Source: a virus | IMG/VR virus record: IMGVR_UViG_3300026512_000013 | Coordinates: 1-62,174 of that record | Length of the DNA: 62,174 bases | Strand: one strand, 5' to 3' | Shown here: one piece after another, positions 1 through 62,174 of the stretch | Layout: each line of letters starts with the position of its first letter | Numbering within the stretch: position 1 is the first letter of the stretch | Made by a program: the position numbers and the translations under genes | The notes under the pieces: model-generated | Told to the model about the DNA's origin: nothing | Databases searched by the model: none | Seen by the model: the letters and a program-made list of their open reading frames with translations, nothing else

Positions 1-260
1 TTTTCTCATTCTGAACGTATGTTCTATAATTATAAAATTTTAACATTCTATTAAAAATCAATTCTAAGCAACTTTATTATATAGTAATATCAAAATATCA
101 GTATATTATATAAATAGCTTAAAACTCAAATTTAAGCGTTATAATGATATTTTAATAATATTCTACTATTGATATTTTAAGCTATTAATATCAATTTAAT
201 ATCTATCTAATATCTATCAATCAATTAAATATCAATACATTATAATTGCTATAATAGCGT

Positions 261-362
261 TTTAACGCCCAAATTTGAGTATATAGCGACTTTTAGCGTT
301 AACTTGATATTATATTCATGTTAGCATTAAAGTTGCTTAAAACTCAAATTTGGGCGTTAAAA
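261..362. repeat. 21-bp perfect inverted repeat (about 100-nt stem-loop)
   Basis: The arms at 261-281 and 342-362 are exact reverse complements, with a core of AACGCCCAAATTTGAGT. The 60-bp centre is itself partly self-complementary (GCGACTTTTAGCGTTAAC against GTTAGCATTAAAGTTGC), so the whole segment could fold into one long hairpin. A third, diverged arm lies at about 121-141. It sits downstream of the terminator of the leftmost gene. It could be an operator, a processing site or a recombination site; the sequence alone does not decide. Confidence 0.75.
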
Positions 363-384
363 TTATATTTTTATTTATTGCAAT

Positions 385-416
385 AAAAAAGCAAGTTAAT
401 TATATTATTAACTCGC
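385..416 (-). terminator. Intrinsic terminator after the leftmost gene
   Basis: On the minus strand a GCGAGTTAAT/AATTAACTTGC stem-loop is followed by a run of T (A-run 385-390 on the plus strand), just downstream of the stop codon at 443. Confidence 0.7.
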
Positions 417-442
417 TCAAGTTGTTGATATTACTTATTTTA

Positions 443-988
443 TTAACAAGTTTCAATACTTAACAACCCGTCAACGTAATACTCCCCACCATTCACAGAA
501 AATAGTTCTTCTATTTCATCGTCTGTTATTTCATCAGTTTGTAATTGTTCAGGTGTATATATACAAAATTCAAATTTATTATCTTGTATATACTCATCTA
601 TTACTTCAATTTCGTCTAATTGATATGGATTTGGTATTATAATAGTTTCTGTGTATATTGTACCAGTGCTAAACGTTGCAATTACAAAATCCATTTCTAT
701 AAATTCATTGTAAACTACCTCATTTATTAAATTTTCATAAATTGCAAATCCTTGCACATCATCAACGATACACAATTTTAATTCATTTTGTAAAAAATCG
801 TTAATATCGCTATAGCTTATAAGTAAACAACCACCACTAACCATGCCATATTGATAATCATTTTTAATAGCTTCTATTGTATCGATTTTATCCTGAACAG
901 TTTCGCCAAAATCATACATTTCTAAAACATGATTTCTTACTACTTCAACCTGATTGTCTGTTAATTCCACGTTAATTTTTAAATTCAT
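443..988 (-). CDS. Acidic hypothetical protein, 181 aa
   Basis: Unrecognised acidic protein without membrane segments. Residues about 47-70 (YGMVSGGCLLISYSDINDFL) resemble the G-x-S-G-x-ISYSDT-type segment of some phage and plasmid proteins of unknown function, but the match is weak. The start is supported by AAAAGGATGG nine bases upstream. The leader contains two small palindromes (CGGGTA/TACCCG and ATTATACA/TGTATAAT), as do the next two genes. Its high acidity resembles ArdA-type DNA mimics, but no ArdA motif is present, so a counter-defence role is only a guess from context. Confidence 0.75.
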   Translation of the reverse strand: MNLKINVELTDNQVEVVRNHVLEMYDFGETVQDKIDTIEAIKNDYQYGMVSGGCLLISYSDINDFLQNELKLCIVDDVQGFAIYENLINEVVYNEFIEMDFVIATFSTGTIYTETIIIPNPYQLDEIEVIDEYIQDNKFEFCIYTPEQLQTDEITDDEIEELFSVNGGEYYVDGLLSIETC

Positions 989-1090
989 TTTATACCATCC
1001 TTTTTTTTATATATATTATACATTATTGTATAATAACATGAATATTTTTTTATTCTATGTATCGGGTAAAATACCCGTTTGTTACTTATG

Positions 1091-1399
1091 TTAAAATTCA
1101 ATTTCTTCTTCAAGTTCTTCAAGTTCTTCAAGTTTATAATAATAATCATTTAATAATTCTTCAATTTCTTCAAGATAATATTCTATAATACGATATTCTT
1201 TATAATAATCTATATAATCATTTTTTACACTTTTTAATTCTTCTCTAAAAAAAATTTCGCTCATTTCTTCAAGTTGACTAATTACATCGTTTATTTCGTT
1301 TTCATATTGAGAATTGATATCAAATTCATTTTTAAAATCTTCAAGTTCTTCAATTTCATTGACAAATTTTTCTTCAAATGTTAAATTATTATTTTTCAT
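1091..1399 (-). CDS. Very acidic coiled-coil hypothetical protein, 102 aa
   Basis: Unrecognised. The protein is rich in Glu and Leu with repeats such as EELEELEELEEEIEF at the C-terminus, which predicts an alpha-helical coiled coil with strong negative charge. No cysteine clusters or membrane segments. The start is set by AAAAAAGGGTGG upstream of ATG. The leader carries a palindrome AACCACTT/AAGTGGT, the word ATACATAAG and a second hairpin GTATTACA/TGTAATAC, the same order seen in the genes on either side. It may be a small acidic early regulator or DNA mimic, with no direct support. Confidence 0.7.
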   Translation of the reverse strand: MKNNNLTFEEKFVNEIEELEDFKNEFDINSQYENEINDVISQLEEMSEIFFREELKSVKNDYIDYYKEYRIIEYYLEEIEELLNDYYYKLEELEELEEEIEF

Positions 1400-1482
1400 T
1401 TTATACCACCCTTTTTTATAATTTAGTATTACATTGTTGTAATACTTATGTATACCACTTATAAAGTGGTTTGTTACTTATG

Positions 1483-1647
1483 TTATATATTTAATAATAT
1501 ATCTAATTTTGAAGTATCGTAATACTGATAACATTCAGTAAAATTATTGTATTCATTTTCTTTAATATCGTTTGATACGTTACTATTAAATACATTGATT
1601 AAATTTTCTAATGCTTGCTCAAATGTTGCGTTTGTTGTTTTTTTCAT
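1483..1647 (-). CDS. Small hypothetical protein, 54 aa
   Basis: A short frame starting MKKTTNATFEQALENLINVF and ending LDILLNI. It is supported by the ribosome-binding site AAAAGGATGG at the same spacing as its neighbours, and by the same two-hairpin leader (CACGCTTTAAAGCGTG, then ATACATAGA, then GATATTAA/TTAATATC). The product is amphipathic and acidic and matches no family I recognise. Confidence 0.6.
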   Translation of the reverse strand: MKKTTNATFEQALENLINVFNSNVSNDIKENEYNNFTECYQYYDTSKLDILLNI

Positions 1648-1959
1648 TGTTTTACCATCCTTTTATATTGATATTAACATTGTTATTAATATCTATGTAT
1701 ACACGCTTTAAAGCGTGTTATTTGTTGCGTTTGTTCTATGTTTGATGGTTTTCTTATTCAATTTTCAAGGTTCAATTTAAAATTTAATATTTGATAAATC
1801 CTCTGTATTCTATCTATTTTCCCGGTACTTACTAACTAGAGTAAGTATGCTATTTTATCTTATAGATTTATAAGAACCGTTTTAGCGTTACCTGGTATAA
1901 CGTGTGTATAGTTTCAATTTATCAATTATTAAATTTTCAAAGTACAGTATTAAATTTGT

Positions 1960-1980
1960 TAGGAACGCCACCTCCTAACA
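1960..1980. other. Hairpin GTTAGGA / TCCTAAC
   Basis: A perfect 7-bp stem with an ACGCCACC loop. It stands out as a GC-containing structure in very AT-rich DNA. It has no T-run on either strand, so it is probably not a terminator. Confidence 0.55.
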
Positions 1981-2216
1981 CTCATAATACTAAACCTCAT
2001 TTAAACGTTCGTCAAGTATTTTTTATTATTTTTTTAATTTATTTTAAAAAACTACTAACAAATCTAGCTATATCAACATATTTTTTTTATTTTTATTTTC
2101 AATTTTTTTATTTTTAATTTTCTTCAATTTCTCAATAAATTAAAAACGTTCGTGTTTTAAGGGTAAAATACCTTAAAATTAGATAAAATAAAATTAAACG
2201 TTCGTGTTTTTTAGGG

Positions 2217-2749
2217 TGATAATAATTCTCATTTAAAAATGCCATTTTTAAATTAAAGTAAAAACTTAAAAATACTTTATTTAATAAAGTCAAAATTTTA
2301 AATACTTTATTTAATAAAGTCAAAATTCTATAATTTTATTAATTTTCAGCTATATTTTATGAGAATGATAATCATTATCATAAATTGATTTTAATCAAAA
2401 AAAGTTTCTTCCTTATATAGTAAAAAAAGCGTATTTTACTATATAATAACAAACGTTGATATTTCAACGTTATATCATGTTTTAATTTAATATGATTATA
2501 ATAGTATAAAATACCGTTATTTTACCATTTTTAATTATATTAATGATAATCATTCTCATTAATATAACTATATGATATTGATAATCATTCTCATTAACTT
2601 AAATGATAATAATTCTCATTGATAATAATTCTCATTTGCATATTATTATATTGTTTATACAATTTATATTGTTTATATAATTTCTAATTGATAATTATTC
2701 TCATTGATAATCATTCTCATTACTAAATTGATATTGATAATCATTCTCA
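2217..2749. repeat. Array of nine TGATAATNATTCTCA motifs (Fur-box-like iterons)
   Basis: Copies start at 2217, 2544, 2579, 2604, 2620, 2689, 2705 and 2735. A more symmetrical overlapping copy lies at 2360-2380. TGATAAT-N-ATTCTCA differs by one base from the Bacillus-type Fur 7-1-7 box TGATAATNATTATCA. The stretch 2361-2379 matches the classical 19-bp Fur box GATAATGATAATCATTATC at 18 of 19 bases. Some copies abut (2604/2620 and 2689/2705 are 16 bp apart). They may be replication iterons, iron-regulator sites, or both. Confidence 0.8.
2271..2329. repeat. 30-bp tandem direct repeat, two copies
   Basis: Copies start at 2271 and 2301 and agree apart from the last bases. Each contains the palindrome ACTTTATTTAATAAAGT. 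This is a typical size for plasmid iterons and it lies inside the candidate origin. Confidence 0.75.
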
Positions 2750-2769
2750 ATTAGAAAGTTATTAACATG

Positions 2770-3017
2770 TTATCAACAACTAAAAAAAGTTATCAACAAT
2801 TTATTGACTTATGCACAATTTTATTATATACTGTGCATAACTTAAAGAAATAAAAGTTATTAACAAGTTATTAACAATTTTATCAACAACTCAAAAAGTT
2901 TACAATAAACTTACAATTGAGTAAGCGTGACTTATTAACAATTTATGTTATAATGTTAATAACGTTATTCACAGTTTATCAACAACTTATTCACAGTTTA
3001 TCAACAGTTTATCAACA
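2770..3017. other. Cluster of DnaA-box-like 9-mers (candidate origin core)
   Basis: TTATCAACA occurs at 2770, 2790, 2880, 2976, 2998 and 3009. TTATTCACA occurs at 2965 and 2987. TTATGCACA occurs at 2809, with its reverse complement at 2832-2840. The last two words fit the DnaA consensus TTATNCACA exactly; TTATCAACA differs from TTATCCACA by one base. Such a density over 250 bp is far above chance, although the DNA is AT-rich. Confidence 0.65.
2927..2954 (+). promoter_or_regulatory. Candidate plus-strand promoter inside the DnaA-box cluster
   Basis: GTGACT, a 16-base spacer and TATAAT (2949-2954). It would transcribe rightward into the structured segment and the terminator at 3275-3315, giving an RNA of about 350 nt with no reading frame. 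Confidence 0.45.
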
Positions 3018-3019
3018 GA

Positions 3020-3031
3020 GAACAAATGTTC
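3020..3031. promoter_or_regulatory. LexA/DinR-like box GAACAAATGTTC
   Basis: Fits GAAC-RNRY-GTTC exactly. A near-identical context (AGAGAACAA-TGTTCG) recurs at 9837-9852. Confidence 0.5.
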
Positions 3032-3180
3032 GATTTTAAGCGAAAATTCTAAATTTTTCAAACTAATGTTTGGTAAACAGAACAGTACAAATGTAAACTA
3101 AATTCTATAAATGTAATATATAATTTAATTTACAAAAATAAATTTTCAATTACAAAAGAAAATCAAAAAACATTTGAGAT

Positions 3181-3315
3181 TTTTGAAATGTGCCGCTGAG
3201 GGACAATATACGTCCCATAGCACGAATTTTCAGATGTGCCGCCTAGATTACAATGTTTAATTATTATTCTAATTAAAAAAAGACTAATTAAAATTAATTA
3301 ATTAGTCTTTTTTTT
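3181..3315 (+). ncRNA. Candidate structured RNA, copy A, with terminator
   Basis: GC-richer than its surroundings. It contains two copies of a word like TTTTCAGATGTGCCGC (3181-3195 and 3227-3242) and a GGGAC/GTCCC hairpin between them, and it ends in a stem-loop plus T-run at 3275-3315. The stretch 3222-3242 matches 9949-9969 at 19 of 21 bases, so this module exists twice. No reading frame. Direction is inferred from the T-run and the candidate promoter at 2927. Confidence 0.45.
3275..3315. terminator. Bidirectional intrinsic terminator
   Basis: The stem AGACTAATTA/TAATTAGTCT is flanked by an A-run on the left and a T-run on the right. The stop codon of the minus-strand gene at 3294 lies inside the hairpin. 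Confidence 0.75.
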
Positions 3316-4238
3316 ACACCTCTATATTTATTATTTTCTTTTCTACTTAACCAACAACATGTATCTTTTGAATATATTCTTTTACTGTGAGGTAAATTAA
3401 ATTGTAATTTGTCTTTGTCCAAATCTAATTTATTATTTAATATTTTACTTTCATTGTACCCTTCTAATTTAATTATATCTAAAAGATAGTTGTCAAACCT
3501 AAACCAACTTTTATGAACAGTAATTCCCTTTGCACCATAGTTATGAAAATTTTTACTATTTTTATTATAACAACGTATTATCATACCATCCCATCTATCA
3601 TATAATGTATCTTTTAAACTTTGACTAATAGGGATATATTTACTATACCCTTGCGTTTTATTAAAACTAGTATATTTAAGATAATCAGTAAATTTATTAA
3701 GTATAATATCATGAAAATTACAATGCCAAATTGCATTGTTTTTGTGTCCTTTAACTATATAGCAATCCTTTAATCTACTTTTAGCAATTACAGTAACCTT
3801 TTGATTATCTGATTGATAAGTATATCCAACTTTTATATTATCATAATATTTATCTCTAATTTCACCAGTCCATACATGATGTTGTTGTTCTAATTGCTCA
3901 TTTCCACTATTAATAAATTTAATCAAATAATGTTTTCTATTATCATTTTTATTATATTTTATTATTAATCCACTACCTATTAACATAAATTTCCCATATT
4001 GATTAGTATTAAATATTTGTCCTAAATATGCATTTTTAGATATACTAACATCATATACACTTCCCATATTAACTTGTTTACTTCGTGCCCACTTTTTAAA
4101 ATTAGTATTTATAAATTCAATATTATACCCTTTTCTTTTATTTCTTATTTCAAAATTTAATACTTTATATTTACCACAATTATTACTTTCATATATATTA
4201 CCTATTTCAATGTTATACTTTTGATATGTTTCTTTCAT
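3294..4238 (-). CDS. HNH-type homing-endonuclease-like protein, 314 aa
   Basis: The C-terminal half carries the pattern of a phage HNH-like family: W-D-G-M-I-x-R-C-Y-N, then HNYGAKGITVHKSWFRFDNY, then LDLDKD and YSKDTCCWLSRKENN. The N-terminal half contains several short repeated modules of the form G-x-I/V-Y/F-x-S/T-N-x-x-G-K, probably DNA-binding. Free-standing proteins of this type spread by cutting DNA next to their own gene. A dedicated promoter (4287-4315) and terminator isolate it. It is related to the genes at 20611 and 12407. Catalytic activity is inferred, not seen. Confidence 0.75.
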   Translation of the reverse strand: MKETYQKYNIEIGNIYESNNCGKYKVLNFEIRNKRKGYNIEFINTNFKKWARSKQVNMGSVYDVSISKNAYLGQIFNTNQYGKFMLIGSGLIIKYNKNDNRKHYLIKFINSGNEQLEQQHHVWTGEIRDKYYDNIKVGYTYQSDNQKVTVIAKSRLKDCYIVKGHKNNAIWHCNFHDIILNKFTDYLKYTSFNKTQGYSKYIPISQSLKDTLYDRWDGMIIRCYNKNSKNFHNYGAKGITVHKSWFRFDNYLLDIIKLEGYNESKILNNKLDLDKDKLQFNLPHSKRIYSKDTCCWLSRKENNKYRGVKKRLIN

Positions 4239-4286
4239 AATTTCCTTTCTTATTAATATCCTTCATATTAATATATTATTTATAAA

Positions 4287-4315
4287 AGTATAACATACTT
4301 CAATAAAATTGTCAA
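4287..4315 (-). promoter_or_regulatory. Sigma-A promoter for the HNH gene at 3294
   Basis: Minus strand TTGACA (4310-4315), 17-base spacer, TATACT (4287-4292). Confidence 0.75.
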
Positions 4316-4346
4316 GGAGTTATTTTAAAATTTTATTATTCTAAAT

Positions 4347-4390
4347 AAAAAAAACTCATTACATTTATATTATGTAATGAGTTTTATTTT
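4347..4390. terminator. Bidirectional terminator
   Basis: The stem AAAACTCATTACAT/ATGTAATGAGTTTT has an A-run on one side and a T-rich run on the other, downstream of the small gene at 4414. Confidence 0.7.
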
Positions 4391-4413
4391 ATTATTATTA
4401 CTATATTATTTAA

Positions 4414-4536
4414 CTATTTTCTACTTGTCAATTGTATACACCTAACCCCTATAAGTCCTACAGTAAACCATAAACCACTTATTAATAACATTCTAATTGG
4501 TAATACCATTATATCTAAAAACACCTTAAAATACAT
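4414..4536 (-). CDS. Small membrane protein, 40 aa
   Basis: Starts MYFKVFLDIMVLPIRMLLIS and continues with GLWFTVGLIGV, giving one hydrophobic segment. The ATG is preceded by GGAAGGTG at six bases, and a terminator follows the stop codon. It lies just downstream of the gene at 4585. Function unknown. Confidence 0.55.
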   Translation of the reverse strand: MYFKVFLDIMVLPIRMLLISGLWFTVGLIGVRCIQLTSRK

Positions 4537-4584
4537 TTTTAACACCTTCCTTTTGATTACTACTATAATTATTAATATACTATT

Positions 4585-4929
4585 TTATAACTCTTCATTA
4601 TAACTGTAACTATTTTCAATCTCTTCACATGTTAAATAATAATGTTCATTTTCTAATAAATCAGTTACTAATAAATTTAATAACTCATAATTTCCTTCAA
4701 CTTCTAAATAATTTTCATCCTCAACAACAACATGATAATAAGCATTAATTATATATTGTTCTGAAAAAATTAAATCTTTATCATTTAAAAATTCTTCTAA
4801 AGTATCCCAATAAACACCCTCATTATACATATCTAAATTACTTTGAGTTGTCCAGTTTCCACTACCTTTAAATGTTTCTTTTAATAAATCATATAATTCA
4901 CTATCAAATTCAATATTACCTTTTTTCAT
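4585..4929 (-). CDS. Acidic hypothetical protein, 114 aa
   Basis: Unrecognised, strongly acidic, no membrane segment. It contains FKGSGNWTTQSNLDMYNEGV near residues 20-39 and an acidic C-terminus. The start is confirmed by AAAAGGATGG and by the promoter at 4979-5007. It belongs to the promoter family shared with the ArdA gene, which suggests early expression; an anti-host role would be guesswork. Confidence 0.75.
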   Translation of the reverse strand: MKKGNIEFDSELYDLLKETFKGSGNWTTQSNLDMYNEGVYWDTLEEFLNDKDLIFSEQYIINAYYHVVVEDENYLEVEGNYELLNLLVTDLLENEHYYLTCEEIENSYSYNEEL

Positions 4930-4978
4930 TTTATACCATCCTTTTGATTTAATTTCTCTTATGTATTTCCTTGACTTA

Positions 4979-5007
4979 ATTATACTACAAGTAATATGTT
5001 AAGTCAA
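4979..5007 (-). promoter_or_regulatory. Early promoter with mirrored -35 (gene 4585)
   Basis: TTGACT (5002-5007), 17-base spacer, TATAAT (4979-4984). A 13-bp inverted repeat TTCCTTGACTTAA/TTAAGTCAAGGAA (4967-4979 and 4999-5011) places one arm over the -35 and the other over the -10 and first transcribed bases. The leader then has ATACATAAGA. Confidence 0.8.
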
Positions 5008-5060
5008 GGAATTTTTACTATTTATTTTATTATTCTATGTTATTTTATTCTATGTTATTT

Positions 5061-5489
5061 CTATTGATAATTAATATCTTTTATTAATTCATTTGTTAAT
5101 TTATACTTTATTTCATTCCCAATGAAATCAAACCAATCATCAACATTTTCTAATACATCACAAAATTCTTCTGGTGTTAAATGTTTCATAATATAATCAG
5201 TATCAAACATTAATTTTAAAAACTCATATTCATCTACTATACGTATTAAAAACTCTTTGAGTGTGATTTTACGAGCAAATAAGTACTTAAAGAAATCAGT
5301 ATCATATAAATTTTTATTGTTTAATTTTATAACAGTTTCAGTATAAATTTTTAAATTTTTATAAGTTTCTTCAATGCAATAATTCATACATATTTGATTG
5401 AATTTCATTAATTCAGTAAATTGTTTAACTTTTAATTTGTCATTTTTTAATTTGTTATTTTCTAATTGTTTTAATTGTTTATTTTTCAA
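5061..5489 (-). CDS. Hypothetical protein, 142 aa, TTG start
   Basis: Unrecognised. The longer frame reaching 5576 begins upstream of the promoter at 5545-5573, so it cannot be the real start. The best start is TTG at 5489 with GGAAGTG ahead, giving MKNKQLKQLENNKLKND. The N-terminus is a run of Lys/Asn/Leu repeats and the rest is helical and acidic (TPEEFCDVLENVDDWFDFIG). The gene at 5597 has the same initiation site. Confidence 0.65.
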   Translation of the reverse strand: MKNKQLKQLENNKLKNDKLKVKQFTELMKFNQICMNYCIEETYKNLKIYTETVIKLNNKNLYDTDFFKYLFARKITLKEFLIRIVDEYEFLKLMFDTDYIMKHLTPEEFCDVLENVDDWFDFIGNEIKYKLTNELIKDINYQ

Positions 5490-5544
5490 TTTGTCACTTC
5501 CTTTTAATATTATTCTAATGTATCCCACTTGTTTAACTAACTTC

Positions 5545-5573
5545 ATTATATCATAGTAGTATAATGAAGTTAA
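5545..5573 (-). promoter_or_regulatory. Early promoter with inverted repeat (gene 5061)
   Basis: TTAACT (5568-5573), 17-base spacer, TATAAT (5545-5550). The arms GTTAACTTCATTAT and ATAATGAAGTTA mirror each other across the spacer. Confidence 0.75.
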
Positions 5574-5596
5574 CATTTATTTACTTATTTTTATTA

Positions 5597-5839
5597 TTAA
5601 AATTCATCTAACCATTCTAAAAATTCATTAATAGTATTATCTGTTATTACTAAAAAATTTGCATACCTTGAATCACTAAAACTACACCATAGTATATAAA
5701 TTCGATATATTGATATATATTCAATTGAATTATCAATATTTTGTAATTTTGATTTAATTTCATAAATACTGTTTATATACTCATCTGGGATAATTTCTTC
5801 TTTTTTTATTTTTTTAAATATCATTGCTGTTAATTTCAA
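5597..5839 (-). CDS. Hypothetical protein, 80 aa, TTG start
   Basis: Unrecognised small protein with IYRIYILWCSFSDSRYANFL in the middle and a C-terminal NTINEFLEWLDEF motif resembling the end of the gene at 5945 (NKINEFLYKIK), so the two may be distant paralogues. The TTG at 5839 follows GGAAGTGACAAA, the same context as the gene at 5061. The leader contains an AGAGAATTA/TAATTCTCT hairpin. Confidence 0.6.
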   Translation of the reverse strand: MKLTAMIFKKIKKEEIIPDEYINSIYEIKSKLQNIDNSIEYISIYRIYILWCSFSDSRYANFLVITDNTINEFLEWLDEF

Positions 5840-5905
5840 TTTGTCACTTCCTTTTTTAATTTTAGAGAATTACTTTTTAATTCTCTTTCCTCTATTTCTA
5901 AATAT

Positions 5906-5934
5906 ATTATACCACTATTAATATTATAAGTCAA
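5906..5934 (-). promoter_or_regulatory. Early promoter (gene 5597)
   Basis: TTGACT (5929-5934), 17-base spacer, TATAAT (5906-5911). Confidence 0.75.
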
Positions 5935-5944
5935 ACATTATTTA

Positions 5945-6199
5945 CTATTTAATTTTATATAAAAATTCATTAATTTTATTATTACTTATGATATATCTAT
6001 ATAAATTATTTTTAGTATATAAGTATTCATTATTTTTAAATTTTTTATATATACATTTTTCTAAAAATTCAACATCAACTTTTTTCCATCCTATTGTATA
6101 CCAATTATTTCTAATTTTAGCTTCTTGATATATTAAAATCTGTTTATTTTCTAATATGTAAGAATTTCTATCATTCAATAAATTACTATTGTTTTTCAT
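5945..6199 (-). CDS. Hypothetical protein, 84 aa
   Basis: Unrecognised basic protein rich in Asn, Lys and Tyr, with no membrane segment or cysteine cluster. ATG is preceded by AAAAGGATGG and by its own promoter at 6248-6276. The ending NKINEFLYKIK resembles that of the gene at 5597. Confidence 0.65.
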   Translation of the reverse strand: MKNNSNLLNDRNSYILENKQILIYQEAKIRNNWYTIGWKKVDVEFLEKCIYKKFKNNEYLYTKNNLYRYIISNNKINEFLYKIK

Positions 6200-6247
6200 T
6201 TTAATACCATCCTTTTATAATTTTACTGTATTTCCTTTGATACTCTT

Positions 6248-6276
6248 ATTATACTATAAGTAATATAATAAGTCAA
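6248..6276 (-). promoter_or_regulatory. Early promoter (gene 5945)
   Basis: TTGACT (6271-6276), 17-base spacer, TATAAT (6248-6253). Confidence 0.75.
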
Positions 6277-6325
6277 ACATTATTTATAATATTTATTTTA
6301 TTATTTATTTTAATTAATTTTAAAT

Positions 6326-6355
6326 AAAAAAATGCTACTATATTAATATAGTAGC
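6326..6355 (-). terminator. Intrinsic terminator
   Basis: GCTACTATAT/ATATAGTAGC forms a perfect hairpin (6334-6355), followed on the minus strand by a run of seven T. Confidence 0.7.
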
Positions 6356-6634
6356 TAAGCAATTGTATATTATAGCAAAAAGGTTGGTACAAAACTATAA
6401 TATTTTATCGGTAATTAATTACATAAGATATTATTAAATATCATTAGAAATCAAGTATTATACACGCATATACACGCAAGTATAATATCTTATGTTATGA
6501 ATTTACACAGTATTAAATTGTAGTTGTGTATATACGCATTTATTAAATATTACTGTATTTCTAACATTTTTATGTTTAAGAAATACAGTAATAACAACAG
6601 TTTCTTCAAGTGTAAATTATAAATTTTAAGTAAA
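6356..6634 (-). other. Gene-less segment with nested inverted repeats
   Basis: Downstream of the HTH gene and upstream of the terminator at 6326, with no reading frame. It holds three inverted repeats: ACATAAGATATTAT/ATAATATCTTATGT (6421-6434 and 6482-6495), ATTACTGTATTTCT/AGAAATACAGTAAT (about 6549-6562 and 6579-6592), and AATTTACAC/GTGTAAATT (6505-6513 and 6610-6618). It also has two ATACACGCA words. It could be a structured 3' RNA or a separate regulatory RNA. Confidence 0.5.
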
Positions 6635-6901
6635 TTATATAAATTTTGTGTAGTCTGTAATATCACACACTATATCAGTTAAACTCATATCAAAATTTAT
6701 ACATATATCATTTAACTTTTTTAAATTTATTGAATAAATACCATTTTTATAATTATGATATGTTTGTTTACTCATGTTATTTAATTCATAAAATTCCTTT
6801 TGATACATACCTTTACCATTTCTAATTTTATCAATTTTTTTAAATATTTCTATTGTCTTAACACATATATTATTATTATTATTATTATTATTCATTTTCA
6901 T
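6635..6901 (-). CDS. XRE/Cro-type helix-turn-helix regulator, 88 aa
   Basis: The pattern YQKEFYELNNMSKQTYHNYK, then NLKKLNDICINFDMSLTDI, is a classic Cro/CI helix-turn-helix: recognition-helix S-x-x-T-x-x-x-Y, then the L-x-x-I-x-x-x-F segment. It probably represses early or lysis-lysogeny promoters. The N-terminus has eight Asn from an AAT trinucleotide run. ATG at 6901 is chosen (6895 is also possible); it overlaps the end of the gene at 6888. It is in one operon with 6888 and 7118. Confidence 0.7.
   Translation of the reverse strand: MKMNNNNNNNNICVKTIEIFKKIDKIRNGKGMYQKEFYELNNMSKQTYHNYKNGIYSINLKKLNDICINFDMSLTDIVCDITDYTKFI
6866..6892. repeat. AAT trinucleotide run (copy 1)
   Basis: Read as the Asn run at the start of the HTH protein. 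A second run lies at about 7086-7122, and both follow a duplicated GAAGTTGAT-AAATGAA ending. Confidence 0.8.
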
Positions 6902-7070
6902 CAACTTCTTTTAAATTTTCAATCCCATAATATTCAATAAAAATAAGTAGTATTTCTAAATAGTTTTTATTTTTATAAAAATTTAATATCTCTTGAATAG
7001 TGTTAAATCCATTTTCTTTTATATTTTCAATATCTACATTAATACAATCTAATAACATTTTATTATTCAT
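6888..7070 (-). CDS. Hypothetical protein, 60 aa
   Basis: Small acidic helical protein, unrecognised, ending LKEVDENE. The ending matches the one of the upstream gene at 7118 (KEVDRNE) at DNA level, a small duplication. GGAAGG precedes ATG. It overlaps the HTH gene, which suggests translational coupling. Confidence 0.6.
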   Translation of the reverse strand: MNNKMLLDCINVDIENIKENGFNTIQEILNFYKNKNYLEILLIFIEYYGIENLKEVDENE

Positions 7071-7085
7071 TTTAATACCTTCCTT

Positions 7086-7366
<281 letters not shown>

Positions 7367-7422
7367 TTTAATACCTTCCTTTATATTGTTTAATAATTTC
7401 TCTTATGTATTTCCTTAACTTT

Positions 7423-7451
7423 ATTATATCACTGTATAATATTAAAGTTAA
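7423..7451 (-). promoter_or_regulatory. Early promoter with inverted repeat (7118-6888-6635 operon)
   Basis: TTAACT (7446-7451), 17-base spacer, TATAAT (7423-7428). The arms CCTTAACTTT and AAAGTTAAGG mirror each other. The leader carries ATACATAAGAG. Confidence 0.75.
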
Positions 7452-7497
7452 GGAATATTTATTATTTTATTCTATTACTTATTTTATGTTGTTTATT

Positions 7498-7980
7498 CTA
7501 TTGTTCACACAATAAACCAAAATCAGTCAACCAACTTCCACCATCCATTAATATATCTCTTCCAAAACTCTTATAATTAAAATATCTTTCAGTAGTTTCA
7601 CATAATTCTAAAAATTCTGCATAATATTCACCAACATCATACTCATCATCAATATCATATAATAAATAATAATTTCCAATATTTACCAACTCTTCAGAAC
7701 CATGTATTTCAATTATTGCTTTTACTAAATTTTCATCATCATCACATAATTCATAAATATCAAATAATTCATCAACATTATCATATTCATTAATTTCTAA
7801 ATTTAAATCATTTTCATAATCATGAATAGCAAACTCTTCATTACCATTTTTATTTAACATATTTTGAATTTCCTCTTCAACTTCTGAACTATCTGAGTAA
7901 TTATTAAAATCTAACCATTTCCCTACTAAATTCCCATTGTTATATTCTGCTAAATCTGCTACATAAATTTTAAAGTTCAT
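7498..7980 (-). CDS. ardA: Antirestriction protein ArdA, 160 aa
   Basis: ArdA proteins mimic bent DNA and block type I restriction-modification enzymes when an element enters a new cell. The sequence shows the family layout: IYVADLAEYNNGNLVGKWLD at the N-terminus, then EEFAIHDYEND, GNYYLLYDIDDEYDVGEYYA, and RYFNYKSFGRDI near the end, with a very high Asp/Glu content. Length is typical (about 165). It has its own early promoter at 8038-8066 and the AAAAGGATGG binding site. It supports reading the surrounding small genes as early entry genes. Confidence 0.92.
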   Translation of the reverse strand: MNFKIYVADLAEYNNGNLVGKWLDFNNYSDSSEVEEEIQNMLNKNGNEEFAIHDYENDLNLEINEYDNVDELFDIYELCDDDENLVKAIIEIHGSEELVNIGNYYLLYDIDDEYDVGEYYAEFLELCETTERYFNYKSFGRDILMDGGSWLTDFGLLCEQ

Positions 7981-8037
7981 TCTAATACCATCCTTTTAAT
8001 TTTAATTTAATTTCCCTTATGTTTCTTCCTTGACTTA

Positions 8038-8066
8038 ATTATACTATAGTATATTAATCAAGTCAA
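8038..8066 (-). promoter_or_regulatory. Early promoter with mirrored -35 (ardA)
   Basis: TTGACT (8061-8066), 17-base spacer, TATAAT (8038-8043). The word AAGTCAAGGA recurs just after the -10, as in the other members of the family. Confidence 0.8.
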
Positions 8067-8091
8067 GGATTATTTATTTTATTTTATAAAT

Positions 8092-8472
8092 TTATTTCCT
8101 TAATAATATTTTATAATCTTTTAATCCTATATCATATTTTATAGAATCTTTATCATCACTTTTTAATAAGCGTGTTATACGTTCAATTTTACAAAATAAT
8201 TCATGATATAATTGTTCTAACATTTCTTCATAATTTTCATTTCCAATATTTGAGTGAACACAAATTTCTTGTTTTTCACCATTTAAATAATAATATGAAA
8301 TACCATTTTTTTCTACTGTTAATTTATTTTTAATAAAAACTCTACTTAAAAAACTAATATATGTATTTTTCATATTATAATTTTTAAAGTCTGAGTTTTT
8401 ATTTATTCTTTTGTTACTATATCTAAAATATTCTTCTACCATTGATTTGTCTAATACTAATTTATTTTTCAT
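8092..8472 (-). CDS. Hypothetical protein, 126 aa
   Basis: Unrecognised basic protein with no membrane segment or metal motif. Features include YFRYSNKRINKNSDFKNYN near the N-terminus and a helical C-terminal half. It has its own early promoter (8550-8578) and the family leader. Confidence 0.65.
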   Translation of the reverse strand: MKNKLVLDKSMVEEYFRYSNKRINKNSDFKNYNMKNTYISFLSRVFIKNKLTVEKNGISYYYLNGEKQEICVHSNIGNENYEEMLEQLYHELFCKIERITRLLKSDDKDSIKYDIGLKDYKILLRK

Positions 8473-8549
8473 TTTATACCACCTTTAATTTTAATTTAAT
8501 AATCAACTATTGATTATTATTTATTTATCTTATGTATTTCCTTGACTTA

Positions 8550-8578
8550 ATTATACTACAAGTAATATATTAAGTCAA
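8550..8578 (-). promoter_or_regulatory. Early promoter with mirrored -35 (gene 8092)
   Basis: TTGACT (8573-8578), 17-base spacer, TATAAT (8550-8555), with the same mirrored CTTGACTTAA/TTAAGTCAAG arms as at 4979. Confidence 0.8.
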
Positions 8579-8595
8579 GAAATTTTTACTTTATT

Positions 8596-9015
8596 TTATA
8601 AATATTTTATGTTATTTTCATATCTTAATTTTTCAACTGGTTCATACATAAAGCTTAATAATCTACAATATAACCATCCATGATTGATATATAAATTAGT
8701 TTTAAATATTTCTGTATAATCACCTTTAAAATAACATTTAAACAATAATTCAATATCTTTTCTATTTATAATATTTGTGTGTTTTATAAATCTATTATCA
8801 ACTACAATTTTTTTATACATTTTATTTATAGCTTTTCTATCTATAATAGAATTAATAAATTGTTTATCATTTAATTTTTTAAATTTTATTATTTCTAAAT
8901 CTGAAAAATATAATGGATAATCACCTTTTATTTTAATTTTGAATTGTTCAAATTTCATATCGGTAAAATAATTTTTTACTTCTTTACTAATAGTAATTTT
9001 AACTTCATATAACAT
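8596..9015 (-). CDS. Hypothetical protein, 139 aa
   Basis: Unrecognised; mixed alpha/beta, basic, no cysteine cluster. It is the second gene of a pair with 9041 (26-base gap) under the promoter at 9407. AAAAGGATGG precedes ATG. Confidence 0.6.
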   Translation of the reverse strand: MLYEVKITISKEVKNYFTDMKFEQFKIKIKGDYPLYFSDLEIIKFKKLNDKQFINSIIDRKAINKMYKKIVVDNRFIKHTNIINRKDIELLFKCYFKGDYTEIFKTNLYINHGWLYCRLLSFMYEPVEKLRYENNIKYL

Positions 9016-9040
9016 ATTAACACCATCCTTTTAATTTAAT

Positions 9041-9358
9041 TTATTTTGAATAATTATTTAATAAATTTTCAACTCTAATTATATTCGCTTGAATATTTGT
9101 TAATATAAAATCATATTCAAATTTATTCACTTTTGCAATTTCTCTTTCATACCCTTTTACGGTTTTAGTATCATTTGCTTTTGTTAATATTGTAAATAAA
9201 TTTTTAACACCTTTTGAAAAATAAATACTTATATCATTTCTTTCTTCTTCATTAATTATTTTTTTTTCTAATAACTCAGACAATTTCATTTCTAAATTAG
9301 ATACTTTTTCACTTTTTAAAATTGTTAATGTTTTTTCTACCATTTGATTTTTAGTCAT
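9041..9358 (-). CDS. Helical hypothetical protein, 105 aa
   Basis: Predicted all-helical, with leucine-spaced segments (MKLSELLEKKIINEEERNDI). No known family. First gene after the promoter at 9407-9434. Confidence 0.6.
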   Translation of the reverse strand: MTKNQMVEKTLTILKSEKVSNLEMKLSELLEKKIINEEERNDISIYFSKGVKNLFTILTKANDTKTVKGYEREIAKVNKFEYDFILTNIQANIIRVENLLNNYSK

Positions 9359-9406
9359 TTTAATTACTTCCTTTCAATAGTTTATGTATTCCCTTTGATT
9401 AATTAC

Positions 9407-9434
9407 AGTATATCACATTGATATTATAAGTCAA
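9407..9434 (-). promoter_or_regulatory. Early promoter (9041-8596 pair)
   Basis: TTGACT (9429-9434), 16-base spacer, TATACT (9407-9412). It marks the right edge of the early-gene block. Confidence 0.7.
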
Positions 9435-9597
9435 GTTTTTTAATATTTATTTTTAGTTTATTCTCATTAATTTTTTCTCTTCCTTTATATAAGATAATTA
9501 TAACGCTATTTTTACATTAATTATATACTATATAAGGAAGAGAAAAATTATTTTGATTTCATTACCAACTATCAACTGAAAATAATTAAAATAATGT

Positions 9598-9626
9598 TTG
9601 CAATTTAATTAAACTTATGATATACT
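9598..9626 (+). promoter_or_regulatory. Candidate plus-strand promoter for the region B RNA
   Basis: TTGCAA, 17-base spacer, TATACT (9621-9626). A transcript would run about 420 nt to the terminator at 10018-10051 and contains no reading frame of note. Confidence 0.5.
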
Positions 9627-9672
9627 GTATTTAAGTTAAAGAAGTAAAGAAAAGAAATAGAGAAGTAAAGAA

Positions 9673-9702
9673 ATTAAAATTAAAATTAAAATTAAAATTA
9701 AA
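9673..9702. repeat. Five tandem ATTAAA repeats
   Basis: Perfect 6-bp tandem repeat in non-coding DNA, within the possible plus-strand transcript. Confidence 0.8.
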
Positions 9703-9840
9703 TAAAAAAATAAGTTAAAAAATGATACTAATATAATTTAGTTGGAAAAATTCCACCTCGATAACCACTATCAACGCAAACAATATGGGGAGTATATTTT
9801 TTTGGACTTATCGAACATAGTTTATTAATTTTAAAAAAGA

Positions 9841-9888
9841 GAACAATTGTTCGGAAAACTTCTGTTCTATATTATCGAACACTTGTTT
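9841..9888. promoter_or_regulatory. Two LexA-like boxes
   Basis: GAACAATTGTTC (9841-9852) is a perfect palindrome, and GAACACTTGTTT (9877-9888) is a near match. Both resemble GAAC-RNRY-GTTC with one or two deviations. Confidence 0.45.
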
Positions 9889-9939
9889 TGTATTATAAAA
9901 ATTACGAATGTAAAATTAAGATTACAAATGAGAAAAAAG

Positions 9940-10051
9940 TTACTGAAACGAATTTTCAAATGTCCCGCTGAGCTATGACAATCTGGCGACACTGTCTTGC
10001 CGACATAGATTTACATTAAACTATTATAATTAAATTATAATAGTTTTTTTA
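9940..10051 (+). ncRNA. Candidate structured RNA, copy B, with terminator
   Basis: ACGAATTTTCAAATGTCCCGC at 9949-9969 repeats 3222-3242 with two changes. It is followed by GC-richer, hairpin-prone sequence (CTGGCGACACTGTCTTGCCG) and a terminator. No reading frame. The order LexA-like box, AT-rich stretch, conserved word, plus-strand terminator is the same in both copies. Confidence 0.45.
10018..10051 (+). terminator. Plus-strand intrinsic terminator
   Basis: AAACTATTATAAT/ATTATAATAGTTT stem with TTTTTTT. It is one of the few strong plus-strand terminators and supports a real plus-strand transcript here. Confidence 0.75.
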
Positions 10052-10086
10052 TTGTCTACAATTAATAACATATAGTATTTTATAAT

Positions 10087-10115
10087 AAAAAAAAGAGTGA
10101 TTATTAATCACTCTT
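10087..10115 (-). terminator. Intrinsic terminator of the 12232-10145 operon
   Basis: GAGTGATTATTAATCACTC hairpin with an eight-A run that becomes U on the minus-strand transcript. Confidence 0.8.
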
Positions 10116-10144
10116 AATTTATTTACTTTATTATATTTTATTAT

Positions 10145-10528
10145 TTATCTACTTATTGTAAAGCTATCTTTTAATGTTAAATCATCATAATATATATTTA
10201 CTAATATTTTTGTTGAAGTTAAATTAATAACTGATACATCTCCATTAATATAACAGAAATACTCGTCTGTTTTCTTTCCATTCATAAATCCTGTAACCTT
10301 ATAACCATAGTTCTCAATTTTATTTTCAATAGTCCTATTTAAACTTATAGTTTGTGTTGATGTCGATGTATTAGATGATACATTATTTCTATTGTCATTA
10401 TCGCTACTTAGATGTGCTATTAATAGTGAGAATAATAATAATATTATCACTATAGCAAGAGTTATACTCCCATCACTTTCTATTCTTTTATTATTATTAT
10501 TGTTAATAGTATTAATATTATTTTCCAT
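10145..10528 (-). CDS. Membrane-anchored hypothetical protein, 127 aa
   Basis: A short Asn-rich N-terminus is followed by one hydrophobic segment (LAIVIILLLFSLLIAHL, about residues 24-40) and an outer beta-rich domain of about 75 residues. This type-II topology with a small beta-sandwich resembles FxLYD-like cell-envelope domains, but the match is only by pattern. It is last in an operon with a lytic transglycosylase and other membrane proteins, so an envelope role is likely. Confidence 0.65.
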   Translation of the reverse strand: MENNINTINNNNNKRIESDGSITLAIVIILLLFSLLIAHLSSDNDNRNNVSSNTSTSTQTISLNRTIENKIENYGYKVTGFMNGKKTDEYFCYINGDVSVINLTSTKILVNIYYDDLTLKDSFTISR

Positions 10529-10563
10529 ATATTCATCTCCTTATTTATTCTTATAATTTAATA

Positions 10564-10869
10564 TTACTCTTTATCCTCATCTGGAAATCTAACTTCAGTA
10601 AATGGTATATCCAATGCCTCATTGTTCTCATCAATCAATCTTAATTCTTCCATTTTATTATCAATAAATTCTTTAGCTAATTCCATAGTTTTAAATTTCC
10701 CTAATATCATAGTTTTGTTAGTGCCACCAAATATTTGACCCATAAAATTAATTCCATTATTTATCAATACCTTGAAACATTTGTTATTTTTACGCTCAAT
10801 CCAAATATTTACACCATACCCCCGCTTAATATATTGTTCATAGTCATTGTTGATTTTTGTATTATTCAT
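10564..10869 (-). CDS. Hypothetical protein, 101 aa
   Basis: Unrecognised soluble protein. The segment ILGKFKTMELAKEFIDNKME is the L-G-x-F/Y-K-T-x-E-x-A pattern found in several small phage proteins, including the one at 17889 (VLGNYKTVERAIEVM). C-terminus acidic. It lies in the membrane and cell-wall operon. Confidence 0.6.
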   Translation of the reverse strand: MNNTKINNDYEQYIKRGYGVNIWIERKNNKCFKVLINNGINFMGQIFGGTNKTMILGKFKTMELAKEFIDNKMEELRLIDENNEALDIPFTEVRFPDEDKE

Positions 10870-10883
10870 ATTATTCTCCTTTT

Positions 10884-11249
10884 CTATTTAACCATTTCTA
10901 ATAGTTTCTGTATTGTCCAAAATTGAGGACTTATTAAATATGGGATTATTTCAACTAAGCTAAGTATGATAGATATTACTATTGGATAAAACCAAGTTTT
11001 CTTTATTAATTGTTTAAATTCTCCTTCTTCTCCGTTGTATTCATAATGAAATATATAAGTTCCCATCATTGTAAATACATAAAGTAAATAAAACAGAAAT
11101 ATGCTAAATGGGATTTCTGTTAATAATTCTTTTGCTATTAAATATCTTCCTATCTCAGGTAAACTTTCCATGAAATTTGCTTTTAAAAATTCAATCCCTA
11201 TTCCTAATTGACTACTAATTTGCAACAATAATTCGTTTAAACCTTCCAT
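10884..11249 (-). CDS. Two-helix membrane protein, 121 aa
   Basis: Two hydrophobic segments at about 45-66 (PFSIFLFYLLYVFTMMGTYI) and 85-103, separated by an acidic loop. It shares one base with the start of the transglycosylase gene (stop/start overlap), so the two are probably co-translated. It could be a holin-like or entry-channel protein; no family recognised. Confidence 0.6.
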   Translation of the reverse strand: MEGLNELLLQISSQLGIGIEFLKANFMESLPEIGRYLIAKELLTEIPFSIFLFYLLYVFTMMGTYIFHYEYNGEEGEFKQLIKKTWFYPIVISIILSLVEIIPYLISPQFWTIQKLLEMVK

Positions 11250-12004
11250 TATTCCATCTCCTTTAAATTTTTAATTTCTCCTAATTTTGCTAACACTATT
11301 GTAACATAAGGTGCATCATAAGTCAAATGTTTATTATAATAATTTTTACTTCCATTATTCCCCATATTATATCTCAGTAGACTCTCTTTAATATTATTAG
11401 TTTGAATTGTGCTAAAATAATATACTCCTGCCATTACATTATCATAATAATCTAAATAGTCTAACTCTCTCCCAAAATGTTTATTAAGTGTTGAATGATT
11501 ACATGAATTTACCTGAAATAAACCTTTGTCTACAGTCCCATTGCTATTATGATTAATAGCTTTAGGATTATAATTACTTTCTAACTCTATTAAAGCTAAC
11601 ATGAGTTTATAGTCTACATTATATATATCACATTGTAAATACAAATACTGTTGTTGTTCCATATTAAGTGGTATATTAGGCATATAGAACGTTTTTAATA
11701 GTTCAGAGTGTAAATTGTCAATAGACTCTTTAAGTACGCTAATTTCATTGTCTAAGATAGCTGTGAGTGTATCTACATCATCTTGAGCTATTGACAATTC
11801 ATCTTCATAATAATTTTCTATAATCTTTTGATTATTATATAGTAATGTAATCTCTTTGTGTAAGTCTATTGTTTTTCTAATTTGTGTTCCTATAAATAAT
11901 ATACTTACTAATAATAATAGAGATAATATAAATATAACTCCATTTTTAGTATTAACTTTGTTTCTTTCTGTATAATATAGTCTCTCGAATAATGTTGATT
12001 TCAT
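11249..12004 (-). CDS. Membrane-anchored lytic transglycosylase, 251 aa
   Basis: A transmembrane segment at about 22-42 is followed by a helical linker and an SLT-type domain (about 118-245). ALIELESNYNPKAINHNSNG contains the catalytic Glu of the E-S-x-x-N/P motif. It is followed by KGLFQVN (the G-L-x-Q motif) and later AGVYYF and LLRYNMG. Such enzymes cut glycan strands with formation of 1,6-anhydro-muramic acid. Membrane tethering and distance from the endolysin suggest DNA entry, conjugation-like transfer or virion penetration rather than final lysis. Confidence 0.82.
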   Translation of the reverse strand: MKSTLFERLYYTERNKVNTKNGVIFILSLLLLVSILFIGTQIRKTIDLHKEITLLYNNQKIIENYYEDELSIAQDDVDTLTAILDNEISVLKESIDNLHSELLKTFYMPNIPLNMEQQQYLYLQCDIYNVDYKLMLALIELESNYNPKAINHNSNGTVDKGLFQVNSCNHSTLNKHFGRELDYLDYYDNVMAGVYYFSTIQTNNIKESLLRYNMGNNGSKNYYNKHLTYDAPYVTIVLAKLGEIKNLKEME

Positions 12005-12022
12005 TTTATATTCTCCTTTGTA

Positions 12023-12232
12023 TTAATCATCTAATGATATTAATATTCTATAATTTCCTGTTTTGCTATTTTCACGTCTTTTAATATAAGCTGGTCTCTT
12101 ATAAAATCTAATAGTACTCTCAGCCACTTTTAATTGATTGGCTATCTCTTTAATAGTGCCCATACTTAATACCTCTTCACCTTTATATAAGGCATATTCT
12201 CGTGTCTCATGAATAGTTTTTCTCTTAGTCAT
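12023..12232 (-). CDS. Small DNA-binding-type protein, 69 aa
   Basis: Contains YALYKGEEVLSMGTIKEIAN followed by QLKVAESTIRFYKRPAYIKR, a helix-turn-helix-like pattern common in short phage proteins (G-T-I-x-E-I-A-x-x-L-x-V-x-x-x-T-I-x-F-Y). It is probably a regulator or nucleoid-binding protein. First gene of the operon that includes the transglycosylase. Confidence 0.65.
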   Translation of the reverse strand: MTKRKTIHETREYALYKGEEVLSMGTIKEIANQLKVAESTIRFYKRPAYIKRRENSKTGNYRILISLDD

Positions 12233-12261
12233 ATTATCTCTCCTCTCTTTAACTTAAATTT

Positions 12262-12290
12262 ATTATATCATAGCGTGACAAACTTGTCAA
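12262..12290 (-). promoter_or_regulatory. Sigma-A promoter of the 12232-10145 operon
   Basis: TTGACA (12285-12290), 17-base spacer, TATAAT (12262-12267). A TGACAA/TTGTCA palindrome overlaps the -35. Confidence 0.8.
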
Positions 12291-12323
12291 ATATTTATTA
12301 TTAAATATTATAATAGTTTATAA

Positions 12324-12356
12324 TAAAAAAGAGAGTAATAATTTCTTACTCTCTTT
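12324..12356 (-). terminator. Intrinsic terminator after the homing-endonuclease gene
   Basis: AAAGAGAGTAATAA/TTCTTACTCTCTTT stem with a six-A run on the plus strand. Confidence 0.75.
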
Positions 12357-12406
12357 AAACTTTCAATATTATTTAAGACTATTTTGTAGTTGAGCCTATA
12401 CCCCCA

Positions 12407-13575
12407 TCAATCTGTAATTTCAACTTCATAATTATACATAGCTCTATATAATTTTTCTGGAATATCTTTTTTATAATAGTCTGCTACTTTTTTAATATAT
12501 TTTTCTTTATATTCTTTATAAGCATTAAAAGCTAATTTAGGAGTTGAATAATATCCTATAAATCTATGCCCCAATATATCAGTAGGTAAAGATAGAGTGT
12601 TATACTGAGTGACAAAAGATTTTTTTTCTTTATCATAAGTTACTCCTATTGGGAATTTACCTCTTGCATCTTTTCGTGTTACAAATAAATTATTTATGTT
12701 ACTAGGAACAATTATACAAGTTTCAGGGGAGTATAATTTATTTCCTTTTACTAAAATGTCTTTATCTAATGACATTTTTTTGCCTTCTATTTGATAATAA
12801 TTTTCATCATACCAATCTCCAAATACTTGAAAATTATGCCACTCTTCACAAACTGTGGTATTTTTATATGAAGGATTTTTTTCTTTAAATAATTGGTTAT
12901 ACCCTCTTTCTATCATTCCACTCCAAGTTCCATAACACTTTAAAATTTTCCCTCCTTTTCTTGATACATGCTTCCCTTGCCCTAAATACCCTACTCCATG
13001 AACAGAACGTTGATAAGGATTTTTAACTTGTTTTGATATAAAACTTGAATAAGATGTTTCAACAACACCTTTATGTTCATCTTGGAATTCTATAATAATT
13101 CTCGTTGAATTTATACATTTAATTATTTTCATAGGAACACCTTTATTAGAAATTACGATTTTACCAATTTTTGATTCAATTGATGATTTTATCGCTATTT
13201 TTCTTGTTGAAGGTTTATGTGGACTTTCTACATTTCCTTTTTTAAAGTTTTCATATGTTACTCTAACCATAGTGTTATAACCATCATAAATTTTTACTAA
13301 AATATTATGACAATTTTCATATTTAATAATTTCAATTTTACAACCTTGTTTTGACATTCCTGTTTTGCCAACTCTAATAGCAGAAGTAGGGTTGGCAACG
13401 CTTCCACTTTTAAATCGGTCATAACGTGTTTTAACTATAAATTTATTTTTATCTTGAAATTCTACTATTACTTTATTAGCTCCATATACTCGACAATTTT
13501 CATTATATCGCCTTGATTATTAGTCTCTACTTCTCCAGTTCTTTCTTCTTTCTTTTCCTTTAAATCAGCTCTCAT
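12407..13575 (-). pseudogene. HNH/AP2 homing-endonuclease-like gene broken by a frameshift
   Basis: The intact part (12407-13357, 316 aa) has repeated 50-aa modules (V-x-F-x-D, then Y-x-x-F-x-x-G-x-V-x-x-P), the HNH-like segment CYGTWSGMIERGYN, then EEWHNFQVFGDWYDENY, LDKDIL, YSPETC, and an AP2-like C-terminus (FPIGVTYDKEKKSFVTQYN, then LAFNAYKEYKEKYI). Upstream, another copy of the module (VIVEFQDKNKFIVKTRYDRF) continues open but has no start. A frame from ATG 13575 with AAGGAG encodes RTGEVETNNQGDIMKIVEY, the usual beginning of this family, and stops at 13468. One missing base at about 13482-13490 would join them into 389 aa. Confidence 0.75.
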
Positions 13576-13605
13576 ATATACTCCTTGCCTATATTATTTT
13601 ATTTA

Positions 13606-14076
13606 TTATTCACTTGTAGACCCAAATCCACCATTCCTATCTTCTTTTTCAATTTCGCCATCGTTATCACTAATTAAATATTTAGAAAATATCCCCTGTG
13701 CGATACACTCACCTTTTTTAATATGGATGGTTTTATTAGATGTATTCAGTAAACCTAATCCTATGTTAGCTTCATAATCGAAATCTATCACTCCAGTCCC
13801 ATTTTGTAATACCAACCCTTTCTTAATCGCCAATGAACTTCTAATATATATTTTTAATACTTCATCATCAAGCATATAAGTCTTAACGTCAGTAAATAAT
13901 AATATTTTACCTTGAGGTGGAATAGTAATTGCCACAGGAGTAGAGAAATCATATCCTGCTGAATATTTAGTTTTTCTAACAGGAAGTATAATTTTTTCCT
14001 CTGGATACTTTCTGTGTTTTTTACCTACTACTTTAAATCCTCTTTGTTTAACTTCTTTAGTCTTTGCTTTAGCCAT
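13606..14076 (-). CDS. dut: dUTPase, 156 aa
   Basis: Hydrolyses dUTP to dUMP and pyrophosphate, keeping uracil out of DNA and feeding thymidylate synthesis. All five trimeric dUTPase motifs are visible: AGYDF, RSSLAIKKG, GTGVIDFDYEANIG, GECIAQGIF and the C-terminal NGGFGST. The C-terminus stops three residues after motif 5, as is normal. It lies with guanylate-kinase-like and ThyX-like genes in a nucleotide-metabolism operon transcribed from 16525-16553. Confidence 0.93.
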   Translation of the reverse strand: MAKAKTKEVKQRGFKVVGKKHRKYPEEKIILPVRKTKYSAGYDFSTPVAITIPPQGKILLFTDVKTYMLDDEVLKIYIRSSLAIKKGLVLQNGTGVIDFDYEANIGLGLLNTSNKTIHIKKGECIAQGIFSKYLISDNDGEIEKEDRNGGFGSTSE

Positions 14077-14128
14077 AATTTAATTCTCCATTCTTATTAT
14101 ATTATATAATGATACTATATCATTATTA

Positions 14129-14389
14129 TTATACTAATTCATATACACTAATATATCCCATTATCATTTTAGCTTTTAATATAGTTGATGTTATTGGTTT
14201 TCCATATGACTCTTCAGGATATTTTTTTATAAGGAAATATTTATTATATTCTTTAGTCACTTTTGCTAAATAAAAGTGGACTGTTTCTCTATTGTCTATA
14301 ACAGTTTTTTCTTTAAATCTATATACCTTATTTAATTCAATTTTATTATGTTTAACACTATTCCCTATTTTATATTTTGTTTTTTTCAT
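14129..14389 (-). CDS. Hypothetical protein, 86 aa
   Basis: Small basic, beta-rich protein (LNKVYRFKEKTVIDNRETVH, then YLAKVTKEYNKYFLIKKYPE). The start overlaps the end of the guanylate-kinase-like gene by about 20 bases, indicating coupling. No known family. Confidence 0.6.
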   Translation of the reverse strand: MKKTKYKIGNSVKHNKIELNKVYRFKEKTVIDNRETVHFYLAKVTKEYNKYFLIKKYPEESYGKPITSTILKAKMIMGYISVYELV

Positions 14390-14987
14390 TATTCGCCCTC
14401 TCTAACATATCCTGTTTTAAATGATAAGCTTTCATTATTTTAAAAGTTTCTTCATGAATATCTACAGTTTGAGTATTTATTTCAATATCAAAAGAATATC
14501 CTTGGCTTAAATTATCATTATCTTCTCTTAGCATTTCTATTGACTTAATTAATTTAACATACTTATTATCAGTAATAACATCTACAGATACATTATTATC
14601 ATTTCTTTCTAACATTCTATAAATTTGCTCATTGAAATCACATGTTAATTTAACTATGAAATAATTATTTCTATTACTCTTACTTAATATTTGTTGAAGT
14701 CCTTTTCTCTCAACTACTAATACATTATTTTCCTCATTTAATAAATCTTTTTTAAGTATTCCATACCAAGAGCCATAATTATTAACACTCTCAATAAATT
14801 CCTCATTTATAGTTCTTTCTACAAATTCTACTTCATTTATAAAATGATAATCTACTCCATCTACTTCATCTAATCTTGGATTTCTTGTTGTATATGATAC
14901 TATTTTCTTAAAGCCATATATTCTTTTTAACTCATTTTCTAATACAGATTTTCCTGTGCATTTATTTCCTATTATTAATATATTCAT
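14370..14987 (-). CDS. Guanylate-kinase-like P-loop protein, 205 aa
   Basis: The N-terminus MNILIIGNKCTGKS is a P-loop. SYTTRNPRLDEVDGVDYHFI matches the guanylate kinase segment S-x-T-T-R-x-P-R-x-x-E-x-x-G-x-D-Y-x-F, and NYGSWYGI matches the later YGT-type motif. The likely role is phosphorylation of (d)GMP for phage DNA synthesis. The C-terminal half is more diverged than in cellular enzymes, so activity is probable but not certain. Confidence 0.8.
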   Translation of the reverse strand: MNILIIGNKCTGKSVLENELKRIYGFKKIVSYTTRNPRLDEVDGVDYHFINEVEFVERTINEEFIESVNNYGSWYGILKKDLLNEENNVLVVERKGLQQILSKSNRNNYFIVKLTCDFNEQIYRMLERNDNNVSVDVITDNKYVKLIKSIEMLREDNDNLSQGYSFDIEINTQTVDIHEETFKIMKAYHLKQDMLERANNEKNKI

Positions 14988-15190
14988 CTAATAATTCCTC
15001 TCTTAATATTATTATTAATTTCTTTAAGTGTTTCTCCAATATCTATTAAATAACTAACTACATTTATAAGTAATATTCCTATGACAAAATTATCTACTTC
15101 TTTATTAATTAGTACTGAAGGTATTACAATGAGCAATGTTAATATTACTCTAATATCTAATAATCTATTCCATTTCATCTCCACTTTCAT
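14984..15190 (-). CDS. Small membrane protein, 68 aa
   Basis: Starts MKVEMKWNRLLDIRVILTLL, with ATG at 15190 chosen because GGAGGG lies six bases upstream. It has two hydrophobic stretches (VILTLLIVIPSVLI and FVIGILLINVVSYLIDIG) and a short charged C-terminus. Overlaps the next gene by four bases. Function unknown. Confidence 0.6.
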   Translation of the reverse strand: MKVEMKWNRLLDIRVILTLLIVIPSVLINKEVDNFVIGILLINVVSYLIDIGETLKEINNNIKRGIIR

Positions 15191-15191
15191 A

Positions 15192-15512
15192 TTATCCCTC
15201 CTCAACTTCTATATATAATTTATCCACTTCCATGTCAAGATTAGGATGAATAACTTTTCCATCTGGCTTAATTGGAAATTCTATAATATCTAATTCTATA
15301 ATATTAACATTGCCATTAACTCTTAAATTATATATTCCAAATTTATTTTCAATATTTAATTCCTCTCTTAATCTATTAGCAACATAAACAACAAGTTCAT
15401 CATCTTCAATACCATGTGTAGACTTATAGACTAACTGTCCTAATAATACAGCCATGCTTAAACTTCTTATTGTTATAGTTTCTCTATTAATTTCATAAAC
15501 TCTTTTTAACAT
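15192..15512 (-). CDS. Hypothetical protein, 106 aa
   Basis: Unrecognised acidic protein, alpha/beta, beginning MLKRVYEINRETITIRSLSM. It is packed tightly between the ThyX-like gene and the small membrane gene. Confidence 0.6.
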   Translation of the reverse strand: MLKRVYEINRETITIRSLSMAVLLGQLVYKSTHGIEDDELVVYVANRLREELNIENKFGIYNLRVNGNVNIIELDIIEFPIKPDGKVIHPNLDMEVDKLYIEVEEG

Positions 15513-15513
15513 A

Positions 15514-16131
15514 TTATCCCTCCTCAGTTATTTTACTTTTAGTTAAAATCTCATTAAATTCTTCTCTATTAACTAAATAAGATATAAATTCTCTCCACTC
15601 TGGTAATTTATGATTATGTCTTTGTATAGCCATTGTTTTAATTTGCTCAAGATTTAATGTAATTCCCGCTTTAAGTTTTAGCCCAGATGGATGAGAGTAT
15701 ATTAAATTTAAATAATTCTCTTTAGTAGGATTATTATTATATATCTTTTGTAATTCTTTAAGTCTATTAATAATTTCTTTGTCTACATAATTGATAAACA
15801 TTCCATCACTATCTAAATTAAACTTAGCTAATTTATGCATAGTACTTTGAGATGAAATAATTTCTTGGTGATGATAACGTTGAAATTGAACCCAGAATTT
15901 AGTTGTTGCGGTTAATTCCATATATACTAATACACCTTTAGCTACACAACTATGCCCTGAGCCTATAGGACTATTTATTAAACTTTTGTAAGTATTAGTT
16001 ACATCAGTATTAGGCTCACCCTCTTTAGTCCACATTGGTAATTTTGAAGCTCTAATGCTATCTTCTAAAAATGCTACTTTAAAATTGTTAATTGAAATAT
16101 AATTTAACTCACTTTCTTTAGTTATTTTCAT
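15514..16131 (-). CDS. ThyX-like (flavin thymidylate synthase family) protein, 205 aa
   Basis: ThyX converts dUMP to dTMP using FAD and methylene-tetrahydrofolate. The order SGHSCVAKGVLVYMELTA, then FWVQFQRYHHQEIISSQSTM, follows the ThyX pattern of His-rich strand and signature. Later, IQRHNHKLPEWREF matches the C-terminal region. The classical RHR-x7-S signature is altered to RYHH-x7-S. It may be an active variant or a diverged relative with another job. Context with dUTPase favours thymidylate metabolism. Confidence 0.65.
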   Translation of the reverse strand: MKITKESELNYISINNFKVAFLEDSIRASKLPMWTKEGEPNTDVTNTYKSLINSPIGSGHSCVAKGVLVYMELTATTKFWVQFQRYHHQEIISSQSTMHKLAKFNLDSDGMFINYVDKEIINRLKELQKIYNNNPTKENYLNLIYSHPSGLKLKAGITLNLEQIKTMAIQRHNHKLPEWREFISYLVNREEFNEILTKSKITEEG

Positions 16132-16153
16132 TTTATCTTCTCCTTTTAATAGT

Positions 16154-16342
16154 TTAATATAAATCTTCAGACAATCTATTTAAATCGTCTAATATCTCTT
16201 CTTTTGTATAATTATCATCATTCTCAATTTCTTCAATAATATTATTAACAACGCTTTCAATCTCATCTAATATTCTATCTACAGTTTCAGCATCATATAC
16301 TTCAGTTGCTCCATTATTAATTTTATCCCTATACATTCCCAT
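16154..16342 (-). CDS. Acidic small protein, 62 aa
   Basis: Begins MGMYRDKINNGATEVYDAET. ATG at 16342 is preferred over an upstream ATG because AAGGAGA lies nine bases before it. The rest is helical and acidic (ILDEIESVVNNIIEEIENDD). First gene after the promoter at 16525, with a repeated structured element in its leader. Confidence 0.6.
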   Translation of the reverse strand: MGMYRDKINNGATEVYDAETVDRILDEIESVVNNIIEEIENDDNYTKEEILDDLNRLSEDLY

Positions 16343-16375
16343 TAATTTCACTCTCCTTAAATTCAATATGGCTCA

Positions 16376-16485
16376 ATATAACGCTTATACAGAGCTTTTA
16401 ATACTTACAGGTCTAATAACACTCTGACACCCTAAAACACTCTAAAAACAGCTTGTAGGACGTCATAGCACTATATACTTGTTAT
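16376..16485 (-). repeat. Conserved structured element, copy 1
   Basis: Contains TACAGAGCTTTTAAT (16388-16402), identical in copies at 47391 and 61086. The neighbourhood folds into a hairpin built from TTTTA/TAAAA and CAG/CTG pairs. Here it lies between a promoter and the first gene, so it is transcribed as a leader. Confidence 0.65.
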
Positions 16486-16524
16486 TCTAACTCTCAATAT
16501 TGTGTTGTCTTGTTGATATATCTT

Positions 16525-16553
16525 ATTATACACTAATTAATATATACTGTCAA
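16525..16553 (-). promoter_or_regulatory. Sigma-A promoter of the nucleotide-metabolism operon
   Basis: TTGACA (16548-16553), 17-base spacer, TATAAT (16525-16530). It drives 16154 through dut and the frameshifted endonuclease gene. Confidence 0.8.
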
Positions 16554-16590
16554 GAAAATAGTTATTATTAATGTTGATAAATTAATGTTG

Positions 16591-16637
16591 ATAAAAATAA
16601 AGGTACACTTAGTATTAATTCCAATACTGAGTATACC
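16591..16637 (-). terminator. Terminator overlapping the end of the 32-aa gene
   Basis: GGTATACTCAGTATT/AATACTAAGTGTACC stem followed on the minus strand by TTTATTTTTAT. Confidence 0.65.
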
Positions 16638-16713
16638 AATTTACATTACGTATGATATCATCTATATTATTATCACTATTATTAAATAATATATCAATAA
16701 AAAATGGGAACAT
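16615..16713 (-). CDS. Small hypothetical peptide, 32 aa
   Basis: MFPFFIDILFNNSDNN then a short acidic and aromatic tail. GAGAGGTG precedes ATG by six bases, a promoter lies at 16759-16787 and a terminator follows. This complete stand-alone unit makes the tiny gene credible. Confidence 0.5.
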   Translation of the reverse strand: MFPFFIDILFNNSDNNIDDIIRNVNWYTQYWN

Positions 16714-16758
16714 ATTATCACCTCTCTTAATATTATTATGTTATTTTAACACTAAGAG

Positions 16759-16787
16759 AGTGTATCATATAATAATAATTTTGTCAA
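16759..16787 (-). promoter_or_regulatory. Promoter of the 32-aa gene
   Basis: TTGACA (16782-16787), 17-base spacer, TACACT (16759-16764). An ACACT-AAG-AGTGT palindrome overlaps the start. Confidence 0.55.
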
Positions 16788-16811
16788 GTTTATCACAGGA
16801 TAATATAATAG

Positions 16812-17213
16812 TTATTCTATGAGGTTAGTTAAATTATTAATAATATCCAATAATTTATCAATTTTATCTTTATAATACTTAATGTCATTATCCTTATTAT
16901 CTTTAGTGATAAATTCTACTTTAGGTGATGATACTTCTGGCATAGGAATAATAGTTTGAGTCTTTGGTAATGTAAACTTTGGAATAACTGGAGACCATAC
17001 ACACTCATCGAATACAGTATAGCAAACAGAACCATTTGAAGTTCCCCAAATAATCTTTAAACTACTATTTCCCTCATTTCTTTTATGTGTTAACGATACC
17101 GTATCATTAACAGCATCCCCATATACTCTATTATCTTCAATACAAATTAATTCTTCACCTTGATTATCAATTAACCAATTTACACATTGCTTAATACCTT
17201 GTAATTTTTTCAT
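16812..17213 (-). CDS. Hypothetical protein, 133 aa
   Basis: Contains KQCVNWLIDNQGEELICIED and a short C-terminal helical segment after a Pro-rich linker (PKFTLPKTQTIIPMPEVSSP). The N-terminal part resembles small phage proteins of unknown role. Last gene of the 20.4-16.8 kb operon. Confidence 0.6.
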   Translation of the reverse strand: MKKLQGIKQCVNWLIDNQGEELICIEDNRVYGDAVNDTVSLTHKRNEGNSSLKIIWGTSNGSVCYTVFDECVWSPVIPKFTLPKTQTIIPMPEVSSPKVEFITKDNKDNDIKYYKDKIDKLLDIINNLTNLIE

Positions 17214-17215
17214 TA

Positions 17216-17431
17216 TTATTTATCCTCCTTATTGGCTTCAATTTCAACTATTTCAAATACGCCTTGTCTAAAAGGATGCTCAGTAAAACCACATTTTTCA
17301 CAAATAGCTTTTCCACTTTCCCATTCAATTAATTCAGATTCTCCATTTGTATTTACTACACAATCACCATCAATCTTACAATGAATATAATCTGTTAAAT
17401 TTCCGCATGATGGACATTTCCATTTTTTCAT
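17216..17431 (-). CDS. Zinc-ribbon protein, 71 aa
   Basis: CPSCG at the N-terminus and CEKCG in the middle make a four-Cys zinc ribbon with a long beta insertion. No enzymatic motif. Possibly a nucleic-acid-binding or adaptor protein. Confidence 0.65.
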   Translation of the reverse strand: MKKWKCPSCGNLTDYIHCKIDGDCVVNTNGESELIEWESGKAICEKCGFTEHPFRQGVFEIVEIEANKEDK

Positions 17432-17432
17432 A

Positions 17433-17822
17433 TTAATTATCCTCCTCTAAATTTCTATTAGCATCTTCAATTATTTCATTTAATATTACAAATTCATCTA
17501 CATATAATCCTACTACAATAAATTCTTTATTAACCACTGTCTCATTATATTCACTAATATCAATGTCAACCTCTAAGTCAAGTTCATCATATTGTAATTC
17601 AGTAATACGTTTAATTGTTATTCCTGACTGTGGTGAATTATTAACCAATTTAAAATTAATAGTATCATTAATTAATAGTTTCATATTATCATAAATATTA
17701 TAATCTAATTTAGTAAGTTTACTATTATTATAAAATTCACTAAAGTTCATAATTATATTCTTGTATGGATTTATAATTATAAAACCATTTTTATTATTTT
17801 TAATTAACACCCATTTATTCAT
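17433..17822 (-). CDS. Hypothetical protein, 129 aa
   Basis: Unrecognised; beta-rich start (KWVLIKNNKNGFIIINPYKN), acidic C-terminus. A possible 18-codon frame follows upstream at about 17828-17884 but is not well supported. Confidence 0.6.
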   Translation of the reverse strand: MNKWVLIKNNKNGFIIINPYKNIIMNFSEFYNNSKLTKLDYNIYDNMKLLINDTINFKLVNNSPQSGITIKRITELQYDELDLEVDIDISEYNETVVNKEFIVVGLYVDEFVILNEIIEDANRNLEEDN

Positions 17823-17888
17823 TGTTGTTACTCCTCCTCTATATTTAATATATCTGATATTAATGTAGGCTCAGGGTTACCCATTTTA

Positions 17889-18239
17889 TTATTCTTTTGG
17901 CATTGTGTAAATAGCGTTTTCTTTAGAAAGTTTTACTAATCTGTCTAACAATTCATATGCGGGTGGTGAAAATTCTATACTCATATGTGACATTATTACT
18001 TTATCAGCATAGAGTTCACAAATAAAATTTTCTATTTCTTTCATAACTTCTATTGCTCGTTCTACTGTTTTGTAATTACCTAATACATAATGTGCTTCAT
18101 TACTTTCCAATTCTTCTGAATTTACTAAAATAATTGGTGATGTTGGTATACCTATGATTTCAGTTTGCGTTTGATAATTTAAATTTATACTCCCATAATT
18201 TCTAATGCTTTTTCCATCTTGACTTTTAATTATAATCAT
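17889..18239 (-). CDS. Conserved-type phage protein, 116 aa
   Basis: MIIIKSQDGKSIRNYGSIN at the start and VLGNYKTVERAIEVMKEIE in the middle, ending YTMPKE. This order is shared by many small phage and plasmid proteins of unknown function in Firmicutes. Cytosolic, no catalytic motif visible. Confidence 0.65.
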   Translation of the reverse strand: MIIIKSQDGKSIRNYGSINLNYQTQTEIIGIPTSPIILVNSEELESNEAHYVLGNYKTVERAIEVMKEIENFICELYADKVIMSHMSIEFSPPAYELLDRLVKLSKENAIYTMPKE

Positions 18240-18244
18240 TTTAA

Positions 18245-18475
18245 TTATTCACTCTCCTTATTCCAACACGTTTCACAACTAATACCTCTACATCCTACAA
18301 TTTTATTTTTATTATAATTAATGTTATCATATATTGCTGAATCAATGTCACAATTAACATTACCGCAATATAAATCTTGAGGACAATAATCTAAATAAGT
18401 TTTTAAATCAAACTCTTCTAACCATAATAATTCATTATTTTCTATGTCATCTTTTAATTTTTCTAATTTAGTCAT
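18245..18475 (-). CDS. Cysteine-rich small protein, 76 aa
   Basis: Six cysteines in the second half (CPQDLYCGNVNC, then CRGISCETCWNKE) form a probable zinc or disulfide site. Similar C-terminal CRGxSCxxCxxK endings are common in short phage proteins. Function unknown. Confidence 0.6.
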   Translation of the reverse strand: MTKLEKLKDDIENNELLWLEEFDLKTYLDYCPQDLYCGNVNCDIDSAIYDNINYNKNKIVGCRGISCETCWNKESE

Positions 18476-18480
18476 ATTAA

Positions 18481-18639
18481 TTAACTCTTCCTTTCTAAAA
18501 TATTTAATATTTCAACTAATGTAAATAATATACCCATTAACATAATAAGCATAAGATTTGTTTCGTTTAGTCCATGAGATACTATTAATATAATTAAATT
18601 TAATGTTACTGATATAGTTATTATTGTACTTGTTTTCAT
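18481..18639 (-). CDS. Small two-helix membrane protein, 52 aa
   Basis: MKTSTIITISVTLNLIILIV, then LMLIMLMGILFTLVEILNIL: two hydrophobic segments. A strong GGAGGA lies before ATG, and spacing to both neighbours is tight. Confidence 0.6.
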   Translation of the reverse strand: MKTSTIITISVTLNLIILIVSHGLNETNLMLIMLMGILFTLVEILNILERKS

Positions 18640-18670
18640 GTTAATTATTCCTCCTTATAATTTCTAAAAT

Positions 18671-18808
18671 TTATACCCCTAAAATATTAAATAAACCAAT
18701 ATCCATTAATACAATAGTTATTAAAATTAATGCTGTTGTTTCGCCAATTGATTTTAATACAGTGTAATTCAATAATGTTATCATAATTATTATTATAATT
18801 TTTCTCAT
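18671..18808 (-). CDS. Small membrane protein, 45 aa
   Basis: MRKIIIIIMITLLNYTVLKS, then a second hydrophobic half ending NILGV. AGGAGG lies nine bases before ATG. It follows the same pattern as the small membrane gene next door. Confidence 0.6.
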   Translation of the reverse strand: MRKIIIIIMITLLNYTVLKSIGETTALILITIVLMDIGLFNILGV

Positions 18809-18840
18809 TTTAATTATCCTCCTTTGATTTTAAATTTAAA

Positions 18841-19209
18841 TTATTCCCATTTATTTCCTACAACTTCAAATTTATAACTTTCTTCAATAGATAATTGTGG
18901 ACTATAAGTCTTATCCTGTACACAAAACATTCCATGTTTAAATTTTACTATTGAATAAAATGTTTTTGTTAAATACTTATATTTAACCATATCCCCTGTA
19001 AATATTTCTTTGTCATTTTTATCATTAAGTCCTGTGTATTGCATAAATATAATATTATCTCCATATTTATCGTTAGGATAAACTTTTCTTACTTCACCAT
19101 TTCTTTTTAAATGAGCTGATATAATTTGATTATCTGCCCAATCAATAGCAACAACTTCATACATTTTCTTTACGTCAACATACCATGCTCTAAATTTAGT
19201 GTTTTCCAT
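18841..19209 (-). CDS. YopX family protein 1, 122 aa
   Basis: KFRAWYVDVKKMYEVVAIDW at the N-terminus and MQYTGLNDKNDKEIFTGDMV are the signature of the YopX family, small beta-barrel proteins found in many Firmicute phages with no settled function. Three copies lie in tandem here. Confidence 0.85.
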   Translation of the reverse strand: MENTKFRAWYVDVKKMYEVVAIDWADNQIISAHLKRNGEVRKVYPNDKYGDNIIFMQYTGLNDKNDKEIFTGDMVKYKYLTKTFYSIVKFKHGMFCVQDKTYSPQLSIEESYKFEVVGNKWE

Positions 19210-19599
19210 TTAGTCCTCCTTTGATAATAACTCTGGGTTATCGTGAATGTTGCCTATGATTTCAACATCTTCATTTATTTCATTTAATAATATAATTATA
19301 TTTCCTAATGTTACATAAAAAGTTCCTTCATCATATAATACTAACCCTACTTCATTAGTATCTTCGTCAGGGTCATATACTATATCGCCTGAGTATATTT
19401 CTTTGTCAGATATATCGTTAAGTCCTGATGACATACATACTGTACCATTTTTAACAGGTTGATTAAAATGTCCCCAAGAAATTCTTTGAGAAAATTTACT
19501 ATAATATGCAGTGTCATTTGGCATATCATGAATTAAATCTCCATATACCCATTCGTTACTACTTGTTAAACCTCTAAATTTAATATTTAATTCTTTCAT
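19210..19599 (-). CDS. YopX family protein 2, 129 aa
   Basis: KFRGLTSSNEWVYGDLIHDM and SSGLNDISDKEIYSGDIVYD show the YopX pattern. It is directly adjacent to copy 1 with the stop and start nearly touching, so translation is likely coupled. Confidence 0.85.
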   Translation of the reverse strand: MKELNIKFRGLTSSNEWVYGDLIHDMPNDTAYYSKFSQRISWGHFNQPVKNGTVCMSSGLNDISDKEIYSGDIVYDPDEDTNEVGLVLYDEGTFYVTLGNIIILLNEINEDVEIIGNIHDNPELLSKED

Positions 19600-19604
19600 G
19601 TTAA

Positions 19605-20084
19605 TTATTCCTCCTTGTAATCATCCTCAATAACTGTATAATACTTTAAAAGTATATTCCAATAAATTTTACCTTGTTCACCTTCATTATTCCAATTCTC
19701 ATTCCATCTTTCATCAGTTAATTCTGTTCTTACCCAATAACCATTTTCGTATGATATACCTATTGTATGCTTAAAAAATTTACCTGTTGACATATTTCCA
19801 AAATGTGTATATAATTGCTGTGTGCTCTCCATAACACTATCAGAGTATATTTCTATTCCATTTTTATCTTTGTAGCCTGAGTATAAGCTTACTGAGTCGG
19901 GATAGACCTCATTGCATTCAAGTATTAAGCCTTCTGATAAACCATACCCAGCTATCCCTGAAAATATCCAATGTATTTTCTCCTTGCTCTCATATCCTCC
20001 ATCTCCACTACAAACATAATAACCATATACCCATTTATTAGTTTTAATAGATTTACCTCTAAATTTAATTTTTAATTCTGACAT
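19605..20084 (-). CDS. YopX family protein 3, 159 aa
   Basis: IKFRGKSIKTNKWVYGYYVC and YSGYKDKNGIEIYSDSVMES show the YopX pattern. Longest of the three, with an extended middle. First YopX gene in the operon. Confidence 0.85.
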   Translation of the reverse strand: MSELKIKFRGKSIKTNKWVYGYYVCSGDGGYESKEKIHWIFSGIAGYGLSEGLILECNEVYPDSVSLYSGYKDKNGIEIYSDSVMESTQQLYTHFGNMSTGKFFKHTIGISYENGYWVRTELTDERWNENWNNEGEQGKIYWNILLKYYTVIEDDYKEE

Positions 20085-20152
20085 TTAATTATTCCTCCTT
20101 ATTTAATAATAACTCTTCTTTAGTTAATTCTTCTTTTAATATTGATATCTCT

Positions 20153-20395
20153 TTAAGTCTCATTTTTTTTAGTTATTTGTCTAATTATTCTTATCTCTGA
20201 ATTTCTCATTTCTAATCTATTTAAAGTAGAAGTTCTATAATTTAAATATACTCTATGTTTTTCTATCCAATATTTTGTTATATTGTTTATTTTCAAATAT
20301 TCTTGAAAATCGTCTTTATATTTCTCATGAATAGAGATAATTAAATTACCATTTTTAAATTCCTCTAAATTAAATTCTAAATCTTGTTTATTCAT
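20153..20395 (-). CDS. Hypothetical protein, 80 aa
   Basis: Basic, with LNRLEMRNSEIRIIRQITKK at the end. First gene of the operon from the promoter at 20492. Unrecognised. Confidence 0.55.
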   Translation of the reverse strand: MNKQDLEFNLEEFKNGNLIISIHEKYKDDFQEYLKINNITKYWIEKHRVYLNYRTSTLNRLEMRNSEIRIIRQITKKNET

Positions 20396-20491
20396 TATTC
20401 AATTGCCTCCTTTTGATTAGTTTTTTTTATTTAATAGATTATTGAATTGATTAATTACCTCTTTGATTAATTACCTCTTTGATTAATTATT

Positions 20492-20520
20492 ATTATATAG
20501 TATAGTGAGAATATTGTCAA
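20492..20520 (-). promoter_or_regulatory. Sigma-A promoter of the YopX operon
   Basis: TTGACA (20515-20520), 17-base spacer, TATAAT (20492-20497). The GATTAATTACCTCTTT word is repeated directly in the leader (about 20434-20487). Confidence 0.8.
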
Positions 20521-20548
20521 GAAGTAATTTATAAAATAAATTGTAATT

Positions 20549-20597
20549 AAAAAAACCAGACTATAATTATGCTGTAGTGGCATAATAGTCTGGTTTT
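20549..20597. terminator. Bidirectional terminator
   Basis: AACCAGACTAT/ATAGTCTGGTT stem with A and T flanks, between the HNH gene and the YopX operon. Confidence 0.75.
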
Positions 20598-20610
20598 GGT
20601 AAGAGTGGTA

Positions 20611-21699
20611 TTAAATTGTATTAGGAAATTCAGTGTTAGTTTTATTCAATGTTATTATATTTGAAAGGTTTTCAATATAGCTAAATTCCCACCCTTTATA
20701 ATCTTTCTTCCCAGCAAGTAATATCCGACTAAGTTTCTTAGGCTTTATTATTCCAAAACGATTAATAAATTTTTGAATACTGTAAGAATAGTAAACATTA
20801 CCTTCAGGAGAAATTGCTTTAAATATTGTTTTTTTATTTGTCCATATAGAATTAATTAATTTAATTTTTAATTCTCCACTATAGTTTAAAAATGATGTTT
20901 TACTTGGAGTAACAGGGATATACATATCTTTAATACCAATAAATTGATTTTCAATATTATATGGAGTTATTCCTTTTGGGAAAATATCTACATATTCACA
21001 ATACCAACCATAGTATAAATGTTCTTTACTTCTTTTTAAGCCATTTTCTATACCTTTCCGAGTCATAAAGTCTAATTTTTTTGCCATATCTGTTAAATTA
21101 AAATGATAATATATAAGTTCTCCATCTGGAGATGTGAGTTTAAATAGTTTTTGTTTATGAGGTTGATACATATAGTTTTTAGTCCCACTTGTCCACATGC
21201 AATCATCCCTACTATATATATCATTATGTTGAGTATAATTCTTATAGTCTTTATCTAAAGAAATTTCATTCTTATAAAATTTTTCTTTATCCCAATTAGG
21301 CAACTCTTGTATGTCATTTAGAAAATATTCAAAGCGATGCCATCTCTCATCTACTGTAATGCCTAAAGCACCATAAGTATTATATTTCTTATCATTTTTA
21401 TTATAACATCTATTAATCATTCTTTCCCAAAAAGAATATTCTTTCTCATAATTAGCAATTACATTTTTTACATACCCTATATACCCTATATTTCCCACAT
21501 TTGGTTTTAGATAATCTTTAATATTACATCCATCTCTAGGGTGTGTTCTCATGGAAGTTTTATACCCTGTTTTAATAAATTCAATATTATAAATAAATCT
21601 CCCCTTATCATTTTTTCTTTTGTCTACAATTTTAAATCTCCCTGATTCACAAGATTCATAAATGTTTCCAATTTTTACAAAATTTCTTTTATTACTCAT
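20611..21699 (-). CDS. HNH-type homing-endonuclease-like protein, 362 aa
   Basis: Starts at ATG 21699 (MSNKRNFVKIGNIYES), because AAAGGGG precedes it and the longer frame would begin inside the promoter at 21748. HNH-like core: FWERMINRCYNKNDKKYNTY, ALGITVDERWHRFEYFLNDI, LDKDYKNY and YSRDDCMWTSGTKNY. Two C-terminal modules (LTSPDGELIYYHFNLTDMAK and ISPEGNVYYSYSIQKFINRF, each ending in GW-x-Y/F-x-Y) look like repeated DNA-binding domains. It forms an independent unit with promoter and terminators on both sides. Confidence 0.8.
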   Translation of the reverse strand: MSNKRNFVKIGNIYESCESGRFKIVDKRKNDKGRFIYNIEFIKTGYKTSMRTHPRDGCNIKDYLKPNVGNIGYIGYVKNVIANYEKEYSFWERMINRCYNKNDKKYNTYGALGITVDERWHRFEYFLNDIQELPNWDKEKFYKNEISLDKDYKNYTQHNDIYSRDDCMWTSGTKNYMYQPHKQKLFKLTSPDGELIYYHFNLTDMAKKLDFMTRKGIENGLKRSKEHLYYGWYCEYVDIFPKGITPYNIENQFIGIKDMYIPVTPSKTSFLNYSGELKIKLINSIWTNKKTIFKAISPEGNVYYSYSIQKFINRFGIIKPKKLSRILLAGKKDYKGWEFSYIENLSNIITLNKTNTEFPNTI

Positions 21700-21747
21700 A
21701 ATTTGTGTTCCCCTTTCATTCCCTATTAATAACTTCACTATGGGAAC

Positions 21748-21776
21748 AGTATACCACACATATGTTCTTTTGTCAA
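21748..21776 (-). promoter_or_regulatory. Promoter of the HNH gene at 20611
   Basis: TTGACA (21771-21776), 17-base spacer, TATACT (21748-21753). GGGAACAGTATACC follows the start. Confidence 0.75.
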
Positions 21777-21817
21777 GAAAAATATATAAATTTATATAAA
21801 TAGAGAAAGTTTGTAAT

Positions 21818-21846
21818 AAAAAAAGAGAGATGATTAATCTCTCTTT
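21818..21846 (-). terminator. Terminator after nrdD
   Basis: AGAGAGAT/ATCTCTCT stem with a six-A run on the plus strand. Confidence 0.75.
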
Positions 21847-21861
21847 AAGGTTTATATTTAT

Positions 21862-23820
21862 TTAATTAAAATCATAAAACACTCTTTCTGATAATTCTTT
21901 TTTTCTTTCTCCACTAAATGAATCTTGTTTAACTAAGTATCCTACTATTTTAATTCCTTTAGTTACTGACTTACCCCCACAGATAGGACATGTATCACCA
22001 AAGAAACTGTGGTCATTCGCACATATATCTATTATACTTATATAAGAATAGTATTTAACACCTTTTTTTGCTAACCCTTCTGTAAATGCCCAAGCATCTT
22101 CAAATGTATTAAAGTTTTCCCCATGATTAAAATGCTGGATTGCACCGCCACCACAGAAGTCATCTAATCTTGCTGTCTCAATCCTATCAAAAATATCAGT
22201 GTTTTGATTTAACGGTATCCATTGATTGCCATAAATATTATAGCCAACATCTAAAAGCTTATTAATCTTTCTATTACCAAAATATAATCTGTCTTTTTTG
22301 TTAAGCTTGATTGAAGCACTCTCCGCAGGTGATTGTTCCACATTTGACATATACCCGTATAATTCTTTTGTCTCAGAATTTAGTCCATTAATCAACCCAA
22401 ACATTTTATCTGCAATAGAGAAACCATCTTCATTATATTTTACATTATTCTCTTCATCATGGTCTATTCCACCTAAAATATCTATTGCTTCAAATACTCC
22501 ATTAATACCAACAGTGGCGAATTGTCTTTCAAATTGCATTAAACCATGTTTATACAAAGGTAATAGTCCACGTTTATCTAATTTCTTTAATATTTTTCTA
22601 TGAGCAAAATGATACTTGTGAATAATATCTACTGACTCTGTTATTAATTCTTTAAAATTCTCAATATTATCGCCTTCCATATCATCTGCTAAAATAGCAT
22701 GCCTAACTAAATTAAGAGTTACCACTTTAGTTGACCCTACATTTAAATCACTACCGCCTATTGAGTTAAAAGTAGCTCCCTCACTTAGCTCATTAGTATC
22801 AGAAACTAATCTACAACAACTCGCAACTCCTGTGACTTCTTCCACATTCATAATATTAACATCATTAAATCCGTATTTCCAATTATGATTAACTACCATT
22901 TTAGCAGTTTCTTCGTCAACATATTTTCCATCTTTAAAGATTAAACTTGCTGAAATTACTGGGAACGTGTGCCATTTTACTTGTCTTAATTGTCCAATAT
23001 AATCTAAAAAATCTGCTTGAAAATCCATTATTTCATTAAGATGAGATAAAATAGGAGTTCCATCTGGATAATTTTTATTATTAAAGAATTTAGCCATATG
23101 GTCTATATCTAAAATTGATATATTGGTATAAGCGGATTGTATCCCACCTTTTAAATATGGCTGATTTAAACTATATACAAACTCTTGGAATTTTTGTTCT
23201 CTATATTTTTTTGTGTTTTCTTCAGTCATGTCGGCAGTATCTTTTTTAAAAAAATAATAAGCATATATAACATAATCAGGTATACCCACAGCTCCACTCG
23301 CTTGATTAGTAGCATAGCTAATAAACTCTAATGTATGATGATTAAATGTATCCCAATGTTTAGGACTACTTGCTTTCATTTCAGTTAAAAAATGTAATCC
23401 CTTTTCAACTATTGTTTCCAAACTATAAGCAAAACAATATGGTTTGTAACTTGAATCATGACTATCATGTTCATAAATTCTACCATTAATATCATATTCT
23501 AAAAATTTCTGAGCCACTTCTAGCCCAAACTCTTCTTTCATTTCAATAAATATTTTATTTCTACTTAAAAGCTTTCTAAGTGGTTTCTGAGACTCATTTA
23601 ACATAGTATTAATATTTTTATCACTAACATTTGCATTGTCATCTATTGTTGCATCTGCAACTGTTGTACTATTCATAAAATCTGCGAAAAATTTACATGT
23701 ATCTAATTGTTCAGGTGACATTCCTGAAATATCCATCATTTCTGTTCCATATTTGCTGTGTAAGTGTTCTAACTGTTCTTTAAATTGTTTGTCTAACGTC
23801 ATTGGGAAATTATAATTCAT
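21862..23820 (-). CDS. nrdD: Anaerobic ribonucleoside-triphosphate reductase NrdD, 652 aa
   Basis: Class III reductase that makes deoxynucleotides without oxygen, using a glycyl radical installed by NrdG. ATG 23820 is chosen because AGAGG lies nine bases upstream. The C-terminus has CPICG (zinc site), then KIVGYL as the glycyl-radical segment (usual form R-V-x-G-Y-L). SCCRLVSD at about 300 fits the active-site cysteine region. The protein begins close to the catalytic core, so the usual N-terminal ATP-cone seems to be missing and allosteric control may be reduced. Stop-start gap to nrdG is 15 bases. Confidence 0.92.
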   Translation of the reverse strand: MNYNFPMTLDKQFKEQLEHLHSKYGTEMMDISGMSPEQLDTCKFFADFMNSTTVADATIDDNANVSDKNINTMLNESQKPLRKLLSRNKIFIEMKEEFGLEVAQKFLEYDINGRIYEHDSHDSSYKPYCFAYSLETIVEKGLHFLTEMKASSPKHWDTFNHHTLEFISYATNQASGAVGIPDYVIYAYYFFKKDTADMTEENTKKYREQKFQEFVYSLNQPYLKGGIQSAYTNISILDIDHMAKFFNNKNYPDGTPILSHLNEIMDFQADFLDYIGQLRQVKWHTFPVISASLIFKDGKYVDEETAKMVVNHNWKYGFNDVNIMNVEEVTGVASCCRLVSDTNELSEGATFNSIGGSDLNVGSTKVVTLNLVRHAILADDMEGDNIENFKELITESVDIIHKYHFAHRKILKKLDKRGLLPLYKHGLMQFERQFATVGINGVFEAIDILGGIDHDEENNVKYNEDGFSIADKMFGLINGLNSETKELYGYMSNVEQSPAESASIKLNKKDRLYFGNRKINKLLDVGYNIYGNQWIPLNQNTDIFDRIETARLDDFCGGGAIQHFNHGENFNTFEDAWAFTEGLAKKGVKYYSYISIIDICANDHSFFGDTCPICGGKSVTKGIKIVGYLVKQDSFSGERKKELSERVFYDFN

Positions 23821-23835
23821 TTTAATCATCCTCTC

Positions 23836-24345
23836 TTACTCTTTCAAGTCTATTGGTTTTAGTTTACATTTATTATTAAAATCATAAATATATTGATTAG
23901 TGCTTGCTGGAAGAGTGTTATTAACATGTAAATCTTCATTGTATGCTCCTAATACCCCATAATCAATATATTTAATTTTTTCAATATCTACTTCATTTGC
24001 TAATTCTTCAAGAGTTCTCCATGAATATAAAATAGTAGGAATATTTTTATATTTTTCTTTAAAATATTTACTGACTTTATAAACAATATCTATATTATAT
24101 TTAGCTGTAGGTTCTCCCCCAAGAAATACTAATGTTGTATTTTCATTAAATTCTTTTGCTCTTTTGTAATCATTTTCTATCTTATTTATTATAATATTTA
24201 TATCATAATCTTTTTCCGATTTTTCTTGAAGTTCATAGTTATGACAGCCTTTGCATTTAATTGGCTTATCACACCCTGTTAAATATAAAGATATTGCAGG
24301 TTTTCCTAGCCCATTTTTTAAATTGTAGTCTATTATATATCGCAT
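23836..24345 (-). CDS. nrdG: Anaerobic reductase activating protein NrdG, 169 aa
   Basis: Radical-SAM enzyme that generates the glycyl radical on NrdD. LTGCDKPIKCKGCHNYELQ holds the cysteine cluster (C-x5-C-x2-C, a known phage-type spacing; cellular NrdG usually has C-x3-C-x2-C). VFLGGEPTAKYN is the GGE motif that binds the SAM amino group. First gene after the promoter at 24405. Confidence 0.9.
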   Translation of the reverse strand: MRYIIDYNLKNGLGKPAISLYLTGCDKPIKCKGCHNYELQEKSEKDYDINIIINKIENDYKRAKEFNENTTLVFLGGEPTAKYNIDIVYKVSKYFKEKYKNIPTILYSWRTLEELANEVDIEKIKYIDYGVLGAYNEDLHVNNTLPASTNQYIYDFNNKCKLKPIDLKE

Positions 24346-24404
24346 TTTAATTGTGCCTACCTTTCACTATTCCACTATCGCCCTAAATTTTAGGGGTATT
24401 TACT

Positions 24405-24433
24405 ATTATATCACAACTCACTATTTCTGTCAA
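24405..24433 (-). promoter_or_regulatory. Promoter of nrdG-nrdD with leader hairpin
   Basis: TTGACA (24428-24433), 17-base spacer, TATAAT (24405-24410). A CCCCTAAAATTTAGGG palindrome (about 24381-24396) lies at the start of the transcript and could be an operator or a 5' stem-loop. Confidence 0.8.
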
Positions 24434-24463
24434 GTTTTATACGGGATTATTTAAATTTAATAA

Positions 24464-25057
24464 CTATACTATCCATCTATAAATTGGTTCACCTTCATAT
24501 CCATTCTCAAATACATACCAACAAAGAAACATTGCTCCACTCCAAGCTTTATTGGTTTTAGGATTTAAATTAATTCCACCTCTCCAACAATTAATTCTAC
24601 TTGAAGAACCATAAATATATTTTAATGGCATATCTTTTAGTTTTTCGCTTCTATTTATTCCTTCTAATAATTGCATTTTAGCAAGTATTACTACTGTATT
24701 AGATATTTCAAGTCCTTTTTCAATAAATTCTACTGCATATTTAAAAGGAGGGTTTGTTATAGTTAAATCAAATTTTTCTGTTATTTCATCTTCAAGAAAA
24801 TTAACTACTTTATCTTGATAACCTCTATCAATTAAATCCCAACTGTATACATTATCATTAAATTCTTTTAACACTTCACTCATATGACCTTCTCCACAAG
24901 CAGGTTCTAACACACTTTTAAAATTTGATATATCAAAATAATCTTTTAAAAATCTTCTAGTGTCATTTGGTGGAGTTGCATAATAATCATTCTCTTCTCT
25001 GTCCCAATTATTACTTTTGCCTCCTGTAAACATTTTAGCTTTATTTATCATTTTCAC
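24464..25057 (-). CDS. DNA adenine methyltransferase-like protein, 197 aa
   Basis: YYATPPNDTRRFL at the N-terminus, EPACGEGHMSEVL as the SAM-binding motif and TITNPPFKYAVEFI as the NPPF catalytic motif of N6-adenine methyltransferases. ILAKMQLLEG follows. It is short, with no target-recognition domain visible. It may protect phage DNA from restriction. It is a different subfamily from the gene at 27172. Confidence 0.82.
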   Translation of the reverse strand: MKMINKAKMFTGGKSNNWDREENDYYATPPNDTRRFLKDYFDISNFKSVLEPACGEGHMSEVLKEFNDNVYSWDLIDRGYQDKVVNFLEDEITEKFDLTITNPPFKYAVEFIEKGLEISNTVVILAKMQLLEGINRSEKLKDMPLKYIYGSSSRINCWRGGINLNPKTNKAWSGAMFLCWYVFENGYEGEPIYRWIV

Positions 25058-25077
25058 TATTTATTTCTCTTTCTACT

Positions 25078-25302
25078 CTACTCAAATACATTAACAATCT
25101 CAAATACTACACCTTCATCAATTCCGCCAATTTCACCTCTTGCTAATTCATATCTACCTTCTATTCTAAATAAAAATCTATACATTCTATCACCTTGACC
25201 ATTTACTTCTTCATCAACAACTTTTCTTATATCTCCAGCTACTATATCAGTTTGCTCAAGACTTTTCAGAAAATGCAAATATTTATTCTTTTTCTTTTTC
25301 AT
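25078..25302 (-). CDS. Hypothetical protein, 74 aa
   Basis: Basic N-terminus (MKKKKNKYLHFLKSL), then an acidic beta-rich half. Unrecognised. In the 26.4-24.5 kb operon. Confidence 0.6.
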   Translation of the reverse strand: MKKKKNKYLHFLKSLEQTDIVAGDIRKVVDEEVNGQGDRMYRFLFRIEGRYELARGEIGGIDEGVVFEIVNVFE

Positions 25303-25316
25303 AATATCTCTCCTGT

Positions 25317-26042
25317 CTATTTTATATATTTTTTATGCATACATATTAAACACTGTTTATTATTAACTCTATGAGGTGTATTTTGTCCACATTCTTCACA
25401 ATAAAGTTCTTCTATTTCTCCTCTGGCTTTTGTGTAGGCTAGCGTAGTTATTATTACATCTTTTAAAAATTCAAAAATTAATTTATCATTAAAATAACAA
25501 CTTGCTTCCATAGTGTCTTTTGATAATATGCTTATATTTTCTACAGTCATACTTTGCTCATTCTGAATTAATTGATAAGCATTTCTTACAATTTTACTTT
25601 CTATACTATCTTTTTTACATATGTTGATTTCCAATATTTTCCCAATTTCAAATAAACCTTTTATTCTATTTAATAAAATCTTTGTTTCACTTACAGTCTC
25701 CTCAATATCTCTCGTAATTATTTTAAGAACGCTAAATTCTTCATTGTCCTCTACCTCATAGAATTTTTTAATTAACTCAATACTCCAATTTTTATGTTTT
25801 CCAAGTTTAAAATTAAACCCTTTTAATCCCATTATAAAATAAGCTGTATTATCTTTTACTACAAAATTATCATCTTCAGTATTTTTACCATCATTAAAAA
25901 TTTTAACAACATCACCAACTTGCATTACCTCACCATTTTCATATGTCATATCAGTAACATCTCCAACAATACCATATTTATAAAAATCACATTCAGTAAA
26001 ATTACAATCTGTGTTTTTATGTACTATTATTCTTGTACTCAT
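25317..26042 (-). CDS. Zinc-ribbon hypothetical protein, 241 aa
   Basis: The N-terminal part (KYGIVGDVTDMTYENGEVMQ) is beta-rich like a small barrel. The middle is helical, and the C-terminus has CEECGQNTPH then CLICMHKKYIK, a four-Cys zinc site. No catalytic motif. Could be a nucleic-acid-binding protein. Confidence 0.6.
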   Translation of the reverse strand: MSTRIIVHKNTDCNFTECDFYKYGIVGDVTDMTYENGEVMQVGDVVKIFNDGKNTEDDNFVVKDNTAYFIMGLKGFNFKLGKHKNWSIELIKKFYEVEDNEEFSVLKIITRDIEETVSETKILLNRIKGLFEIGKILEINICKKDSIESKIVRNAYQLIQNEQSMTVENISILSKDTMEASCYFNDKLIFEFLKDVIITTLAYTKARGEIEELYCEECGQNTPHRVNNKQCLICMHKKYIK

Positions 26043-26068
26043 ATTATCTTCTCCTTTTTATCTTTGAT

Positions 26069-26425
26069 TTAATCCCACCAATTTTCTATTTTACTAAAAT
26101 TTTCTCCTATTGAATTAAATACTTTTGTATAATTATTACTCCAAGTTTCATAATCATTACCTTCAATTAAATTACTATACTCTTTAACATCTAATTCAAC
26201 ATTTAAAACCTTATGAATATTATCTCTCATTTCTAATATCTCACTCTTAATTTTCTCATCACCTACATGAATAGTATCAACACACCAATGTTTTAACATA
26301 TAATTTAATTGATGTTCCATTAATACTAATAAAAACCCATAATCCCACCATCTATTTTTCCATATGATAGGTAGCCAATAAAATAACTGTTTAATACTAT
26401 CATTAAATCTTCTTATCTTACCCAT
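26069..26425 (-). CDS. Conserved-type phage protein, 118 aa
   Basis: FYWLPIIWKNRWWDYGFLLV, then MEHQLNYMLKHWCVDTIHVG, is a pattern met repeatedly in phage proteins of unknown function (W-L-P-V-I-W-x-D-R-x-W-D). Soluble, helical and tryptophan-rich. First gene after the promoter at 26467. Confidence 0.65.
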   Translation of the reverse strand: MGKIRRFNDSIKQLFYWLPIIWKNRWWDYGFLLVLMEHQLNYMLKHWCVDTIHVGDEKIKSEILEMRDNIHKVLNVELDVKEYSNLIEGNDYETWSNNYTKVFNSIGENFSKIENWWD

Positions 26426-26466
26426 ATTTTCTCCTCTCTAAACACAATTACTTTCTCACTACAGTC

Positions 26467-26495
26467 ATTATACCATAGTAAGAAAGTAATGTCTA
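26467..26495 (-). promoter_or_regulatory. Promoter with flanking inverted repeat
   Basis: TAGACA (26490-26495), 17-base spacer, TATAAT (26467-26472). The arms TTACTTTCT and AGAAAGTAA (about 26449-26457 and 26481-26489) flank the core promoter and could be an operator. Confidence 0.7.
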
Positions 26496-26531
26496 TTATT
26501 TTATTTAATTATTTTATTATTTATCTATTTA

Positions 26532-26702
26532 TTATATAGCAATCATAATTATAAAGAAACCAATAATTACAGGTATTATTATTGGACTTAATACCCAAAA
26601 CCAACTCCATGCTATTATATTAGTTAATTTCAACGCTATAAATACAATAGTTAATAACTCTAAAAACCCCATTCCACTATTACTATCATTATTATCACTC
26701 AT
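26532..26702 (-). CDS. Small two-helix membrane protein, 56 aa
   Basis: Starts MSDNNDSNSGMGFLELLTIV. The helices are FLELLTIVFIALKLTNIIAW and WVLSPIIIPVIIGFFIIMI. The L-K-L-T-x-x-I-x-W-S-W-x-W-V-L-x-P pattern is shared by many tiny phage membrane proteins related to a TMEM185-like annotation. Role unknown. ATG 26702 overlaps the end of the next gene upstream. Confidence 0.7.
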   Translation of the reverse strand: MSDNNDSNSGMGFLELLTIVFIALKLTNIIAWSWFWVLSPIIIPVIIGFFIIMIAI

Positions 26703-27159
26703 TGTTATTATCTCCATCAACTTCAGTCTCATCATTTTCTTCAGTCTCTTCACCTAATTTATCTACTATCATTTTAATAGTAGCTACTTCAATAAAACTA
26801 TTTATTAAAGGCTCAATACTAAAATCTTTACTCATATAATTTTTCTTATAAGCTTTTATATTATTTTTAATAAATTTATAAAAAATTGACTCTTTATCTA
26901 ATAACTTAACTAACTCCATAATATAATTTTTAGAATCTTTTTTAGTAGCTTTACAATATCCCATTTCTCTAACTCTTTTATTATCTGATTTATCACTTTT
27001 TAAATAAACGTCAATACTCTCTTCATCTACTAATACCTCTTTTAAATCATCAGTCAACATATTTTTTAAATAACTATATTCACCATTAAGTATATTTTCT
27101 TTTAAAGTTACAAACTCAATTTTAAATAATTCATACTCACTCTTTGCCATTATTATCAT
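26695..27159 (-). CDS. Helical hypothetical protein, 154 aa
   Basis: All-helical, acidic C-terminus (TEENDETEVDGDNNNE). No family recognised. Overlaps the small membrane gene by eight bases. Confidence 0.6.
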   Translation of the reverse strand: MIIMAKSEYELFKIEFVTLKENILNGEYSYLKNMLTDDLKEVLVDEESIDVYLKSDKSDNKRVREMGYCKATKKDSKNYIMELVKLLDKESIFYKFIKNNIKAYKKNYMSKDFSIEPLINSFIEVATIKMIVDKLGEETEENDETEVDGDNNNE

Positions 27160-27171
27160 CTCCTTTTAATA

Positions 27172-27978
27172 TTATTTAACTATATTATTATACTCAATAT
27201 AATTTTTAATTACGCCTCTTTTAGTTATCCAACTAACTCCTCCACTAACTGAAGTATACCCTTGATGTGGCATATCTTTAAAAATTTCAATTAACTCTTG
27301 TTTACTTTTTAATTTACTTTTTATATAATACCCTCTATTATTTTTAGTAACATCTTCAATTTCTTTTACAGTATTAATACTTGCTCCAAGAATAAAAAAA
27401 TCTGCATTATGTTTATCAGAAGGCTTTATAAAAGTAAAGTCATCAGTTTCATACTCGTCTATTTTCTCTCTTAAATTAATATTACTATCATCTTTAGTCC
27501 ATATAAAAAAACTTGTTAATACATTATACTCTTCTCCATTATTAATAGTAAAAGAATCCTTTGGTAAATCTTTAATCTCTATTAATTTATATTCACTTGG
27601 GAATACTTGTTGCATATTATATTTTTTATACACTTCAGGTAAAATAAAAGCAATAGTATCAAAATTAAGCTCTATGCATTTATTAATAAAACTCTTAGAC
27701 AATTTATTTCTTTTACCAAAAGGAGGATTACCTATTGCTATTTTCTTATTACCTTTTATCTCATTTACAGTAAGCCAATCTTGTTTAATAATATTCTTAC
27801 TATCAGGGAGTATATCAAAAGCAATTGTCCTATTTGGTAAATATTTTAAGAAATTCCCTTTCCCAGCTGAGGGTTCTACTATAATATCATATTTATCTAA
27901 ATTAATTAATGATACACATAATTCGCATATTTTATCTTTAGTATAAAATTTATCATAGTCTACATCTTTACTATACAT
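27172..27978 (-). CDS. SAM-dependent DNA methyltransferase, 268 aa
   Basis: DKFYTKDKICELCV is the N-terminal F-x-T/P motif, IVEPSAGKGNFLKYL is the SAM-binding motif and IAIGNPPFGKRNKL is the NPPF motif of N6-adenine methyltransferases. The C-terminal 120 residues may recognise DNA. Its start shares a base with the stop of the gene at 27978. Together with the gene at 24464 it suggests modification of phage DNA against host restriction. Confidence 0.82.
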   Translation of the reverse strand: MYSKDVDYDKFYTKDKICELCVSLINLDKYDIIVEPSAGKGNFLKYLPNRTIAFDILPDSKNIIKQDWLTVNEIKGNKKIAIGNPPFGKRNKLSKSFINKCIELNFDTIAFILPEVYKKYNMQQVFPSEYKLIEIKDLPKDSFTINNGEEYNVLTSFFIWTKDDSNINLREKIDEYETDDFTFIKPSDKHNADFFILGASINTVKEIEDVTKNNRGYYIKSKLKSKQELIEIFKDMPHQGYTSVSGGVSWITKRGVIKNYIEYNNIVK

Positions 27979-28448
27979 TAAATTTCCCTCACTCTCTCTA
28001 TTATATTATTTGCTATTTCTTTTGCAATTCCATTATACATTATCTTATAAGCTTCATATGGAATACTATTATCTAATATCTTATTGTTTAATTTTATATT
28101 TTTACTATAAGCAGTTTGAAACTCTATATCATGCATTTCTCTATTTGAACAACCTTGTATTCTTAAATCAGACTCTTCTACTATATAAGTGACTCCTGTA
28201 GACTCATCAAAGCTAATTAATCCATCATACTCACTCTTACTATACTGTCTACATAATAAATAATCTTCCTTATGTCCTGTAATTGTTATTGCATAAGTTT
28301 TATTATTAATTCTTACTATATGTCTATTAGTACCAGATAATATATCTGTCTGATACCCTAAATCACTTAAATATCTTACAAAAGAAACTGTTGCATTAGA
28401 AGGTTGTGTTATTCTTCTTGTTAACATTGTTTTTAAATTCTTATTCAT
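27978..28448 (-). CDS. Hypothetical protein, 156 aa
   Basis: Unrecognised. MNKNLKTMLTRRITQPSNAT, then a mixed alpha/beta protein. It is co-transcribed with the methyltransferase, so it could be a partner of the modification system, though nothing in the sequence shows this. Confidence 0.6.
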   Translation of the reverse strand: MNKNLKTMLTRRITQPSNATVSFVRYLSDLGYQTDILSGTNRHIVRINNKTYAITITGHKEDYLLCRQYSKSEYDGLISFDESTGVTYIVEESDLRIQGCSNREMHDIEFQTAYSKNIKLNNKILDNSIPYEAYKIMYNGIAKEIANNIIERVREI

Positions 28449-28490
28449 ATTTTTTCTCCTTAATAATTATCCTATTTGGTTGATAAATTA

Positions 28491-28519
28491 ATTATACTAT
28501 AACCTTATTTTAATGTCAA
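28491..28519 (-). promoter_or_regulatory. Sigma-A promoter (27978-26532 operon)
   Basis: TTGACA (28514-28519), 17-base spacer, TATAAT (28491-28496). Confidence 0.8.
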
Positions 28520-28541
28520 CAGTTTATTTTATTATTTTAAT

Positions 28542-29021
28542 CTACTTATAATCTTTTAACTCAATCATGTTAATATTAACACCATCAGGCATTACACTTT
28601 TAACAATTTTACTTGTCTTTCTATCTTTGCTAATTACTTTAACTGATAAACTTGATTCACCATTATTATGATAAGTTTTATATGAGAATACATCAATTTG
28701 CATCTCTCTTAATTTATCAATACTTGGCTGTAAATCTTCTTTCTTACCTTTATATGTTATTATTAATAACCATACACTTGATTTAACTAATAATTTATCT
28801 AACTTATATGATAATAACTTACCTATAAACCCACCTAATGCAACTAATAATATTGTTATCATAGAATTAGTTTGCAATATTTTAGTAATAATACTAAAGA
28901 ATATTAATGTACTAAAGAATTTTACTATTGCAGAAGGTAATTGCTTATTCTTCCCTGTTAATATCATACTGAACGATGTTAATAACTCATCAATCATCTT
29001 GCCTACGAACGCTAATAACAT
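28542..29021 (-). CDS. UPF0316/DUF2179-like membrane protein, 159 aa
   Basis: Three hydrophobic stretches in the first 80 residues (FFSTLIFFSIITKIL, then MITILLVALGGFIGKLLSYK), followed by a soluble alpha/beta domain (LREMQIDVFSYKTYHNNGES, then SVKVISKDRKTSKIV). This order of membrane bundle plus DUF2179-like domain fits UPF0316-type proteins, whose function is not established. Confidence 0.65.
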   Translation of the reverse strand: MLLAFVGKMIDELLTSFSMILTGKNKQLPSAIVKFFSTLIFFSIITKILQTNSMITILLVALGGFIGKLLSYKLDKLLVKSSVWLLIITYKGKKEDLQPSIDKLREMQIDVFSYKTYHNNGESSLSVKVISKDRKTSKIVKSVMPDGVNINMIELKDYK

Positions 29022-29027
29022 TGATTA

Positions 29028-29918
29028 TCACTCCTCTCTCGCCTCTGTATGCTCATAGCCACTATTCCATCCTTTCTTTTTCTCCTGTTCTTTTCTCATA
29101 TTCTCAAAGAGTTTATGATATTCTACAATATCTTCAAATATCTCATCAGTACCATAAATATAATTAACATAAGTTTTATTAATTTTATAGTCTTTTTTCT
29201 TTTGCATTGCTTTATATCTCATTTTTATTAATTTCTTACTTTTATTCCCAAAAGTATTTCCATATTTTCTTACTACTTGGTCAGGAGTATATTCATCTAT
29301 TGCACATTGTTTTAATATTTCTAAATCTTCATTAAGCCATGCAGTATTTTTCTTTACAGCTTCTAATTTAATAGCATGAGTTGCTAACCAATCTTTGCCA
29401 ATAGAGAGATTAGTATCATCTGTTGAATGTATCCTATTCCATACTTCTCCAAATGACACATAATATGAATCACTTTGATGTCTAAAAGCCATTATATAGC
29501 CACAATATATATTTTTCTTTTTAGATATTTCTTTAAACTTTAATAACTTTTTAGCCTTAATTACACCATAATTATGCACTATTTTATTACCATTTTTATC
29601 TGTCATAATCTGCCCTATATCAGAAAGAACATTATCATTTTCATCATAACTATTAAAAAATTGTACTTCATAATTTGGGATTAAAGAAATATAATCATAA
29701 TAACTTTTCTTTGTGTCAAATATAACATCAATAATATATAAATTAGAATCTTTAAATACTACTATATCTCCAGCCATACCTTTAGCTAATTTTGATTGTC
29801 TATATTGTATAAAAGTATTTGGAATAGTTGAGAATGAATCTACTAAATCATTTACATACAATTTCATTAATTCTTTTTTATCATATAATTCATTAATATC
29901 AAATTTTCTTTCTCTCAT
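29028..29918 (-). CDS. RecU-like protein 2 with a C-terminal helix-turn-helix, 296 aa
   Basis: A second, diverged relative of the RecU-like gene at 32634. Both have a nuclease-type N-terminal half (here AGDIVVFKDSNLYIIDVIFD, then NIYCGYIMAFRHQSDSYYVS) and a matching C-terminal module (LKQCAIDEYTPDQVVRKYGN, then YKINKTYVNYIYGTDEIFED). The catalytic residues look degenerate, with D-V in place of the usual E-x-K. It may act as a regulator or specificity subunit of the resolvase. Confidence 0.6.
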   Translation of the reverse strand: MRERKFDINELYDKKELMKLYVNDLVDSFSTIPNTFIQYRQSKLAKGMAGDIVVFKDSNLYIIDVIFDTKKSYYDYISLIPNYEVQFFNSYDENDNVLSDIGQIMTDKNGNKIVHNYGVIKAKKLLKFKEISKKKNIYCGYIMAFRHQSDSYYVSFGEVWNRIHSTDDTNLSIGKDWLATHAIKLEAVKKNTAWLNEDLEILKQCAIDEYTPDQVVRKYGNTFGNKSKKLIKMRYKAMQKKKDYKINKTYVNYIYGTDEIFEDIVEYHKLFENMRKEQEKKKGWNSGYEHTEAREE

Positions 29919-30595
29919 TAATTATCACTCTCATCTTCACTCTCATTATCTTCATTATAGTTATTATAATCATCATCACTCATTGCGTCAATAGGTGCAT
30001 AACCATATTTAATTTTAAAATCATATATATCTATTTCATAGTTTTTTAATCTAAGGGTTTTATTTATAGTCCCATCTTCATTAAATCTATATATTCCTTT
30101 ATATTGTTCTTGTTCTTCTTCAGAAAATACATAGTCTAAAGGGTAAAAATATTTATCAGTTTGTTTAATATTGCTGTAAATATTCCTCTCTCCCATAAAA
30201 GTATTAATATAATCTGAGTATGGAAAATTCCTCTTTTTCAATGAAGCTGTTAATTTAGGACTTAAATATATTCTTGATTTACTACCATTTTTTTCTTTTA
30301 TATTTACATACAACCCTAAATGATTATGTTTTAATTTTTTCTCATATATGTGAGTAACACAACCTTCTACTTTCTCTGGATTTCTAAATATAGTATTTAA
30401 TCTTGGAACTCTTGATTTAAATATATTAAAATCATCTCTTATTACTGTTAATATATAAGGCTCATCAAAATCTCTTGTTAGTATTGGTAATATTTTTCTT
30501 TCATATCTTAATTGCTTTCTTTGTAATTTTGTTAATTTTCTTGCTCTCTTGAAATTCCTTTCACTTTTCTTTTCTAAGTCTTTTTTTTCTGTCAT
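29918..30595 (-). CDS. Hypothetical protein, basic body with acidic tail, 225 aa
   Basis: Very basic N-terminal 60 residues (KSERNFKRARKLTKLQRKQL), mixed body, and a C-terminal tail of Asp/Glu/Asn. The charge pattern suggests nucleic-acid binding. Its stop shares a base with the next start, implying coupling to RecU-like protein 2. Confidence 0.6.
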   Translation of the reverse strand: MTEKKDLEKKSERNFKRARKLTKLQRKQLRYERKILPILTRDFDEPYILTVIRDDFNIFKSRVPRLNTIFRNPEKVEGCVTHIYEKKLKHNHLGLYVNIKEKNGSKSRIYLSPKLTASLKKRNFPYSDYINTFMGERNIYSNIKQTDKYFYPLDYVFSEEEQEQYKGIYRFNEDGTINKTLRLKNYEIDIYDFKIKYGYAPIDAMSDDDYNNYNEDNESEDESDN

Positions 30596-30639
30596 AGATT
30601 ACCTCCTTATAAATAAATACTTTAATTGTCTACTATATT

Positions 30640-30668
30640 AGTATAGCACAATTAAAGTATTCTGTCAA
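30640..30668 (-). promoter_or_regulatory. Sigma-A promoter (30595-28542 operon)
   Basis: TTGACA (30663-30668), 17-base spacer, TATACT (30640-30645). Confidence 0.8.
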
Positions 30669-30671
30669 TTA

Positions 30672-31745
30672 TTATTCAAATATTTTATCCCAAGTACAAT
30701 CTGTTTCATCTATATCATCTCTCCATTGTATTAGTCTTGGGTGTCTTAATTTATCTTTATCTACACTCATAGCTTGTACAGTAAATGGTCTACCTAAATA
30801 TTTATTAGGATTTAATTTAATATCGATTAACATATCTTCAGTTAATCCACTTGATACTCTGCCTATTGAAATTAAACCTCCATCTTTATATACTCCATAT
30901 TCAATAGACCCAATCCACTTTTTATAATATGCTTTAGTAATAGGAATTTTAACATTATTTTCATATGAGTAATATAACCAAGTATCTATATTTTTATTTT
31001 TCCATGCATACTCTTTAGTAGGTGGTAAGAAACTTAAACAAATAACATCATGACTTTCTTCAGTTTTAAATTTAATAATAGAGTCAACAGGTCTTTTCCC
31101 AGCCATATATAATGCATCTCTTTTTCTAAGAATAGTACCCTCTTCACCTTTATCAAAATTATTTTTGATATATTCTTCTAAATTATCAAATGTAGCTTTA
31201 GCATAAGAAATATATTTATTATCTATTAATTCTTTTGTCTCTGAAATAAGTGCTAAACTTTTATATCTTGAGTAATGATTATACTCATCTTTAACAAAAT
31301 CTATTCCATCATACTCTAATATATCAAACATATAAAAATGTAGTTTACCTTGTTTCTCTTGTCTTTCTAAAGACTTCTCTTTCTTACAATTATATAACTT
31401 AGCTACATCTTTACTCGTACCATTAGGTATAAATAACTCACCACATATAATAGTTCCATTAGGTAATTTACTATCAAGAAATTCCATTATATGAGGTATA
31501 TTCTCACCTTTTTCTTTTAGGTAACCATTTTTAGCTATATTCCTACCAAATGCAAAACAATTACCTTCACTGTCTTTCTCAAATGTTAAATAAAATCCAT
31601 CAATTTTCACTTGTCCAAAATAATCACCTGAGTTAAACATAGCTTGTTTATACTCTTCATTATCTCTACTTTTAGTTAATTTAGCAGGCTTATGAGGCAG
31701 GTACATTTTAGCATATTGATATTTCTGTTTTAAATTTTCTTCCAT
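30672..31745 (-). CDS. ATP-dependent DNA ligase, 357 aa
   Basis: Seals nicks between Okazaki fragments using ATP. Motif I is QVKIDGFYLTF (Lys-Ile-Asp-Gly, adenylated Lys). GTIICGELFIP is motif III, GEEGTILRKRDALYM is motif IV, and SIIKFKTEESHD is motif V. The OB-fold part follows. Short single-domain form as in many phages. Transcribed with 32249 and 31747. Confidence 0.9.
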   Translation of the reverse strand: MEENLKQKYQYAKMYLPHKPAKLTKSRDNEEYKQAMFNSGDYFGQVKIDGFYLTFEKDSEGNCFAFGRNIAKNGYLKEKGENIPHIMEFLDSKLPNGTIICGELFIPNGTSKDVAKLYNCKKEKSLERQEKQGKLHFYMFDILEYDGIDFVKDEYNHYSRYKSLALISETKELIDNKYISYAKATFDNLEEYIKNNFDKGEEGTILRKRDALYMAGKRPVDSIIKFKTEESHDVICLSFLPPTKEYAWKNKNIDTWLYYSYENNVKIPITKAYYKKWIGSIEYGVYKDGGLISIGRVSSGLTEDMLIDIKLNPNKYLGRPFTVQAMSVDKDKLRHPRLIQWRDDIDETDCTWDKIFE

Positions 31746-31746
31746 A

Positions 31747-32181
31747 TTAATCCTCCCCTTTTAGTTTATCAATTGAAATTTCTTTTTCAATATTTTTACC
31801 TACTCTAATTAAATACGATTGTATTTGCATATATAAATCAATTTTAATAAATTCAATAATATTATAAGCCATAAATCCTACTTTATTAAATATTATTTCA
31901 TCTTTCTCATACATTACAGTATTTTTATAATTATTTTCATAACAAGAATTACCATACTCCGAAAATCCTAATATAGAGCTATATTTATAATATTTTAATA
32001 AATTATATTTTTTAGCTAATAATTTAAAATCTTTGAAGTTTCCTTTCGTAAATTTTTTGCAATCTTTAGCTTCACTTTTGTGGGTAAAATAATTTATTAT
32101 TATTAAAAAAATACTTGTTGATATTATTCCTAATAATATAAAAATAATCATTAATAATAATATTCCCATTAACGTACTCAT
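31747..32181 (-). CDS. Membrane-anchored hypothetical protein, 144 aa
   Basis: One strong N-terminal hydrophobic segment (ILLLMIIFILLGIISTSIFL) followed by a basic cytosolic-type region. Two bases from the ligase gene. Unrecognised. Confidence 0.6.
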   Translation of the reverse strand: MSTLMGILLLMIIFILLGIISTSIFLIIINYFTHKSEAKDCKKFTKGNFKDFKLLAKKYNLLKYYKYSSILGFSEYGNSCYENNYKNTVMYEKDEIIFNKVGFMAYNIIEFIKIDLYMQIQSYLIRVGKNIEKEISIDKLKGED

Positions 32182-32248
32182 ACTAATTCCTCCTTTACTT
32201 ATTCTCTACAATAGCCCTATGACGTCCTAAGAGGCGTTTCTAGCCACT

Positions 32249-32578
32249 TTAATCATCTTGCCATAGTTTTAGTCCTCTGGCTATTATCTCCTCTGAAATC
32301 ACGTTTATAAACGCCATATCAGTTAAATTACTAATACCCAATTCTCTTGATGTTAAATATTTAAGTAAATTAACTAAATGTACATAAGACATATCTTTAA
32401 TTTTAATTCCTATGCAATCTTCAGTAATCCATTTAATCTCATTCCCAGATTCCATTATTACTTTAGCATTTAATACATCTTTAGCATCTACTTTATTCAT
32501 ATTTATCACACTCTCCATCATTTTTTTGCTTATTCCACTTTCGCCTATTACTCCAACTCTAAGTGTTCGTTTATTCAT
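32249..32578 (-). CDS. Hypothetical protein, 109 aa
   Basis: MNKRTLRVGVIGESGISKKM resembles a nucleotide-binding turn but lacks a true P-loop Lys-Ser/Thr. Unrecognised. First gene after the promoter at 32602. Confidence 0.55.
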   Translation of the reverse strand: MNKRTLRVGVIGESGISKKMMESVINMNKVDAKDVLNAKVIMESGNEIKWITEDCIGIKIKDMSYVHLVNLLKYLTSRELGISNLTDMAFINVISEEIIARGLKLWQDD

Positions 32579-32601
32579 AGTATCTCCTTTAATTTAATAA
32601 T

Positions 32602-32630
32602 ATTATAACACAGTATTAAATACTATGCAA
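32602..32630 (-). promoter_or_regulatory. Sigma-A promoter (32578-30672 operon)
   Basis: TTGCAT (32625-32630), 17-base spacer, TATAAT (32602-32607). Confidence 0.75.
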
Positions 32631-32633
32631 GTA

Positions 32634-33371
32634 TTAATTATTAATTATTTGTCTACGTTCTATTTCCTCTGCAAATTCAACATAATCAAATAATTCTAAT
32701 AAATCATATTTATAGTGTATATATTTATCATTTATCTTATAGCCTTCATCTTTCTTAATTTTATTAAATTTAGTTCTAATAGATTGTTTACTTCTATTCC
32801 ATTTACCTTCTATCCTACTATAACATTTATCAAAACTTTCTTCATTTAAAATACACTCTTCTAAATAATCCATTTCAATATTCATCCAATATTTAGAAAC
32901 TAACTCTTCATCTAATCTTAAACAATTATCCTCTAAATAGTCAATGTGTATAGATTTTCTAGTTATACTCTTATCATTAACATAATCTAAAAATTGTTTC
33001 AAAGTCATATAATAAACTAAATGATTAAAATCACCTCTGAACTCTAATAAAAAACCACAATTGACTCCATTAATTTTAGCTTTTTCTATCATTTTTTCAA
33101 CTTGTTTACCATCAATTCTACCATACTTACAAATGTATTTATTACCATTTTTATCAGTTTCATAAACTTTACTCACACTAATAGATTTACCTTTTGTAGA
33201 TTTAGCCTCAAGATAAATCTTAGTAGGTTTTCTATACAAGGTAAAGTCAGCAATATTAATTACTGACTTTAATTCAATACTATCTTTAATTCTGAAAATA
33301 TCTATATTATCTCCTGTAACAACAGAGTCAAAAATATCTGACTCAAATTTCTTCCCAACATTTTTTGCCAT
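32634..33371 (-). CDS. recU: RecU-type Holliday-junction resolvase, 245 aa
   Basis: RecU cuts four-way junctions in Firmicutes and their phages. MAKNVGKKFESDIFDSV is the N-terminal G-K-x-F-E motif. DFTLYRKPTKIYLEAKSTKG holds the nuclease core Asp and E-A-K. CGFLLEFRGDFNHLVYYM matches the strand L-L-x-F. A C-terminal extension of about 70 residues with a helix-turn-helix look is shared with the gene at 29028. 12 bases downstream of the RecD-type gene. Confidence 0.8.
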   Translation of the reverse strand: MAKNVGKKFESDIFDSVVTGDNIDIFRIKDSIELKSVINIADFTLYRKPTKIYLEAKSTKGKSISVSKVYETDKNGNKYICKYGRIDGKQVEKMIEKAKINGVNCGFLLEFRGDFNHLVYYMTLKQFLDYVNDKSITRKSIHIDYLEDNCLRLDEELVSKYWMNIEMDYLEECILNEESFDKCYSRIEGKWNRSKQSIRTKFNKIKKDEGYKINDKYIHYKYDLLELFDYVEFAEEIERRQIINN

Positions 33372-33383
33372 AGTTACTTCTCC

Positions 33384-36300
33384 TTAATCTTCATTCTCAC
33401 TAATATCATCTTCATATTCATTATCTAAAGTGTCTAATATATTATCAACAGTACCATAGTCTAAAAAATGTCTTAAATAAGCTTGACTTAATACAGTTTC
33501 ACTTGTATCAATAGCTTTATGTAAAGCCTCATTCTCAGCAACTAACCATACTTTCTCTTTACCTCTACTTAACATTACATAAAGTATTTGTCTATTTAAC
33601 ATAGTCCAACCACTTGTTGATAAGGCTAACACTGCATAATCTACTTCACTACCTTGAAATTTATGAGCTGTACAAGCATAAAATAATACTAAACCTCTTT
33701 GACTATCCCATAATGAACTTGGGATTGCTATATATTTATCTATGTCATCTACATAAACTATTATATCTTTAGGATTATCTTTTTCATCATAAGTAGCATC
33801 AATAACAGTTCCACCAAAACCATTGAATACTGCATCATCATTAAGATTTCTATCTCTTGTGCCATCATGTCTTAATAACCAAGGCTTAAAAATAACTTTC
33901 CATTCATTATCTACTAACTCAACTTCTTCAGTACTATAATCATTTTTAATAATCATAACTCTATCATTTATTCTAAATACAAATGGATAACTTGGATTGT
34001 CTTTATTATCAGTAGCATAACCTACAGCACCTTCTATCTCTACAGATTTTCCATTCGTAGGGCTTGTTTTAGGTGTAGGATTTAAATACTCTTGAGCCAT
34101 ATTATTTAAATTATACACACTTGAGTCACCTCTGGTAGTTACAGTAGTAATCATTAAAGCTCTCTTAGTATCTCCATTAGCTAATTTAAGAGCTTGCTTA
34201 TAGTAATCAAAAGTCTTTATAGCACATGTATCACGATTATTATATTTACTTAAAAATATATCAGTAACTAAATCTTTAACTTCACCTTCACATTCTACTC
34301 CCTCATATTGCTTATGATATAATTGTTCACCTTTAGCTACTTTAAGAGATATATTTTTAATTTGAGAACCATCTTTTTGTCTAAATAATTTAGTTAATTC
34401 AAACACAGGAATTGTTTTACTCTCTAATAATTCAATGCCTAATTTAGCTCCTCTAATAGCATTTAATTGAGATACATCACCTAAGAATATTAATTTAGTT
34501 GAAGTTGATATTGCTTTTAATAAATTTAATAATAACCAAGCATCTACCATTGAAAATTCATCTATAACTATTACATCATAAGGCATTTTACATTTTTCAT
34601 GATAAGTAAAATACATCATGCGACCAGTTTCTTCATCAACTCCCCAACCTTGAGGATTAAATCCTAATAATCTATGGATAGTTGAAGCACTAAAGTCTGA
34701 TACTTGCTGTATTCTTGCACTAGCTTTGCCCGATAAAGTTGAAAGCCTTGGAGCTACTGGATTTAACGCTTTAACTGCAACATCAGCTATTGAAGTCTTG
34801 CCCGAATTTCCTGTAATAAATATTCTATTATCTCTTCTTAGTATCAACATTCCACTCGGAACAGTGAAGCAATATTTATAGTTATCTTCTAATTGATTAC
34901 TAAATAAATGTCTTATCTCAAGTAAATGATATTCAACATTTATAAACATATTATCTACCATAATATACATAGTACTTTTTGCATCATCATCTAATTTTAA
35001 AAATTCTGCCACAGTGATTTTAAGATAATCTATTTTTGTAGTAGGTATATCAGCTACTTGATTAACATCTATATATACCATTTTATGTTCTAATGACAAT
35101 ACTTGCTTACCATATCTCCCATAATTAAACTCTACTAAGCATTCATTCTCTTCAAGTTCATAATTATGATATTCCTCAATATCAGTTAATTCTTGTTCAC
35201 CATCTGAATTATATTGTAATACTTTTTCACCTTCAGTATAATCACATATTTGTTTCCATTCTACCCCATTAAAATATTCAGTCTCAGAGTCAACACAACC
35301 ACCACGCCCCGTAACTATGCCAACTTTTTTATCCATAATAAATTCAATAGCATCTCTTTGTTCATCTGAATATTCCCAACCATTGCGTTTTTGTTGACTT
35401 TCAATAATAGTATTAGCAATCTCTTTATCTTCATTTAAATAAGATTTTCCATTGATTATCCTTTTTAACTCTTTAGCTATTGCCTTCTCATTATAATAGT
35501 GTTTAGATAAACCTACTAACCCTTGAATACCATCAACTAATAATTTTTCTTCTCTTAATTGAATAACAACTTCTGCTATCTCATCAACAGTAAATTCAGT
35601 ATCAAATAAATCTTCATCAATATGATTGATTAAAACATCACTTTCTAAATAAGAATAACCATTATCATAAGCACTATCTAATAAAAATAATATATAAGCT
35701 CTTAATCTTTCTGGTGAATCTCTATCTATACCCACATTTCTTGCCATATCATCTGCTTTAGCAAATGAGAAACCTACTATTTCAACTAATTTATATGGAT
35801 TGCTTTTAATAATTTCAATAGCAGTTTCTGCTGAATGAAAGTAGTCTACTACTTTTTTAATTGAATTAACTGAAATTTCATAATCAGCTAAACCAGCATA
35901 AGCTTTAATATAAGCTTTATTACTTTCATATTTTTTAAATAAATTTAATACAGTTACTTCACCTAATCCTTTAACTTTCATTAAAGCTTCAGTATCACCA
36001 GAAACAATATACTTTAAAGGTTTATCATATACTGCAAATAAATTCTCAAATTGAGTCTCAGTTAATATTCCTTTGAAAAAACCTCTTTGTGTATCTTCAG
36101 TTGCATTAATATCTAAATTTTCAGTACACACTACATTACTAAAACTATAACCATATTTATCATGAATATCTTTAACTTTAGCTACAATATAATATTCTTT
36201 ATCAAAATTATTTCTAAAATTATGAGGTAACCCTATCCCTGCTATTGATACATTTCCATAAAAATTAATAGGAATAGGGATAATTTCATCTGTACTCACA

Positions 36301-36473
36301 ACTTCAAATCTTAGTATAGAATGCTCACCAGCATGAAAAGGTTTATTATTCTTAGGATAAGCTTGAGGTGATTTTCTACTTACTTTTCCAATAAATTTTA
36401 CAATATCCCCAATTTCGTATTTAGTTTTAGTTCTCTTTTTACCTATTCCCTTTTTTATATTATTCTTTGACAT
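33384..36473 (-). CDS. RecD2-type SF1 helicase interrupted by an intein, 1029 aa
   Basis: N-terminal OB-like and helix-hairpin-helix regions (LKYIVSGDTEALMKVKGLGE, then TVLNLFKKYES) as in RecD2. The Walker A loop GRGG-SGKTS is split by a 164-aa intein (residues 393-556). IDEFSMVDAWLL is Walker B, TKLIFLGDVSQLNAI is motif III, and YACTAHKFQGSEVD, then YVMLSRGKE, are motifs V-VI. The spliced protein would be 865 aa, a normal RecD2 length. Role: 5'-3' unwinding in replication or repair. Without splicing the ATP site cannot form. Confidence 0.88.
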   Translation of the reverse strand: MSKNNIKKGIGKKRTKTKYEIGDIVKFIGKVSRKSPQAYPKNNKPFHAGEHSILRFEVVSTDEIIPIPINFYGNVSIAGIGLPHNFRNNFDKEYYIVAKVKDIHDKYGYSFSNVVCTENLDINATEDTQRGFFKGILTETQFENLFAVYDKPLKYIVSGDTEALMKVKGLGEVTVLNLFKKYESNKAYIKAYAGLADYEISVNSIKKVVDYFHSAETAIEIIKSNPYKLVEIVGFSFAKADDMARNVGIDRDSPERLRAYILFLLDSAYDNGYSYLESDVLINHIDEDLFDTEFTVDEIAEVVIQLREEKLLVDGIQGLVGLSKHYYNEKAIAKELKRIINGKSYLNEDKEIANTIIESQQKRNGWEYSDEQRDAIEFIMDKKVGIVTGRGGCVDSETEYFNGVEWKQICDYTEGEKVLQYNSDGEQELTDIEEYHNYELEENECLVEFNYGRYGKQVLSLEHKMVYIDVNQVADIPTTKIDYLKITVAEFLKLDDDAKSTMYIMVDNMFINVEYHLLEIRHLFSNQLEDNYKYCFTVPSGMLILRRDNRIFITGNSGKTSIADVAVKALNPVAPRLSTLSGKASARIQQVSDFSASTIHRLLGFNPQGWGVDEETGRMMYFTYHEKCKMPYDVIVIDEFSMVDAWLLLNLLKAISTSTKLIFLGDVSQLNAIRGAKLGIELLESKTIPVFELTKLFRQKDGSQIKNISLKVAKGEQLYHKQYEGVECEGEVKDLVTDIFLSKYNNRDTCAIKTFDYYKQALKLANGDTKRALMITTVTTRGDSSVYNLNNMAQEYLNPTPKTSPTNGKSVEIEGAVGYATDNKDNPSYPFVFRINDRVMIIKNDYSTEEVELVDNEWKVIFKPWLLRHDGTRDRNLNDDAVFNGFGGTVIDATYDEKDNPKDIIVYVDDIDKYIAIPSSLWDSQRGLVLFYACTAHKFQGSEVDYAVLALSTSGWTMLNRQILYVMLSRGKEKVWLVAENEALHKAIDTSETVLSQAYLRHFLDYGTVDNILDTLDNEYEDDISENED
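34806..35297 (-). other. Mini-intein in the Walker A loop, 164 aa
   Basis: Starts with Cys 393 (CVDSETEYFNGVEWKQICD), has block B SLEHKMVY, ends with FTVPSGMLILRR and IFITGN, and is followed by Ser +1. The penultimate residue is Gly where His is usual; the V-P-S-G-x-x-I/V-x-R-R and I-T-G-N-S ending is a phage-intein pattern. No homing-endonuclease domain. Removing it restores GRGGSGKTS. Confidence 0.88.
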
Positions 36474-36502
36474 AATTACTCTCCTTTATATTCATTAAAT
36501 AT

Positions 36503-36531
36503 ATTATAACATAGCTTTAATTTTCTGTCAA
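36503..36531 (-). promoter_or_regulatory. Sigma-A promoter (recD2-recU)
   Basis: TTGACA (36526-36531), 17-base spacer, TATAAT (36503-36508). Confidence 0.8.
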
Positions 36532-36563
36532 TAATATATTCAATGAATTATTACTTGTTCTCA

Positions 36564-39500
36564 TTACTCTTCAGCTCTCACTCTATCAACTTGTAAATCA
36601 ACCTCTCCATCATTTAAATGTAATTTCATAACAGAGTGCATAAATGTACTACCACTTTTATTAGCTTTATATTGTATTCCATCTCTATACCCTGTTACAA
36701 TTAATAAAGTACCTCTTTGAAACCAACTTTTTTCTAATGTAGTAGAAGTTCCATCACCATTATCTTGAGTAACTTGTTGATTATAATGATTATAAGCACC
36801 TTTACTAAATTTAACATCTATAATCTCATCATCACATAATAATGTAATAGTATGTTTAGCATTGTTTTTATTAACACAAGTACCAGCAATTCTACTCTTA
36901 GGATATTGAATGTATTTAACTCCTTTATATTCATTAACATCAAAATATTGTAATTCCTCTTTAGTATAATCTTCAATATTAACAATATTAGTTAATTTAG
37001 CTACTTTATATTTAGTTAAATCAATATTACTTAATTCATGTTTACCTATATATATATTCATAGAATCCATTTCCCATTTACTAAGAGTGCCACTTGCTAA
37101 CTCTTGTTTAAGATTATTGAATTTAATCTCATTAAATTTATTAATACTATCTTTACTATTTAACCATTTTACAAAATCTGCTGTTTGTTCTTTATATAAT
37201 TTTTCAAAAGTAGATGAGCCAAATACCATAATATGCAATCCTAATTCGTCAATATAATAATCTTCTTGTTCCTTCATTTTAGCAATAAAAAAATCTTCAA
37301 AAAAATTCATAACATGTTCATATTCCTCAATATTATTATTTTTTATTAAATGCCATTTTTTACTTTTTATCTGTTTACCTTTAGAAATAACAGGTTTTTC
37401 ATAATTAAATTTATCATTAATATAACTTCTAAAATTTACTATTCTAACTACATCACTATATTTTTCTGGGATAATACTCATCTCATATACTTGATTGAAT
37501 ACATTCATACCCAAAGACTTTCTATTTGGTTGTAATTTAAGTAAAAACTTTGTCATAATTTCTTCTCTTGAGATATTTTCCGTATAATCTAAAGCTCCAC
37601 TTTTAATTAGACTGACAATTCCTTTTTTACCTAATAACTTTTTATTTTGAATTTCACCTTTAGTATTAATTACTTCTTCAGTAACCATAAACAATCTATT
37701 GTATATATCATCTAAATTTTCATAAGGAGCATTATTAAGTAAATGATGAGCTTCTCTATCGCCTATATCAACTATTGATTTTAAGCCCATAATTATTCTA
37801 TTATGTTCTTCATCAGGAGCAAACCCAAACTTTACTTGATTAATATATGGTGGTGCTATATCAACCCCTGAAAATTGTAAATTACTTAAAGCTGTAGCTA
37901 TTTTACCATAATCAACAGTTCTTTTTTTACTATCATATTCATTCTCTAATGAGCCACTATTAACCAATAGAGTAGCTGTTTGCCAATAAATAGGTGGATA
38001 GTCTACATTTAATACTGCCTCAGCTAATAATACTAATGAGTATAAATTAGAATGTATATTAGAAAATGAATATCCTTTAGATGCAGATATTTGTTCTTCC
38101 CATACATATGTAGCAGTATTAATATTAACATTATTTTTCTTACAAGCTTCGTAAAATTTAGTTCTAATTTTATTATACTTATCTTCATTTTTCTTAGCAA
38201 TAGCACTACGAACAGCATGAGCTCCAGCTACGTCAAAATTGGATAATCCTTCTAACATTACTAATTTCATTAAAGCCTCTTGATTTTCAGCTACACCTGT
38301 TAATTTTAATAATACTGTTTCTAACATTTTCTGGTCTTTTTTAGAAACACCTGCTTTAGTCATATCATCATACCATTCTTGAATATTATTATTATATCTC
38401 AAGAAACGAGTAGTTAAATCTTCATTTAAATGTTCAGGTTTTTGTAATCTCATTAAAGAATTAGTTTGACTTAATTTAGTTAAAGTATCTGGTTTAATTT
38501 TACGTAGTATATCTTTAGCAACTTTCGTAGCAAATTGAAAAGCATCTACTATACTATTTGTATTAATAGCTTCCCATATTTCAGGTCTATTATAATTTAA
38601 TACTTGAGGATGTAGTATACTCTCATAAGTATCTCTTAAAGTATCTTTCTCTTCTATTTTATTATTCTCTATTAATAAATCTAAATTAGTTCTTATTTTA
38701 TCTTGAGCAGTTGTAACCAACATATCATATTTTAATAGCCCAGCATCTTCGCCATCATGTAAATCATATTGTGATACTACTAACCCCGTTTTAGTTTTCA
38801 TTACAGCAGAGTAAATATAAAAAGGTTTATTTACAGCAAATACTCCAGCTGGATGTTCTGAGAATGATACTTTTAAATTTTCTATTAACATGGCAGTTTC
38901 TAATATACCATCATATTTATCTATTGCATTAATAAAATCTTTGTTTTTTTCAACTTCATCAGTACCATAATACATTTCAGTTAGAGTGTAAGTATTTCCT
39001 CTTATAGTAGGTATCATAGAAGCTAACTTATTACCATAACTATCTGGAACATGAGCTAATCCCCTACATGTTGTTTTGAGAGCTGATTTACTTTTAATTT
39101 TACCATAAGTAGCACAACCTACTAAATCTCCACCTATTGACTTAAAATACTCTTTAACAAAGTGTATTACTCTACGTCTTTTCATGCTTTCAATATCTAT
39201 ATCTATATCACTTAACTCAGGTCGTTGTTTATCCATAAGTCTATAAACACTTAATTCAACGCCTGTCATTATTTGTATATTAGTAGGACTCTCTTGTATT
39301 ATTCCTAATGCAAAGGCTACATCACTTGCTCCAATTGACCCTCTCCCTGCACCAATAATACTATTCCCTTTATTTTTATCCCATATTATCTCTATTATTT
39401 TTTCCATAGTGATAAAATAATTAGTTAATGACTGTTGTATTATCTCACTAACTTCTAACATTACCTGTAATTCATAATCAATTCTTTTAATACTTGTATC

Positions 39501-40604
39501 ATAGTCCAATAAATACTTTTTCCTTAATAATAACCCTTTAGCTATTCTCCATAATAGATATTTATTAGCTTTATTATTACTTTCTAAAATTGTTTTAAAA
39601 GTACCTGTGTTAGGTAATACATCAGTAATCTCTTTTACTTTATATTTTTCATATTTTATAACAGGTACATCTTGTTTCTTTAGTAAAGTGTATTTTTTGC
39701 ACTTTACTGATATTTTAATAGTGTTTTCCATAGCTTTCTCAAACTCATCTAAAGGGAAATCAACTTTCATAAAATAATCTTTTAACTCTTCATAGTCCAT
39801 TAGATAAGCTGTCCCATAGATTTCTCTTAACCTCTCTATATTATCCTCATCATTTTTACCTCTATCAGCCAATAAAAATGCCTTATGCAATTCCCATAAT
39901 TCTTTCCCACTATAATGAGCATCAGTAGTTATTATCATTTCAGTATTAGTTATTTTAGATAATTTAATTAAATAATTATTAAATCTATCTTGAAGACTAT
40001 CTTTCTCTAAAGGTGGTTGCATTTCTAAGTAGAAATTATCATTACCAAAGATATATTTTATCTCCTCAATAAATTCAATATTCCATTCAATAGGTCTGTC
40101 ATTAGCAAAATATTTCCCTATCTGTCCACCAATACATGAAGAACTCGCAATTAAATGCCCTTTCTCCTCAATTACTTCATATAAATCAGACATCAGAGTT
40201 GGACGTCTCATTATCCCACTTTTTAAAAAACTATTCTTTTCCCAAGCTCTTGATGATAATTTTCTTAAATATTCATGTCCTATTTCATCAGTAGCCAATA
40301 ATATAAAATGTGGGAAATAATGTTCTTTACTTGTATATTCAGTACTTTTTAAAATCTCATATTGTTCTTTAGTAACTAAATAAATTTCATTCCCTCTTAT
40401 TATTTTAAAATTATGTTTCTTTTGTAATTTTTCAATCTCAACATGATTAGATAATATCTCATGTTCAGTTATAGCAATAGAATGTAAACCTTTCTCTTTA
40501 GCCTTGATAATCAAAGTTTCTAATTTTTGAGATGAGTCTCCAAATCCCAAAGACATATTAGAATCTCCTGTGTGATTATGTAAACCACTATAAGTCTTAT
40601 TCAT
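36564..40604 (-). CDS. dnaE: DNA polymerase III alpha subunit, DnaE type, 1346 aa
   Basis: Replicative polymerase. ATG 40604 (MNKTYSGLHNHTGDSNMS) is chosen because AAGGGGGG lies just upstream. N-terminal PHP domain: GLHNHTGDSN, IRGNEIYL, SSCIGGQIG, TDAHYSG. Polymerase core: GAGRGSIGASDVAFALGI and LSDIDIDIESMKRRRV with the catalytic aspartates, KYDML for the third. C-terminal OB-like region (GTLLIVTGYRDG). PHP-first order and absence of an exonuclease insertion place it with DnaE rather than PolC. Full length; it could replace the host polymerase on phage DNA. Confidence 0.92.
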   Translation of the reverse strand: MNKTYSGLHNHTGDSNMSLGFGDSSQKLETLIIKAKEKGLHSIAITEHEILSNHVEIEKLQKKHNFKIIRGNEIYLVTKEQYEILKSTEYTSKEHYFPHFILLATDEIGHEYLRKLSSRAWEKNSFLKSGIMRRPTLMSDLYEVIEEKGHLIASSSCIGGQIGKYFANDRPIEWNIEFIEEIKYIFGNDNFYLEMQPPLEKDSLQDRFNNYLIKLSKITNTEMIITTDAHYSGKELWELHKAFLLADRGKNDEDNIERLREIYGTAYLMDYEELKDYFMKVDFPLDEFEKAMENTIKISVKCKKYTLLKKQDVPVIKYEKYKVKEITDVLPNTGTFKTILESNNKANKYLLWRIAKGLLLRKKYLLDYDTSIKRIDYELQVMLEVSEIIQQSLTNYFITMEKIIEIIWDKNKGNSIIGAGRGSIGASDVAFALGIIQESPTNIQIMTGVELSVYRLMDKQRPELSDIDIDIESMKRRRVIHFVKEYFKSIGGDLVGCATYGKIKSKSALKTTCRGLAHVPDSYGNKLASMIPTIRGNTYTLTEMYYGTDEVEKNKDFINAIDKYDGILETAMLIENLKVSFSEHPAGVFAVNKPFYIYSAVMKTKTGLVVSQYDLHDGEDAGLLKYDMLVTTAQDKIRTNLDLLIENNKIEEKDTLRDTYESILHPQVLNYNRPEIWEAINTNSIVDAFQFATKVAKDILRKIKPDTLTKLSQTNSLMRLQKPEHLNEDLTTRFLRYNNNIQEWYDDMTKAGVSKKDQKMLETVLLKLTGVAENQEALMKLVMLEGLSNFDVAGAHAVRSAIAKKNEDKYNKIRTKFYEACKKNNVNINTATYVWEEQISASKGYSFSNIHSNLYSLVLLAEAVLNVDYPPIYWQTATLLVNSGSLENEYDSKKRTVDYGKIATALSNLQFSGVDIAPPYINQVKFGFAPDEEHNRIIMGLKSIVDIGDREAHHLLNNAPYENLDDIYNRLFMVTEEVINTKGEIQNKKLLGKKGIVSLIKSGALDYTENISREEIMTKFLLKLQPNRKSLGMNVFNQVYEMSIIPEKYSDVVRIVNFRSYINDKFNYEKPVISKGKQIKSKKWHLIKNNNIEEYEHVMNFFEDFFIAKMKEQEDYYIDELGLHIMVFGSSTFEKLYKEQTADFVKWLNSKDSINKFNEIKFNNLKQELASGTLSKWEMDSMNIYIGKHELSNIDLTKYKVAKLTNIVNIEDYTKEELQYFDVNEYKGVKYIQYPKSRIAGTCVNKNNAKHTITLLCDDEIIDVKFSKGAYNHYNQQVTQDNGDGTSTTLEKSWFQRGTLLIVTGYRDGIQYKANKSGSTFMHSVMKLHLNDGEVDLQVDRVRAEE

Positions 40605-40646
40605 AAATCCCCCCTTAAATATTAAAACCTCTTGCAACTTAATGAT

Positions 40647-40675
40647 AGTATATCATAGGTCACAAGAGGCGTCAA
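40647..40675 (-). promoter_or_regulatory. Promoter of dnaE with inverted repeat
   Basis: TTGACG (40670-40675), 17-base spacer, TATACT (40647-40652). CCTCTTG (about 40628-40634) and CAAGAGG (about 40663-40669) mirror each other across the -10. Confidence 0.75.
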
Positions 40676-40697
40676 TAGTTTATTTAATTATTTTCCA

Positions 40698-42651
40698 TTA
40701 AAATTTAATAGTCTTTCTTTGTTTAGTACCTTTATTAGGTTTAACATACTCTTTAAATTCCCACTCTTTAATAATTAACTGTGGGTATTCTTTTCCTTCA
40801 TACTCATTAATATCAGCAGTACATACACAAGTAATTTCTGTTTTAGCCCAGCCTTTTGTCAAGTTAAATCCTTTTTTACTTACGCCTCTTAGAGCTAATA
40901 ACTCTTTATCGTTACCATGATATTTTATCATAGCAATATTCGGGTTTTTAGTTATTTTTAAAATCTTTTGTTTATTCCCCATTAAAGCAACATCATTCTC
41001 TACATTAATTACAGCTTTAACTATAAACAATGGAGTAGGTAATGTATTAGAGCCAAATATATCATGGTATTTATATATATCTTTAATATCTTTAGTTTTT
41101 AATCTATTTAAATTAGTAATAAAATCTACTAAGAATACAGGTTTCATTTCGTAGTCTTTATATGCTTCATTCATTTTAGCTAAATCACTTTCTAATTTAT
41201 CTACTTCTATAAAACAACCAAATGCACTATCATGCCCCAATCCAATTATATCACTATATTTACCTAAATCACCCCTAAAATCTTCAACAGGACTATCATC
41301 ATAATTTCTACCTGAGCCAGTATATTCACCATCTATAATATTTTTTAATACTAATGTAGGTCTTTTATATTTATTTGCTATCTGACTTGCTATAACTCCT
41401 GATAATTTCCATTTACTTGGTTCGTCAAAATAATCTATCGCATTAACAATTATAATTTTATTTTCATATAATTTATTATTAACAATATCTTCCTCACATT
41501 GTTTGGCTATTTTCTTAGCCCATCTTGCTTGAGTTCCTCTTGCATTAGTGCATAATCTCATTATTTCTTTTTGAATACTTCTAATCTCAATATCTGGCTT
41601 AGGGTCAGTTTTAACCTTACGTCTTGGTTGGTATTCCACTAACTCAGTAGAACCTGTCATACTTTCTATTAATTTTAAAGTATCATTTCTACTGCCAACT
41701 CTTGCCATTGCATTTCCCATTGGTGCTACTTCCCAGCCTATAGTTTTAAATGAGAATTTACTAAACATATAGCCTGTTAATTTTTCAATTAATTCTCTAA
41801 TATATAAATTTTCTATCTCATCTGCTTTATCTTCATTAAATAAAGCAAGGTCATCATTTAACATTGCAATACCTTGTAAAGCTAAATAACGTGTTTCATA
41901 TGCTCTCATATCCATCATATCACTTACTAATCCCATAGCTACATAAGGTAAATAATAATCTGCTTTATTTATTTTTAATTTCTCATCTATTGCTTGACAA
42001 GTTTTATATACTACTGCAACTCCTGCAATTTGCTTATTAGGATAGTCACAAGTTTGTGGGTTAACCAATACATCAGCAGGATGATTATCTAAAGCTTCTT
42101 GCTCTGAATTGTATTTTTCTGTGTTATAAAATATGGGATGATGGTCTAGGATTACAATTACTAACTCTTTATTCCATTCTTTTAAATATTCTATCATCTC
42201 AGTATCACTTGTACCAGCATCAGGAACAATTAATAAATTAATTTTATTCATAATTTCTTCATTCTCTGCTCCATCAAATAAATCTTCTTTATTTAATCCA
42301 TGCTTTCTGTGTAAATTATGAATTAATATATGAGAGTCAATATCAAATACATCTTTAATATATCCTTTTGTTGTAGCTGTACTTGTTATTCCGTCAAAGG
42401 TCTCCATCCAACAAGATACCTACCTCTACCTCCTTGCTATTTAACATTTTAATTAATAAATCACTTGCCTCATCTACATTTTTTAATCTACTCCAATGGT
42501 AAACATCATCTTGAGATACTTTTAATAACTCATCTGCATTTTCTACATTCCTTGTTTCCAATAAATAATTAATTACTTTACCTTCTACATCAGAATAATA
42601 TTTCATTCCTGAAGTACCATTCTCTCTTAATTTATAATCCAATAGTATCAC
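40698..42651 (-). CDS. recJ: RecJ-type single-strand exonuclease, expressed through a +1 frameshift, 650 aa
   Basis: DHH-family 5'-3' exonuclease. The first frame (42394-42651, 85 codons) ends VYHWSRLKNVDEASDLLIKM, then VGILLDGDL-stop; the second (from 42407) begins METFDGITSTATTK. Alone, each half lacks part of motif I. A +1 slip at CTT-TGA-C joins them as ILLDGDLDGITSTA, restoring D-x-D-x-D-G. Downstream: VPDAGTSD, ILDHHPIFYN (DHH motif), and GSGRNYDD, then GLGHDSAFGCFIE (DHHA1). The N-terminal frame aligns with the usual RecJ start, so the split is not an intergenic accident. Confidence 0.85.
42393..42405 (-). promoter_or_regulatory. Programmed +1 frameshift site in recJ (RF2-like CTT-TGA-C)
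   Basis: Coding strand GGAGAC-CTT-TGA-C. CTTTGAC is identical to the slip site of bacterial prfB. GGAG two bases before CTT can serve as the internal Shine-Dalgarno that prfB also uses (there with a three-base gap). The A of the stop is followed by C, the weak termination context known from RF2. Confidence 0.75.
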
Positions 42652-42672
42652 TCCTTAATCTATAATCTAAAA

Positions 42673-43788
42673 TTACTCAATTGTAATTTTATTCTCCATT
42701 AATAACTCTAATTTCTTTTTATCAACATCTAAAGGACATTGTTTATATTCCATTATGTTATCATCGTCATATAACACATGTACAATACAAAATGGACTTA
42801 ACATATTAACTATTTTATCAATTTTATCTCCATGCCTCTTAGCTTTTAGCTCTTCTTGCTCATCCATATTGTCCTTATGCTCTTTATCTAAAGCTATAAA
42901 TACTTCTTCAACTTCTAACTCAAATACTATTAAATTTCTCTGAGCTATACTAAATGATGTACCACATAATCCAACTACAAAATTATCATCTCCATATAAT
43001 GTATCACCTCTCATTACACCCTTTTCAGATTCAACTAACATTATTTTCTTTTGTCTTTTAATAGCTTTCTTATTTTGATATAGTCCATATAAATTAGCTT
43101 GAATAGGATAAGAGTACAATGTATTTTCAAAGAATAAAGGTTTATATTTACCACCATAAGTAATTTCATTTTCTAATAACACTCTTACTCTAATTCCTAT
43201 TAATCTACCATTAATATCTCTATGTGGAATTACTATTTTATGTTGCCAAGTTAACATACATATTTCATATTTTCTCATAGTATCAGTTGATATACCTTCA
43301 TTTTCCCATGTCTCAGGATATATATTAGGAAATATAGTTAATATATTACTATTATACTCAGGCAGTGTTGACATAACTTGTTGGCTATTTATTCTCTCTT
43401 CAATCTCATATTGAGATAAATATTCATCATCATCTACCTCAAACCTTTTCATATTATAACCTTTTTTCCTTTTAGGTGATAAGTTTCTATTTAAATTTAA
43501 TTCATCACTATAGAAATTAATTGCTTGTATAAAGCTATAACCTTCAACTTGCATAATTAAATCAAATATGCTCATTTGTCCACAAGATGAATAACAATGA
43601 AAACTTGGAGGTATATCTGGTTCAGTTTCATTTCCATAATAGTATAATTTATATGAAGTAGAATTATGACAAATTGATTGAAATATTAATTGCCCATTGA
43701 TTTCTCTATAATCAGCTCCTAAGCCTCTCATAATTTTAATTATATCTTCCTTTGTAATTTTATTTAATATTTCTTGTTTTAACTCCAT
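42673..43788 (-). CDS. dnaG: DnaG-type primase, 371 aa
   Basis: Makes RNA primers for lagging-strand synthesis. ATG 43788 is used because AAGGAG lies nine bases upstream. Zinc-binding part: FQSICHNS, then FHCYSSCG (CHC2-like). YSFIQAINFYS is typical of the same domain. Toprim part: KIMLVESEKGVMRGDTLYGD (Glu), then VFIALDKEHKDN (Asp). Lacks a clear helicase-binding tail. Next to dnaB and recJ. Confidence 0.85.
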   Translation of the reverse strand: MELKQEILNKITKEDIIKIMRGLGADYREINGQLIFQSICHNSTSYKLYYYGNETEPDIPPSFHCYSSCGQMSIFDLIMQVEGYSFIQAINFYSDELNLNRNLSPKRKKGYNMKRFEVDDDEYLSQYEIEERINSQQVMSTLPEYNSNILTIFPNIYPETWENEGISTDTMRKYEICMLTWQHKIVIPHRDINGRLIGIRVRVLLENEITYGGKYKPLFFENTLYSYPIQANLYGLYQNKKAIKRQKKIMLVESEKGVMRGDTLYGDDNFVVGLCGTSFSIAQRNLIVFELEVEEVFIALDKEHKDNMDEQEELKAKRHGDKIDKIVNMLSPFCIVHVLYDDDNIMEYKQCPLDVDKKKLELLMENKITIE

Positions 43789-43804
43789 AGACACTACTCC
43801 TTAA

Positions 43805-45403
43805 TTATTCTATGTCAATTATCTCTGCTTTAACTCTATCAACTTTAATTACCATATTATTATAATCAGTTACTAATAAATCTCTAATATCTAAATTTCC
43901 TAAGTTAACATATTGAAATATTTTAATTTCTACTAATACTCCATTTCTATTTTTAAATAAATGCTTAATAGCATTGGGTCTAATTAATTCTGTGCTAAAT
44001 CCTTTTTGAGTAACAACATATTCTTCGTATATTTTCATCTCTTCTTTAGAAGGAACTAATACTATACTTGCAATATCTGCTTTATCCATTACAGCAAATG
44101 ACCCTCTAAACATACTCGCTCCTACTTTATGCTCTCTGGTTGTACTTGTAGCATTTAATTGAGTACTTGACATAACAAATATATTTAATTTTTTAGCTAA
44201 TCTTTCTTTTAAACTTTTAGATACATATAAGAATAACTCATGTGAAGGAACAAATTGAGTAGAGTATATTTCTTTAAACTCTTTAATTATATTCCCTGTT
44301 TTCTCAATATAGTCAAAATATAAACCATATACATCTTCATTATGTTGATGTTTTTTAACTAATCTTTCCATAGTTCTCATATCATAATTTTCTAAAGAAT
44401 ACAAATGTAATTTAGTTTTTTCCATTATTTTCTTAGCGTATTCTATTCTATCTTTTTGCTCATCAGTAAGATTGTCATAATTTTTAATGTCAACTGTTTC
44501 TACTCCCGATATAGTCGCTAATATAATTGGTTTAACTTCAAAGTTAATATCTAACTCACTGCCTATATAAACACTACTTAATTTATTCTCGGGGTTATTA
44601 CTATTTATAATAAATCTATTTTCTTCTCTACTCCATATCTCAGGAGCGGTTAAGTAAACCATTTTACCAATTAATCGTCTACTCTTTCCTCCACCACTAC
44701 CACCACTTAATAGCTCAACAGTTTTACGCTTATTCCCTAATGTAATTGAATTACTATATTCTTCATTAGTTAATAAGCCATAAGTATCACCTTGTCTAAA
44801 TACTTCTAATATATCTTCAATATTCTCTCCAGCTTCACTGTATTCTATCTCTTCATCTACATTATAATTTTCTCTATACTTCATAGATTTATACTCTATT
44901 GTTTCCATAATAATATCATCTAAAGACCATTTATCAAACTCTTCCTCTTGCTCTCTAATAACTTTTTTATCAAGAGTTCTACTTTTATCTAAAATATTAT
45001 TTATATCCACATTATCATCTATCATATCTCTTAATAATGAAAACTTCTTTATTCTATTGTAATGATAACTAAAGTTATCCATTTTACTAAACTTAGCCAT
45101 AGTAGATATAACTTCTAACCCATTATTAATTTCAAATACAATTCTCGCTCCACTCTCAGACACTCTATCTAAATAGTCTTTAATAGTTGTAGCAGTAATA
45201 TCATTTAAACCATCTATATGCATATTATAAATACTTTTATAAATATAACTATGGAATGGCTCAATGAAATCTTCAGGTGTTAATTTATACTCTCTTGCAT
45301 CAATTAAATCAGTGTCTTGTAATAAACAGCCTAATACTTGAGTTACATCTGCTTTACTGTAATACTTTCGTTTTAATTCTTTTTTCTCTTTTTTAGTTAA
45401 CAA
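43805..45403 (-). CDS. dnaB: Replicative DNA helicase, DnaB type, 532 aa
   Basis: Hexameric 5'-3' helicase. TTG start with AGGGGTG six bases upstream. N-terminal domain: VLGCLLQDTDLIDAREYKLT, then EDFIEPFHSYIYKSI. Walker A LLSGGSGGGKSRR. YGLYFDYIEKT is near Walker B, and SSTQLNATST and HLFKNRNGVLVEI match the DnaB motif with the arginine finger. In an operon with primase and RecJ. Confidence 0.87.
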   Translation of the reverse strand: MLTKKEKKELKRKYYSKADVTQVLGCLLQDTDLIDAREYKLTPEDFIEPFHSYIYKSIYNMHIDGLNDITATTIKDYLDRVSESGARIVFEINNGLEVISTMAKFSKMDNFSYHYNRIKKFSLLRDMIDDNVDINNILDKSRTLDKKVIREQEEEFDKWSLDDIIMETIEYKSMKYRENYNVDEEIEYSEAGENIEDILEVFRQGDTYGLLTNEEYSNSITLGNKRKTVELLSGGSGGGKSRRLIGKMVYLTAPEIWSREENRFIINSNNPENKLSSVYIGSELDINFEVKPIILATISGVETVDIKNYDNLTDEQKDRIEYAKKIMEKTKLHLYSLENYDMRTMERLVKKHQHNEDVYGLYFDYIEKTGNIIKEFKEIYSTQFVPSHELFLYVSKSLKERLAKKLNIFVMSSTQLNATSTTREHKVGASMFRGSFAVMDKADIASIVLVPSKEEMKIYEEYVVTQKGFSTELIRPNAIKHLFKNRNGVLVEIKIFQYVNLGNLDIRDLLVTDYNNMVIKVDRVKAEIIDIE

Positions 45404-45419
45404 TTATATCACCCCTATA

Positions 45420-45911
45420 TTAATCTATATCCACTTTATCATCTAATGTAATTTTTCTTTTTAATTTTAATTTATTGCTATTACTATTTGGTTTAACTAT
45501 TATTATATTGTCATCTAATTCAATAGTATCATTATATTCCATAGTATCTATAATTTTATTAAAATACTCTTCTGCTTCATCATATATATAAGGTACAATA
45601 CCTATTCCTTTAGTATCGTCTATAGGGTTTTCCATATATTCATAAAAATATTTTAAACTCATCATAATTCCATAGTGAGTCATATCATCTCTAATATAAT
45701 CTTTTATCTGTTTAAACATTTGCTTAGTAGGAGGTTTCTTATATAATTCTAATATATAATCATATAATTTATTATAGTCAGATTTCCCCTCTTCTTTCTT
45801 TTTTAATAATACTTCATAACACTCTTTACAATAATACCTACCATTTTTTTTATAGTTTACAACTGTTTCTTTCTCATTTAATTTTCCACACATCGGACAC
45901 TTAACAGCCAT
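45420..45911 (-). CDS. Zinc-ribbon protein next to dnaB, 163 aa
   Basis: CPMCG, then CKECYEVL, give a four-Cys zinc ribbon at the N-terminus, followed by a helical region YDYILELYKKPPTKQMFKQI and a basic/acidic tail. First gene of the helicase-primase operon, so a helicase loader or replication accessory role is plausible but unproven. Confidence 0.65.
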   Translation of the reverse strand: MAVKCPMCGKLNEKETVVNYKKNGRYYCKECYEVLLKKKEEGKSDYNKLYDYILELYKKPPTKQMFKQIKDYIRDDMTHYGIMMSLKYFYEYMENPIDDTKGIGIVPYIYDEAEEYFNKIIDTMEYNDTIELDDNIIIVKPNSNSNKLKLKRKITLDDKVDID

Positions 45912-45937
45912 TTACTCATCTCCTTTCAACATTCATA

Positions 45938-45966
45938 ATTATATATTATTCTATGTATAATGTCAA
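45938..45966 (-). promoter_or_regulatory. Sigma-A promoter of the dnaB-dnaG-recJ operon
   Basis: TTGACA (45961-45966), 17-base spacer, TATAAT (45938-45943). Confidence 0.8.
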
Positions 45967-45993
45967 CATATTTATAAAAATATTATTCTATGT

Positions 45994-46026
45994 AAAAAAG
46001 AGTAGAGCATATTAATACTCTACTCT
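45994..46026 (-). terminator. Intrinsic terminator after the Sak4-like gene
   Basis: AGAGTAGAG/CTCTACTCT stem with a six-A run on the plus strand. Confidence 0.8.
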
Positions 46027-46035
46027 TATAATTTA

Positions 46036-47310
46036 TTATTCTTCAGTAGCTTCTTTTTGTCTTTTTAATAATTCTTCTTCTAAGTTAGATTCTCCACCAA
46101 TTAGTCCATAATTAATAGCTATTGGTAATACTCTTTCATATAAAGACTCTAAATGTGATTTTTGTTTATAATTACAATGTGAAATCTTTTTACCATGTAA
46201 AATTTCTACCATTGCTTCATTAAATAAATAAAATATTTCACTCTCTTCTTCTAACTCAAAATCACCATCACCTTCACCAATATAAAATATTTCAGCTAAT
46301 AATTGTAATTTGTCTTTAAGCTCTTCAGTATTGTCAATAATAGTTTCATTAACAATCTCTTCAGTTTGCTTTCTTGTCAAAGGTGTTACTCCAGACTCTG
46401 TAGCTACACCTGCAATCGCATTATTAATAGCTTCATTTAAATTTTCCATAGTATAAGGGTGAATATAATCCACCATTGTATTCCACTTACATCTTGCGAA
46501 AAACTCTGTTGTCATTCTAAAATGAGCAGATGAATCTATTTCTAATCCATCATCATCATATTCTTTTCTTAAATACATTACTATATCACAAGAGTCAATA
46601 ATAGCTTTAACTACTGATTTTTCACCATATGGGTAATATTGATAAATAGGATTATCATTCGTTCCACCAACTCTTACAGCTTTTCTATGAGCAGTAATGA
46701 ATATAGTCATGCCTAAACTAAGTATATTATGATAAGGTGCAAAGAACTCATTTTCTAACTCTTTAAATAAAGCTCCCCATTTACCATCATTTAATACAAT
46801 AGCATCATTTCTATCCATAACAAATCTTTTAGCTAACATTGAGAATGATGTTAATGAATCAAATATTAATTTATCATATAAATCAGTAAATAATTTAAAT
46901 TCATCTTTCTCCAATTTCTCTTCTTGTTTACTTAATAATTTCTCTAACTCTTTAACTCTATTTTCTAAGCTTTTAGTTTGAGTTTTATCTTCATTATTCT
47001 CTAATTTAGACTTAGCCTCATCAACTTTCTTAGTAAATTTTTTAATATTACTTTTAATTAATTGATTTTTTTGCTTAGCAATAAATAAATCTTTTGAAAA
47101 CTTTTGATACTTAGCAAATGTAGAACAATCTACTACATTGGCTTGACCTAATGAATTAACTGCACTCTGTTCAAATACTAAAAATAAACTTTTAGGGTGT
47201 CTTGAAAATTGCTCAGTTTTCCCTGTATTATTATCTCCATAAGCCATTGTAACTTTACCAATTACTCCCTCTTTAATTATATGTTTCTCTACCATATCTA
47301 ACAATCCCAT
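46036..47310 (-). CDS. Sak4/RecA-like P-loop ATPase, 424 aa
   Basis: ATG 47310 follows AAGGAGAG. Walker A is MAYGDNNTGKTEQFSRHPKS (AAA_24 type), LIFDSLTSFSMLAK is Walker B and IFITAHRKAVRVGG is the sensor-like strand. A coiled-coil insertion lies at about 85-135 (KVDEAKSKLENNEDKTQTKS). Sak4 proteins are short RecA-like annealing/recombination enzymes of phages, often encoded beside an SSB, as here. Replication or recombination role; precise activity is inferred. Confidence 0.75.
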   Translation of the reverse strand: MGLLDMVEKHIIKEGVIGKVTMAYGDNNTGKTEQFSRHPKSLFLVFEQSAVNSLGQANVVDCSTFAKYQKFSKDLFIAKQKNQLIKSNIKKFTKKVDEAKSKLENNEDKTQTKSLENRVKELEKLLSKQEEKLEKDEFKLFTDLYDKLIFDSLTSFSMLAKRFVMDRNDAIVLNDGKWGALFKELENEFFAPYHNILSLGMTIFITAHRKAVRVGGTNDNPIYQYYPYGEKSVVKAIIDSCDIVMYLRKEYDDDGLEIDSSAHFRMTTEFFARCKWNTMVDYIHPYTMENLNEAINNAIAGVATESGVTPLTRKQTEEIVNETIIDNTEELKDKLQLLAEIFYIGEGDGDFELEEESEIFYLFNEAMVEILHGKKISHCNYKQKSHLESLYERVLPIAINYGLIGGESNLEEELLKRQKEATEE

Positions 47311-47344
47311 GTTCACTCTCCTTATTTAATTTGATATATTATTT

Positions 47345-47465
47345 ATCATACAATACCGTTTTAACGTCCTACAACGCCCATACAGAGCTTTTAATGAGTT
47401 CAAGGTATAAATTGTTACCTAACTATTAAAAACTCTCTACGCTCGTTTTTAGAGCCTATTCTATA
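47345..47465 (-). repeat. Conserved structured element, copy 2
   Basis: TACAGAGCTTTTAAT at 47391-47405. On the minus strand GAGAGTTTTTAAT pairs with ATTAAAAGCTC around a GGTA/TACC inner stem. It lies in the gap between the SSB-like and Sak4-like genes, inside one operon. Confidence 0.65.
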
Positions 47466-47482
47466 TATTAACTATATTATTA

Positions 47483-48481
47483 TTAAAAATTACCTCTTCT
47501 TTTAGTAGGTTTATTATCAGTATTAGCCTTAAAACCTTTAGTTTTTTTAGAAGTTGGAGCTTTCTTATTTTCAGCTTTATTTCTTAGCTCAGCTTCATAC
47601 TCCTCATTATTATCAACAGCTGTCATTAAAGCATGAACATCATAAATTTTAGAAGGCTCAGCTCCTGTTACCATTAAATCAGATGTGAATACAGAAGTCT
47701 CAACAACTCTTCCTTTACCACCATACATAGATTTCTTTTCTTCTCTAACAGTAATATTAGCCAATGAAGCATCTCCCCATAATCTTAATTGAGGTACTAC
47801 TTCAAAAGGAATTTTTTGTCCTTTATAATCTTCACAAATTTCTCTTAGAGTTTCAAAACTATCAAGTCCTTCAAGCTCAGAAATACCTTCAACAAACTCT
47901 TCCTCTACACTTTTAAAAGTCATAATATGATAGCCACCTTTGTAGTCGACTATAGCACCTTTAATAATTAAAGTAGTTCCATCTTCATCATATTCTAAAT
48001 CCCCTACAGGAACAACGTCAATCTCAAATTCACTTCTAAAGTCTTTCTCAGTAAGATTATCATTAATTTCCAATGAAGCAAATCCTACTTTAGCTTTAAC
48101 GATACTTTTAAATTCTTCTTTCTCTTTGTCCCAGAATTTTTCTATCTCAATACTTGGTGAAAACGCTGGGTTATTACCAGATATTACAATAACAGATGCT
48201 GGATTTTCAGGGGTAGCTTTACTTAATGTAACTAAATTATTAATAGTATCTAAACTCTTTGTATAACTTTTATTCTCATTTCCTGTAGAATAAGTTTCGC
48301 TAGTGTACATATCTAAAGTAACTACTTGAGTATCTTTCTCACCACATTTAACAACTATCTTACCTTTAATAACATTGACACCATTATACTCTTCAACTTT
48401 TAATTTGTTTTCTAACACATTGCCTACAATTGTTAATTGCTTTCTACTGTTAAATTGTCTGTCCTCATTTTTCTTAGCCAT
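47483..48481 (-). CDS. Probable single-strand DNA-binding protein, 332 aa
   Basis: Beta-rich N-terminal half (RKQLTIVGNVLENKLKVEEY) of OB-fold type, a second similar region around 150-240 (TLIIKGAIVDYKGGYHIMTF), and a disordered, basic C-terminus (KKTKGFKANTDNKPTKRRGN). No sequence signature fixes the family. Position beside the Sak4-like gene and its abundant-protein look favour SSB. Confidence 0.55.
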   Translation of the reverse strand: MAKKNEDRQFNSRKQLTIVGNVLENKLKVEEYNGVNVIKGKIVVKCGEKDTQVVTLDMYTSETYSTGNENKSYTKSLDTINNLVTLSKATPENPASVIVISGNNPAFSPSIEIEKFWDKEKEEFKSIVKAKVGFASLEINDNLTEKDFRSEFEIDVVPVGDLEYDEDGTTLIIKGAIVDYKGGYHIMTFKSVEEEFVEGISELEGLDSFETLREICEDYKGQKIPFEVVPQLRLWGDASLANITVREEKKSMYGGKGRVVETSVFTSDLMVTGAEPSKIYDVHALMTAVDNNEEYEAELRNKAENKKAPTSKKTKGFKANTDNKPTKRRGNF

Positions 48482-48560
48482 AATTATTACTCTCCTTTTC
48501 TACATGTTGTATTTATTACAACATAAACTATTTATATTTTATTTATTGCTAACATAATAT

Positions 48561-48589
48561 ATCATACCACATTAATTATTATTTGTCAA
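48561..48589 (-). promoter_or_regulatory. Sigma-A promoter (SSB-like to Sak4-like)
   Basis: TTGACA (48584-48589), 17-base spacer, TATGAT (48561-48566). Confidence 0.75.
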
Positions 48590-48596
48590 CATTAAT

Positions 48597-49028
48597 TTAA
48601 ACATTAATATGATAATCTAATACATACTCCACTAAAGTATCCCAATTTTTAAATTTTCTTGTTATAAACTCTTCCACCCAAGGATGATGAGAAATACCTT
48701 TACTACTATATGCTATGACAGGAATATTATTTTGCCATGCTGTATATAATTCAATATTAGTACCTGTTGAATTATCAAAATCTAAATTAACAATTATAAC
48801 ATCACTATTTTTAACTGCATTTAATTCCCAATTAATTATCTCAAGCATATTATCATGTAATTTTTTCTCAAATCCAAAATACTCATGTGGATTAATAACA
48901 GTTAAATCAACTCTATCGCTATCCATTTTATAAAATAAATTTTCAGTTAAATCATTTCTCCATTTTTTATATTCTTTAGGTAATAAACCACCCATTTTTC
49001 CAGCCGTATAAATTTGTCTATTTTTCAT
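48597..49028 (-). CDS. Nucleoside 2-deoxyribosyltransferase-like protein, 143 aa
   Basis: IYTAGKMGGLLPKEYKKWRN at the start, NSDVIIVNLDFDNSTGTNIE in the middle (Asp and Glu of the active site) and IPVIAYSSKG after. The Rossmann-like order fits the deoxyribosyltransferase/DUF4406 family. It could recycle nucleotides or act on a signalling nucleotide; specificity cannot be read from sequence. Confidence 0.75.
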   Translation of the reverse strand: MKNRQIYTAGKMGGLLPKEYKKWRNDLTENLFYKMDSDRVDLTVINPHEYFGFEKKLHDNMLEIINWELNAVKNSDVIIVNLDFDNSTGTNIELYTAWQNNIPVIAYSSKGISHHPWVEEFITRKFKNWDTLVEYVLDYHINV

Positions 49029-49050
49029 TAATACTTATCATCTCCTTTAA

Positions 49051-49968
49051 TTATTGGTTGTCTCCCATTTCAGATTTAATCTTAGTTTTTTTATAATTAA
49101 TAAGTTTTTGTATATTTTGTATCTCTTTTTCTAATTCTTCAATAGTTAAACTTTCTGTGATATCAGTATTTTTATCATATTCATCATATTCAATATACTC
49201 TTCATCAAATAAATCAGCAATATCATTTATATCCATATCACTATCAAAATTCTCATTAAAATTATCAAAATCTTGTGGATAAACAGTAGGAGTATCTTCA
49301 GTATAGCCACCTTCAATAGGATTATCAATACTACTTCCATCAACATCATCATCATATTCATCAGGCTCAATAATTAAAGTATTATTATAATCTTTGGGTA
49401 ATTTCATTAACTGTAAATCTTTAGTATTAACATAATAAGTATTATTTCCTACACTACTTACATACTGTTGAGTAACGTTTACAGCTGACATTAATTTCTC
49501 TCTAATAGTTAAACCATCAATAGTATCTAATACTTTAATAGCTGAACTCGCATGATATTCACCACTACCAATAGCATATGACTTTTGATAAACAGGATAC
49601 ATTGCATATTGTCCATCAAATACATATAGCTGTTTACCATATGCAATCAATAACTCTCCACTAAAACCTTTCTCACTCGCCATAATATCTACATTATGAA
49701 TAATTTTAATTAACTCATATCTAACCTGAGTAAGGAAAAACTCTTCATCTAACTCAACAGGTCTATACTTATGAGGTGGTAAAATAGAATAATATTTTAA
49801 TGAAGTTAAACTCATATTCCCAACATTCCCAATTATAACATCCATATCTGCTGTTATATTCACTTTACATACATCTAACTGAGTATCCGTCATTACTGTA
49901 CTCGCCATTGAATCTGAAGCTAAATGTACATAACCTTCCTTATCTCTTGTCGCAACTACTACTGACAT
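49051..49968 (-). CDS. Proteasome/HslV-like Ntn hydrolase, 305 aa
   Basis: The N-terminus MSVVVATRDKEGYVHLASDS, then VCKVN and IGNVGNMSLTSL, follows the proteasome beta-fold. If Met is removed, Ser 1 would be the nucleophile, Asp 18 (ASDS) and Lys 34 (CKV) would match Asp 17 and Lys 33. Standard members use Thr 1. About 85 acidic residues follow the fold (IDNPIEGGYTEDTPTVYPQD) with a C-terminal coiled coil. Substrate unknown; it might process a phage protein or cut host proteins. Confidence 0.72.
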   Translation of the reverse strand: MSVVVATRDKEGYVHLASDSMASTVMTDTQLDVCKVNITADMDVIIGNVGNMSLTSLKYYSILPPHKYRPVELDEEFFLTQVRYELIKIIHNVDIMASEKGFSGELLIAYGKQLYVFDGQYAMYPVYQKSYAIGSGEYHASSAIKVLDTIDGLTIREKLMSAVNVTQQYVSSVGNNTYYVNTKDLQLMKLPKDYNNTLIIEPDEYDDDVDGSSIDNPIEGGYTEDTPTVYPQDFDNFNENFDSDMDINDIADLFDEEYIEYDEYDKNTDITESLTIEELEKEIQNIQKLINYKKTKIKSEMGDNQ

Positions 49969-50034
49969 ATATCATCTCCTTTTAATTTAATATTATGAAT
50001 TATATAACGTTTATATAATATCGCTATGACATTA

Positions 50035-50063
50035 ATTATAACATAGTATATCTCTATTGTCAA
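50035..50063 (-). promoter_or_regulatory. Sigma-A promoter (49968-48597)
   Basis: TTGACA (50058-50063), 17-base spacer, TATAAT (50035-50040). The leader has GTCATAGCG, similar to words in the three-copy element. Confidence 0.8.
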
Positions 50064-50081
50064 CTTATTTATTTAATTATT

Positions 50082-50930
50082 TTAAAATAAATTATTAGTT
50101 GCATTTCTTTTTGACTCTTTACTACTGTCTAAATAAATTTGAGTAGTAGTAATTTGTTTATGGTTCATTAACTCTCTTACAGTATTAATATCAGTAACTT
50201 TAATAGCCATAGATGCAAATGAAGCTCTTAAAGTATGAGTATGTTGTAACTCAATATCATTAGTAACTAATTTAAGATATTTTTTAGCAACTCTCTCAGC
50301 ACTTCTATTAGATAATTTAGTCTTTTGATTAGATAAAAATAAATAATTACTATCTACATTAGGTCTCTCATTGTTAATATAGTTATCAATACTCTTCATA
50401 GCTTTATCATTAATAGGCAATACTCTACGCTCTCCTCCTTTTCTTATAATAGTAACTTCATTAGTATCATAATTAATATTGTTTAATTGAACATTGCATA
50501 TCTCATTTAATCTCATTCCTGTTGCTAATGATAAAGTAATAAAACATTCATCTCTTAAATTTTTCTTTTCAATAGATAATAACTTATTAACTTGAGTCTC
50601 ATTTAAAGCTCTACGTTTAGTATCATCTTTCTTAATTTTAAAAGTTCTTAATTTAAGAGAAGGATTGCTTTCAATAACTTCAATATCAGTTAGAAAACTA
50701 TAATATTTTTTTAATGAAACAATATAATTATTAATAGTGTTTAAGCTCATAGAAGCCATTCTAAGCTCTTTTATTATGCTTGCCAACTCAAAGTACCTAG
50801 AGTTGATTAAATCGTGTGTATGGGCGATTTTGACAACGTTAGAGCTATATTTATCAATACTTAATTGTGCTAAATTCTCATTGTATCTCATATAGTCTTT
50901 CCATTCATTAATATAATTATTAGTTTTCAT
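50082..50930 (-). CDS. Tyrosine recombinase (integrase/Xer type), 282 aa
   Basis: N-terminal SAM-like DNA-binding domain (MRYNENLAQLSIDKYSSNVV). Catalytic residues in order: ATGMRLNEICNVQL (Arg), IIRKGGERRVLPI (Lys), HTLRASFAS (His-x-x-Arg), MNHKQITTTQIYL (His and Tyr). Short and Xer-like, without a large core-binding insertion. It may integrate the element or resolve multimers if it replicates as a plasmid. Monocistronic with its own promoter; no att site is obvious. Confidence 0.88.
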   Translation of the reverse strand: MKTNNYINEWKDYMRYNENLAQLSIDKYSSNVVKIAHTHDLINSRYFELASIIKELRMASMSLNTINNYIVSLKKYYSFLTDIEVIESNPSLKLRTFKIKKDDTKRRALNETQVNKLLSIEKKNLRDECFITLSLATGMRLNEICNVQLNNINYDTNEVTIIRKGGERRVLPINDKAMKSIDNYINNERPNVDSNYLFLSNQKTKLSNRSAERVAKKYLKLVTNDIELQHTHTLRASFASMAIKVTDINTVRELMNHKQITTTQIYLDSSKESKRNATNNLF

Positions 50931-50972
50931 ATATACCTCCTATTAATTTAATATCCCTTTGTTGATAAAGTT

Positions 50973-51001
50973 ATTATATGACACTTTAAATAATTTGTCA
51001 A
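50973..51001 (-). promoter_or_regulatory. Sigma-A promoter of the tyrosine recombinase
   Basis: TTGACA (50996-51001), 17-base spacer, TATAAT (50973-50978). Confidence 0.8.
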
Positions 51002-51036
51002 GAGAATAAATTAAATAAATTAAATTAAACTGTTGT

Positions 51037-51381
51037 TTAAGTATTAAGACTTTTAACAATATCAATTTCGTATTTAGATAAAAGAACCATTATTTCAAAT
51101 TCAATAGAATTTAAATTGTGTTCCATTCGTACATCAGATAAAAAATTATATATTGAGCTATTATTAAAATTAGGATTATTATACATACTATTATAATATA
51201 CTCCTGCCATTCTTACATATTCAATCATTTCATCAATATTATCAAAATCTCCATCATTATAATTCATTTGTTCTATTATAATTTTAATCTCAATTAAACT
51301 TAAATCAAAATTCTCCATTAGTTTTAACTCATAATCTTTAATCTCATAATCTTCTTGCTCATTTTTCTCATAGTCTTTCAT
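51037..51381 (-). CDS. Acidic helical hypothetical protein, 114 aa
   Basis: MKDYEKNEQEDYEIKDYELK at the start; ATG 51381 is used because GAGGAGAG lies just upstream. All-helical and acidic, unrecognised. It has its own promoter and a long leader hairpin, so it is regulated separately from the genes on both sides. Confidence 0.6.
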   Translation of the reverse strand: MKDYEKNEQEDYEIKDYELKLMENFDLSLIEIKIIIEQMNYNDGDFDNIDEMIEYVRMAGVYYNSMYNNPNFNNSSIYNFLSDVRMEHNLNSIEFEIMVLLSKYEIDIVKSLNT

Positions 51382-51448
51382 ATTACTCTCCTCTCTCATA
51401 TATTATAATACACAATTGTATTATTTAATTTACAAGTCTTAAAACTAC

Positions 51449-51496
51449 AAAAGACTCAATAAATCAAAATTAATTGATTTATCAAGTCTTTTTAAT
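51449..51496. terminator. Long hairpin inside the leader of gene 51037
   Basis: AAAAGACT-x-GATAAATCAA pairs with TTGATTTAT-x-GAGTCTTTT (nearly perfect 19 bp). It lies between the promoter at 51530 and the start codon. T-rich flank on the plus strand, weaker on the minus strand. It may end transcription of the lysis operon, or act as an attenuator. Confidence 0.55.
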
Positions 51497-51529
51497 GCTT
51501 AATTCTTGTTGATAACTGTTTACTTTGTA

Positions 51530-51558
51530 AGTATATCACACTATAATATAAAAGTCAA
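51530..51558 (-). promoter_or_regulatory. Sigma-A promoter (gene 51037)
   Basis: TTGACT (51553-51558), 17-base spacer, TATACT (51530-51535). Confidence 0.75.
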
Positions 51559-51574
51559 CAATTATTTTATTTAT

Positions 51575-51904
51575 TTAATCATTAGTGTTAGTATCTATTT
51601 CAGTTTTAACTTTAATATCTTTAGTACCTTTTAAAACAGAGTCATTAAAATCACTAATACCATTACTTGTAAAAGAAATACTACAAGCTGAAAGAACATA
51701 TAATACTATATCCCAATATTCAAATGTACCACCATGTAAATTTACTATAACCAATAATATAAATGCAATTATAGCACTATAATATTTAGTTCTAATTAAT
51801 TTTATTAAAGGTAATTCCTTTGTAAACTCAACTAACATAAATACAGAAGCTACAAAAGTGGAAAATGTTATTAACATATCCCAACTTACAAAACTCTCAA
51901 ACAT
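51575..51904 (-). CDS. Holin-like membrane protein, 109 aa
   Basis: Three hydrophobic segments: MLITFSTFVASVFMLVEFTK, YYSAIIAFILLVIVNL and WDIVLYVLSACSISF, with a short charged tail. The order T-F-x-x-F-V-A-x-V-x-M-x-x-E-F-T-K, then R-T-K-x-Y, is typical of one class of Firmicute phage holins. It would let the endolysin through the membrane. Last gene of the tail/lysis operon. Confidence 0.65.
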   Translation of the reverse strand: MFESFVSWDMLITFSTFVASVFMLVEFTKELPLIKLIRTKYYSAIIAFILLVIVNLHGGTFEYWDIVLYVLSACSISFTSNGISDFNDSVLKGTKDIKVKTEIDTNTND

Positions 51905-51923
51905 ATTTAATCATCTCCTTATA

Positions 51924-52265
51924 TTAAACTTCTTCAGTCTTAGTCTCTTCAGTTTTAACTTCATCTATTACTTCTACTTCATTAATCATTGGTAATTCTA
52001 CAAGAGGTTTTACATTCTCTTTGCCAAATAATTCTCGTAAAATATCAAGTTTATCAGAAGTCATTGTACGATTACCACCAAATTTATCAGCCTCTGGAGT
52101 AAAATACCATTGTGTTCCACGTTGAAATACTAAATACCCATTATCCTCATAACTTAATTCTGGGTCGCCTAAATCTGCATGGCACTTTGCATCTTCACTC
52201 TCGATTGGAATACAAAACGCTCTGTTGATATAAAAACTATTTTCAATTACATTTACATTTTTCAT
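51924..52265 (-). CDS. Hypothetical appendage-module protein, 113 aa
   Basis: NGYLVFQRGTQWYFTPEADK in the middle and a repetitive acidic tail (DEVKTEETKTEEV). No family recognised. It lies between holin-like and appendage genes and is probably a small structural or accessory protein. Confidence 0.55.
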   Translation of the reverse strand: MKNVNVIENSFYINRAFCIPIESEDAKCHADLGDPELSYEDNGYLVFQRGTQWYFTPEADKFGGNRTMTSDKLDILRELFGKENVKPLVELPMINEVEVIDEVKTEETKTEEV

Positions 52266-52278
52266 AATTTATTCCTCC

Positions 52279-52779
52279 TTATACTAATATAACTTTATTT
52301 ACTACTAATACTACTGAAAAGTGATAAATGGTTGCTGTGCATGCACCATCTGAAATTATCTTAAGATTTATTGTATCATTTTTCGATAAACTGAAAGGTG
52401 CGTCAATTGAGAATGGCACTTTAGATATATTACTCTCTGACTTAGATACGTTCTCTGAACTCTTAACTTCTACATTATTCTGAAATTGTGCTAATCTTAA
52501 CGTTACGTTTTTAGTATCACAGTATATAGAACAAGATATATTCATTCCTAATTCTACATCATTATCTCCTATATATGTCACTACACCATTTGAATAAGTA
52601 AAATCTCCAGACGTTTCAAATTCCACATCTACAAAAGTTACGTCCATTGTGCCTGCTTCTGTAAATATGTGAGGTGAACCAATATCGCTTGTTGACTTTC
52701 CTTCAAATTTAGAAGGATTGATTATATTTTTAATTGCTACATCTAATTCCTTACCTGTGCTTAAACTTTGATAACTCAT
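52279..52779 (-). CDS. Jelly-roll appendage protein, 166 aa
   Basis: Begins MSYQSLSTGKELDVAIKNII, similar to the next gene (MSYETVTTGVDLDKGF), suggesting a shared attachment segment. The remainder is beta-rich (NVTLRLAQFQNNVEVK, then FSLSKNDTINLKIISDG) as in C1q/TNF-like domains that bind surfaces. Likely a tail-fibre or head-decoration protein. Confidence 0.6.
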   Translation of the reverse strand: MSYQSLSTGKELDVAIKNIINPSKFEGKSTSDIGSPHIFTEAGTMDVTFVDVEFETSGDFTYSNGVVTYIGDNDVELGMNISCSIYCDTKNVTLRLAQFQNNVEVKSSENVSKSESNISKVPFSIDAPFSLSKNDTINLKIISDGACTATIYHFSVVLVVNKVILV

Positions 52780-52798
52780 TGTTCAATCACCTCTTTCT

Positions 52799-53365
52799 TT
52801 ATTTAGTAAAAACCCCACGACTTCCGTCACCGTTTTTCAAAAAATGGTAGCCAAGCGAAAGAAACAGAGCATCTGAGCCATATGTATCCTCTGCATCTGT
52901 AGGGTCTCTGAATAATCTAAACCCTATTATATCACCTATATTTATATTAGTACCATCAATAACTTGAAACTCTACTACTTTATGAACTCTATCTTCATCA
53001 TCGGTAGAGTCTACTGCATCTAATGTTACAACAGTTGTTGGAGCATTATCTACACTAAATATACTGTATTCTAATTGCCATTTAACATCGCCTGCGTTAG
53101 CATTATCAGCACACCAATGAATATGAGGTCTTAAATCTGAACCCACAAAATAACTATGTGGTATCTCAAAACTTCCACTCATTTCTTCTGTTGTCGATGC
53201 TCCATTAAAACCATACACATCAATATTACCGATTAAAGTTTTCTTATCTGGTCTAGCAGTCCCACCTTGAATAGTATAAGGTAATAGTATAATATCGTCC
53301 CATACTGTGTCGGAATGAAAACCTTTATCCAAGTCTACACCTGTTGTTACTGTTTCATAACTCAT
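52799..53365 (-). CDS. Phage structural protein with an H-x-H-W core, 188 aa
   Basis: SGSFEIPHSYFVGSDLRPHI, then HWCADNANAGDVKWQLEYSI, is a pattern found in many phage structural proteins (F-x-x-P-H-x-x-x-x-G-S-D-L-x-P-H-x-H-W). Beta-sandwich, ending YGSDALFLSLGYHFL. The start overlaps the stop of the endonuclease-like gene at 53362 as ATGA. Confidence 0.65.
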   Translation of the reverse strand: MSYETVTTGVDLDKGFHSDTVWDDIILLPYTIQGGTARPDKKTLIGNIDVYGFNGASTTEEMSGSFEIPHSYFVGSDLRPHIHWCADNANAGDVKWQLEYSIFSVDNAPTTVVTLDAVDSTDDEDRVHKVVEFQVIDGTNINIGDIIGFRLFRDPTDAEDTYGSDALFLSLGYHFLKNGDGSRGVFTK

Positions 53366-54561
53366 TCTACCGCCTCCAATTTTATAATTCTTTCATTTTT
53401 TATTCTTTCCATATTTTCAAAATTACTATATTCACACCATCCAATTTTAGTCCCTCTTCTTAAATATTTTTTTATAGTTTCAGGATGTAAATTATAACAT
53501 GTTGATAGTGCTGACACAGATTTTCCACTTTTAAAATCTATCGATATATCTTTAACTACTCCTTTTTGGGAATCAGAATAAACTCTAATCCAATCTACTC
53601 TTTCCATATGAAAATGCTGTTTTAAAGATTTTATACACTGGTTTTTAATGTATTCAAAATTTGTTTTTTTTAAATTAATAATAATATAATTGTTCTTTTT
53701 TATATTATTATTTATAGCTAAATCAAATTTTATTTTATCATTTTCTTTAATCTTTTCAAGTGTCCACTTACCCCACCCAACACTTCTATTATAATGTATA
53801 CATCCATGAGCTTCAATTATAATATTTTTTTCTGGAATATAAAAATCATATCTTTTACTTTTAGCCCATTCTGGAGAATATTCTCTCTCATACGTAATTT
53901 TAATTTGATTTAATACATTCTTAACAATGTTTTCAGACATATATGTTGCATCCCCACAAATTGGACAATTATAACCGTATAAATATAAAGAGTAAATTGG
54001 TTTCACTTCCTCAAACCCGCAAATTGGGCAAATTACATTAACCTTATGTTTTGAATGGCATGTATAGCTAAATGCCTCATTTTTATTTTTAAAATATTGA
54101 ATTAAATCTTTTCTATTTTCCCCTACACTACCTCTTTTGTTCACAATATTTTTAATGCGACTATTTACAATACTTTCCATTGTACATATATCACATCCAA
54201 GTATACTTTTCTGAGATAAACGAGTCCAACTAATTTTAAAATAATGATTATGTTTTTTACAAAAGAATGTTAAAAGTGAATGAGTATTAATATACGTACT
54301 TTTATTAAACATTAATTTTAAGTCACTATTATGAATAATTAAATACCTTTGTATATTATATAGAACATATTTATTTGAATTATAAAATGGCTTCGAAACA
54401 CCACTTTTCTTTAATTTTTTTATTGTGACTCTTAAAATATACCCATTAACATCATAACAATATATAGGGGCAATTCTATTTTTAATTGATTCCCCTTTTA
54501 TTAATGAAAGGTTATTTTCCTTTAACATTCTTAAATAATTATCTCTTAATTTTTTATTCAC
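53362..54561 (-). CDS. Zinc-finger plus Vsr/EDxHD-like homing endonuclease, 399 aa
   Basis: GTG start with AGGAAGTGG upstream. Repeated zinc fingers: CDICTMES, CPICGFEE, CPICGDAT. Nuclease part: YEREYSPEWAKSKRYDFYIP, then NIIIEAHGCIHYNRSVGW, the D-F-Y-I-P and E-x-H-G-x-x-H-Y signature of Vsr-like phage homing nucleases. The C-terminal region VSALSTCYNLHPETIKKYLR looks like a DNA-binding helix pair. It interrupts the appendage gene cluster. Confidence 0.75.
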   Translation of the reverse strand: MNKKLRDNYLRMLKENNLSLIKGESIKNRIAPIYCYDVNGYILRVTIKKLKKSGVSKPFYNSNKYVLYNIQRYLIIHNSDLKLMFNKSTYINTHSLLTFFCKKHNHYFKISWTRLSQKSILGCDICTMESIVNSRIKNIVNKRGSVGENRKDLIQYFKNKNEAFSYTCHSKHKVNVICPICGFEEVKPIYSLYLYGYNCPICGDATYMSENIVKNVLNQIKITYEREYSPEWAKSKRYDFYIPEKNIIIEAHGCIHYNRSVGWGKWTLEKIKENDKIKFDLAINNNIKKNNYIIINLKKTNFEYIKNQCIKSLKQHFHMERVDWIRVYSDSQKGVVKDISIDFKSGKSVSALSTCYNLHPETIKKYLRRGTKIGWCEYSNFENMERIKNERIIKLEAVE

Positions 54562-54597
54562 GATTCCACTTCCTATAGGTTTATAAACTATGTTATA

Positions 54598-55452
54598 TTA
54601 CCTTGATACTGTGACTCCTTCTTTTAACACGTATAGCATTCCATCAGCTGTAATATAAGGCTCATATTCACCACTGCCCTCAGCAGTTTGTACCATGTAA
54701 GGCTCGTTTAATTTTAATGCTTTACATGCTTTGTATAAACAATCGCCTGTTAATGGTGTTTCATAAAACATTATTTTCTGCTTATCAAGTGATACGAATA
54801 ACTGATTGTTAGTGATGTTTGCTAACTTATCAACTTGCAATAAATTAGGTTTTCCATCAGTGAATAATATCTCATTATCATCGTAACTCGCTGCAAAATA
54901 GTCATCTGCCATTGCTATTACATTACAACTTTCAAAATATCCTTGTTGTACTAGCTTTAACATTACTTCTTCTGAATAATCTTCAATGCCTAATTCAGTT
55001 TTATCAACACCTATAAAATCGTCAAAATAATGTTCGCCATCAGAAGAAAGTGTTTCATCAATTCGTATACCACCGTTCGTAGCAATTACAGTTGTATGGC
55101 TTAATTTCCAATCACCCGAAACAATTTCGCCATAATCAAGAGGTGTCCAAGTACCATGTTCATTAATTTTTAATCTTGCACCAACATCACTTTTTATATA
55201 AACACAACAAAAGATTTCATGCCCATTAGGAAAAATGACATCTCGATATAATGCATCAGATGCTGTATATTTATAAGCTGATTTTCCGCTACTATGAAAT
55301 TCACTTGTAGATATTGCTGTGTTTCCACTTGCAATCCAATTGGCAAAATCATCGCTGAAATCACCATTTGTAACTTCGTTATCAATTGCCATTTCTACGA
55401 AATTACTTTTTATTTCTCCAATTGATTCTGCTTTCGGCATATAACTACTCAT
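54598..55452 (-). CDS. Carbohydrate-binding appendage protein, 284 aa
   Basis: Residues about 28-140 form a CBM4/9-like jelly roll: NGDFSDDFANWIASGNTAIS, then SSGKSAYKYTA and HYFDDFIGVDKTELG. The C-terminal half (DNEILFTDGKPNLLQVDKLA) is beta-rich. Probably a tail fibre or receptor-binding accessory. Flanked by endonuclease-like genes on both sides. Confidence 0.65.
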   Translation of the reverse strand: MSSYMPKAESIGEIKSNFVEMAIDNEVTNGDFSDDFANWIASGNTAISTSEFHSSGKSAYKYTASDALYRDVIFPNGHEIFCCVYIKSDVGARLKINEHGTWTPLDYGEIVSGDWKLSHTTVIATNGGIRIDETLSSDGEHYFDDFIGVDKTELGIEDYSEEVMLKLVQQGYFESCNVIAMADDYFAASYDDNEILFTDGKPNLLQVDKLANITNNQLFVSLDKQKIMFYETPLTGDCLYKACKALKLNEPYMVQTAEGSGEYEPYITADGMLYVLKEGVTVSR

Positions 55453-55472
55453 ATTTCACCTCTTTAATTATC

Positions 55473-56417
55473 TTAATCATTTTTAACCATCCTTTCTATT
55501 ATGCCGAAATGAATATACGAAAAACATTCAGTATGTCCATCTCTACGTTTAAATTTTGGCATATAACTATATTTACTATGAATACTATGTAAACTATTTT
55601 CAATGTAAGTTGCATCATATTTATTAGTTTCTATAGTATATAATATATCTATCTCATAGCCATTAATTAATAAATGACTTCTTCTTGATTTAGGATTAGT
55701 ACTTATTCCTATTTTATAAAATGATACTTCGTCATTATAAAAATGCATAACATAAACATAAGCTTTCTCATTTAACCATTCTGATTTATTTCTTTCAGCT
55801 ATTACAAAATTATATCCACCTTTTCTATTTAACATTGTTGGATGGCATTTTTTACATGTATAAATATCTTTATGTAAAAAATTATAGAAACCCTCTTCAA
55901 CAACATGTCCACATGATGCAATATATTTAACTCTTGTTTCAATATTTTGTCCTTCACACCATAATAATTTACAACCTCTACTAGCAAATAGTTTTTCTCT
56001 GTTTTCATAATACCATGGATTACCATCACCAAATATTGTTGGATTAATATGATTTCTTATAGTGCCTATTGAAACATATACATAATATCCATCTTTATTT
56101 ATACATTTAACTTTTACTTGAATATTGTACATTATGGTATTATTATCAACTACTTCATACCCATTATCTTTTAATATTTTATGATATTCTATATCCTTTT
56201 GAACAATCTTTTCTGCGTTATGGCATTCTGAACAAAATCCTGTATTATTAGAATATATAGTAGATGAAGCGGAAGTAGATATACAGCCACATTTTCCAAT
56301 ATATGTTATTAATTTATATTTACCTGAATAATCAAAACAAATAAATTCAGCACCTATTTTTTTTAGTCTTTCTTCTGTATCTCGATACATCTTTTCTAAC
56401 CTTTTATTACTCACCAT
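55473..56417 (-). CDS. Zinc-finger plus GIY-YIG-like (T5orf172/MUG113) protein, 314 aa
   Basis: Zinc-finger pieces CGCIS, CSECH, CGHVVEEG and CKKCH in the first 200 residues. The C-terminal domain AYVYVMHFYNDEVSFYKIGI, then YIENSLHSIHSKYSYMPKF and GHTECFS, matches the GIY-YIG-like T5orf172/MUG113 family. A free-standing homing-type endonuclease is the likely reading. Same length as the repaired form of the gene at 57231. Overlaps the appendage gene at 56407. Confidence 0.75.
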   Translation of the reverse strand: MVSNKRLEKMYRDTEERLKKIGAEFICFDYSGKYKLITYIGKCGCISTSASSTIYSNNTGFCSECHNAEKIVQKDIEYHKILKDNGYEVVDNNTIMYNIQVKVKCINKDGYYVYVSIGTIRNHINPTIFGDGNPWYYENREKLFASRGCKLLWCEGQNIETRVKYIASCGHVVEEGFYNFLHKDIYTCKKCHPTMLNRKGGYNFVIAERNKSEWLNEKAYVYVMHFYNDEVSFYKIGISTNPKSRRSHLLINGYEIDILYTIETNKYDATYIENSLHSIHSKYSYMPKFKRRDGHTECFSYIHFGIIERMVKND

Positions 56418-57174
56418 CTTTTACCCACGCAAAAAGTGTGCCATAGCGGTCTGCTGAAATAGGTGTACCATCTTCCGCAGGTATTGTGCATAATTCGTCA
56501 AGGTGGTAGCCTTCCCATGGGACGTAAGGTGTGGGTTCTATGCCGAGTTCGAGTTGTGGTGTAATAATTAAATTATCAAATGCAATTCCGCTCGGTATAT
56601 ATAAATAAGCATATGAATAATATTTATCATTTAATATTTCAGTTTTAGATATATTAACTGATTGTACTGACAAAATCATTTCATCAGTTTTATTTCTAAA
56701 ACCTAACGCATATCCATCAGACGTACCAGAAATTTTATTTAAACTTAGTGTATAGTTTTCACCTGTATTTTCAATTAAAATATTTTGTTTTGTCCATTCA
56801 ATTTGCCTTGAAATATTTAATTCTAAGCCTCGTGTAAGCTTTACCCAAGTTGTATTATTAGTAGTTCCGTCAATCTTTATTTGATTATTAGAAATCTCAA
56901 CAGTAATTCCGTTTAAAGTTTCAATGCCTTCTTCAAATAATAACAAATTCTTCCCTGTTGCCTTCGCAATCGTTCCCCCGTACTTGTCAAAGTCTGACTT
57001 AACCGCAAGGGTTTCTACTGTTGGAGTTGCAGGGCTAAGCATCTGTTGAAACTCTTTCACCTCTATTGCTTGACCTTGTGAATTAACTACGTTCACAGGT
57101 ATCATTCCCAAAGATTGTCTTTCATTTATCGCTAATTTAAGCAATCTACCATTTGGATAACTTGATTTATCCAT
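56407..57174 (-). CDS. Tail/appendage structural protein, 255 aa
   Basis: ATG 57174 with GGAGG upstream; the longer frame is not needed. MDKSSYPNGRLLKLAINERQ at the N-terminus, then TVETLAVKSDFDKYGGTIAK. The end, LELGIEPTPYVPWEGYHLDE, carries the Q/L-E-x-G-x-x-x-T-x-Y-x-P-x-x-G motif usual at the end of phage beta-sandwich domains. Likely baseplate or fibre component. Confidence 0.65.
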   Translation of the reverse strand: MDKSSYPNGRLLKLAINERQSLGMIPVNVVNSQGQAIEVKEFQQMLSPATPTVETLAVKSDFDKYGGTIAKATGKNLLLFEEGIETLNGITVEISNNQIKIDGTTNNTTWVKLTRGLELNISRQIEWTKQNILIENTGENYTLSLNKISGTSDGYALGFRNKTDEMILSVQSVNISKTEILNDKYYSYAYLYIPSGIAFDNLIITPQLELGIEPTPYVPWEGYHLDELCTIPAEDGTPISADRYGTLFAWVKDGE

Positions 57175-57230
57175 ATTTAATACCTCCTTCCAATAACTCA
57201 TGCTTATTCCATAAATTTTTAAGAAATATT

Positions 57231-58171
57231 TTATTCATTATAAATACCACCTATTTTTATTATTCTATCAATCTCATTTTGTGTTTCATTAGATATTTTA
57301 GAGAAACATTCTGTGTGTCCTTTGAAAAATATTTTAGGTTCATATGAATATTCACTGTTTAATTCATGCAAATGTTTTTCAATATATACAGCATAATAAA
57401 AATTAGTTTTAATATATATTCTATCTTTCTTATTTTTTTATATGGAATATGTGCTAATCTTATATAAGGTTTATTTTTAGTTAGCCCAATTTTATATAAT
57501 GATTCATTATCATTGTATAAATTCACAATATATACTGTGCATGGAATAGTTAACCATTCTTCTTTATTTAATTCTGCCTTCTCTTTAGATAAGTAAGCAC
57601 GTTTATTCCCCTCACATTTTTTTCTCGCACAAGCAGAGCACAATTTAGGATATTTTGTTTTCGTTAAATTTCCACAATTTCTAACTATTGTATGTCCACA
57701 CTCTCCTATATAAGTGACTTCTGAATAAGAGCCATATCTCTTTTTCTCTATGAATTCACAACCTAATGACTCTATTATATCTTTAGTTTTCTTGTCCATT
57801 CTTTGAGCAAATGCATTACCTTTTTCTAACTTACATTTTTCACATTGTTGACGTCCTCCACTTTTAAACTCATTAATAAGTTCATACACTTCATGCCCAC
57901 ATTTTGTTATAAAATGGCTCTTTTTTCCAACAATATAATAATCATCTAAAAATTCACAACCAACTGATTTCATATACTTTTTAAAATTATAAACAACATA
58001 AGGATTTCTGTCAAAAAGAACAGGAGTATTACCAGCTCTAAGCATTTTTAAACTTGTGCTAACTAAATACCCTTCTGAGTTTCTACATTTCACCTTATCT
58101 TTAACTTTATTAACAGAAGTAACATCAATTAATTCTAAATTATATTTATCAAAATCTTTTTGAGTATACAT
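57231..58171 (-). pseudogene. GIY-YIG-like homing-endonuclease gene with a one-base frameshift
   Basis: The first frame (58171 to 57359) has zinc fingers (CGHEVYEL, CEKCKLEKG, CGHTIVRN, CSACARKK) and the start of the GIY-YIG-like domain (TVYIVNLYNDNESLYKIGLT), then ends in unrelated sequence. From 57432 another frame continues without a stop to 57231 with YAVYIEKHLHELNSEYSYEP and GHTECFSKI, the same motifs as in the gene at 55473. Adding one A to the A7 run at 57433-57439 gives 313 aa, matching the 314-aa relative. It could be inactivation, slippage or a sequencing error. Confidence 0.8.
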
Positions 58172-58176
58172 AATTA

Positions 58177-58740
58177 TCACGATTGTGGAATATAATCTAT
58201 TTCTAATAAACTTAAATTATTATTAAATTTATATGAGCTTGACCCTATTACAAATAATCTATCAATTATGAAAGAAGCATTACTTGATAAAGTTTGTGTG
58301 TCTTTTAATATATCATCTACCATTAATTTAACATTTGTATCTTCTCTAACTATTTTCACATTCTTATTTTCAAAACTTATATCAGAAATTAAAGTAACAC
58401 TAATACCGCTTCCTATTGCATGTCTTAATTGTGTTGTGGAATCAACAATTAACCACATATTAGTATCTGTAGAATTTCCTAATAAAGTTTGTGTACTTAC
58501 ATTTTGAAAATCAAACATAGTTTCAATTGTATAATTTGTGCCTAAATTAATTTCATCAAATGTTGCATATGTCTCAGAATTAGCAACTAATGCCAAAGCT
58601 CTTTCTGCATCTCTACTCTTTTTCCCTATTTTATCAATTAGTGGAGTGGTGTATAGGTCTAAACCACAATTTTTCTGTAAATAATAAGTAGAATTAAATA
58701 CATTTCTATTTAATAAAGTCATACTCATTGTATTTAACAT
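58177..58740 (-). CDS. LamG/concanavalin-like appendage protein, 187 aa
   Basis: Beta-rich, with a LamG-type order: YATFDEINLGTNYTIETMFD, then LLGNSTDTNMWLIVD, KNVKIVREDTNVKLMVDDIL and FVIGSSSYKFNNNLSLLEID. Such folds bind sugars or surface proteins. AAGGTG precedes ATG. Likely receptor-binding or fibre protein. Confidence 0.65.
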   Translation of the reverse strand: MLNTMSMTLLNRNVFNSTYYLQKNCGLDLYTTPLIDKIGKKSRDAERALALVANSETYATFDEINLGTNYTIETMFDFQNVSTQTLLGNSTDTNMWLIVDSTTQLRHAIGSGISVTLISDISFENKNVKIVREDTNVKLMVDDILKDTQTLSSNASFIIDRLFVIGSSSYKFNNNLSLLEIDYIPQS

Positions 58741-58754
58741 ATAATCACCTTACC

Positions 58755-59027
58755 TTATATTGTTCTAAAAGCTACAAGAGAACCTTCAATAACAGTTATC
58801 TCAGTAAATCCAATTTCTCCACCAAATCTAACTTCTCCGCTTGCTAATTCATAAGTTATTGTTTCAGGAGCATTTTCCCATGTAGGTTTAACTGTTACAG
58901 TACAATTTTCTTGAGCTTGTATTATTTTAAAATGTCCCTCTACTAATTCATCAATAGGTGCAATGTAATACCCATTTAATCCTACGCTTGCTTGCCACAT
59001 TATCTCTGTTTTTCTGTCCATACCCAT
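58755..59027 (-). CDS. Small beta-rich structural protein, 90 aa
   Basis: ATG 59027 follows AGAGGTG. GLNGYYIAPIDELVEGHFKI, then ITYELASGEVRFGGEIGFTE, suggest a single beta-sandwich. Typical of small phage appendage or decoration proteins. No family recognised. Confidence 0.55.
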   Translation of the reverse strand: MGMDRKTEIMWQASVGLNGYYIAPIDELVEGHFKIIQAQENCTVTVKPTWENAPETITYELASGEVRFGGEIGFTEITVIEGSLVAFRTI

Positions 59028-59106
59028 ATAATTCACCTCTTTCTAATATTATTAAATTAATTAGTAATAATTTACTAATTATTATTCATTAATTATTACT
59101 CACTAA

Positions 59107-59838
59107 TTATTCACTTAATCTATCTATCATAGCCCAAAATACATAAGGCTCAATAGTTTCATTTTTTAAATTTTCTATATGCTCTTCTGGATTATTTAAA
59201 AAACCTTTTTTAGCTAAATTATTAATTGATTTTACAGCTAAATTATTTTTCCAATTATCTTTATCATTATCTTCTTTTTTATTATTTAATTTAATATTTA
59301 CAAAATCTTTAACTTGTTGTTTAAATTCAATAAATTTATCTTCATAAATGACAAAATATTTATGACAATTTTTACCTGTAATATCAAAATGCCTTATAAC
59401 ATCTTCTATTGGGTTTAAATTATACTCAATACATAAATCAGATACTCTATCAATCAAAGTTAAATAAGTATCTAAACTCATAAATCCTTCATCTGTAGTA
59501 TGAGTACACTCAATAGAATAAATACTATCATTAGGGTATTTACCTAACTCTTCAGCTAATCCACTTTCATTATAATAATAATCATTATTAGCACAACCAT
59601 ATGATATTTCATTATCTGGAATAATAACCCATACATCACCCGATAAATCAATAATTTCTTGACTGCTTCCGTATCCTGTCTTACCATTCTTTCTATTTTC
59701 AAAAAATTGTCTATTTTGCTTAGCTGTAGTATTACTATTACCTACCCAATGTATTACTAACTTTTTAATTTCCTTTAACTCTATTTGAGGTCTACTATAT
59801 TTATTTGGAGTTAAATAATCCGTTATTATTTTATACAT
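59107..59838 (-). CDS. Endolysin, N-acetylmuramoyl-L-alanine amidase, 243 aa
   Basis: Cuts the amide bond between MurNAc and L-Ala at the end of infection. Amidase_2 pattern: KLVIHWVGNSNTTAKQNRQF (first zinc His), SYGCANNDYYYNES, YSIECTHTTDEGF, and DVIRHFDITGKNCHKYF (second His and Cys/Lys site). The C-terminal 60 residues probably bind the cell wall (AVKSINNLAKKGFLNNPEEH). Followed by appendage genes and preceded by the C1A-SLH gene. Confidence 0.88.
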   Translation of the reverse strand: MYKIITDYLTPNKYSRPQIELKEIKKLVIHWVGNSNTTAKQNRQFFENRKNGKTGYGSSQEIIDLSGDVWVIIPDNEISYGCANNDYYYNESGLAEELGKYPNDSIYSIECTHTTDEGFMSLDTYLTLIDRVSDLCIEYNLNPIEDVIRHFDITGKNCHKYFVIYEDKFIEFKQQVKDFVNIKLNNKKEDNDKDNWKNNLAVKSINNLAKKGFLNNPEEHIENLKNETIEPYVFWAMIDRLSE

Positions 59839-59872
59839 AATATTACTCTCCTTTTAATTTAGTAACTATTTA

Positions 59873-60820
59873 CTATTTACTATTTATTATCTCTAATAAA
59901 GCTTCATATACATTATTAGCTAAAGCAACACTTTCAGCTCTTGTAATAGTATTATTAGGCTTAAAACTTCCATCTGGATAACCATTAACTAAACCTCTTT
60001 GTACAGCTTTTTCAACTTCTTCTTCAATCCAACTATTTTTCTCAATATCAGTAAAAATTTTAACTTCCTCCTTAGTTTTCTCTGGGATACTATCCATAAC
60101 TCCCCAACTTTCCATAATAGGATAATCATAAGCTAAAGTAGCTCTGCCATCAATGCCCCATTCTTCTCCCCAACTATTTTGAAATATAAATCCATTATTA
60201 TCCCAACCAACTAATAATATCATATGTCCGCCATATTTTTTAACCCCACCATTATGAGCAATATTATTCTCTAAATGATAAAATTTCTCAGTGACCATGA
60301 CTCCAATTGGAACAGGTCTATTTTCTAATAATACTCTTTTAATTTCGTCTATAGTATATAATCTAACATAAGACTTAATAACTTGTTCTTTAGCTTGAGT
60401 ATAAATACTAACTTGTTCATCAGAATTTAATTTATCAAATTCACTTTTGATATAATCATAATCACCTAAATGATTAAATAACTCTAAATTAGGAGTGCCT
60501 CCGCCTTTTAACACTTGTAAAGCTTTTCTAGGTATCATACCCTCTCCGCCTGATATATGTCCTAACATAAAAATATAAGCTGGTGAATATAATTGATATT
60601 TACCTCTTTCAATAAACTCTTGATACTCTTTCATTTTAGCTAATGTAAAAGCTACACACATTCCTGTAGCACCTTGATTACCAACTTTAGGTAAATTAGG
60701 TATAATATACTCTTTAGGTAACTCTATATCGTCTAATTGATATTGAGCTAAACAATAGTCTCTCTTATCATACTCAGATTTACTGTAACCTAATGGTAAT
60801 ACTTTGTTTAATTCTTCCAT
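59873..60820 (-). CDS. Papain-like (C1A) protease with an SLH domain, 315 aa
   Basis: KVGNQGATGMCVAFTLAKMK contains the catalytic Gln and Cys, KKYGGHMILLVGWDNNGFI contains the His, and FQNSWGEEWGIDGRA contains the Asn. The C-terminus is one S-layer-homology repeat (WIEEEVEKAVQRGLVNGYPD, then GSFKPNNTITRAE). No signal peptide. The SLH repeat would hold the protein on the Gram-positive cell wall, so it may act from outside or be released at lysis. First gene after the promoter at 60985. Confidence 0.85.
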   Translation of the reverse strand: MEELNKVLPLGYSKSEYDKRDYCLAQYQLDDIELPKEYIIPNLPKVGNQGATGMCVAFTLAKMKEYQEFIERGKYQLYSPAYIFMLGHISGGEGMIPRKALQVLKGGGTPNLELFNHLGDYDYIKSEFDKLNSDEQVSIYTQAKEQVIKSYVRLYTIDEIKRVLLENRPVPIGVMVTEKFYHLENNIAHNGGVKKYGGHMILLVGWDNNGFIFQNSWGEEWGIDGRATLAYDYPIMESWGVMDSIPEKTKEEVKIFTDIEKNSWIEEEVEKAVQRGLVNGYPDGSFKPNNTITRAESVALANNVYEALLEIINSK

Positions 60821-60984
60821 ATTTTTTCTCCTTTCTATTTAAATATACTTTTAGTACACCTTTTTAGTATACTTTTAATTTTAATTGTAATTGTAATTTT
60901 AATTGTATGTAACACTATACTTATATTAATAATAATGAGTATAGTAATACAAATATACCTCTTGTATAAAACACTCGCTATATA

Positions 60985-61013
60985 AGTATATCATACTTTG
61001 GCTAAATTGTCAA
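60985..61013 (-). promoter_or_regulatory. Sigma-A promoter of the lysis/appendage operon
   Basis: TTGACA (61008-61013), 17-base spacer, TATACT (60985-60990). No other strong promoter is seen down to 51.6 kb, so it may drive the whole block. Confidence 0.75.
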
Positions 61014-61069
61014 GGTATATCTGTATTTATTTTTAGTAATTTTTGTTAATAATTTAATAATTAATATGG

Positions 61070-61175
61070 CGTAATATAAGGCTCATACAGAGCTTTTAAT
61101 AGTTAGACAACAATTAGTATACCTAACCCATTAAAAGCTCACCACACTCAATTTTCGAGCTTGTAGCACTATTAT
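61070..61175 (-). repeat. Conserved structured element, copy 3
   Basis: TACAGAGCTTTTAAT at 61086-61100. On the minus strand GAGCTTTTAAT-GGGTTAG pairs with CTAAC-TATTAAAAGCTC, the best-formed hairpin of the three. Here it lies downstream of the XhlA-like gene and upstream of the promoter. Confidence 0.65.
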
Positions 61176-61203
61176 GAGATATTTATAGTATCTAAATTAA
61201 ATG

Positions 61204-61599
61204 TTATTTTATACTTTGATATATATAGCCAAGTATACTTCCATATACCATTAAATCTATCATTTTAGTCACAAGTAATTCTTTAATATCTAATTTTTTA
61301 CTCGACATTGCTACACCTAATGCTTTTATTATTTCTTTAGTATTTTCTTGACTACGAGTCTCTTGTTCATTAATACGAATACTTATTAAATCATTTTGTA
61401 CTTTTAATTGGTCTTTAATATTATTCATATCTAATTGTATATTAGATAATAATACATGAGTTTTTTGTACCTCTTTCATATCTTCTTTTAATTCATCAGT
61501 AACATTCCAATTAGATTTAATACTCTCATTAATTTTAATTAAATCATTTTTATTGTCAGCTATACTCTGTACTATCCCATCATATTTCTCACATACCAT
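61204..61599 (-). CDS. XhlA-like coiled-coil membrane protein, 131 aa
   Basis: ATG 61599 follows GAGGTG. A long coiled coil (IVQSIADNKNDLIKINESIK, then LSNIQLDMNNIKDQLKVQND) ends in one C-terminal hydrophobic segment (MIDLMVYGSILGYIYQSIK). This layout is that of XhlA-type lysis accessory proteins that work with a holin. No catalytic motif. Confidence 0.65.
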   Translation of the reverse strand: MVCEKYDGIVQSIADNKNDLIKINESIKSNWNVTDELKEDMKEVQKTHVLLSNIQLDMNNIKDQLKVQNDLISIRINEQETRSQENTKEIIKALGVAMSSKKLDIKELLVTKMIDLMVYGSILGYIYQSIK

Positions 61600-61618
61600 A
61601 TTACACCTCACTTTTATT

Positions 61619-61858
61619 CTAATTCAATATTATTTTCTGGTATATTACTTTATCAAATATAATATACCATTTAACTGTATATTTTTCACCATTATTCAAT
61701 TGGGTTTCATTTGTATCAACTATATTTTCCATAATTCTGAGTTGATTATCAACTGCTATTACATCACATGAGTTAACTCTAAATGAAAATGCACTTATTA
61801 ACATTATAGATATAATTAATATTAATAATATTGTTTGATATTCTTTAAGTTTATGCAT
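61619..61858 (-). CDS. Small membrane-anchored protein, 79 aa
   Basis: An N-terminal hydrophobic segment (TILLILIISIMLISAFSF) is followed by a short extracytoplasmic-type domain. It could be a lysis accessory or exclusion protein. No family recognised. Confidence 0.55.
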   Translation of the reverse strand: MHKLKEYQTILLILIISIMLISAFSFRVNSCDVIAVDNQLRIMENIVDTNETQLNNGEKYTVKWYIIFDKVIYQKIILN

Positions 61859-61860
61859 AA

Positions 61861-62136
61861 TTACAACCCTAATAATTCTTTTAATTCTGCTTGTTCAGTT
61901 GTGCAGTCCATATCTAAAAGTTTTTTATTCGATATTAATTCTTTTAATTCTGCTATTCTTATAGGTTTATTTCGTTCTGCCAATTCTTCTTCTGTTGGAA
62001 TATAATCTGAAAAAGTACCGTCTTTATTCATAACTTGTCCTAACTTGCCTATATCGGATTGAATTTCACCTTTAACAATTGATTTTCCTTGTCTAGTTGC
62101 TATTACTTTGTTATTTTTTAATGTAATAAATCTCAT
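61861..62136 (-). CDS. XkdW-like small tail protein, 91 aa
   Basis: MRFITLKNNKVIATRQGKSI, then GQVMNKDGTFSDYIPTEEEL and ELKELISNKKLLDMDCTTEQ, fit the XkdW-like family found just before lysis genes in Firmicute phages. Likely a minor tail or appendage component. First gene at this end of the window; the upstream gene lies outside. Confidence 0.65.
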   Translation of the reverse strand: MRFITLKNNKVIATRQGKSIVKGEIQSDIGKLGQVMNKDGTFSDYIPTEEELAERNKPIRIAELKELISNKKLLDMDCTTEQAELKELLGL

Positions 62137-62174
62137 ATTGCCACCTTTCTAATTAAATTCTAACACATACCATC

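Follow-up and report, generated by a model that had tools for sequence, protein, structure and literature searches.

A phased cluster of DnaA boxes beside Fur-box-like repeats in an SPbeta-like phage fragment, a plausible origin of replication

In the bipartite oriC of Bacillota, i.e., of B. subtilis and C. difficile, a cluster of DnaA boxes is accompanied by adjoining unstable DNA (PMC7561715). A criterion quoted for such origins is the presence of at least three DnaA boxes at an average spacing of less than 100 bp, and a search for clostridial oriC regions allowed one mismatch, so that variant boxes were counted there too (PMC7561715). The closest parallel to the cluster described here is found in the 132-kb Clostridioides phage ES-S-0107-01 (CP067347) and the 132-kb plasmid pZ1322PCD0028-2 (NZ_CP149699), in which TTATCAACA and TTATTAACA words occur and an inverted box is followed by an 11-bp-phased run ending in TTATCAACAG, as in our phage, again in AT-rich surroundings. 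In the annotated NZ_CP149699 this array adjoins genes for a DnaD-like loader/replication-initiation-like protein and a ParM-like partition protein. Differences consist in a smaller number of boxes and the lack of Fur boxes, and an origin role is putative there as well. A further related element is the annotated injection stop signal (iss, 9140-10149) of phage T5, in which DnaA boxes are located within and beside "direct repeat B," and in which "direct repeat C" as well as the palindromes E, G, and I resemble Fur boxes.

The window analyzed here is the complete IMG/VR record IMGVR_UViG_3300026512_000013 (62174 bp, GC content about 25%), which is classed as linear and therefore is probably a fragment. 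End repeats are absent from the 62174 bp, and nearly all genes reside on the minus strand. The encoded DnaE-type polymerase shows 33% identity over its full length to those of SPbeta phages including SPBc2 and about 32% identity to that of the phage-like plasmid pBS32, and a primase, a DnaB-type helicase, and Sak4 are encoded as well. A 196-kb IMG/VR contig shares the order of the replication genes, the primases of both being 40-42% identical. Judged from its sequence, the record is a 62-kb piece of an SPbeta-like phage, most likely with an AT-rich member of the Bacillota as host. No near relative of the phage was found, the best primase matches among 391 genomes of the class to which a Clostridium MAG belongs reaching 34-35%. 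Since the record contains no gene for DnaA, host DnaA is presumed to be the reader of the boxes; a gene for Fur is missing from the record too. Among the scanned proteins of the record there are no initiator, Rep, or partition proteins, and no initiator, loader, or partition gene was recognized adjoining the box cluster. The element might be a phage-plasmid, as had been considered possible, although the record is an incomplete linear contig that lacks end repeats and, if anything, its tyrosine integrase gene (50082-50930) points to integration. Elsewhere in the record, a RecD2-like helicase is encoded at 33384-36473, whose Walker A motif, by eye from the translation, seems to be split by an intein-like insert (GRGG-CVDSETE...FITGN-SGKTS). 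Near the left contig end, CTCAAATTTGGGCGTTAAAA recurs imperfectly at 116-366 in both inverted and direct orientation, and these copies are possibly operators or end-specific repeats. Three small genes directed leftward are each preceded by a hairpin (1063-1077, 1454-1470, and 1701-1718), and the same GTTACTTATGTT string follows two of these hairpins.

The original prediction had recognized a DnaA-box-like cluster composed of six TTATCAACA, two TTATTCACA, and an inverted TTATGCACA pair, and every one of these words is found where it had been placed, with TTATCAACA starting at 2770, 2790, 2880, 2976, 2998, and 3009, TTATTCACA at 2965 and 2987, and TTATGCACA at 2809 (+) and 2832 (-). The cluster is real and larger than had been noticed, as five further TTATTAACA words (2759, 2857, 2868, and 2932 on the plus and 2954 on the minus strand) had been overlooked, so that exact counting yields 15 TTATNNACA words at 2759-3017, 13 on the plus and 2 on the minus strand. 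Its phased core (2954-3017, +) consists of the inverted box TGTTAATAA at 2954 followed by five direct boxes (2965, 2976, 2987, 2998, and 3009), the start-to-start step of which is exactly 11 bp, and the boxes at 2932 and 2954 (-) are in the same register (all are 6 modulo 11). When the same 263 bp were shuffled 3000 times with dinucleotides preserved, a mean of 0.37 and a maximum of 4 boxes were obtained, as compared to the 15 observed. Had such words been equally frequent in other gene-less AT-rich parts, the prediction would have lost its basis; at most two TTATNNACA occur per 250 bp anywhere outside the cluster, and nine of ten other gene-less stretches checked hold at most one box, while 16132-16811 holds three. 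Shuffles and other gene-less regions thus rule out chance or AT-richness as cause of the cluster, and the DnaA-box element is real and strongly non-random.

The strict E. coli consensus TTWTNCACA is matched by 4 of the 15 boxes, the other 11 deviating at position 6. That such words are probably DnaA boxes nevertheless is supported by three lines, i.e., by a Clostridium MAG, by the Clostridioides phage and plasmid, and by phased arrays in IMG/VR. The Clostridium MAG, which possesses an SPbeta-like DnaE, contains TTATCTACA-GC-TTATTAACA-TG-TTATTCACA in 11-bp phase, and a non-consensus word of our cluster therefore does occur in phased arrangement in hosts of this type. Runs of four consecutive boxes with 11-bp steps are encountered in 89 IMG/VR stretches, as compared to 4 with the reversed control pattern. 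These 89 arrays are located mainly between predicted genes, and no conserved neighbor gene dominates among them, primases, initiators, DnaD-like and O-like proteins, terminases, and others being represented by a few each.

With 15 boxes in 259 bp, the cluster has the box number and density expected of an oriC-type origin, and adjacent AT-rich DNA of low computed stability, another oriC criterion, is present on both sides. The candidate unwinding element at 2641-2700, which includes an 18-bp tandem repeat, has the lowest duplex stability of the region and belongs to the lowest 0.3% of the window, and a second unstable stretch (3081-3160) belongs to the lowest 2-4%. Replication origin, as originally predicted, is a plausible and the leading reading, in favor of which speak the adjoining unstable DNA and the Clostridioides layout; against it stand the missing skew turn, DnaA-trio, and initiator, the deviation of 11 of the 15 boxes from the strict consensus, and the lack of such a cluster in the relatives checked. 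The expected GC-skew turning point near 2.2-3.0 kb did not materialize, the skew being negative on both sides, which is weak evidence given the almost complete confinement of genes to a single strand. No DnaA-trio preceded by a GC cluster was found next to a box, and A-rich triplet runs do exist, none of them in place. The gene-less region, the terminator-like hairpin at its end, and the phage replisome genes make an origin plausible, and we give an even chance to the cluster being a platform for host DnaA at which theta-type replication of this SPbeta-like phage would start, either in a plasmid state or in the first round after entry. Inheritance of such an origin together with the SPbeta-like replication module was considered and is unsupported, as the relatives checked are devoid of the cluster: no box triple exists in SPBc2, GR1, Enterococcus H1, or pBS32, nor in 38 IMG/VR records, many of them fragments, that encode a related primase. 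Phages sharing the module therefore seem to start replication otherwise, and the cluster seems to have been gained or kept separately.

From words, spacing, statistics, and parallels we infer a course of binding, opening, and replication in which host DnaA would bind the boxes, as word identity and clustering suggest, and would build a one-sided filament on the 11-bp-phased run. The resulting strain might open AT-rich DNA at 2641-2700 or 3081-3160, and the DnaB-type helicase, primase, and DnaE-type polymerase of the phage, the genes of which are present, would be recruited and take over. More speculatively, the Fur-box array might allow the iron regulator of the host to influence either this opening or the leftward promoter close by. 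If the cluster is an origin, an SPbeta-like phage with much of its own replisome leaves the starting decision to the DnaA of its host.

This Fur-box array corresponds to repeats that had been taken for iterons upstream of the boxes; repeats exist indeed, and it is their identity as iterons that does not hold, as they are Fur-box-like 15-17-mers at uneven spacings of 16-178 bp. An iteron plasmid origin is ruled out on these grounds and as no Rep is found among the scanned proteins. Nine Fur-box-like sites on the plus strand (2217, 2366, 2544, 2579, 2604, 2620, 2689, 2705, and 2735) extend over 2217-2749 and end 9 bp ahead of the first DnaA box. The site at 2366 is a perfect TGATAATNATTATCA 7-1-7 palindrome and the other eight carry one mismatch, matches being far more numerous than the shuffled mean of 0.001. 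The exact 17-mer TGATAATCATTCTCATT is present in Terribacillus between genes that, named by eye from their sequence, are siderophore-permease-like and ferredoxin-reductase-like, a setting as would be expected for a putative Fur box. A Priestia megaterium plasmid (L288, 3033-3080) likewise has Fur-box-like palindromes in the vicinity of genes for flavodoxin and siderophore uptake. Escherichia phage alia (L287, 2002-2095) has Fur-box-like repeats which in Justusliebigvirus are partly annotated as repeat_region, and Fur arrays are seen in several other IMG/VR phages (L249-L265). A search of IMG/VR for triplets of Fur boxes gave 17 matches, whereas a control pattern gave 1, so that phage Fur arrays reach beyond this record; in the contigs concerned not even two neighboring DnaA boxes were found.

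Such stand-alone Fur-box triplets also fit a distinctly unlikely reading in which both arrays serve as decoys that soak up host DnaA and Fur, with the effect that replication of the host is delayed and its genes for iron uptake are derepressed. Dense arrays for two unrelated host regulators, in the absence of nearby genes needing that many operators, would agree with such a sponge, and E. coli DnaA can be titrated by plasmid-borne DnaA boxes (PMC5835720). However, with two dozen sites per genome an effect would be expected chiefly if the copy number is high, and titration requires neither an exact 11-bp phasing nor a fixed orientation.

Alternatively, the sites might serve transcription, with DnaA, Fur, and LexA regulating promoters at 2804-2832, 2927-2954, and, leftward, around 2295-2323. 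Promoter-like sites do overlap the boxes, by consensus match only: one at 2804-2832 (+) is overlapped by the inverted TTATGCACA pair (2809-2840), and another, with TG before its -10 element, lies within the cluster at 2927-2954 (+). A LexA-box-like GAACAAATGTTC at 3020-3031 follows 2 bp past the last DnaA box, and two perfect 17-bp palindromes ACTTTATTTAATAAAGT (starting at 2274 and 2304, together 2274-2320) cover the leftward promoter-like site and are possible repressor operators. In NZ_CP149699, moreover, the phased run is situated upstream of a phage sigma-factor-like gene. Nevertheless, no ORF of more than 40 aa leads rightward from the site at 2927-2954 up to the terminator. No DnaA-regulated promoter is known to require nearly as many as 15 boxes, which also counts against this explanation, and we regard it as very unlikely. 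The right-hand boundary of the region is formed by a hairpin AAAAAAGACTAATTAA...TTAATTAGTCTTTTTT (3271-3316), likely a two-way terminator. LexA-like GAACNNNNGTTC sites start at 13, 3020, and 9841, all three in gene-less stretches. Amid AT-rich DNA, the segment 3189-3243 is markedly GC-rich and contains two copies of TGTGCCGC as well as a GGGAC/GTCCC hairpin; its folding as DNA is only weakly better than that of shuffles (z -1.3), and a structured RNA was discarded as there is no Rfam match.

BLAST searches with the region pointed to enterobacterial phages. In the T5-like phage PNJ1902, Fur-like repeats are followed by DnaA-box pairs such as TTATCCACAGACTTATCAACAG, and this block has matches in 591 phage records, mostly T5-like, 294 of which cover at least 80% of the block length. 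In T5 itself, the block lies inside the annotated iss, and order and polarity of Fur-like repeats and DnaA boxes are the same as in the window. In the distant members Proteus PM135 and a Klebsiella phage the DnaA boxes are kept and the Fur repeats are weaker. The compared loci came from searches for motifs or relatives and do not constitute a survey; among the other fetched loci, a clear composite of Fur and DnaA boxes is present in T5-like phages only, and both arrays together were not found in other array-bearing contigs. L258 was rejected as such a composite, its two DnaA words falling inside or between Fur repeats.

The T5 parallel raises the main rival to an origin, namely an element for docking of host proteins or for stopping, comparable to the T5 iss, in which a nucleoprotein block of DnaA and Fur would pause DNA entry or anchor the genome without any origin being involved. 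In favor of docking, DnaA boxes and Fur-box-like palindromes adjoin each other in the T5 iss with the same order and polarity as in the window, and the block recurs in hundreds of mostly T5-like phages. The location of the T5-like element in the injection-stop region, where no origin is annotated, counts against an origin. On the other hand, no terminal repeat or first-step-transfer organization is seen in the present fragment, its flanking genes are arranged in tandem and not convergently as in T5, and a role of DnaA or Fur in the T5 stop is not demonstrated in the literature that we found. Docking is unlikely in our estimation, and an origin remains the most likely function. Both phage groups might even represent convergence, unrelated phages of Bacillota and enterobacteria having built an element of a Fur array and outward-pointing DnaA boxes by which the onset of infection, either DNA entry or the first round of replication, is tied to the iron state and the replication initiator of the host, with the T5 iss as one case, a proposal that we consider quite doubtful. 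If the pairing of Fur and DnaA boxes is functional, it provides a testable handle on the part-way halt of T5 DNA, as both dnaA and fur are amenable to manipulation in laboratory E. coli. Literature searches for DnaA arrays or Fur boxes of phages yielded nothing on point with the terms employed, an earlier description of DnaA or Fur sites in the T5 iss being possible.

With SPbeta and GR1 phages and pBS32, the record shares a related DnaE-type polymerase (32-33% identity), whereas a DnaA-box triple is lacking in them. In comparison to the bipartite oriC of Bacillota, the phage cluster lacks a dnaA/dnaN context and a DnaA-trio, and most of its boxes depart from TTWTNCACA. Homology to T5 beyond the motifs was not seen in the window, and T5 and the matching blocks of other Demerecviridae have 2-4 boxes, located in T5 in a terminal repeat between convergent genes, in contrast to the 15 boxes found here. 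Nevertheless, the T5 iss and the corresponding block of the Demerecviridae have in common with the window that Fur-box-like repeats are followed by outward-pointing DnaA boxes in mostly gene-less DNA. The DnaA-box element thus is of a kind known from other phages, and it is its Fur-box companion that is unusual.

Follow-up and report, generated by a model that had tools for sequence, protein, structure and literature searches.

Introduction

In phage lambda, the OOP RNA combines a LexA site with a short terminated transcript directed against neighbouring genes, near the origin. In phage T5, the halt of DNA entry after the first ∼8% is an old open question. The stop region has usually been described by its repeats and DnaA boxes, and the stop signal, composed of repeats, palindromes and DnaA boxes, is thought to meet host components (PMC13250531). 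With regard to Gram-positive bacteria, the LexA sites of Bacillus phage GIL01 repress the lysogeny promoter P1 and act together with the phage protein gp7 (PMC4551915), LexA sites of Clostridioides difficile were searched for with the motifs GAACnnnnGTTC and GAACnnnnGTTT (PMC4234289), and in Bacillus subtilis ChIP-seq work Fur boxes were scored against a 15-base 7-1-7 consensus, TGATAATNATTATCA (PMC6212828).

Here, we have analyzed a window of 62,174 bases (GC 25%), which is the whole IMG/VR virus record IMGVR_UViG_3300026512_000013, and compared two similar non-coding modules in it with the pre-early region of T5-like phages. To the description of this region, we add LexA boxes, present in each of the eight Demerecviridae tested, Fur arrays in the enterobacterial ones, and the same succession of sites in a Gram-positive phage that is unrelated to them.

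Results and discussion

The window and its probable host

Nearly all genes of the window are carried by the minus strand. The replication proteins (polymerase III alpha type, RecJ-like, DnaB-like, RecD-like, primase and ligase) are closest to those of SPbeta-like Bacillus phages or other large Gram-positive phages (∼26–33% identity), so the host is probably a low-GC Gram-positive bacterium. Searches for relatives with the HNH, SLT or polymerase proteins gave none or only distant ones. The record is probably a fragment, and no end repeats were found within its 62,174 bases. Near its left end, non-coding DNA at 253–369 contains an inverted repeat of 41 nt (83% complementarity) that includes GCGTTTTAACGCC and CTCAAATTTG.

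Two modules with common parts

The sequence-only reading had described twin non-coding modules, each ∼190–200 bp long, in which a LexA-like box, a conserved word and a plus-strand terminator follow each other in the same order. Module A (3016–3315, plus strand) and module B (9837–10051, plus strand) indeed have in common a dyad, AGAGAACAA[A/T]TGTTCG, at 3017–3032 and 9838–9853 (15 of 16 positions identical), and a 21-bp word, ACGAATTTTCA[G/A]ATGT[G/C]CCGC, at 3222–3242 and 9948–9968 (19 of 21 identical), and the order and orientation of dyad, word and hairpin agree. The equal length did not hold up: A is ∼300 bp long and B ∼215 bp, and the distance from dyad to word is ∼205 bp in A versus 110 bp in B. 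With composition-weighted scoring, the match between A and B ranked first in the window (34.1, versus 24.3 for the next unrelated one), whereas its unweighted score of 37 was hardly above the AT-rich background (shuffle maximum, 36).

The GC-rich word is present twice in A on the plus strand, at 3181–3200 (TTTTGAAATGTGCCGCTGAG) and 3222–3242 (the copy that matches B), and once in B (9948–9972, plus strand); the exact string CCGCTGAG occurs in the window only at 3193 and 9965. No homologue of the word and no RNA fold common to A and B could be identified. A pattern scan of viral contigs gave one chance match inside a tape-measure-like gene, the 17 matches in genome contigs had scattered GC and no LexA box upstream, and blastn against phages gave no match. 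None of the 45 matches to AGAGAACAAWTGTTCG in viral contigs had an A/B-like downstream region, and the relatives found through NrdD (64–71% identity) did not contain the word. A short reading frame including the word was also considered and rejected, as no frame had a convincing ribosome site.

Each module closes with an A/T-rich hairpin and a T-run. The hairpin of B (10018–10050) is terminator-like on the plus strand (z −5.2), and no neighbouring gene or annotated frame needs a terminator there. That of A (3275–3314) is terminator-like in both directions (z −7.0 on the plus strand and −7.6 on the minus strand), so that the earlier description as a plus-strand terminator was only partly right for this module. 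Because it is bidirectional and contains the stop codon of the HNH gene (3294–4238, minus strand), the hairpin of A may simply end that gene.

LexA-type boxes

The dyad common to A and B is a clostridial-type LexA box (GAACNNNNGTT[TC]; GAACN4GTT[TC]). Five sites in the window fit the C. difficile motifs GAACnnnnGTTC or GAACnnnnGTTT (13, 3020, 9841, 9856 and 9877). All five belong to A, B or the left end of the window, and the suggestion of a LexA-like box is well supported. Module A carries GAACAAATGTTC at 3020–3031 and a weaker second dyad, AAACTAATGTTT, at 3060–3071, whose first base departs from the published motif. Module B has three boxes in a row at 9841–9888: GAACAATTGTTC at 9841, GAACAGAAGTTT at 9856 (on the minus strand) and GAACACTTGTTT at 9877. 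The left-end box, GAACGTATGTTC, is at 13–24 and is directly followed by TATAAT. The three sites of B and the GAACN4GTTC at 13–24 had gone unremarked in the sequence-only reading. GAACN4GTT[TC] occurs five times in the 62 kb, compared with a mean of 1.27 (maximum 5) in shuffles, and two LexA-type sites within 60 bp were found in one of 300 shuffles of the window. Judged from their motif, these boxes could be bound by the LexA of the host. Adjacent Gram-positive LexA sites in phage DNA, as in module B, are known from GIL01 (dinBox1/1b; PMC4551915); in contrast to the control region of that phage, no strong promoter was identified at A or B.

DnaA and Fur arrays beside module A

Two arrays directly against A had also been missed. 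The first consists of 13 DnaA boxes TTATNMACA on the plus strand (2759–3017), three of which are TTATNCACA, with two further boxes on the minus strand. The second consists of nine Fur-type 7-1-7 boxes TGATAATNATTMTCA on the plus strand (2217–2749; starts at 2217, 2366, 2544, 2579, 2604, 2620, 2689, 2705 and 2735), which match 14–15 of the 15 positions of the consensus TGATAATNATTATCA, the centre base being free. Their spacing is irregular (149, 178, 35, 25, 16, 69, 16 and 30), and no Fur-type box could be found elsewhere in the window. The best 300-bp interval contained 13 DnaA boxes (shuffle maximum, 3), and neither the Fur nor the DnaA box count was attained in any of 1000 shuffles of this region; it should be noted that the Fur, DnaA and LexA motifs were recognised only after inspection of the sequence. 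The Fur-type boxes are followed after 9 bases by the DnaA array, and the latter after 2 bases by the LexA-type box of A. Module B has neither DnaA nor Fur boxes. Other repeats were seen in the non-coding DNA nearby: AAACGTTCGT occurs three times at 2002–2204, two copies lying within AAACGTTCGTGTTTT, and a 29-nt direct repeat (AAAATACTTTATTTAATAAAGTCAAAATT) is present at ∼2270–2327, in a non-coding region that also holds AAACGTTCGT copies.

The gene block between the modules

As previously proposed, A and B bracket an early-gene block. This minus-strand block of small genes (3294–9358), which we infer to be pre-early, includes the HNH endonuclease and an ArdA antirestriction gene (7498–7980), and carries repeated strong promoters. 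In the direction of the genes, the order is B with its three LexA boxes, the block (9358–3294), A with its LexA box, the DnaA boxes and the Fur array. Repeated 81-nt cassettes at 4949–9434 contain minus-strand promoters of the TTGACT-17-TATAAT type or a near relative (5007, 5934, 6276, 7451, 8066 and 8578). The promoter lies inside a dyad, CTTGACTTAA...TTAAGTCAAG, which resembles a phage operator repeated ahead of each small gene.

Comparison with T5-like phages

When the region was compared with annotated phages by blastn, it matched the terminal repeats of T5-like phages and stretches of non-coding DNA in Stephanstirmvirinae, in both cases through the Fur array. In the direction of the genes, the T5-like matches contain a near-perfect LexA box (TACTGTATATTTATACAGTA or its like), identified by the enterobacterial LexA consensus, then DnaA boxes and a Fur array. 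We examined Demerecviridae from Escherichia, Salmonella, Klebsiella, Pectobacterium, Vibrio and Aeromonas, which had been collected through the A1 protein (down to 31% A1 identity) or blastn matches. Using all enterobacterial-type LexA boxes in the fetched stretches, which were chosen around the pre-early region, 1–2 LexA boxes were found ⩽80 bp from a strict DnaA box in all of the eight phages tested (0–0.003 in shuffles). The Fur array was clear in the phages of Escherichia, Salmonella and Klebsiella and not in those of Pectobacterium, Vibrio and Aeromonas; Fur arrays were far above the shuffle mean in six of six phages tested. In BF23, inverted modules of LexA and DnaA boxes (5377–5484 and 8956–9063) bracket the pre-early genes (5751–8812) and have a GC-rich word in common (GTTAGAANGCG...TAGGNCG), and the downstream module runs on into a Fur array (9099–9235).

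The same set of sites recurs in the T5-like phages (BF23, OR083247; Shivani, NC_028754; ESCO40, OM386660) at the place that matches the window: LexA, DnaA and Fur sites follow each other in this order on the downstream side of the pre-early block, another module with LexA boxes lies upstream of it, and the twin modules have a GC-rich word in common. The orientation of the DnaA boxes relative to the genes is also the same in BF23 and the window. On the other hand, the LexA box of the window is of the Gram-positive type and that of the T5-like phages enterobacterial, the twins are direct in the window and inverted in BF23, and module B has no DnaA boxes, unlike the second module of BF23. The window has many more DnaA and Fur sites than the T5-like region and lacks its TGTGCRAATCCGACA repeats. 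The long direct terminal repeat of T5-like phages was not seen in the window record, which is a fragment, and in the same fragment tblastn of BF23 proteins (E up to 1) revealed no homologue of A1, A2 or Dmp. Because no such homologue is detectable, the likeness of the two layouts appears, on the simplest reading, to be convergent and driven by the binding of host proteins; common descent of the two regions may still be considered.

Several controls were included. In Enterocloster phage CB457P2 and Brevibacillus phage Sundance, with ∼100 kb examined for each, no cluster of LexA, DnaA and Fur sites was found, and the stretches of two large Clostridioides phages had a DnaA cluster alone. C. difficile phage LIBA6276 and plasmid pCd18_3 resemble the window in having a co-oriented, intergenic TTATNMACA cluster in an element of a low-GC host, and differ from it in that no Fur or LexA sites lie alongside. 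Such DnaA clusters, at 17405–17490 in a large C. difficile phage and 1509–1570 in a plasmid, are possibly plain origins. When IMG/VR was scanned for Fur-type boxes lying 5–35 bp before a DnaA box, 19 records were obtained, and among them only the two T5-like ones had clusters; a scan for Fur doublets gave no match. Short arrays of Fur boxes were also observed in non-coding DNA (1980–2090) of the Stephanstirmvirinae phages PD114 and tuntematon, where they are not accompanied by LexA or DnaA clusters, and Klebsiella phage KB57 may be a weaker case (∼1500–1550). In the papers searched, LexA or Fur sites in the T5 terminal repeat were not reported, and the LexA and DnaA boxes seen at both pre-early borders of every T5-like phage tested are apparently not described; an earlier mention elsewhere may exist.

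Proposed docking modules for host regulators

We give about even chances to the reading that A and B act in cis, as DNA modules at which host regulators dock on either side of the pre-early block, and that they work like the injection stop of T5; on our best reading, they are not primarily RNA genes. On entry, LexA, DnaA and Fur of the host would occupy their sites on the incoming phage DNA, and nucleoprotein complexes would form at the two ends of this block. These complexes would delay the entry, transcription or replication of the remaining genome until pre-early products act, a delay similar to that proposed for the T5 injection-stop region. The GC-rich word might be bound by a pre-early protein that the phage encodes; this is the weakest step, a guess drawn from the word that the BF23 twins have in common.

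Several facts count against docking. LexA and Fur normally act on promoters, and no strong plus-strand promoter overlaps the sites of A or B; in addition, B lacks DnaA and Fur boxes. The window, probably a fragment, also showed no A1, A2 or Dmp homologue and no terminal repeat, so that entry in two steps, as in T5, is a candidate mechanism here. A wider proposal, possible but on the whole doubtful, is that unrelated phages across host phyla independently built a docking island with LexA boxes at both pre-early borders, followed by DnaA boxes and then a Fur array, each in its host's own versions of the sites, and that this island reads the damage, replication and iron state of the host or employs the bound proteins as a clamp, thereby gating the passage from pre-early to full infection. 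If this is true, a region of the phage would be kept in function by the specificity of host proteins and not by its sequence. The presence of the sites in T5-like phages makes a direct test in Escherichia coli possible.

Alternative explanations

The strongest rival, although rather unlikely in our estimate, is a DnaA-dependent replication origin. The 15-bp repeats would then be iterons, or sites modulated by Fur, within AT-rich DNA that unwinds; the helicase would be loaded at the DnaA boxes, and A would be no more than the edge of the origin. This agrees with the 13 co-oriented DnaA boxes that adjoin very AT-rich repeats, and large C. difficile phages and a plasmid have DnaA clusters without LexA or Fur sites. 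However, the repeats follow the Fur 7-1-7 box position by position, only the centre being free, and their uneven spacing is unlike that of iterons; the GC skew does not change sign here, and the best adjacent candidate for an initiator is a non-significant Rep_OBD match (4585–4929, E 0.033). Moreover, an origin leaves the LexA boxes and module B unexplained. An origin and a docking role could coexist.

It is unlikely that A and B encode short plus-strand regulatory RNAs which, similar to lambda OOP RNA, are repressed by LexA and induced in the SOS response. Such a pair of small RNAs had been suggested in the sequence-only reading, and the suggestion now appears weak. The common word in the same order, the plus-strand terminator of B that no gene needs and the promoter-like sites on the plus strand upstream of A (2804 and 2927) speak for it, and so does a weak promoter within the LexA cluster of B (TTGTTC-17-TATTAT, 9847–9875), which is surrounded by LexA sites. 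With respect to A, its best promoter points in the opposite direction (3061, minus strand), its terminator also ends the HNH gene and is stable on either strand, and its small hairpin has z values of −2.9 and −3.5 on the two strands. The core of B folds no better than shuffles (z +0.3), no fold is common to both, the spacing differs, and neither a homologue nor an Rfam match at or near A or B was found. A compensated G/C change that had been drawn by hand in a short stem of the word was given up in view of this folding of the B core, and the two copies cannot show covariation. The likeness to OOP lies in a LexA site and a short terminated transcript, a candidate one in A and B, near an origin-like region; the differences are that A and B overlap no target gene beyond the common terminator of A and that no fold is conserved. 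Of the two modules, B is the better case, and a LexA-controlled short RNA from it may be kept as a candidate on account of its gene-free plus-strand terminator and the weak promoter in its LexA cluster.

Still less probable is a decoy (sponge), by which replicating phage DNA would titrate DnaA, Fur and LexA of the host, slow the initiation of replication and unlock iron and repair genes. Such titration is favoured by the large number of sites that each genome carries (13 DnaA boxes and nine of the Fur type) and by the Fur arrays of T5-like and Stephanstirmvirinae phages. LexA, Fur and DnaA are each present at hundreds to thousands of copies per cell, however, and early in infection a single genome offers few sites against these numbers; the LexA sites are too few for titration, and a decoy needs neither a fixed order nor a position at the borders.

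Finally, the earlier idea that A and B are the ends of a mobile or duplicated segment, to which similar stretches in the same orientation on either side of one block had pointed, can be given very little credence, since only short words are alike, the orientation is direct and not inverted, the inner spacing differs and no transposase was found among the scanned proteins of the block. As a separate observation on repeats, a phage contig unrelated to the window (1–1450) carries several intergenic GAACAATTGTTCGG repeats, some of them in GC-rich hairpin-like units.

Follow-up and report, generated by a model that had tools for sequence, protein, structure and literature searches.

The minus strand of the 62,174-nt viral DNA analysed here (the window) carries a phage recJ gene whose first frame stops at CTT-TGA-C within catalytic motif I, while the +1 frame downstream of that site holds the remainder of RecJ. 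Very probably, full-length phage RecJ is produced from this gene through a +1 programmed ribosomal frameshift, driven by a cassette of the release factor 2 (RF2) type that would operate outside prfB. On the minus strand the site reads GAT-GGA-GAC-CTT-TGA-C, followed by GG (Table 1). The initial annotation had described an 85-codon frame ending in CTT-TGA-C with the rest of RecJ in the +1 frame, and both frames indeed match PHROG 2484 (RecJ-like ssDNA exonuclease); the T run that it placed at 42397-42399 was one base off, the actual run being 42398-42396. The first ORF as listed (42651..42394) comprises 85 aa, and the +1 frame, which opens with the GAC at 42395 and closes with a stop whose last base is 40698, comprises 565 aa. 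When CTT-T is taken as one step, a stop-free reading of 650 aa with no further interruption is obtained, or 647 aa from TTG 42642. This TTG is, from its sequence context, a more likely start for recJ than the listed GTG 42651, because the GTG overlaps the Shine-Dalgarno AAGGAG, which lies eight bases before the TTG; the 85 codons originally counted would thus become 82. Three of the four relatives compared have Met in the column of the window's TTG. Residues are numbered throughout on the 650-aa joined protein (P0003), in which the Leu of the slip codon is Leu85.

Table 1. Coordinates of recJ features in the window, with the strand and the basis of each assignment.
Feature	Position	Strand	Basis or remark
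Slip site CTT-TGA-C	42393..42399	-	Sequence; same site in L011
CTT; TGA; trailing C	42399-42397; 42396-42394; 42393	-	Sequence
GGAG, internal Shine-Dalgarno-like putative stimulator, 2 bases 5' of CTT	42402..42405	-	Sequence and duplex energy
AAGGAG, likely recJ ribosome-binding site	42651..42656	-	Sequence; eight bases 5' of TTG 42642
recJ zero frame, TTG start, 82 sense codons and TGA	42394..42642	-	N-terminal part up to the slip-codon Leu
recJ +1 frame, Asp86-Gly87 of motif I through DHH and OB to the stop	40698..42395	-	
ATG in the +1 frame, possible start of a separate second product	42405..42407	-	Product without Asp82 and Asp84
AAGGAGG, additional strong Shine-Dalgarno-like stretch inside recJ, 29 bases 5' of the slip codon	42429..42435	-	

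CTTTGAC alone is not rare in the window, where the two strands hold six copies against 3.83 expected, and at least six were obtained in 19 of 100 shuffles. The junction in recJ is not a chance occurrence because there the heptamer joins two frames that each match RecJ. Judged by profile matches, the gene belongs to the RecJ-like putative ssDNA exonucleases of PHROG 2484: the 85-aa first frame alone covers profile positions 10-73 (6.8e-8), and the joined protein positions 10-560 of 564 (4e-108). In Pfam, the joined protein matches DHH (PF01368, 3.6e-9) and, below the cut-off of 27, RecJ_OB (1.1e-5, 25.8 bits). It had been claimed that the slip rebuilds motif I in register within a 650-aa product, and the joined product does restore this motif exactly, because none of Asp82, Asp84, Asp86 and Gly87 is substituted in any of the 25 aligned rows (the joined protein plus 24 full-length relatives); D169, H170 and H171 are likewise invariant across the alignment. 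Structure prediction gives the joined protein a RecJ fold, with a mean pLDDT of 86.9 (91 at residues 81-90) and, as top fold match in the PDB, the RecJ of Staphylococcus aureus (8y30; E 1.6e-30, TM 0.69 by query length, 20% identity).

The same invariant residues bear on the idea that the locus encodes two separate proteins, a short frame up to the TGA and a long frame restarting at ATG 42407. Such an arrangement would make use of the +1-frame ATG, which begins 11 bases before the zero-frame TGA, but it appears very improbable, given that the restart product (METFDG) would be without Asp82 and Asp84, and that a second phage recJ with the same site (L011, described below) has no ATG there, its +1 frame opening with a TTG 15 codons before DG. 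The AAGGAGG at 42429-42435 is distant both from the slip codon and from the ATG at 42407.

Next to recJ, the window encodes a DnaB-type helicase, a primase-like protein and DNA polymerase III alpha. The order helicase, primase, RecJ, DNA polymerase III alpha is common to the window and Geobacillus virus E3, and the order helicase, yorJ, RecJ, DNA polymerase to the window and SPBc2. YorK of SPbeta, PHROG 2484, is of the same protein family as the window RecJ, but YorK and nearly all other examined homologues are read in a single frame, unlike the window gene. The window has a G+C content of 25%, no tRNA genes were found in it, and it looks like part of a temperate phage because of its matches to an integrase (50082-50930), an HNH/homing endonuclease (53362-54561) and an endolysin (59107-59838). 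A release factor match (PF00472) was present in neither of the two phage records searched (the window and L011) and in 10 of 14 control genomes.

Two viral homology searches yielded 422 and 420 hits to relatives, and the best 80 of each were taken into the analysis. No close relative of the window RecJ was found by homology search, and the search for close relatives of the L011 RecJ returned L011 alone. Among the 113 distinct recJ loci checked, which include L011 as the head of its homology query, +1 shifts were flagged only in L011 (CTT-TGA-C) and L085 (CCC-TGA-C), both of them in motif I; the criteria were a premature stop, a short frame upstream or a second matching piece, and a frameshift lying over 430 codons beyond motif I, towards the 3' end, would have escaped them. 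L011 (also L131; IMGVR_UViG_3300014613_000017) is a 127-kb phage contig whose RecJ is 29% identical to that of the window. Its zero frame ends in GAT-AAG-GAT-CTT-TGA-C, at the exact codon used in the window, its +1 frame continues with DGFTSAAE, and AAGGA stands one base 5' of the CTT. This contig was retrieved by a pattern of CTTTGAY at the motif, so that its CTT and TGA are selected features; its RecJ identity, its open in-register first frame and its AAGGA are unselected. L085 (IMGVR_UViG_3300025534_000155) came from a homology search without slip-site selection. Its zero frame reads VQVDP before the TGA and its +1 frame DTDGYCSA, CCC-TGA-C falling at the first DxD step, one DxD unit earlier than in the window. 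Across five other ORFs on this contig, CCC makes up one of 43 Pro codons, the relatives with Pro at the same slip position, as found with a simple pattern, all have CCA (10 redundant loci), and L097, the closest neighbour of L085 in the tree at 72% identity, has an uninterrupted recJ.

These two genes are central to judging whether the interruption in the window is a defect. An otherwise ordinary recJ, altered by a single-base error of sequencing or assembly or inactivated by a genuine insertion, would be compatible with several observations: one inserted base next to motif I would suffice, the window is a single IMG/VR record, nearly all examined relatives are uninterrupted, and single TGAs occur within recJ-family contigs L062 and L200. 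We consider an error unlikely, however, because the distant recJ of L011 carries CTT-TGA-C at the same codon. Moreover, L085 has a different shift-prone site one unit before that position, no further frameshift was flagged among the 113 distinct loci, the 650-codon reading contains no stop elsewhere, and the slip-flanking residues together with the strongest Shine-Dalgarno pairing of the set (see below) are unlike what errors produce.

Contigs were also scanned with patterns fixing parts of motif I, which other spellings would escape. The scan of viral_contigs with CTTTGAY at the motif returned 17 stretches, of which L011 was the sole RecJ by tblastn. The 8 stretches of a second pattern scan all lay within those 17, and a third returned 6, its two new ones (L129, L130) being non-RecJ. 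A fourth scan gave 12 stretches, with RecJ only on the L085 contig, and there was no RecJ among the 26 stretches of the genome_contigs scan. In INPHARED, among the matches listed (60 of 175 and 60 of 178, in overlapping sets), all were in one piece starting before residue 86, and in plasmids, among the matches listed (30 of 58), all recJ genes were in one piece. Across 398 genomes of one bacterial phylum there were 77 matches, probably for the most part host RecJ, none with an internal stop and each beginning no later than profile position 63, ahead of motif I. The frameshift site is thus not a conserved trait of the recJ family. The initial annotation had expected the slip site to be conserved in related phages, and this expectation was not borne out, nearly all examined relatives being uninterrupted and without CTTTGAC; their uninterrupted genes speak against a family trait, yet absence alone does not make the window site an error.

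Other kinds of interruption were also met among the 113 loci, namely TAG recoding in three cases, a point TGA in two and one insertion. L062 (recJ at 5000-6500) and L200 (2500-4000) contain one in-frame TGA each, where the near-identical contigs (L081; L197, L199 and L203) have Cys and Trp, and these TGAs are probably point changes or errors. The phage recJ genes of L020, L094 and L210 contain several in-frame TAGs, which we take to be read as Gln; TAG recoding accounts for these interruptions. L020 is Phass-1, a record labelled 'code 15 clade', in which the RecJ match spans three annotated hypothetical proteins that make up one RecJ when TAG is an amino acid. In L084:47-2862 (IMGVR_UViG_3300025000_001791), recJ is split by an insert of ~1.3 kb, after which RecJ resumes; the insert presumably encodes a GIY-YIG-like stretch, and has the look of a group I intron or an element of that kind.

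The surroundings of the slip codon were compared over motif I in 162 loci; with two L085 copies set aside, these gave 90 distinct intact contexts. Between their first two Asp stands S (38), V (15), C (14), E (10), P (7), A (5) or L (1), and in none of the 90 the Gly of the window or the Lys of L011; the codons for this Gly and this Lys, GGA and AAG, contribute to GGAG and AAGGA. A Leu preceding the third Asp occurs in one of the 90. The 15 bases that precede the slip codon pair with the anti-Shine-Dalgarno core ACCUCCUUA at -6.4 kcal/mol in the window and -6.0 kcal/mol in L011; the relatives average -1.4 (sd 1.8), none of the 90 being as strong as either and two coming near at -5.9. In L085 the corresponding value is -3.1 over 15 bases and only -0.4 over the last 10, and this gene is therefore regarded as having no near Shine-Dalgarno stimulator. 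A GGAG two bases before the CTT had been noted from the start and is found at 42405-42402; it had been likened to the Shine-Dalgarno of prfB, and its pairing is strong, but its sequence and spacing differ from those of prfB. Altogether, the Shine-Dalgarno-like stretch and the slip-flanking residues look to be under selection.

The frameshift could nevertheless work without any regulatory role, as a saviour insertion tolerated because the site slips well. This is quite possible, though we lean somewhat against it, and since it shares the frameshift mechanism its probability is contained within the one that we assign to frameshifting as a whole. It would agree with the sporadic distribution of the sites on the RecJ tree and with the case of Flavobacterium johnsoniae, in which the prfB frameshift was removed at no obvious fitness cost (PMC8710568); the Shine-Dalgarno-like stretch and the residues seen in 0 of 90 relatives, which look selected, count against it.

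Codon usage was tallied in the 64 other ORFs of the window, where CTT accounts for 119 of 1,297 Leu codons and GAC for 138 of 1,011 Asp codons, and where TGA ends 5 of the 64 ORFs, never with a C after it. In an 18-kb stretch of the L011 phage, CTT represents 38 of 266 Leu and GAC 39 of 170 Asp codons, which makes the codon choice at the L011 site less striking. A recoded genetic code for the window recJ was rejected, as TGA ends those five ORFs and there is no other stop in the gene. As to a stimulatory RNA structure, none notable was found downstream of the window site (z-scores -0.70 to +1.01), and this candidate was rejected too. Transcriptional slippage adding or dropping a base in the mRNA could likewise join both frames, but the run consists of three T only, and such indels usually occur in homopolymeric A or T runs (PMC3711429), so that we give this route hardly any weight. 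Programmed +1 frameshifting of the RF2 type, as initially proposed, is well supported by the identical site in L011, by the CCC-TGA-C of L085 and by the adaptation of residues and Shine-Dalgarno stretch. Counting against it are that searches found no close relatives in which the site is kept, that nearly all homologues examined are uninterrupted, that the Shine-Dalgarno spacing departs from that of prfB, that a second strong Shine-Dalgarno stretch stands farther upstream, that no notable RNA structure follows the site, and that one added base would be enough to create each of the three sites.

In prfB itself (PMC12421855), a Shine-Dalgarno-like AGGGGG precedes the CTTT slip site at a distance of three bases, the premature stop is present in 8,164 of 12,753 genomes (64%) and is TGA in >99% of surveyed genomes, and a C after the TGA weakens termination. 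When RF2 is slow, the peptidyl-tRNA moves its pairing to the +1 frame; the short product undergoes degradation (PMC5009743). The recJ site of the window resembles this cassette in its CTT, its TGA, the C after it and the Shine-Dalgarno-like stretch just upstream, and also in having a short first frame, the functional portion of the protein being encoded in the +1 frame (PMC12421855 and PMC8710568). It differs in that the gene is a phage nuclease, recJ, and not RF2, so that there is no autoregulation, and in that the site is sporadic in recJ and widespread in prfB. Moreover, the AAGGAGG upstream in the window is a second strong Shine-Dalgarno, whereas PMC5009743 describes prfB cassettes as having no competing Shine-Dalgarno upstream. 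The Shine-Dalgarno stretches also differ: GGAG at 2 bases in the window and AAGGA at 1 in L011, compared with AGGGGG at 3 in prfB. According to the title of a 2010 article by Devaraj and Fredrick, short spacing promotes +1 shifting. By analogy, the window cassette would work like that of prfB, outside the prfB autoregulatory system. Every +1 entry of RECODE with CUU before the stop is prfB according to the PRFect article (PMC10885494). As far as we have found, RF2-type CUU-stop cassettes have been described only in prfB, and no programmed frameshift in a phage recJ was found among the open-access papers listed.

Phages are not strangers to +1 slips at a shift-prone codon before a stop. In PMC4759559 and PMC5009743, such shifty stops are reported for Listeria PSA, for the lactococcal 936 phages (CCC.UAG) and for SPP1, and they add a C-terminal part to a virion protein, the frameshift of PMC4759559 being located in a tail gene. 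The CCC-TGA-C of L085 resembles these phage shifty stops. The recJ of the window differs from them in that its zero-frame product is without the catalytic core and the enzyme requires the shift.

When 112 RecJs are arranged in a tree, the shifted genes fall at three separate places; three changes are placed on it, and the starred branches force at least two. Grouping the window and L011 as one clade was rejected (p-AU 0.0127) in a test on 42 of the 112 rows, which were hand-picked after the first tree had been seen and run under a simpler model. Separate origins are supported rather than proved by these results, because the window and L011 both form long branches. From the sequences, the cassette probably arose more than once, and the three known cases may represent three separate origins; a single gain with many losses is a possible alternative history.

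The two frames, the slip site, its pairing potential and the recurrence in other phage recJ genes can be read directly in the DNA, and we infer that slippage takes place, with some efficiency, and that it responds to RF2. In the proposed mechanism, the ribosome would begin at TTG 42642 and read 82 codons up to the CTT, at which point the weak stop UGA-C would occupy the A site. The GGAG upstream would then pair with the anti-Shine-Dalgarno of the 16S rRNA and strain the pairing in the P site, the leucyl-tRNA would slip from CUU to UUU, and translation would resume at GAC (Asp86) in the +1 frame to yield the 647-aa enzyme. Were RF2 to arrive first, an 82-aa piece without the later catalytic motifs would be released. 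By analogy with prfB, RecJ output would be expected to rise when RF2 is short.

Motif I could be a favoured place for such a site: its Asp codons are GAY, one extra T turns them into TGA-Y, and the motif may favour these sites because the protein made after the slip is unchanged by an extra T before GAY. A broader and more doubtful proposal is that motif I (DxDxDG) is a recurrent switch point, where large phages of several lineages would separately have placed a shift-prone stop (CTT-TGA-C or CCC-TGA-C) and so make a replication nuclease in proportion to RF2 failure.

In annotation, genes of this kind have the appearance of being disrupted and may be split into two calls. If the frameshift reading is true, the RF2-type circuit would be separable from autoregulation and could gate another enzyme on termination, and phages would carry the cassette within the catalytic motif of their own replication and repair nuclease. 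If the broader proposal were also true, RecJ would be a sensor-driven enzyme, going up when host termination is limiting, as in intense late translation or starvation.
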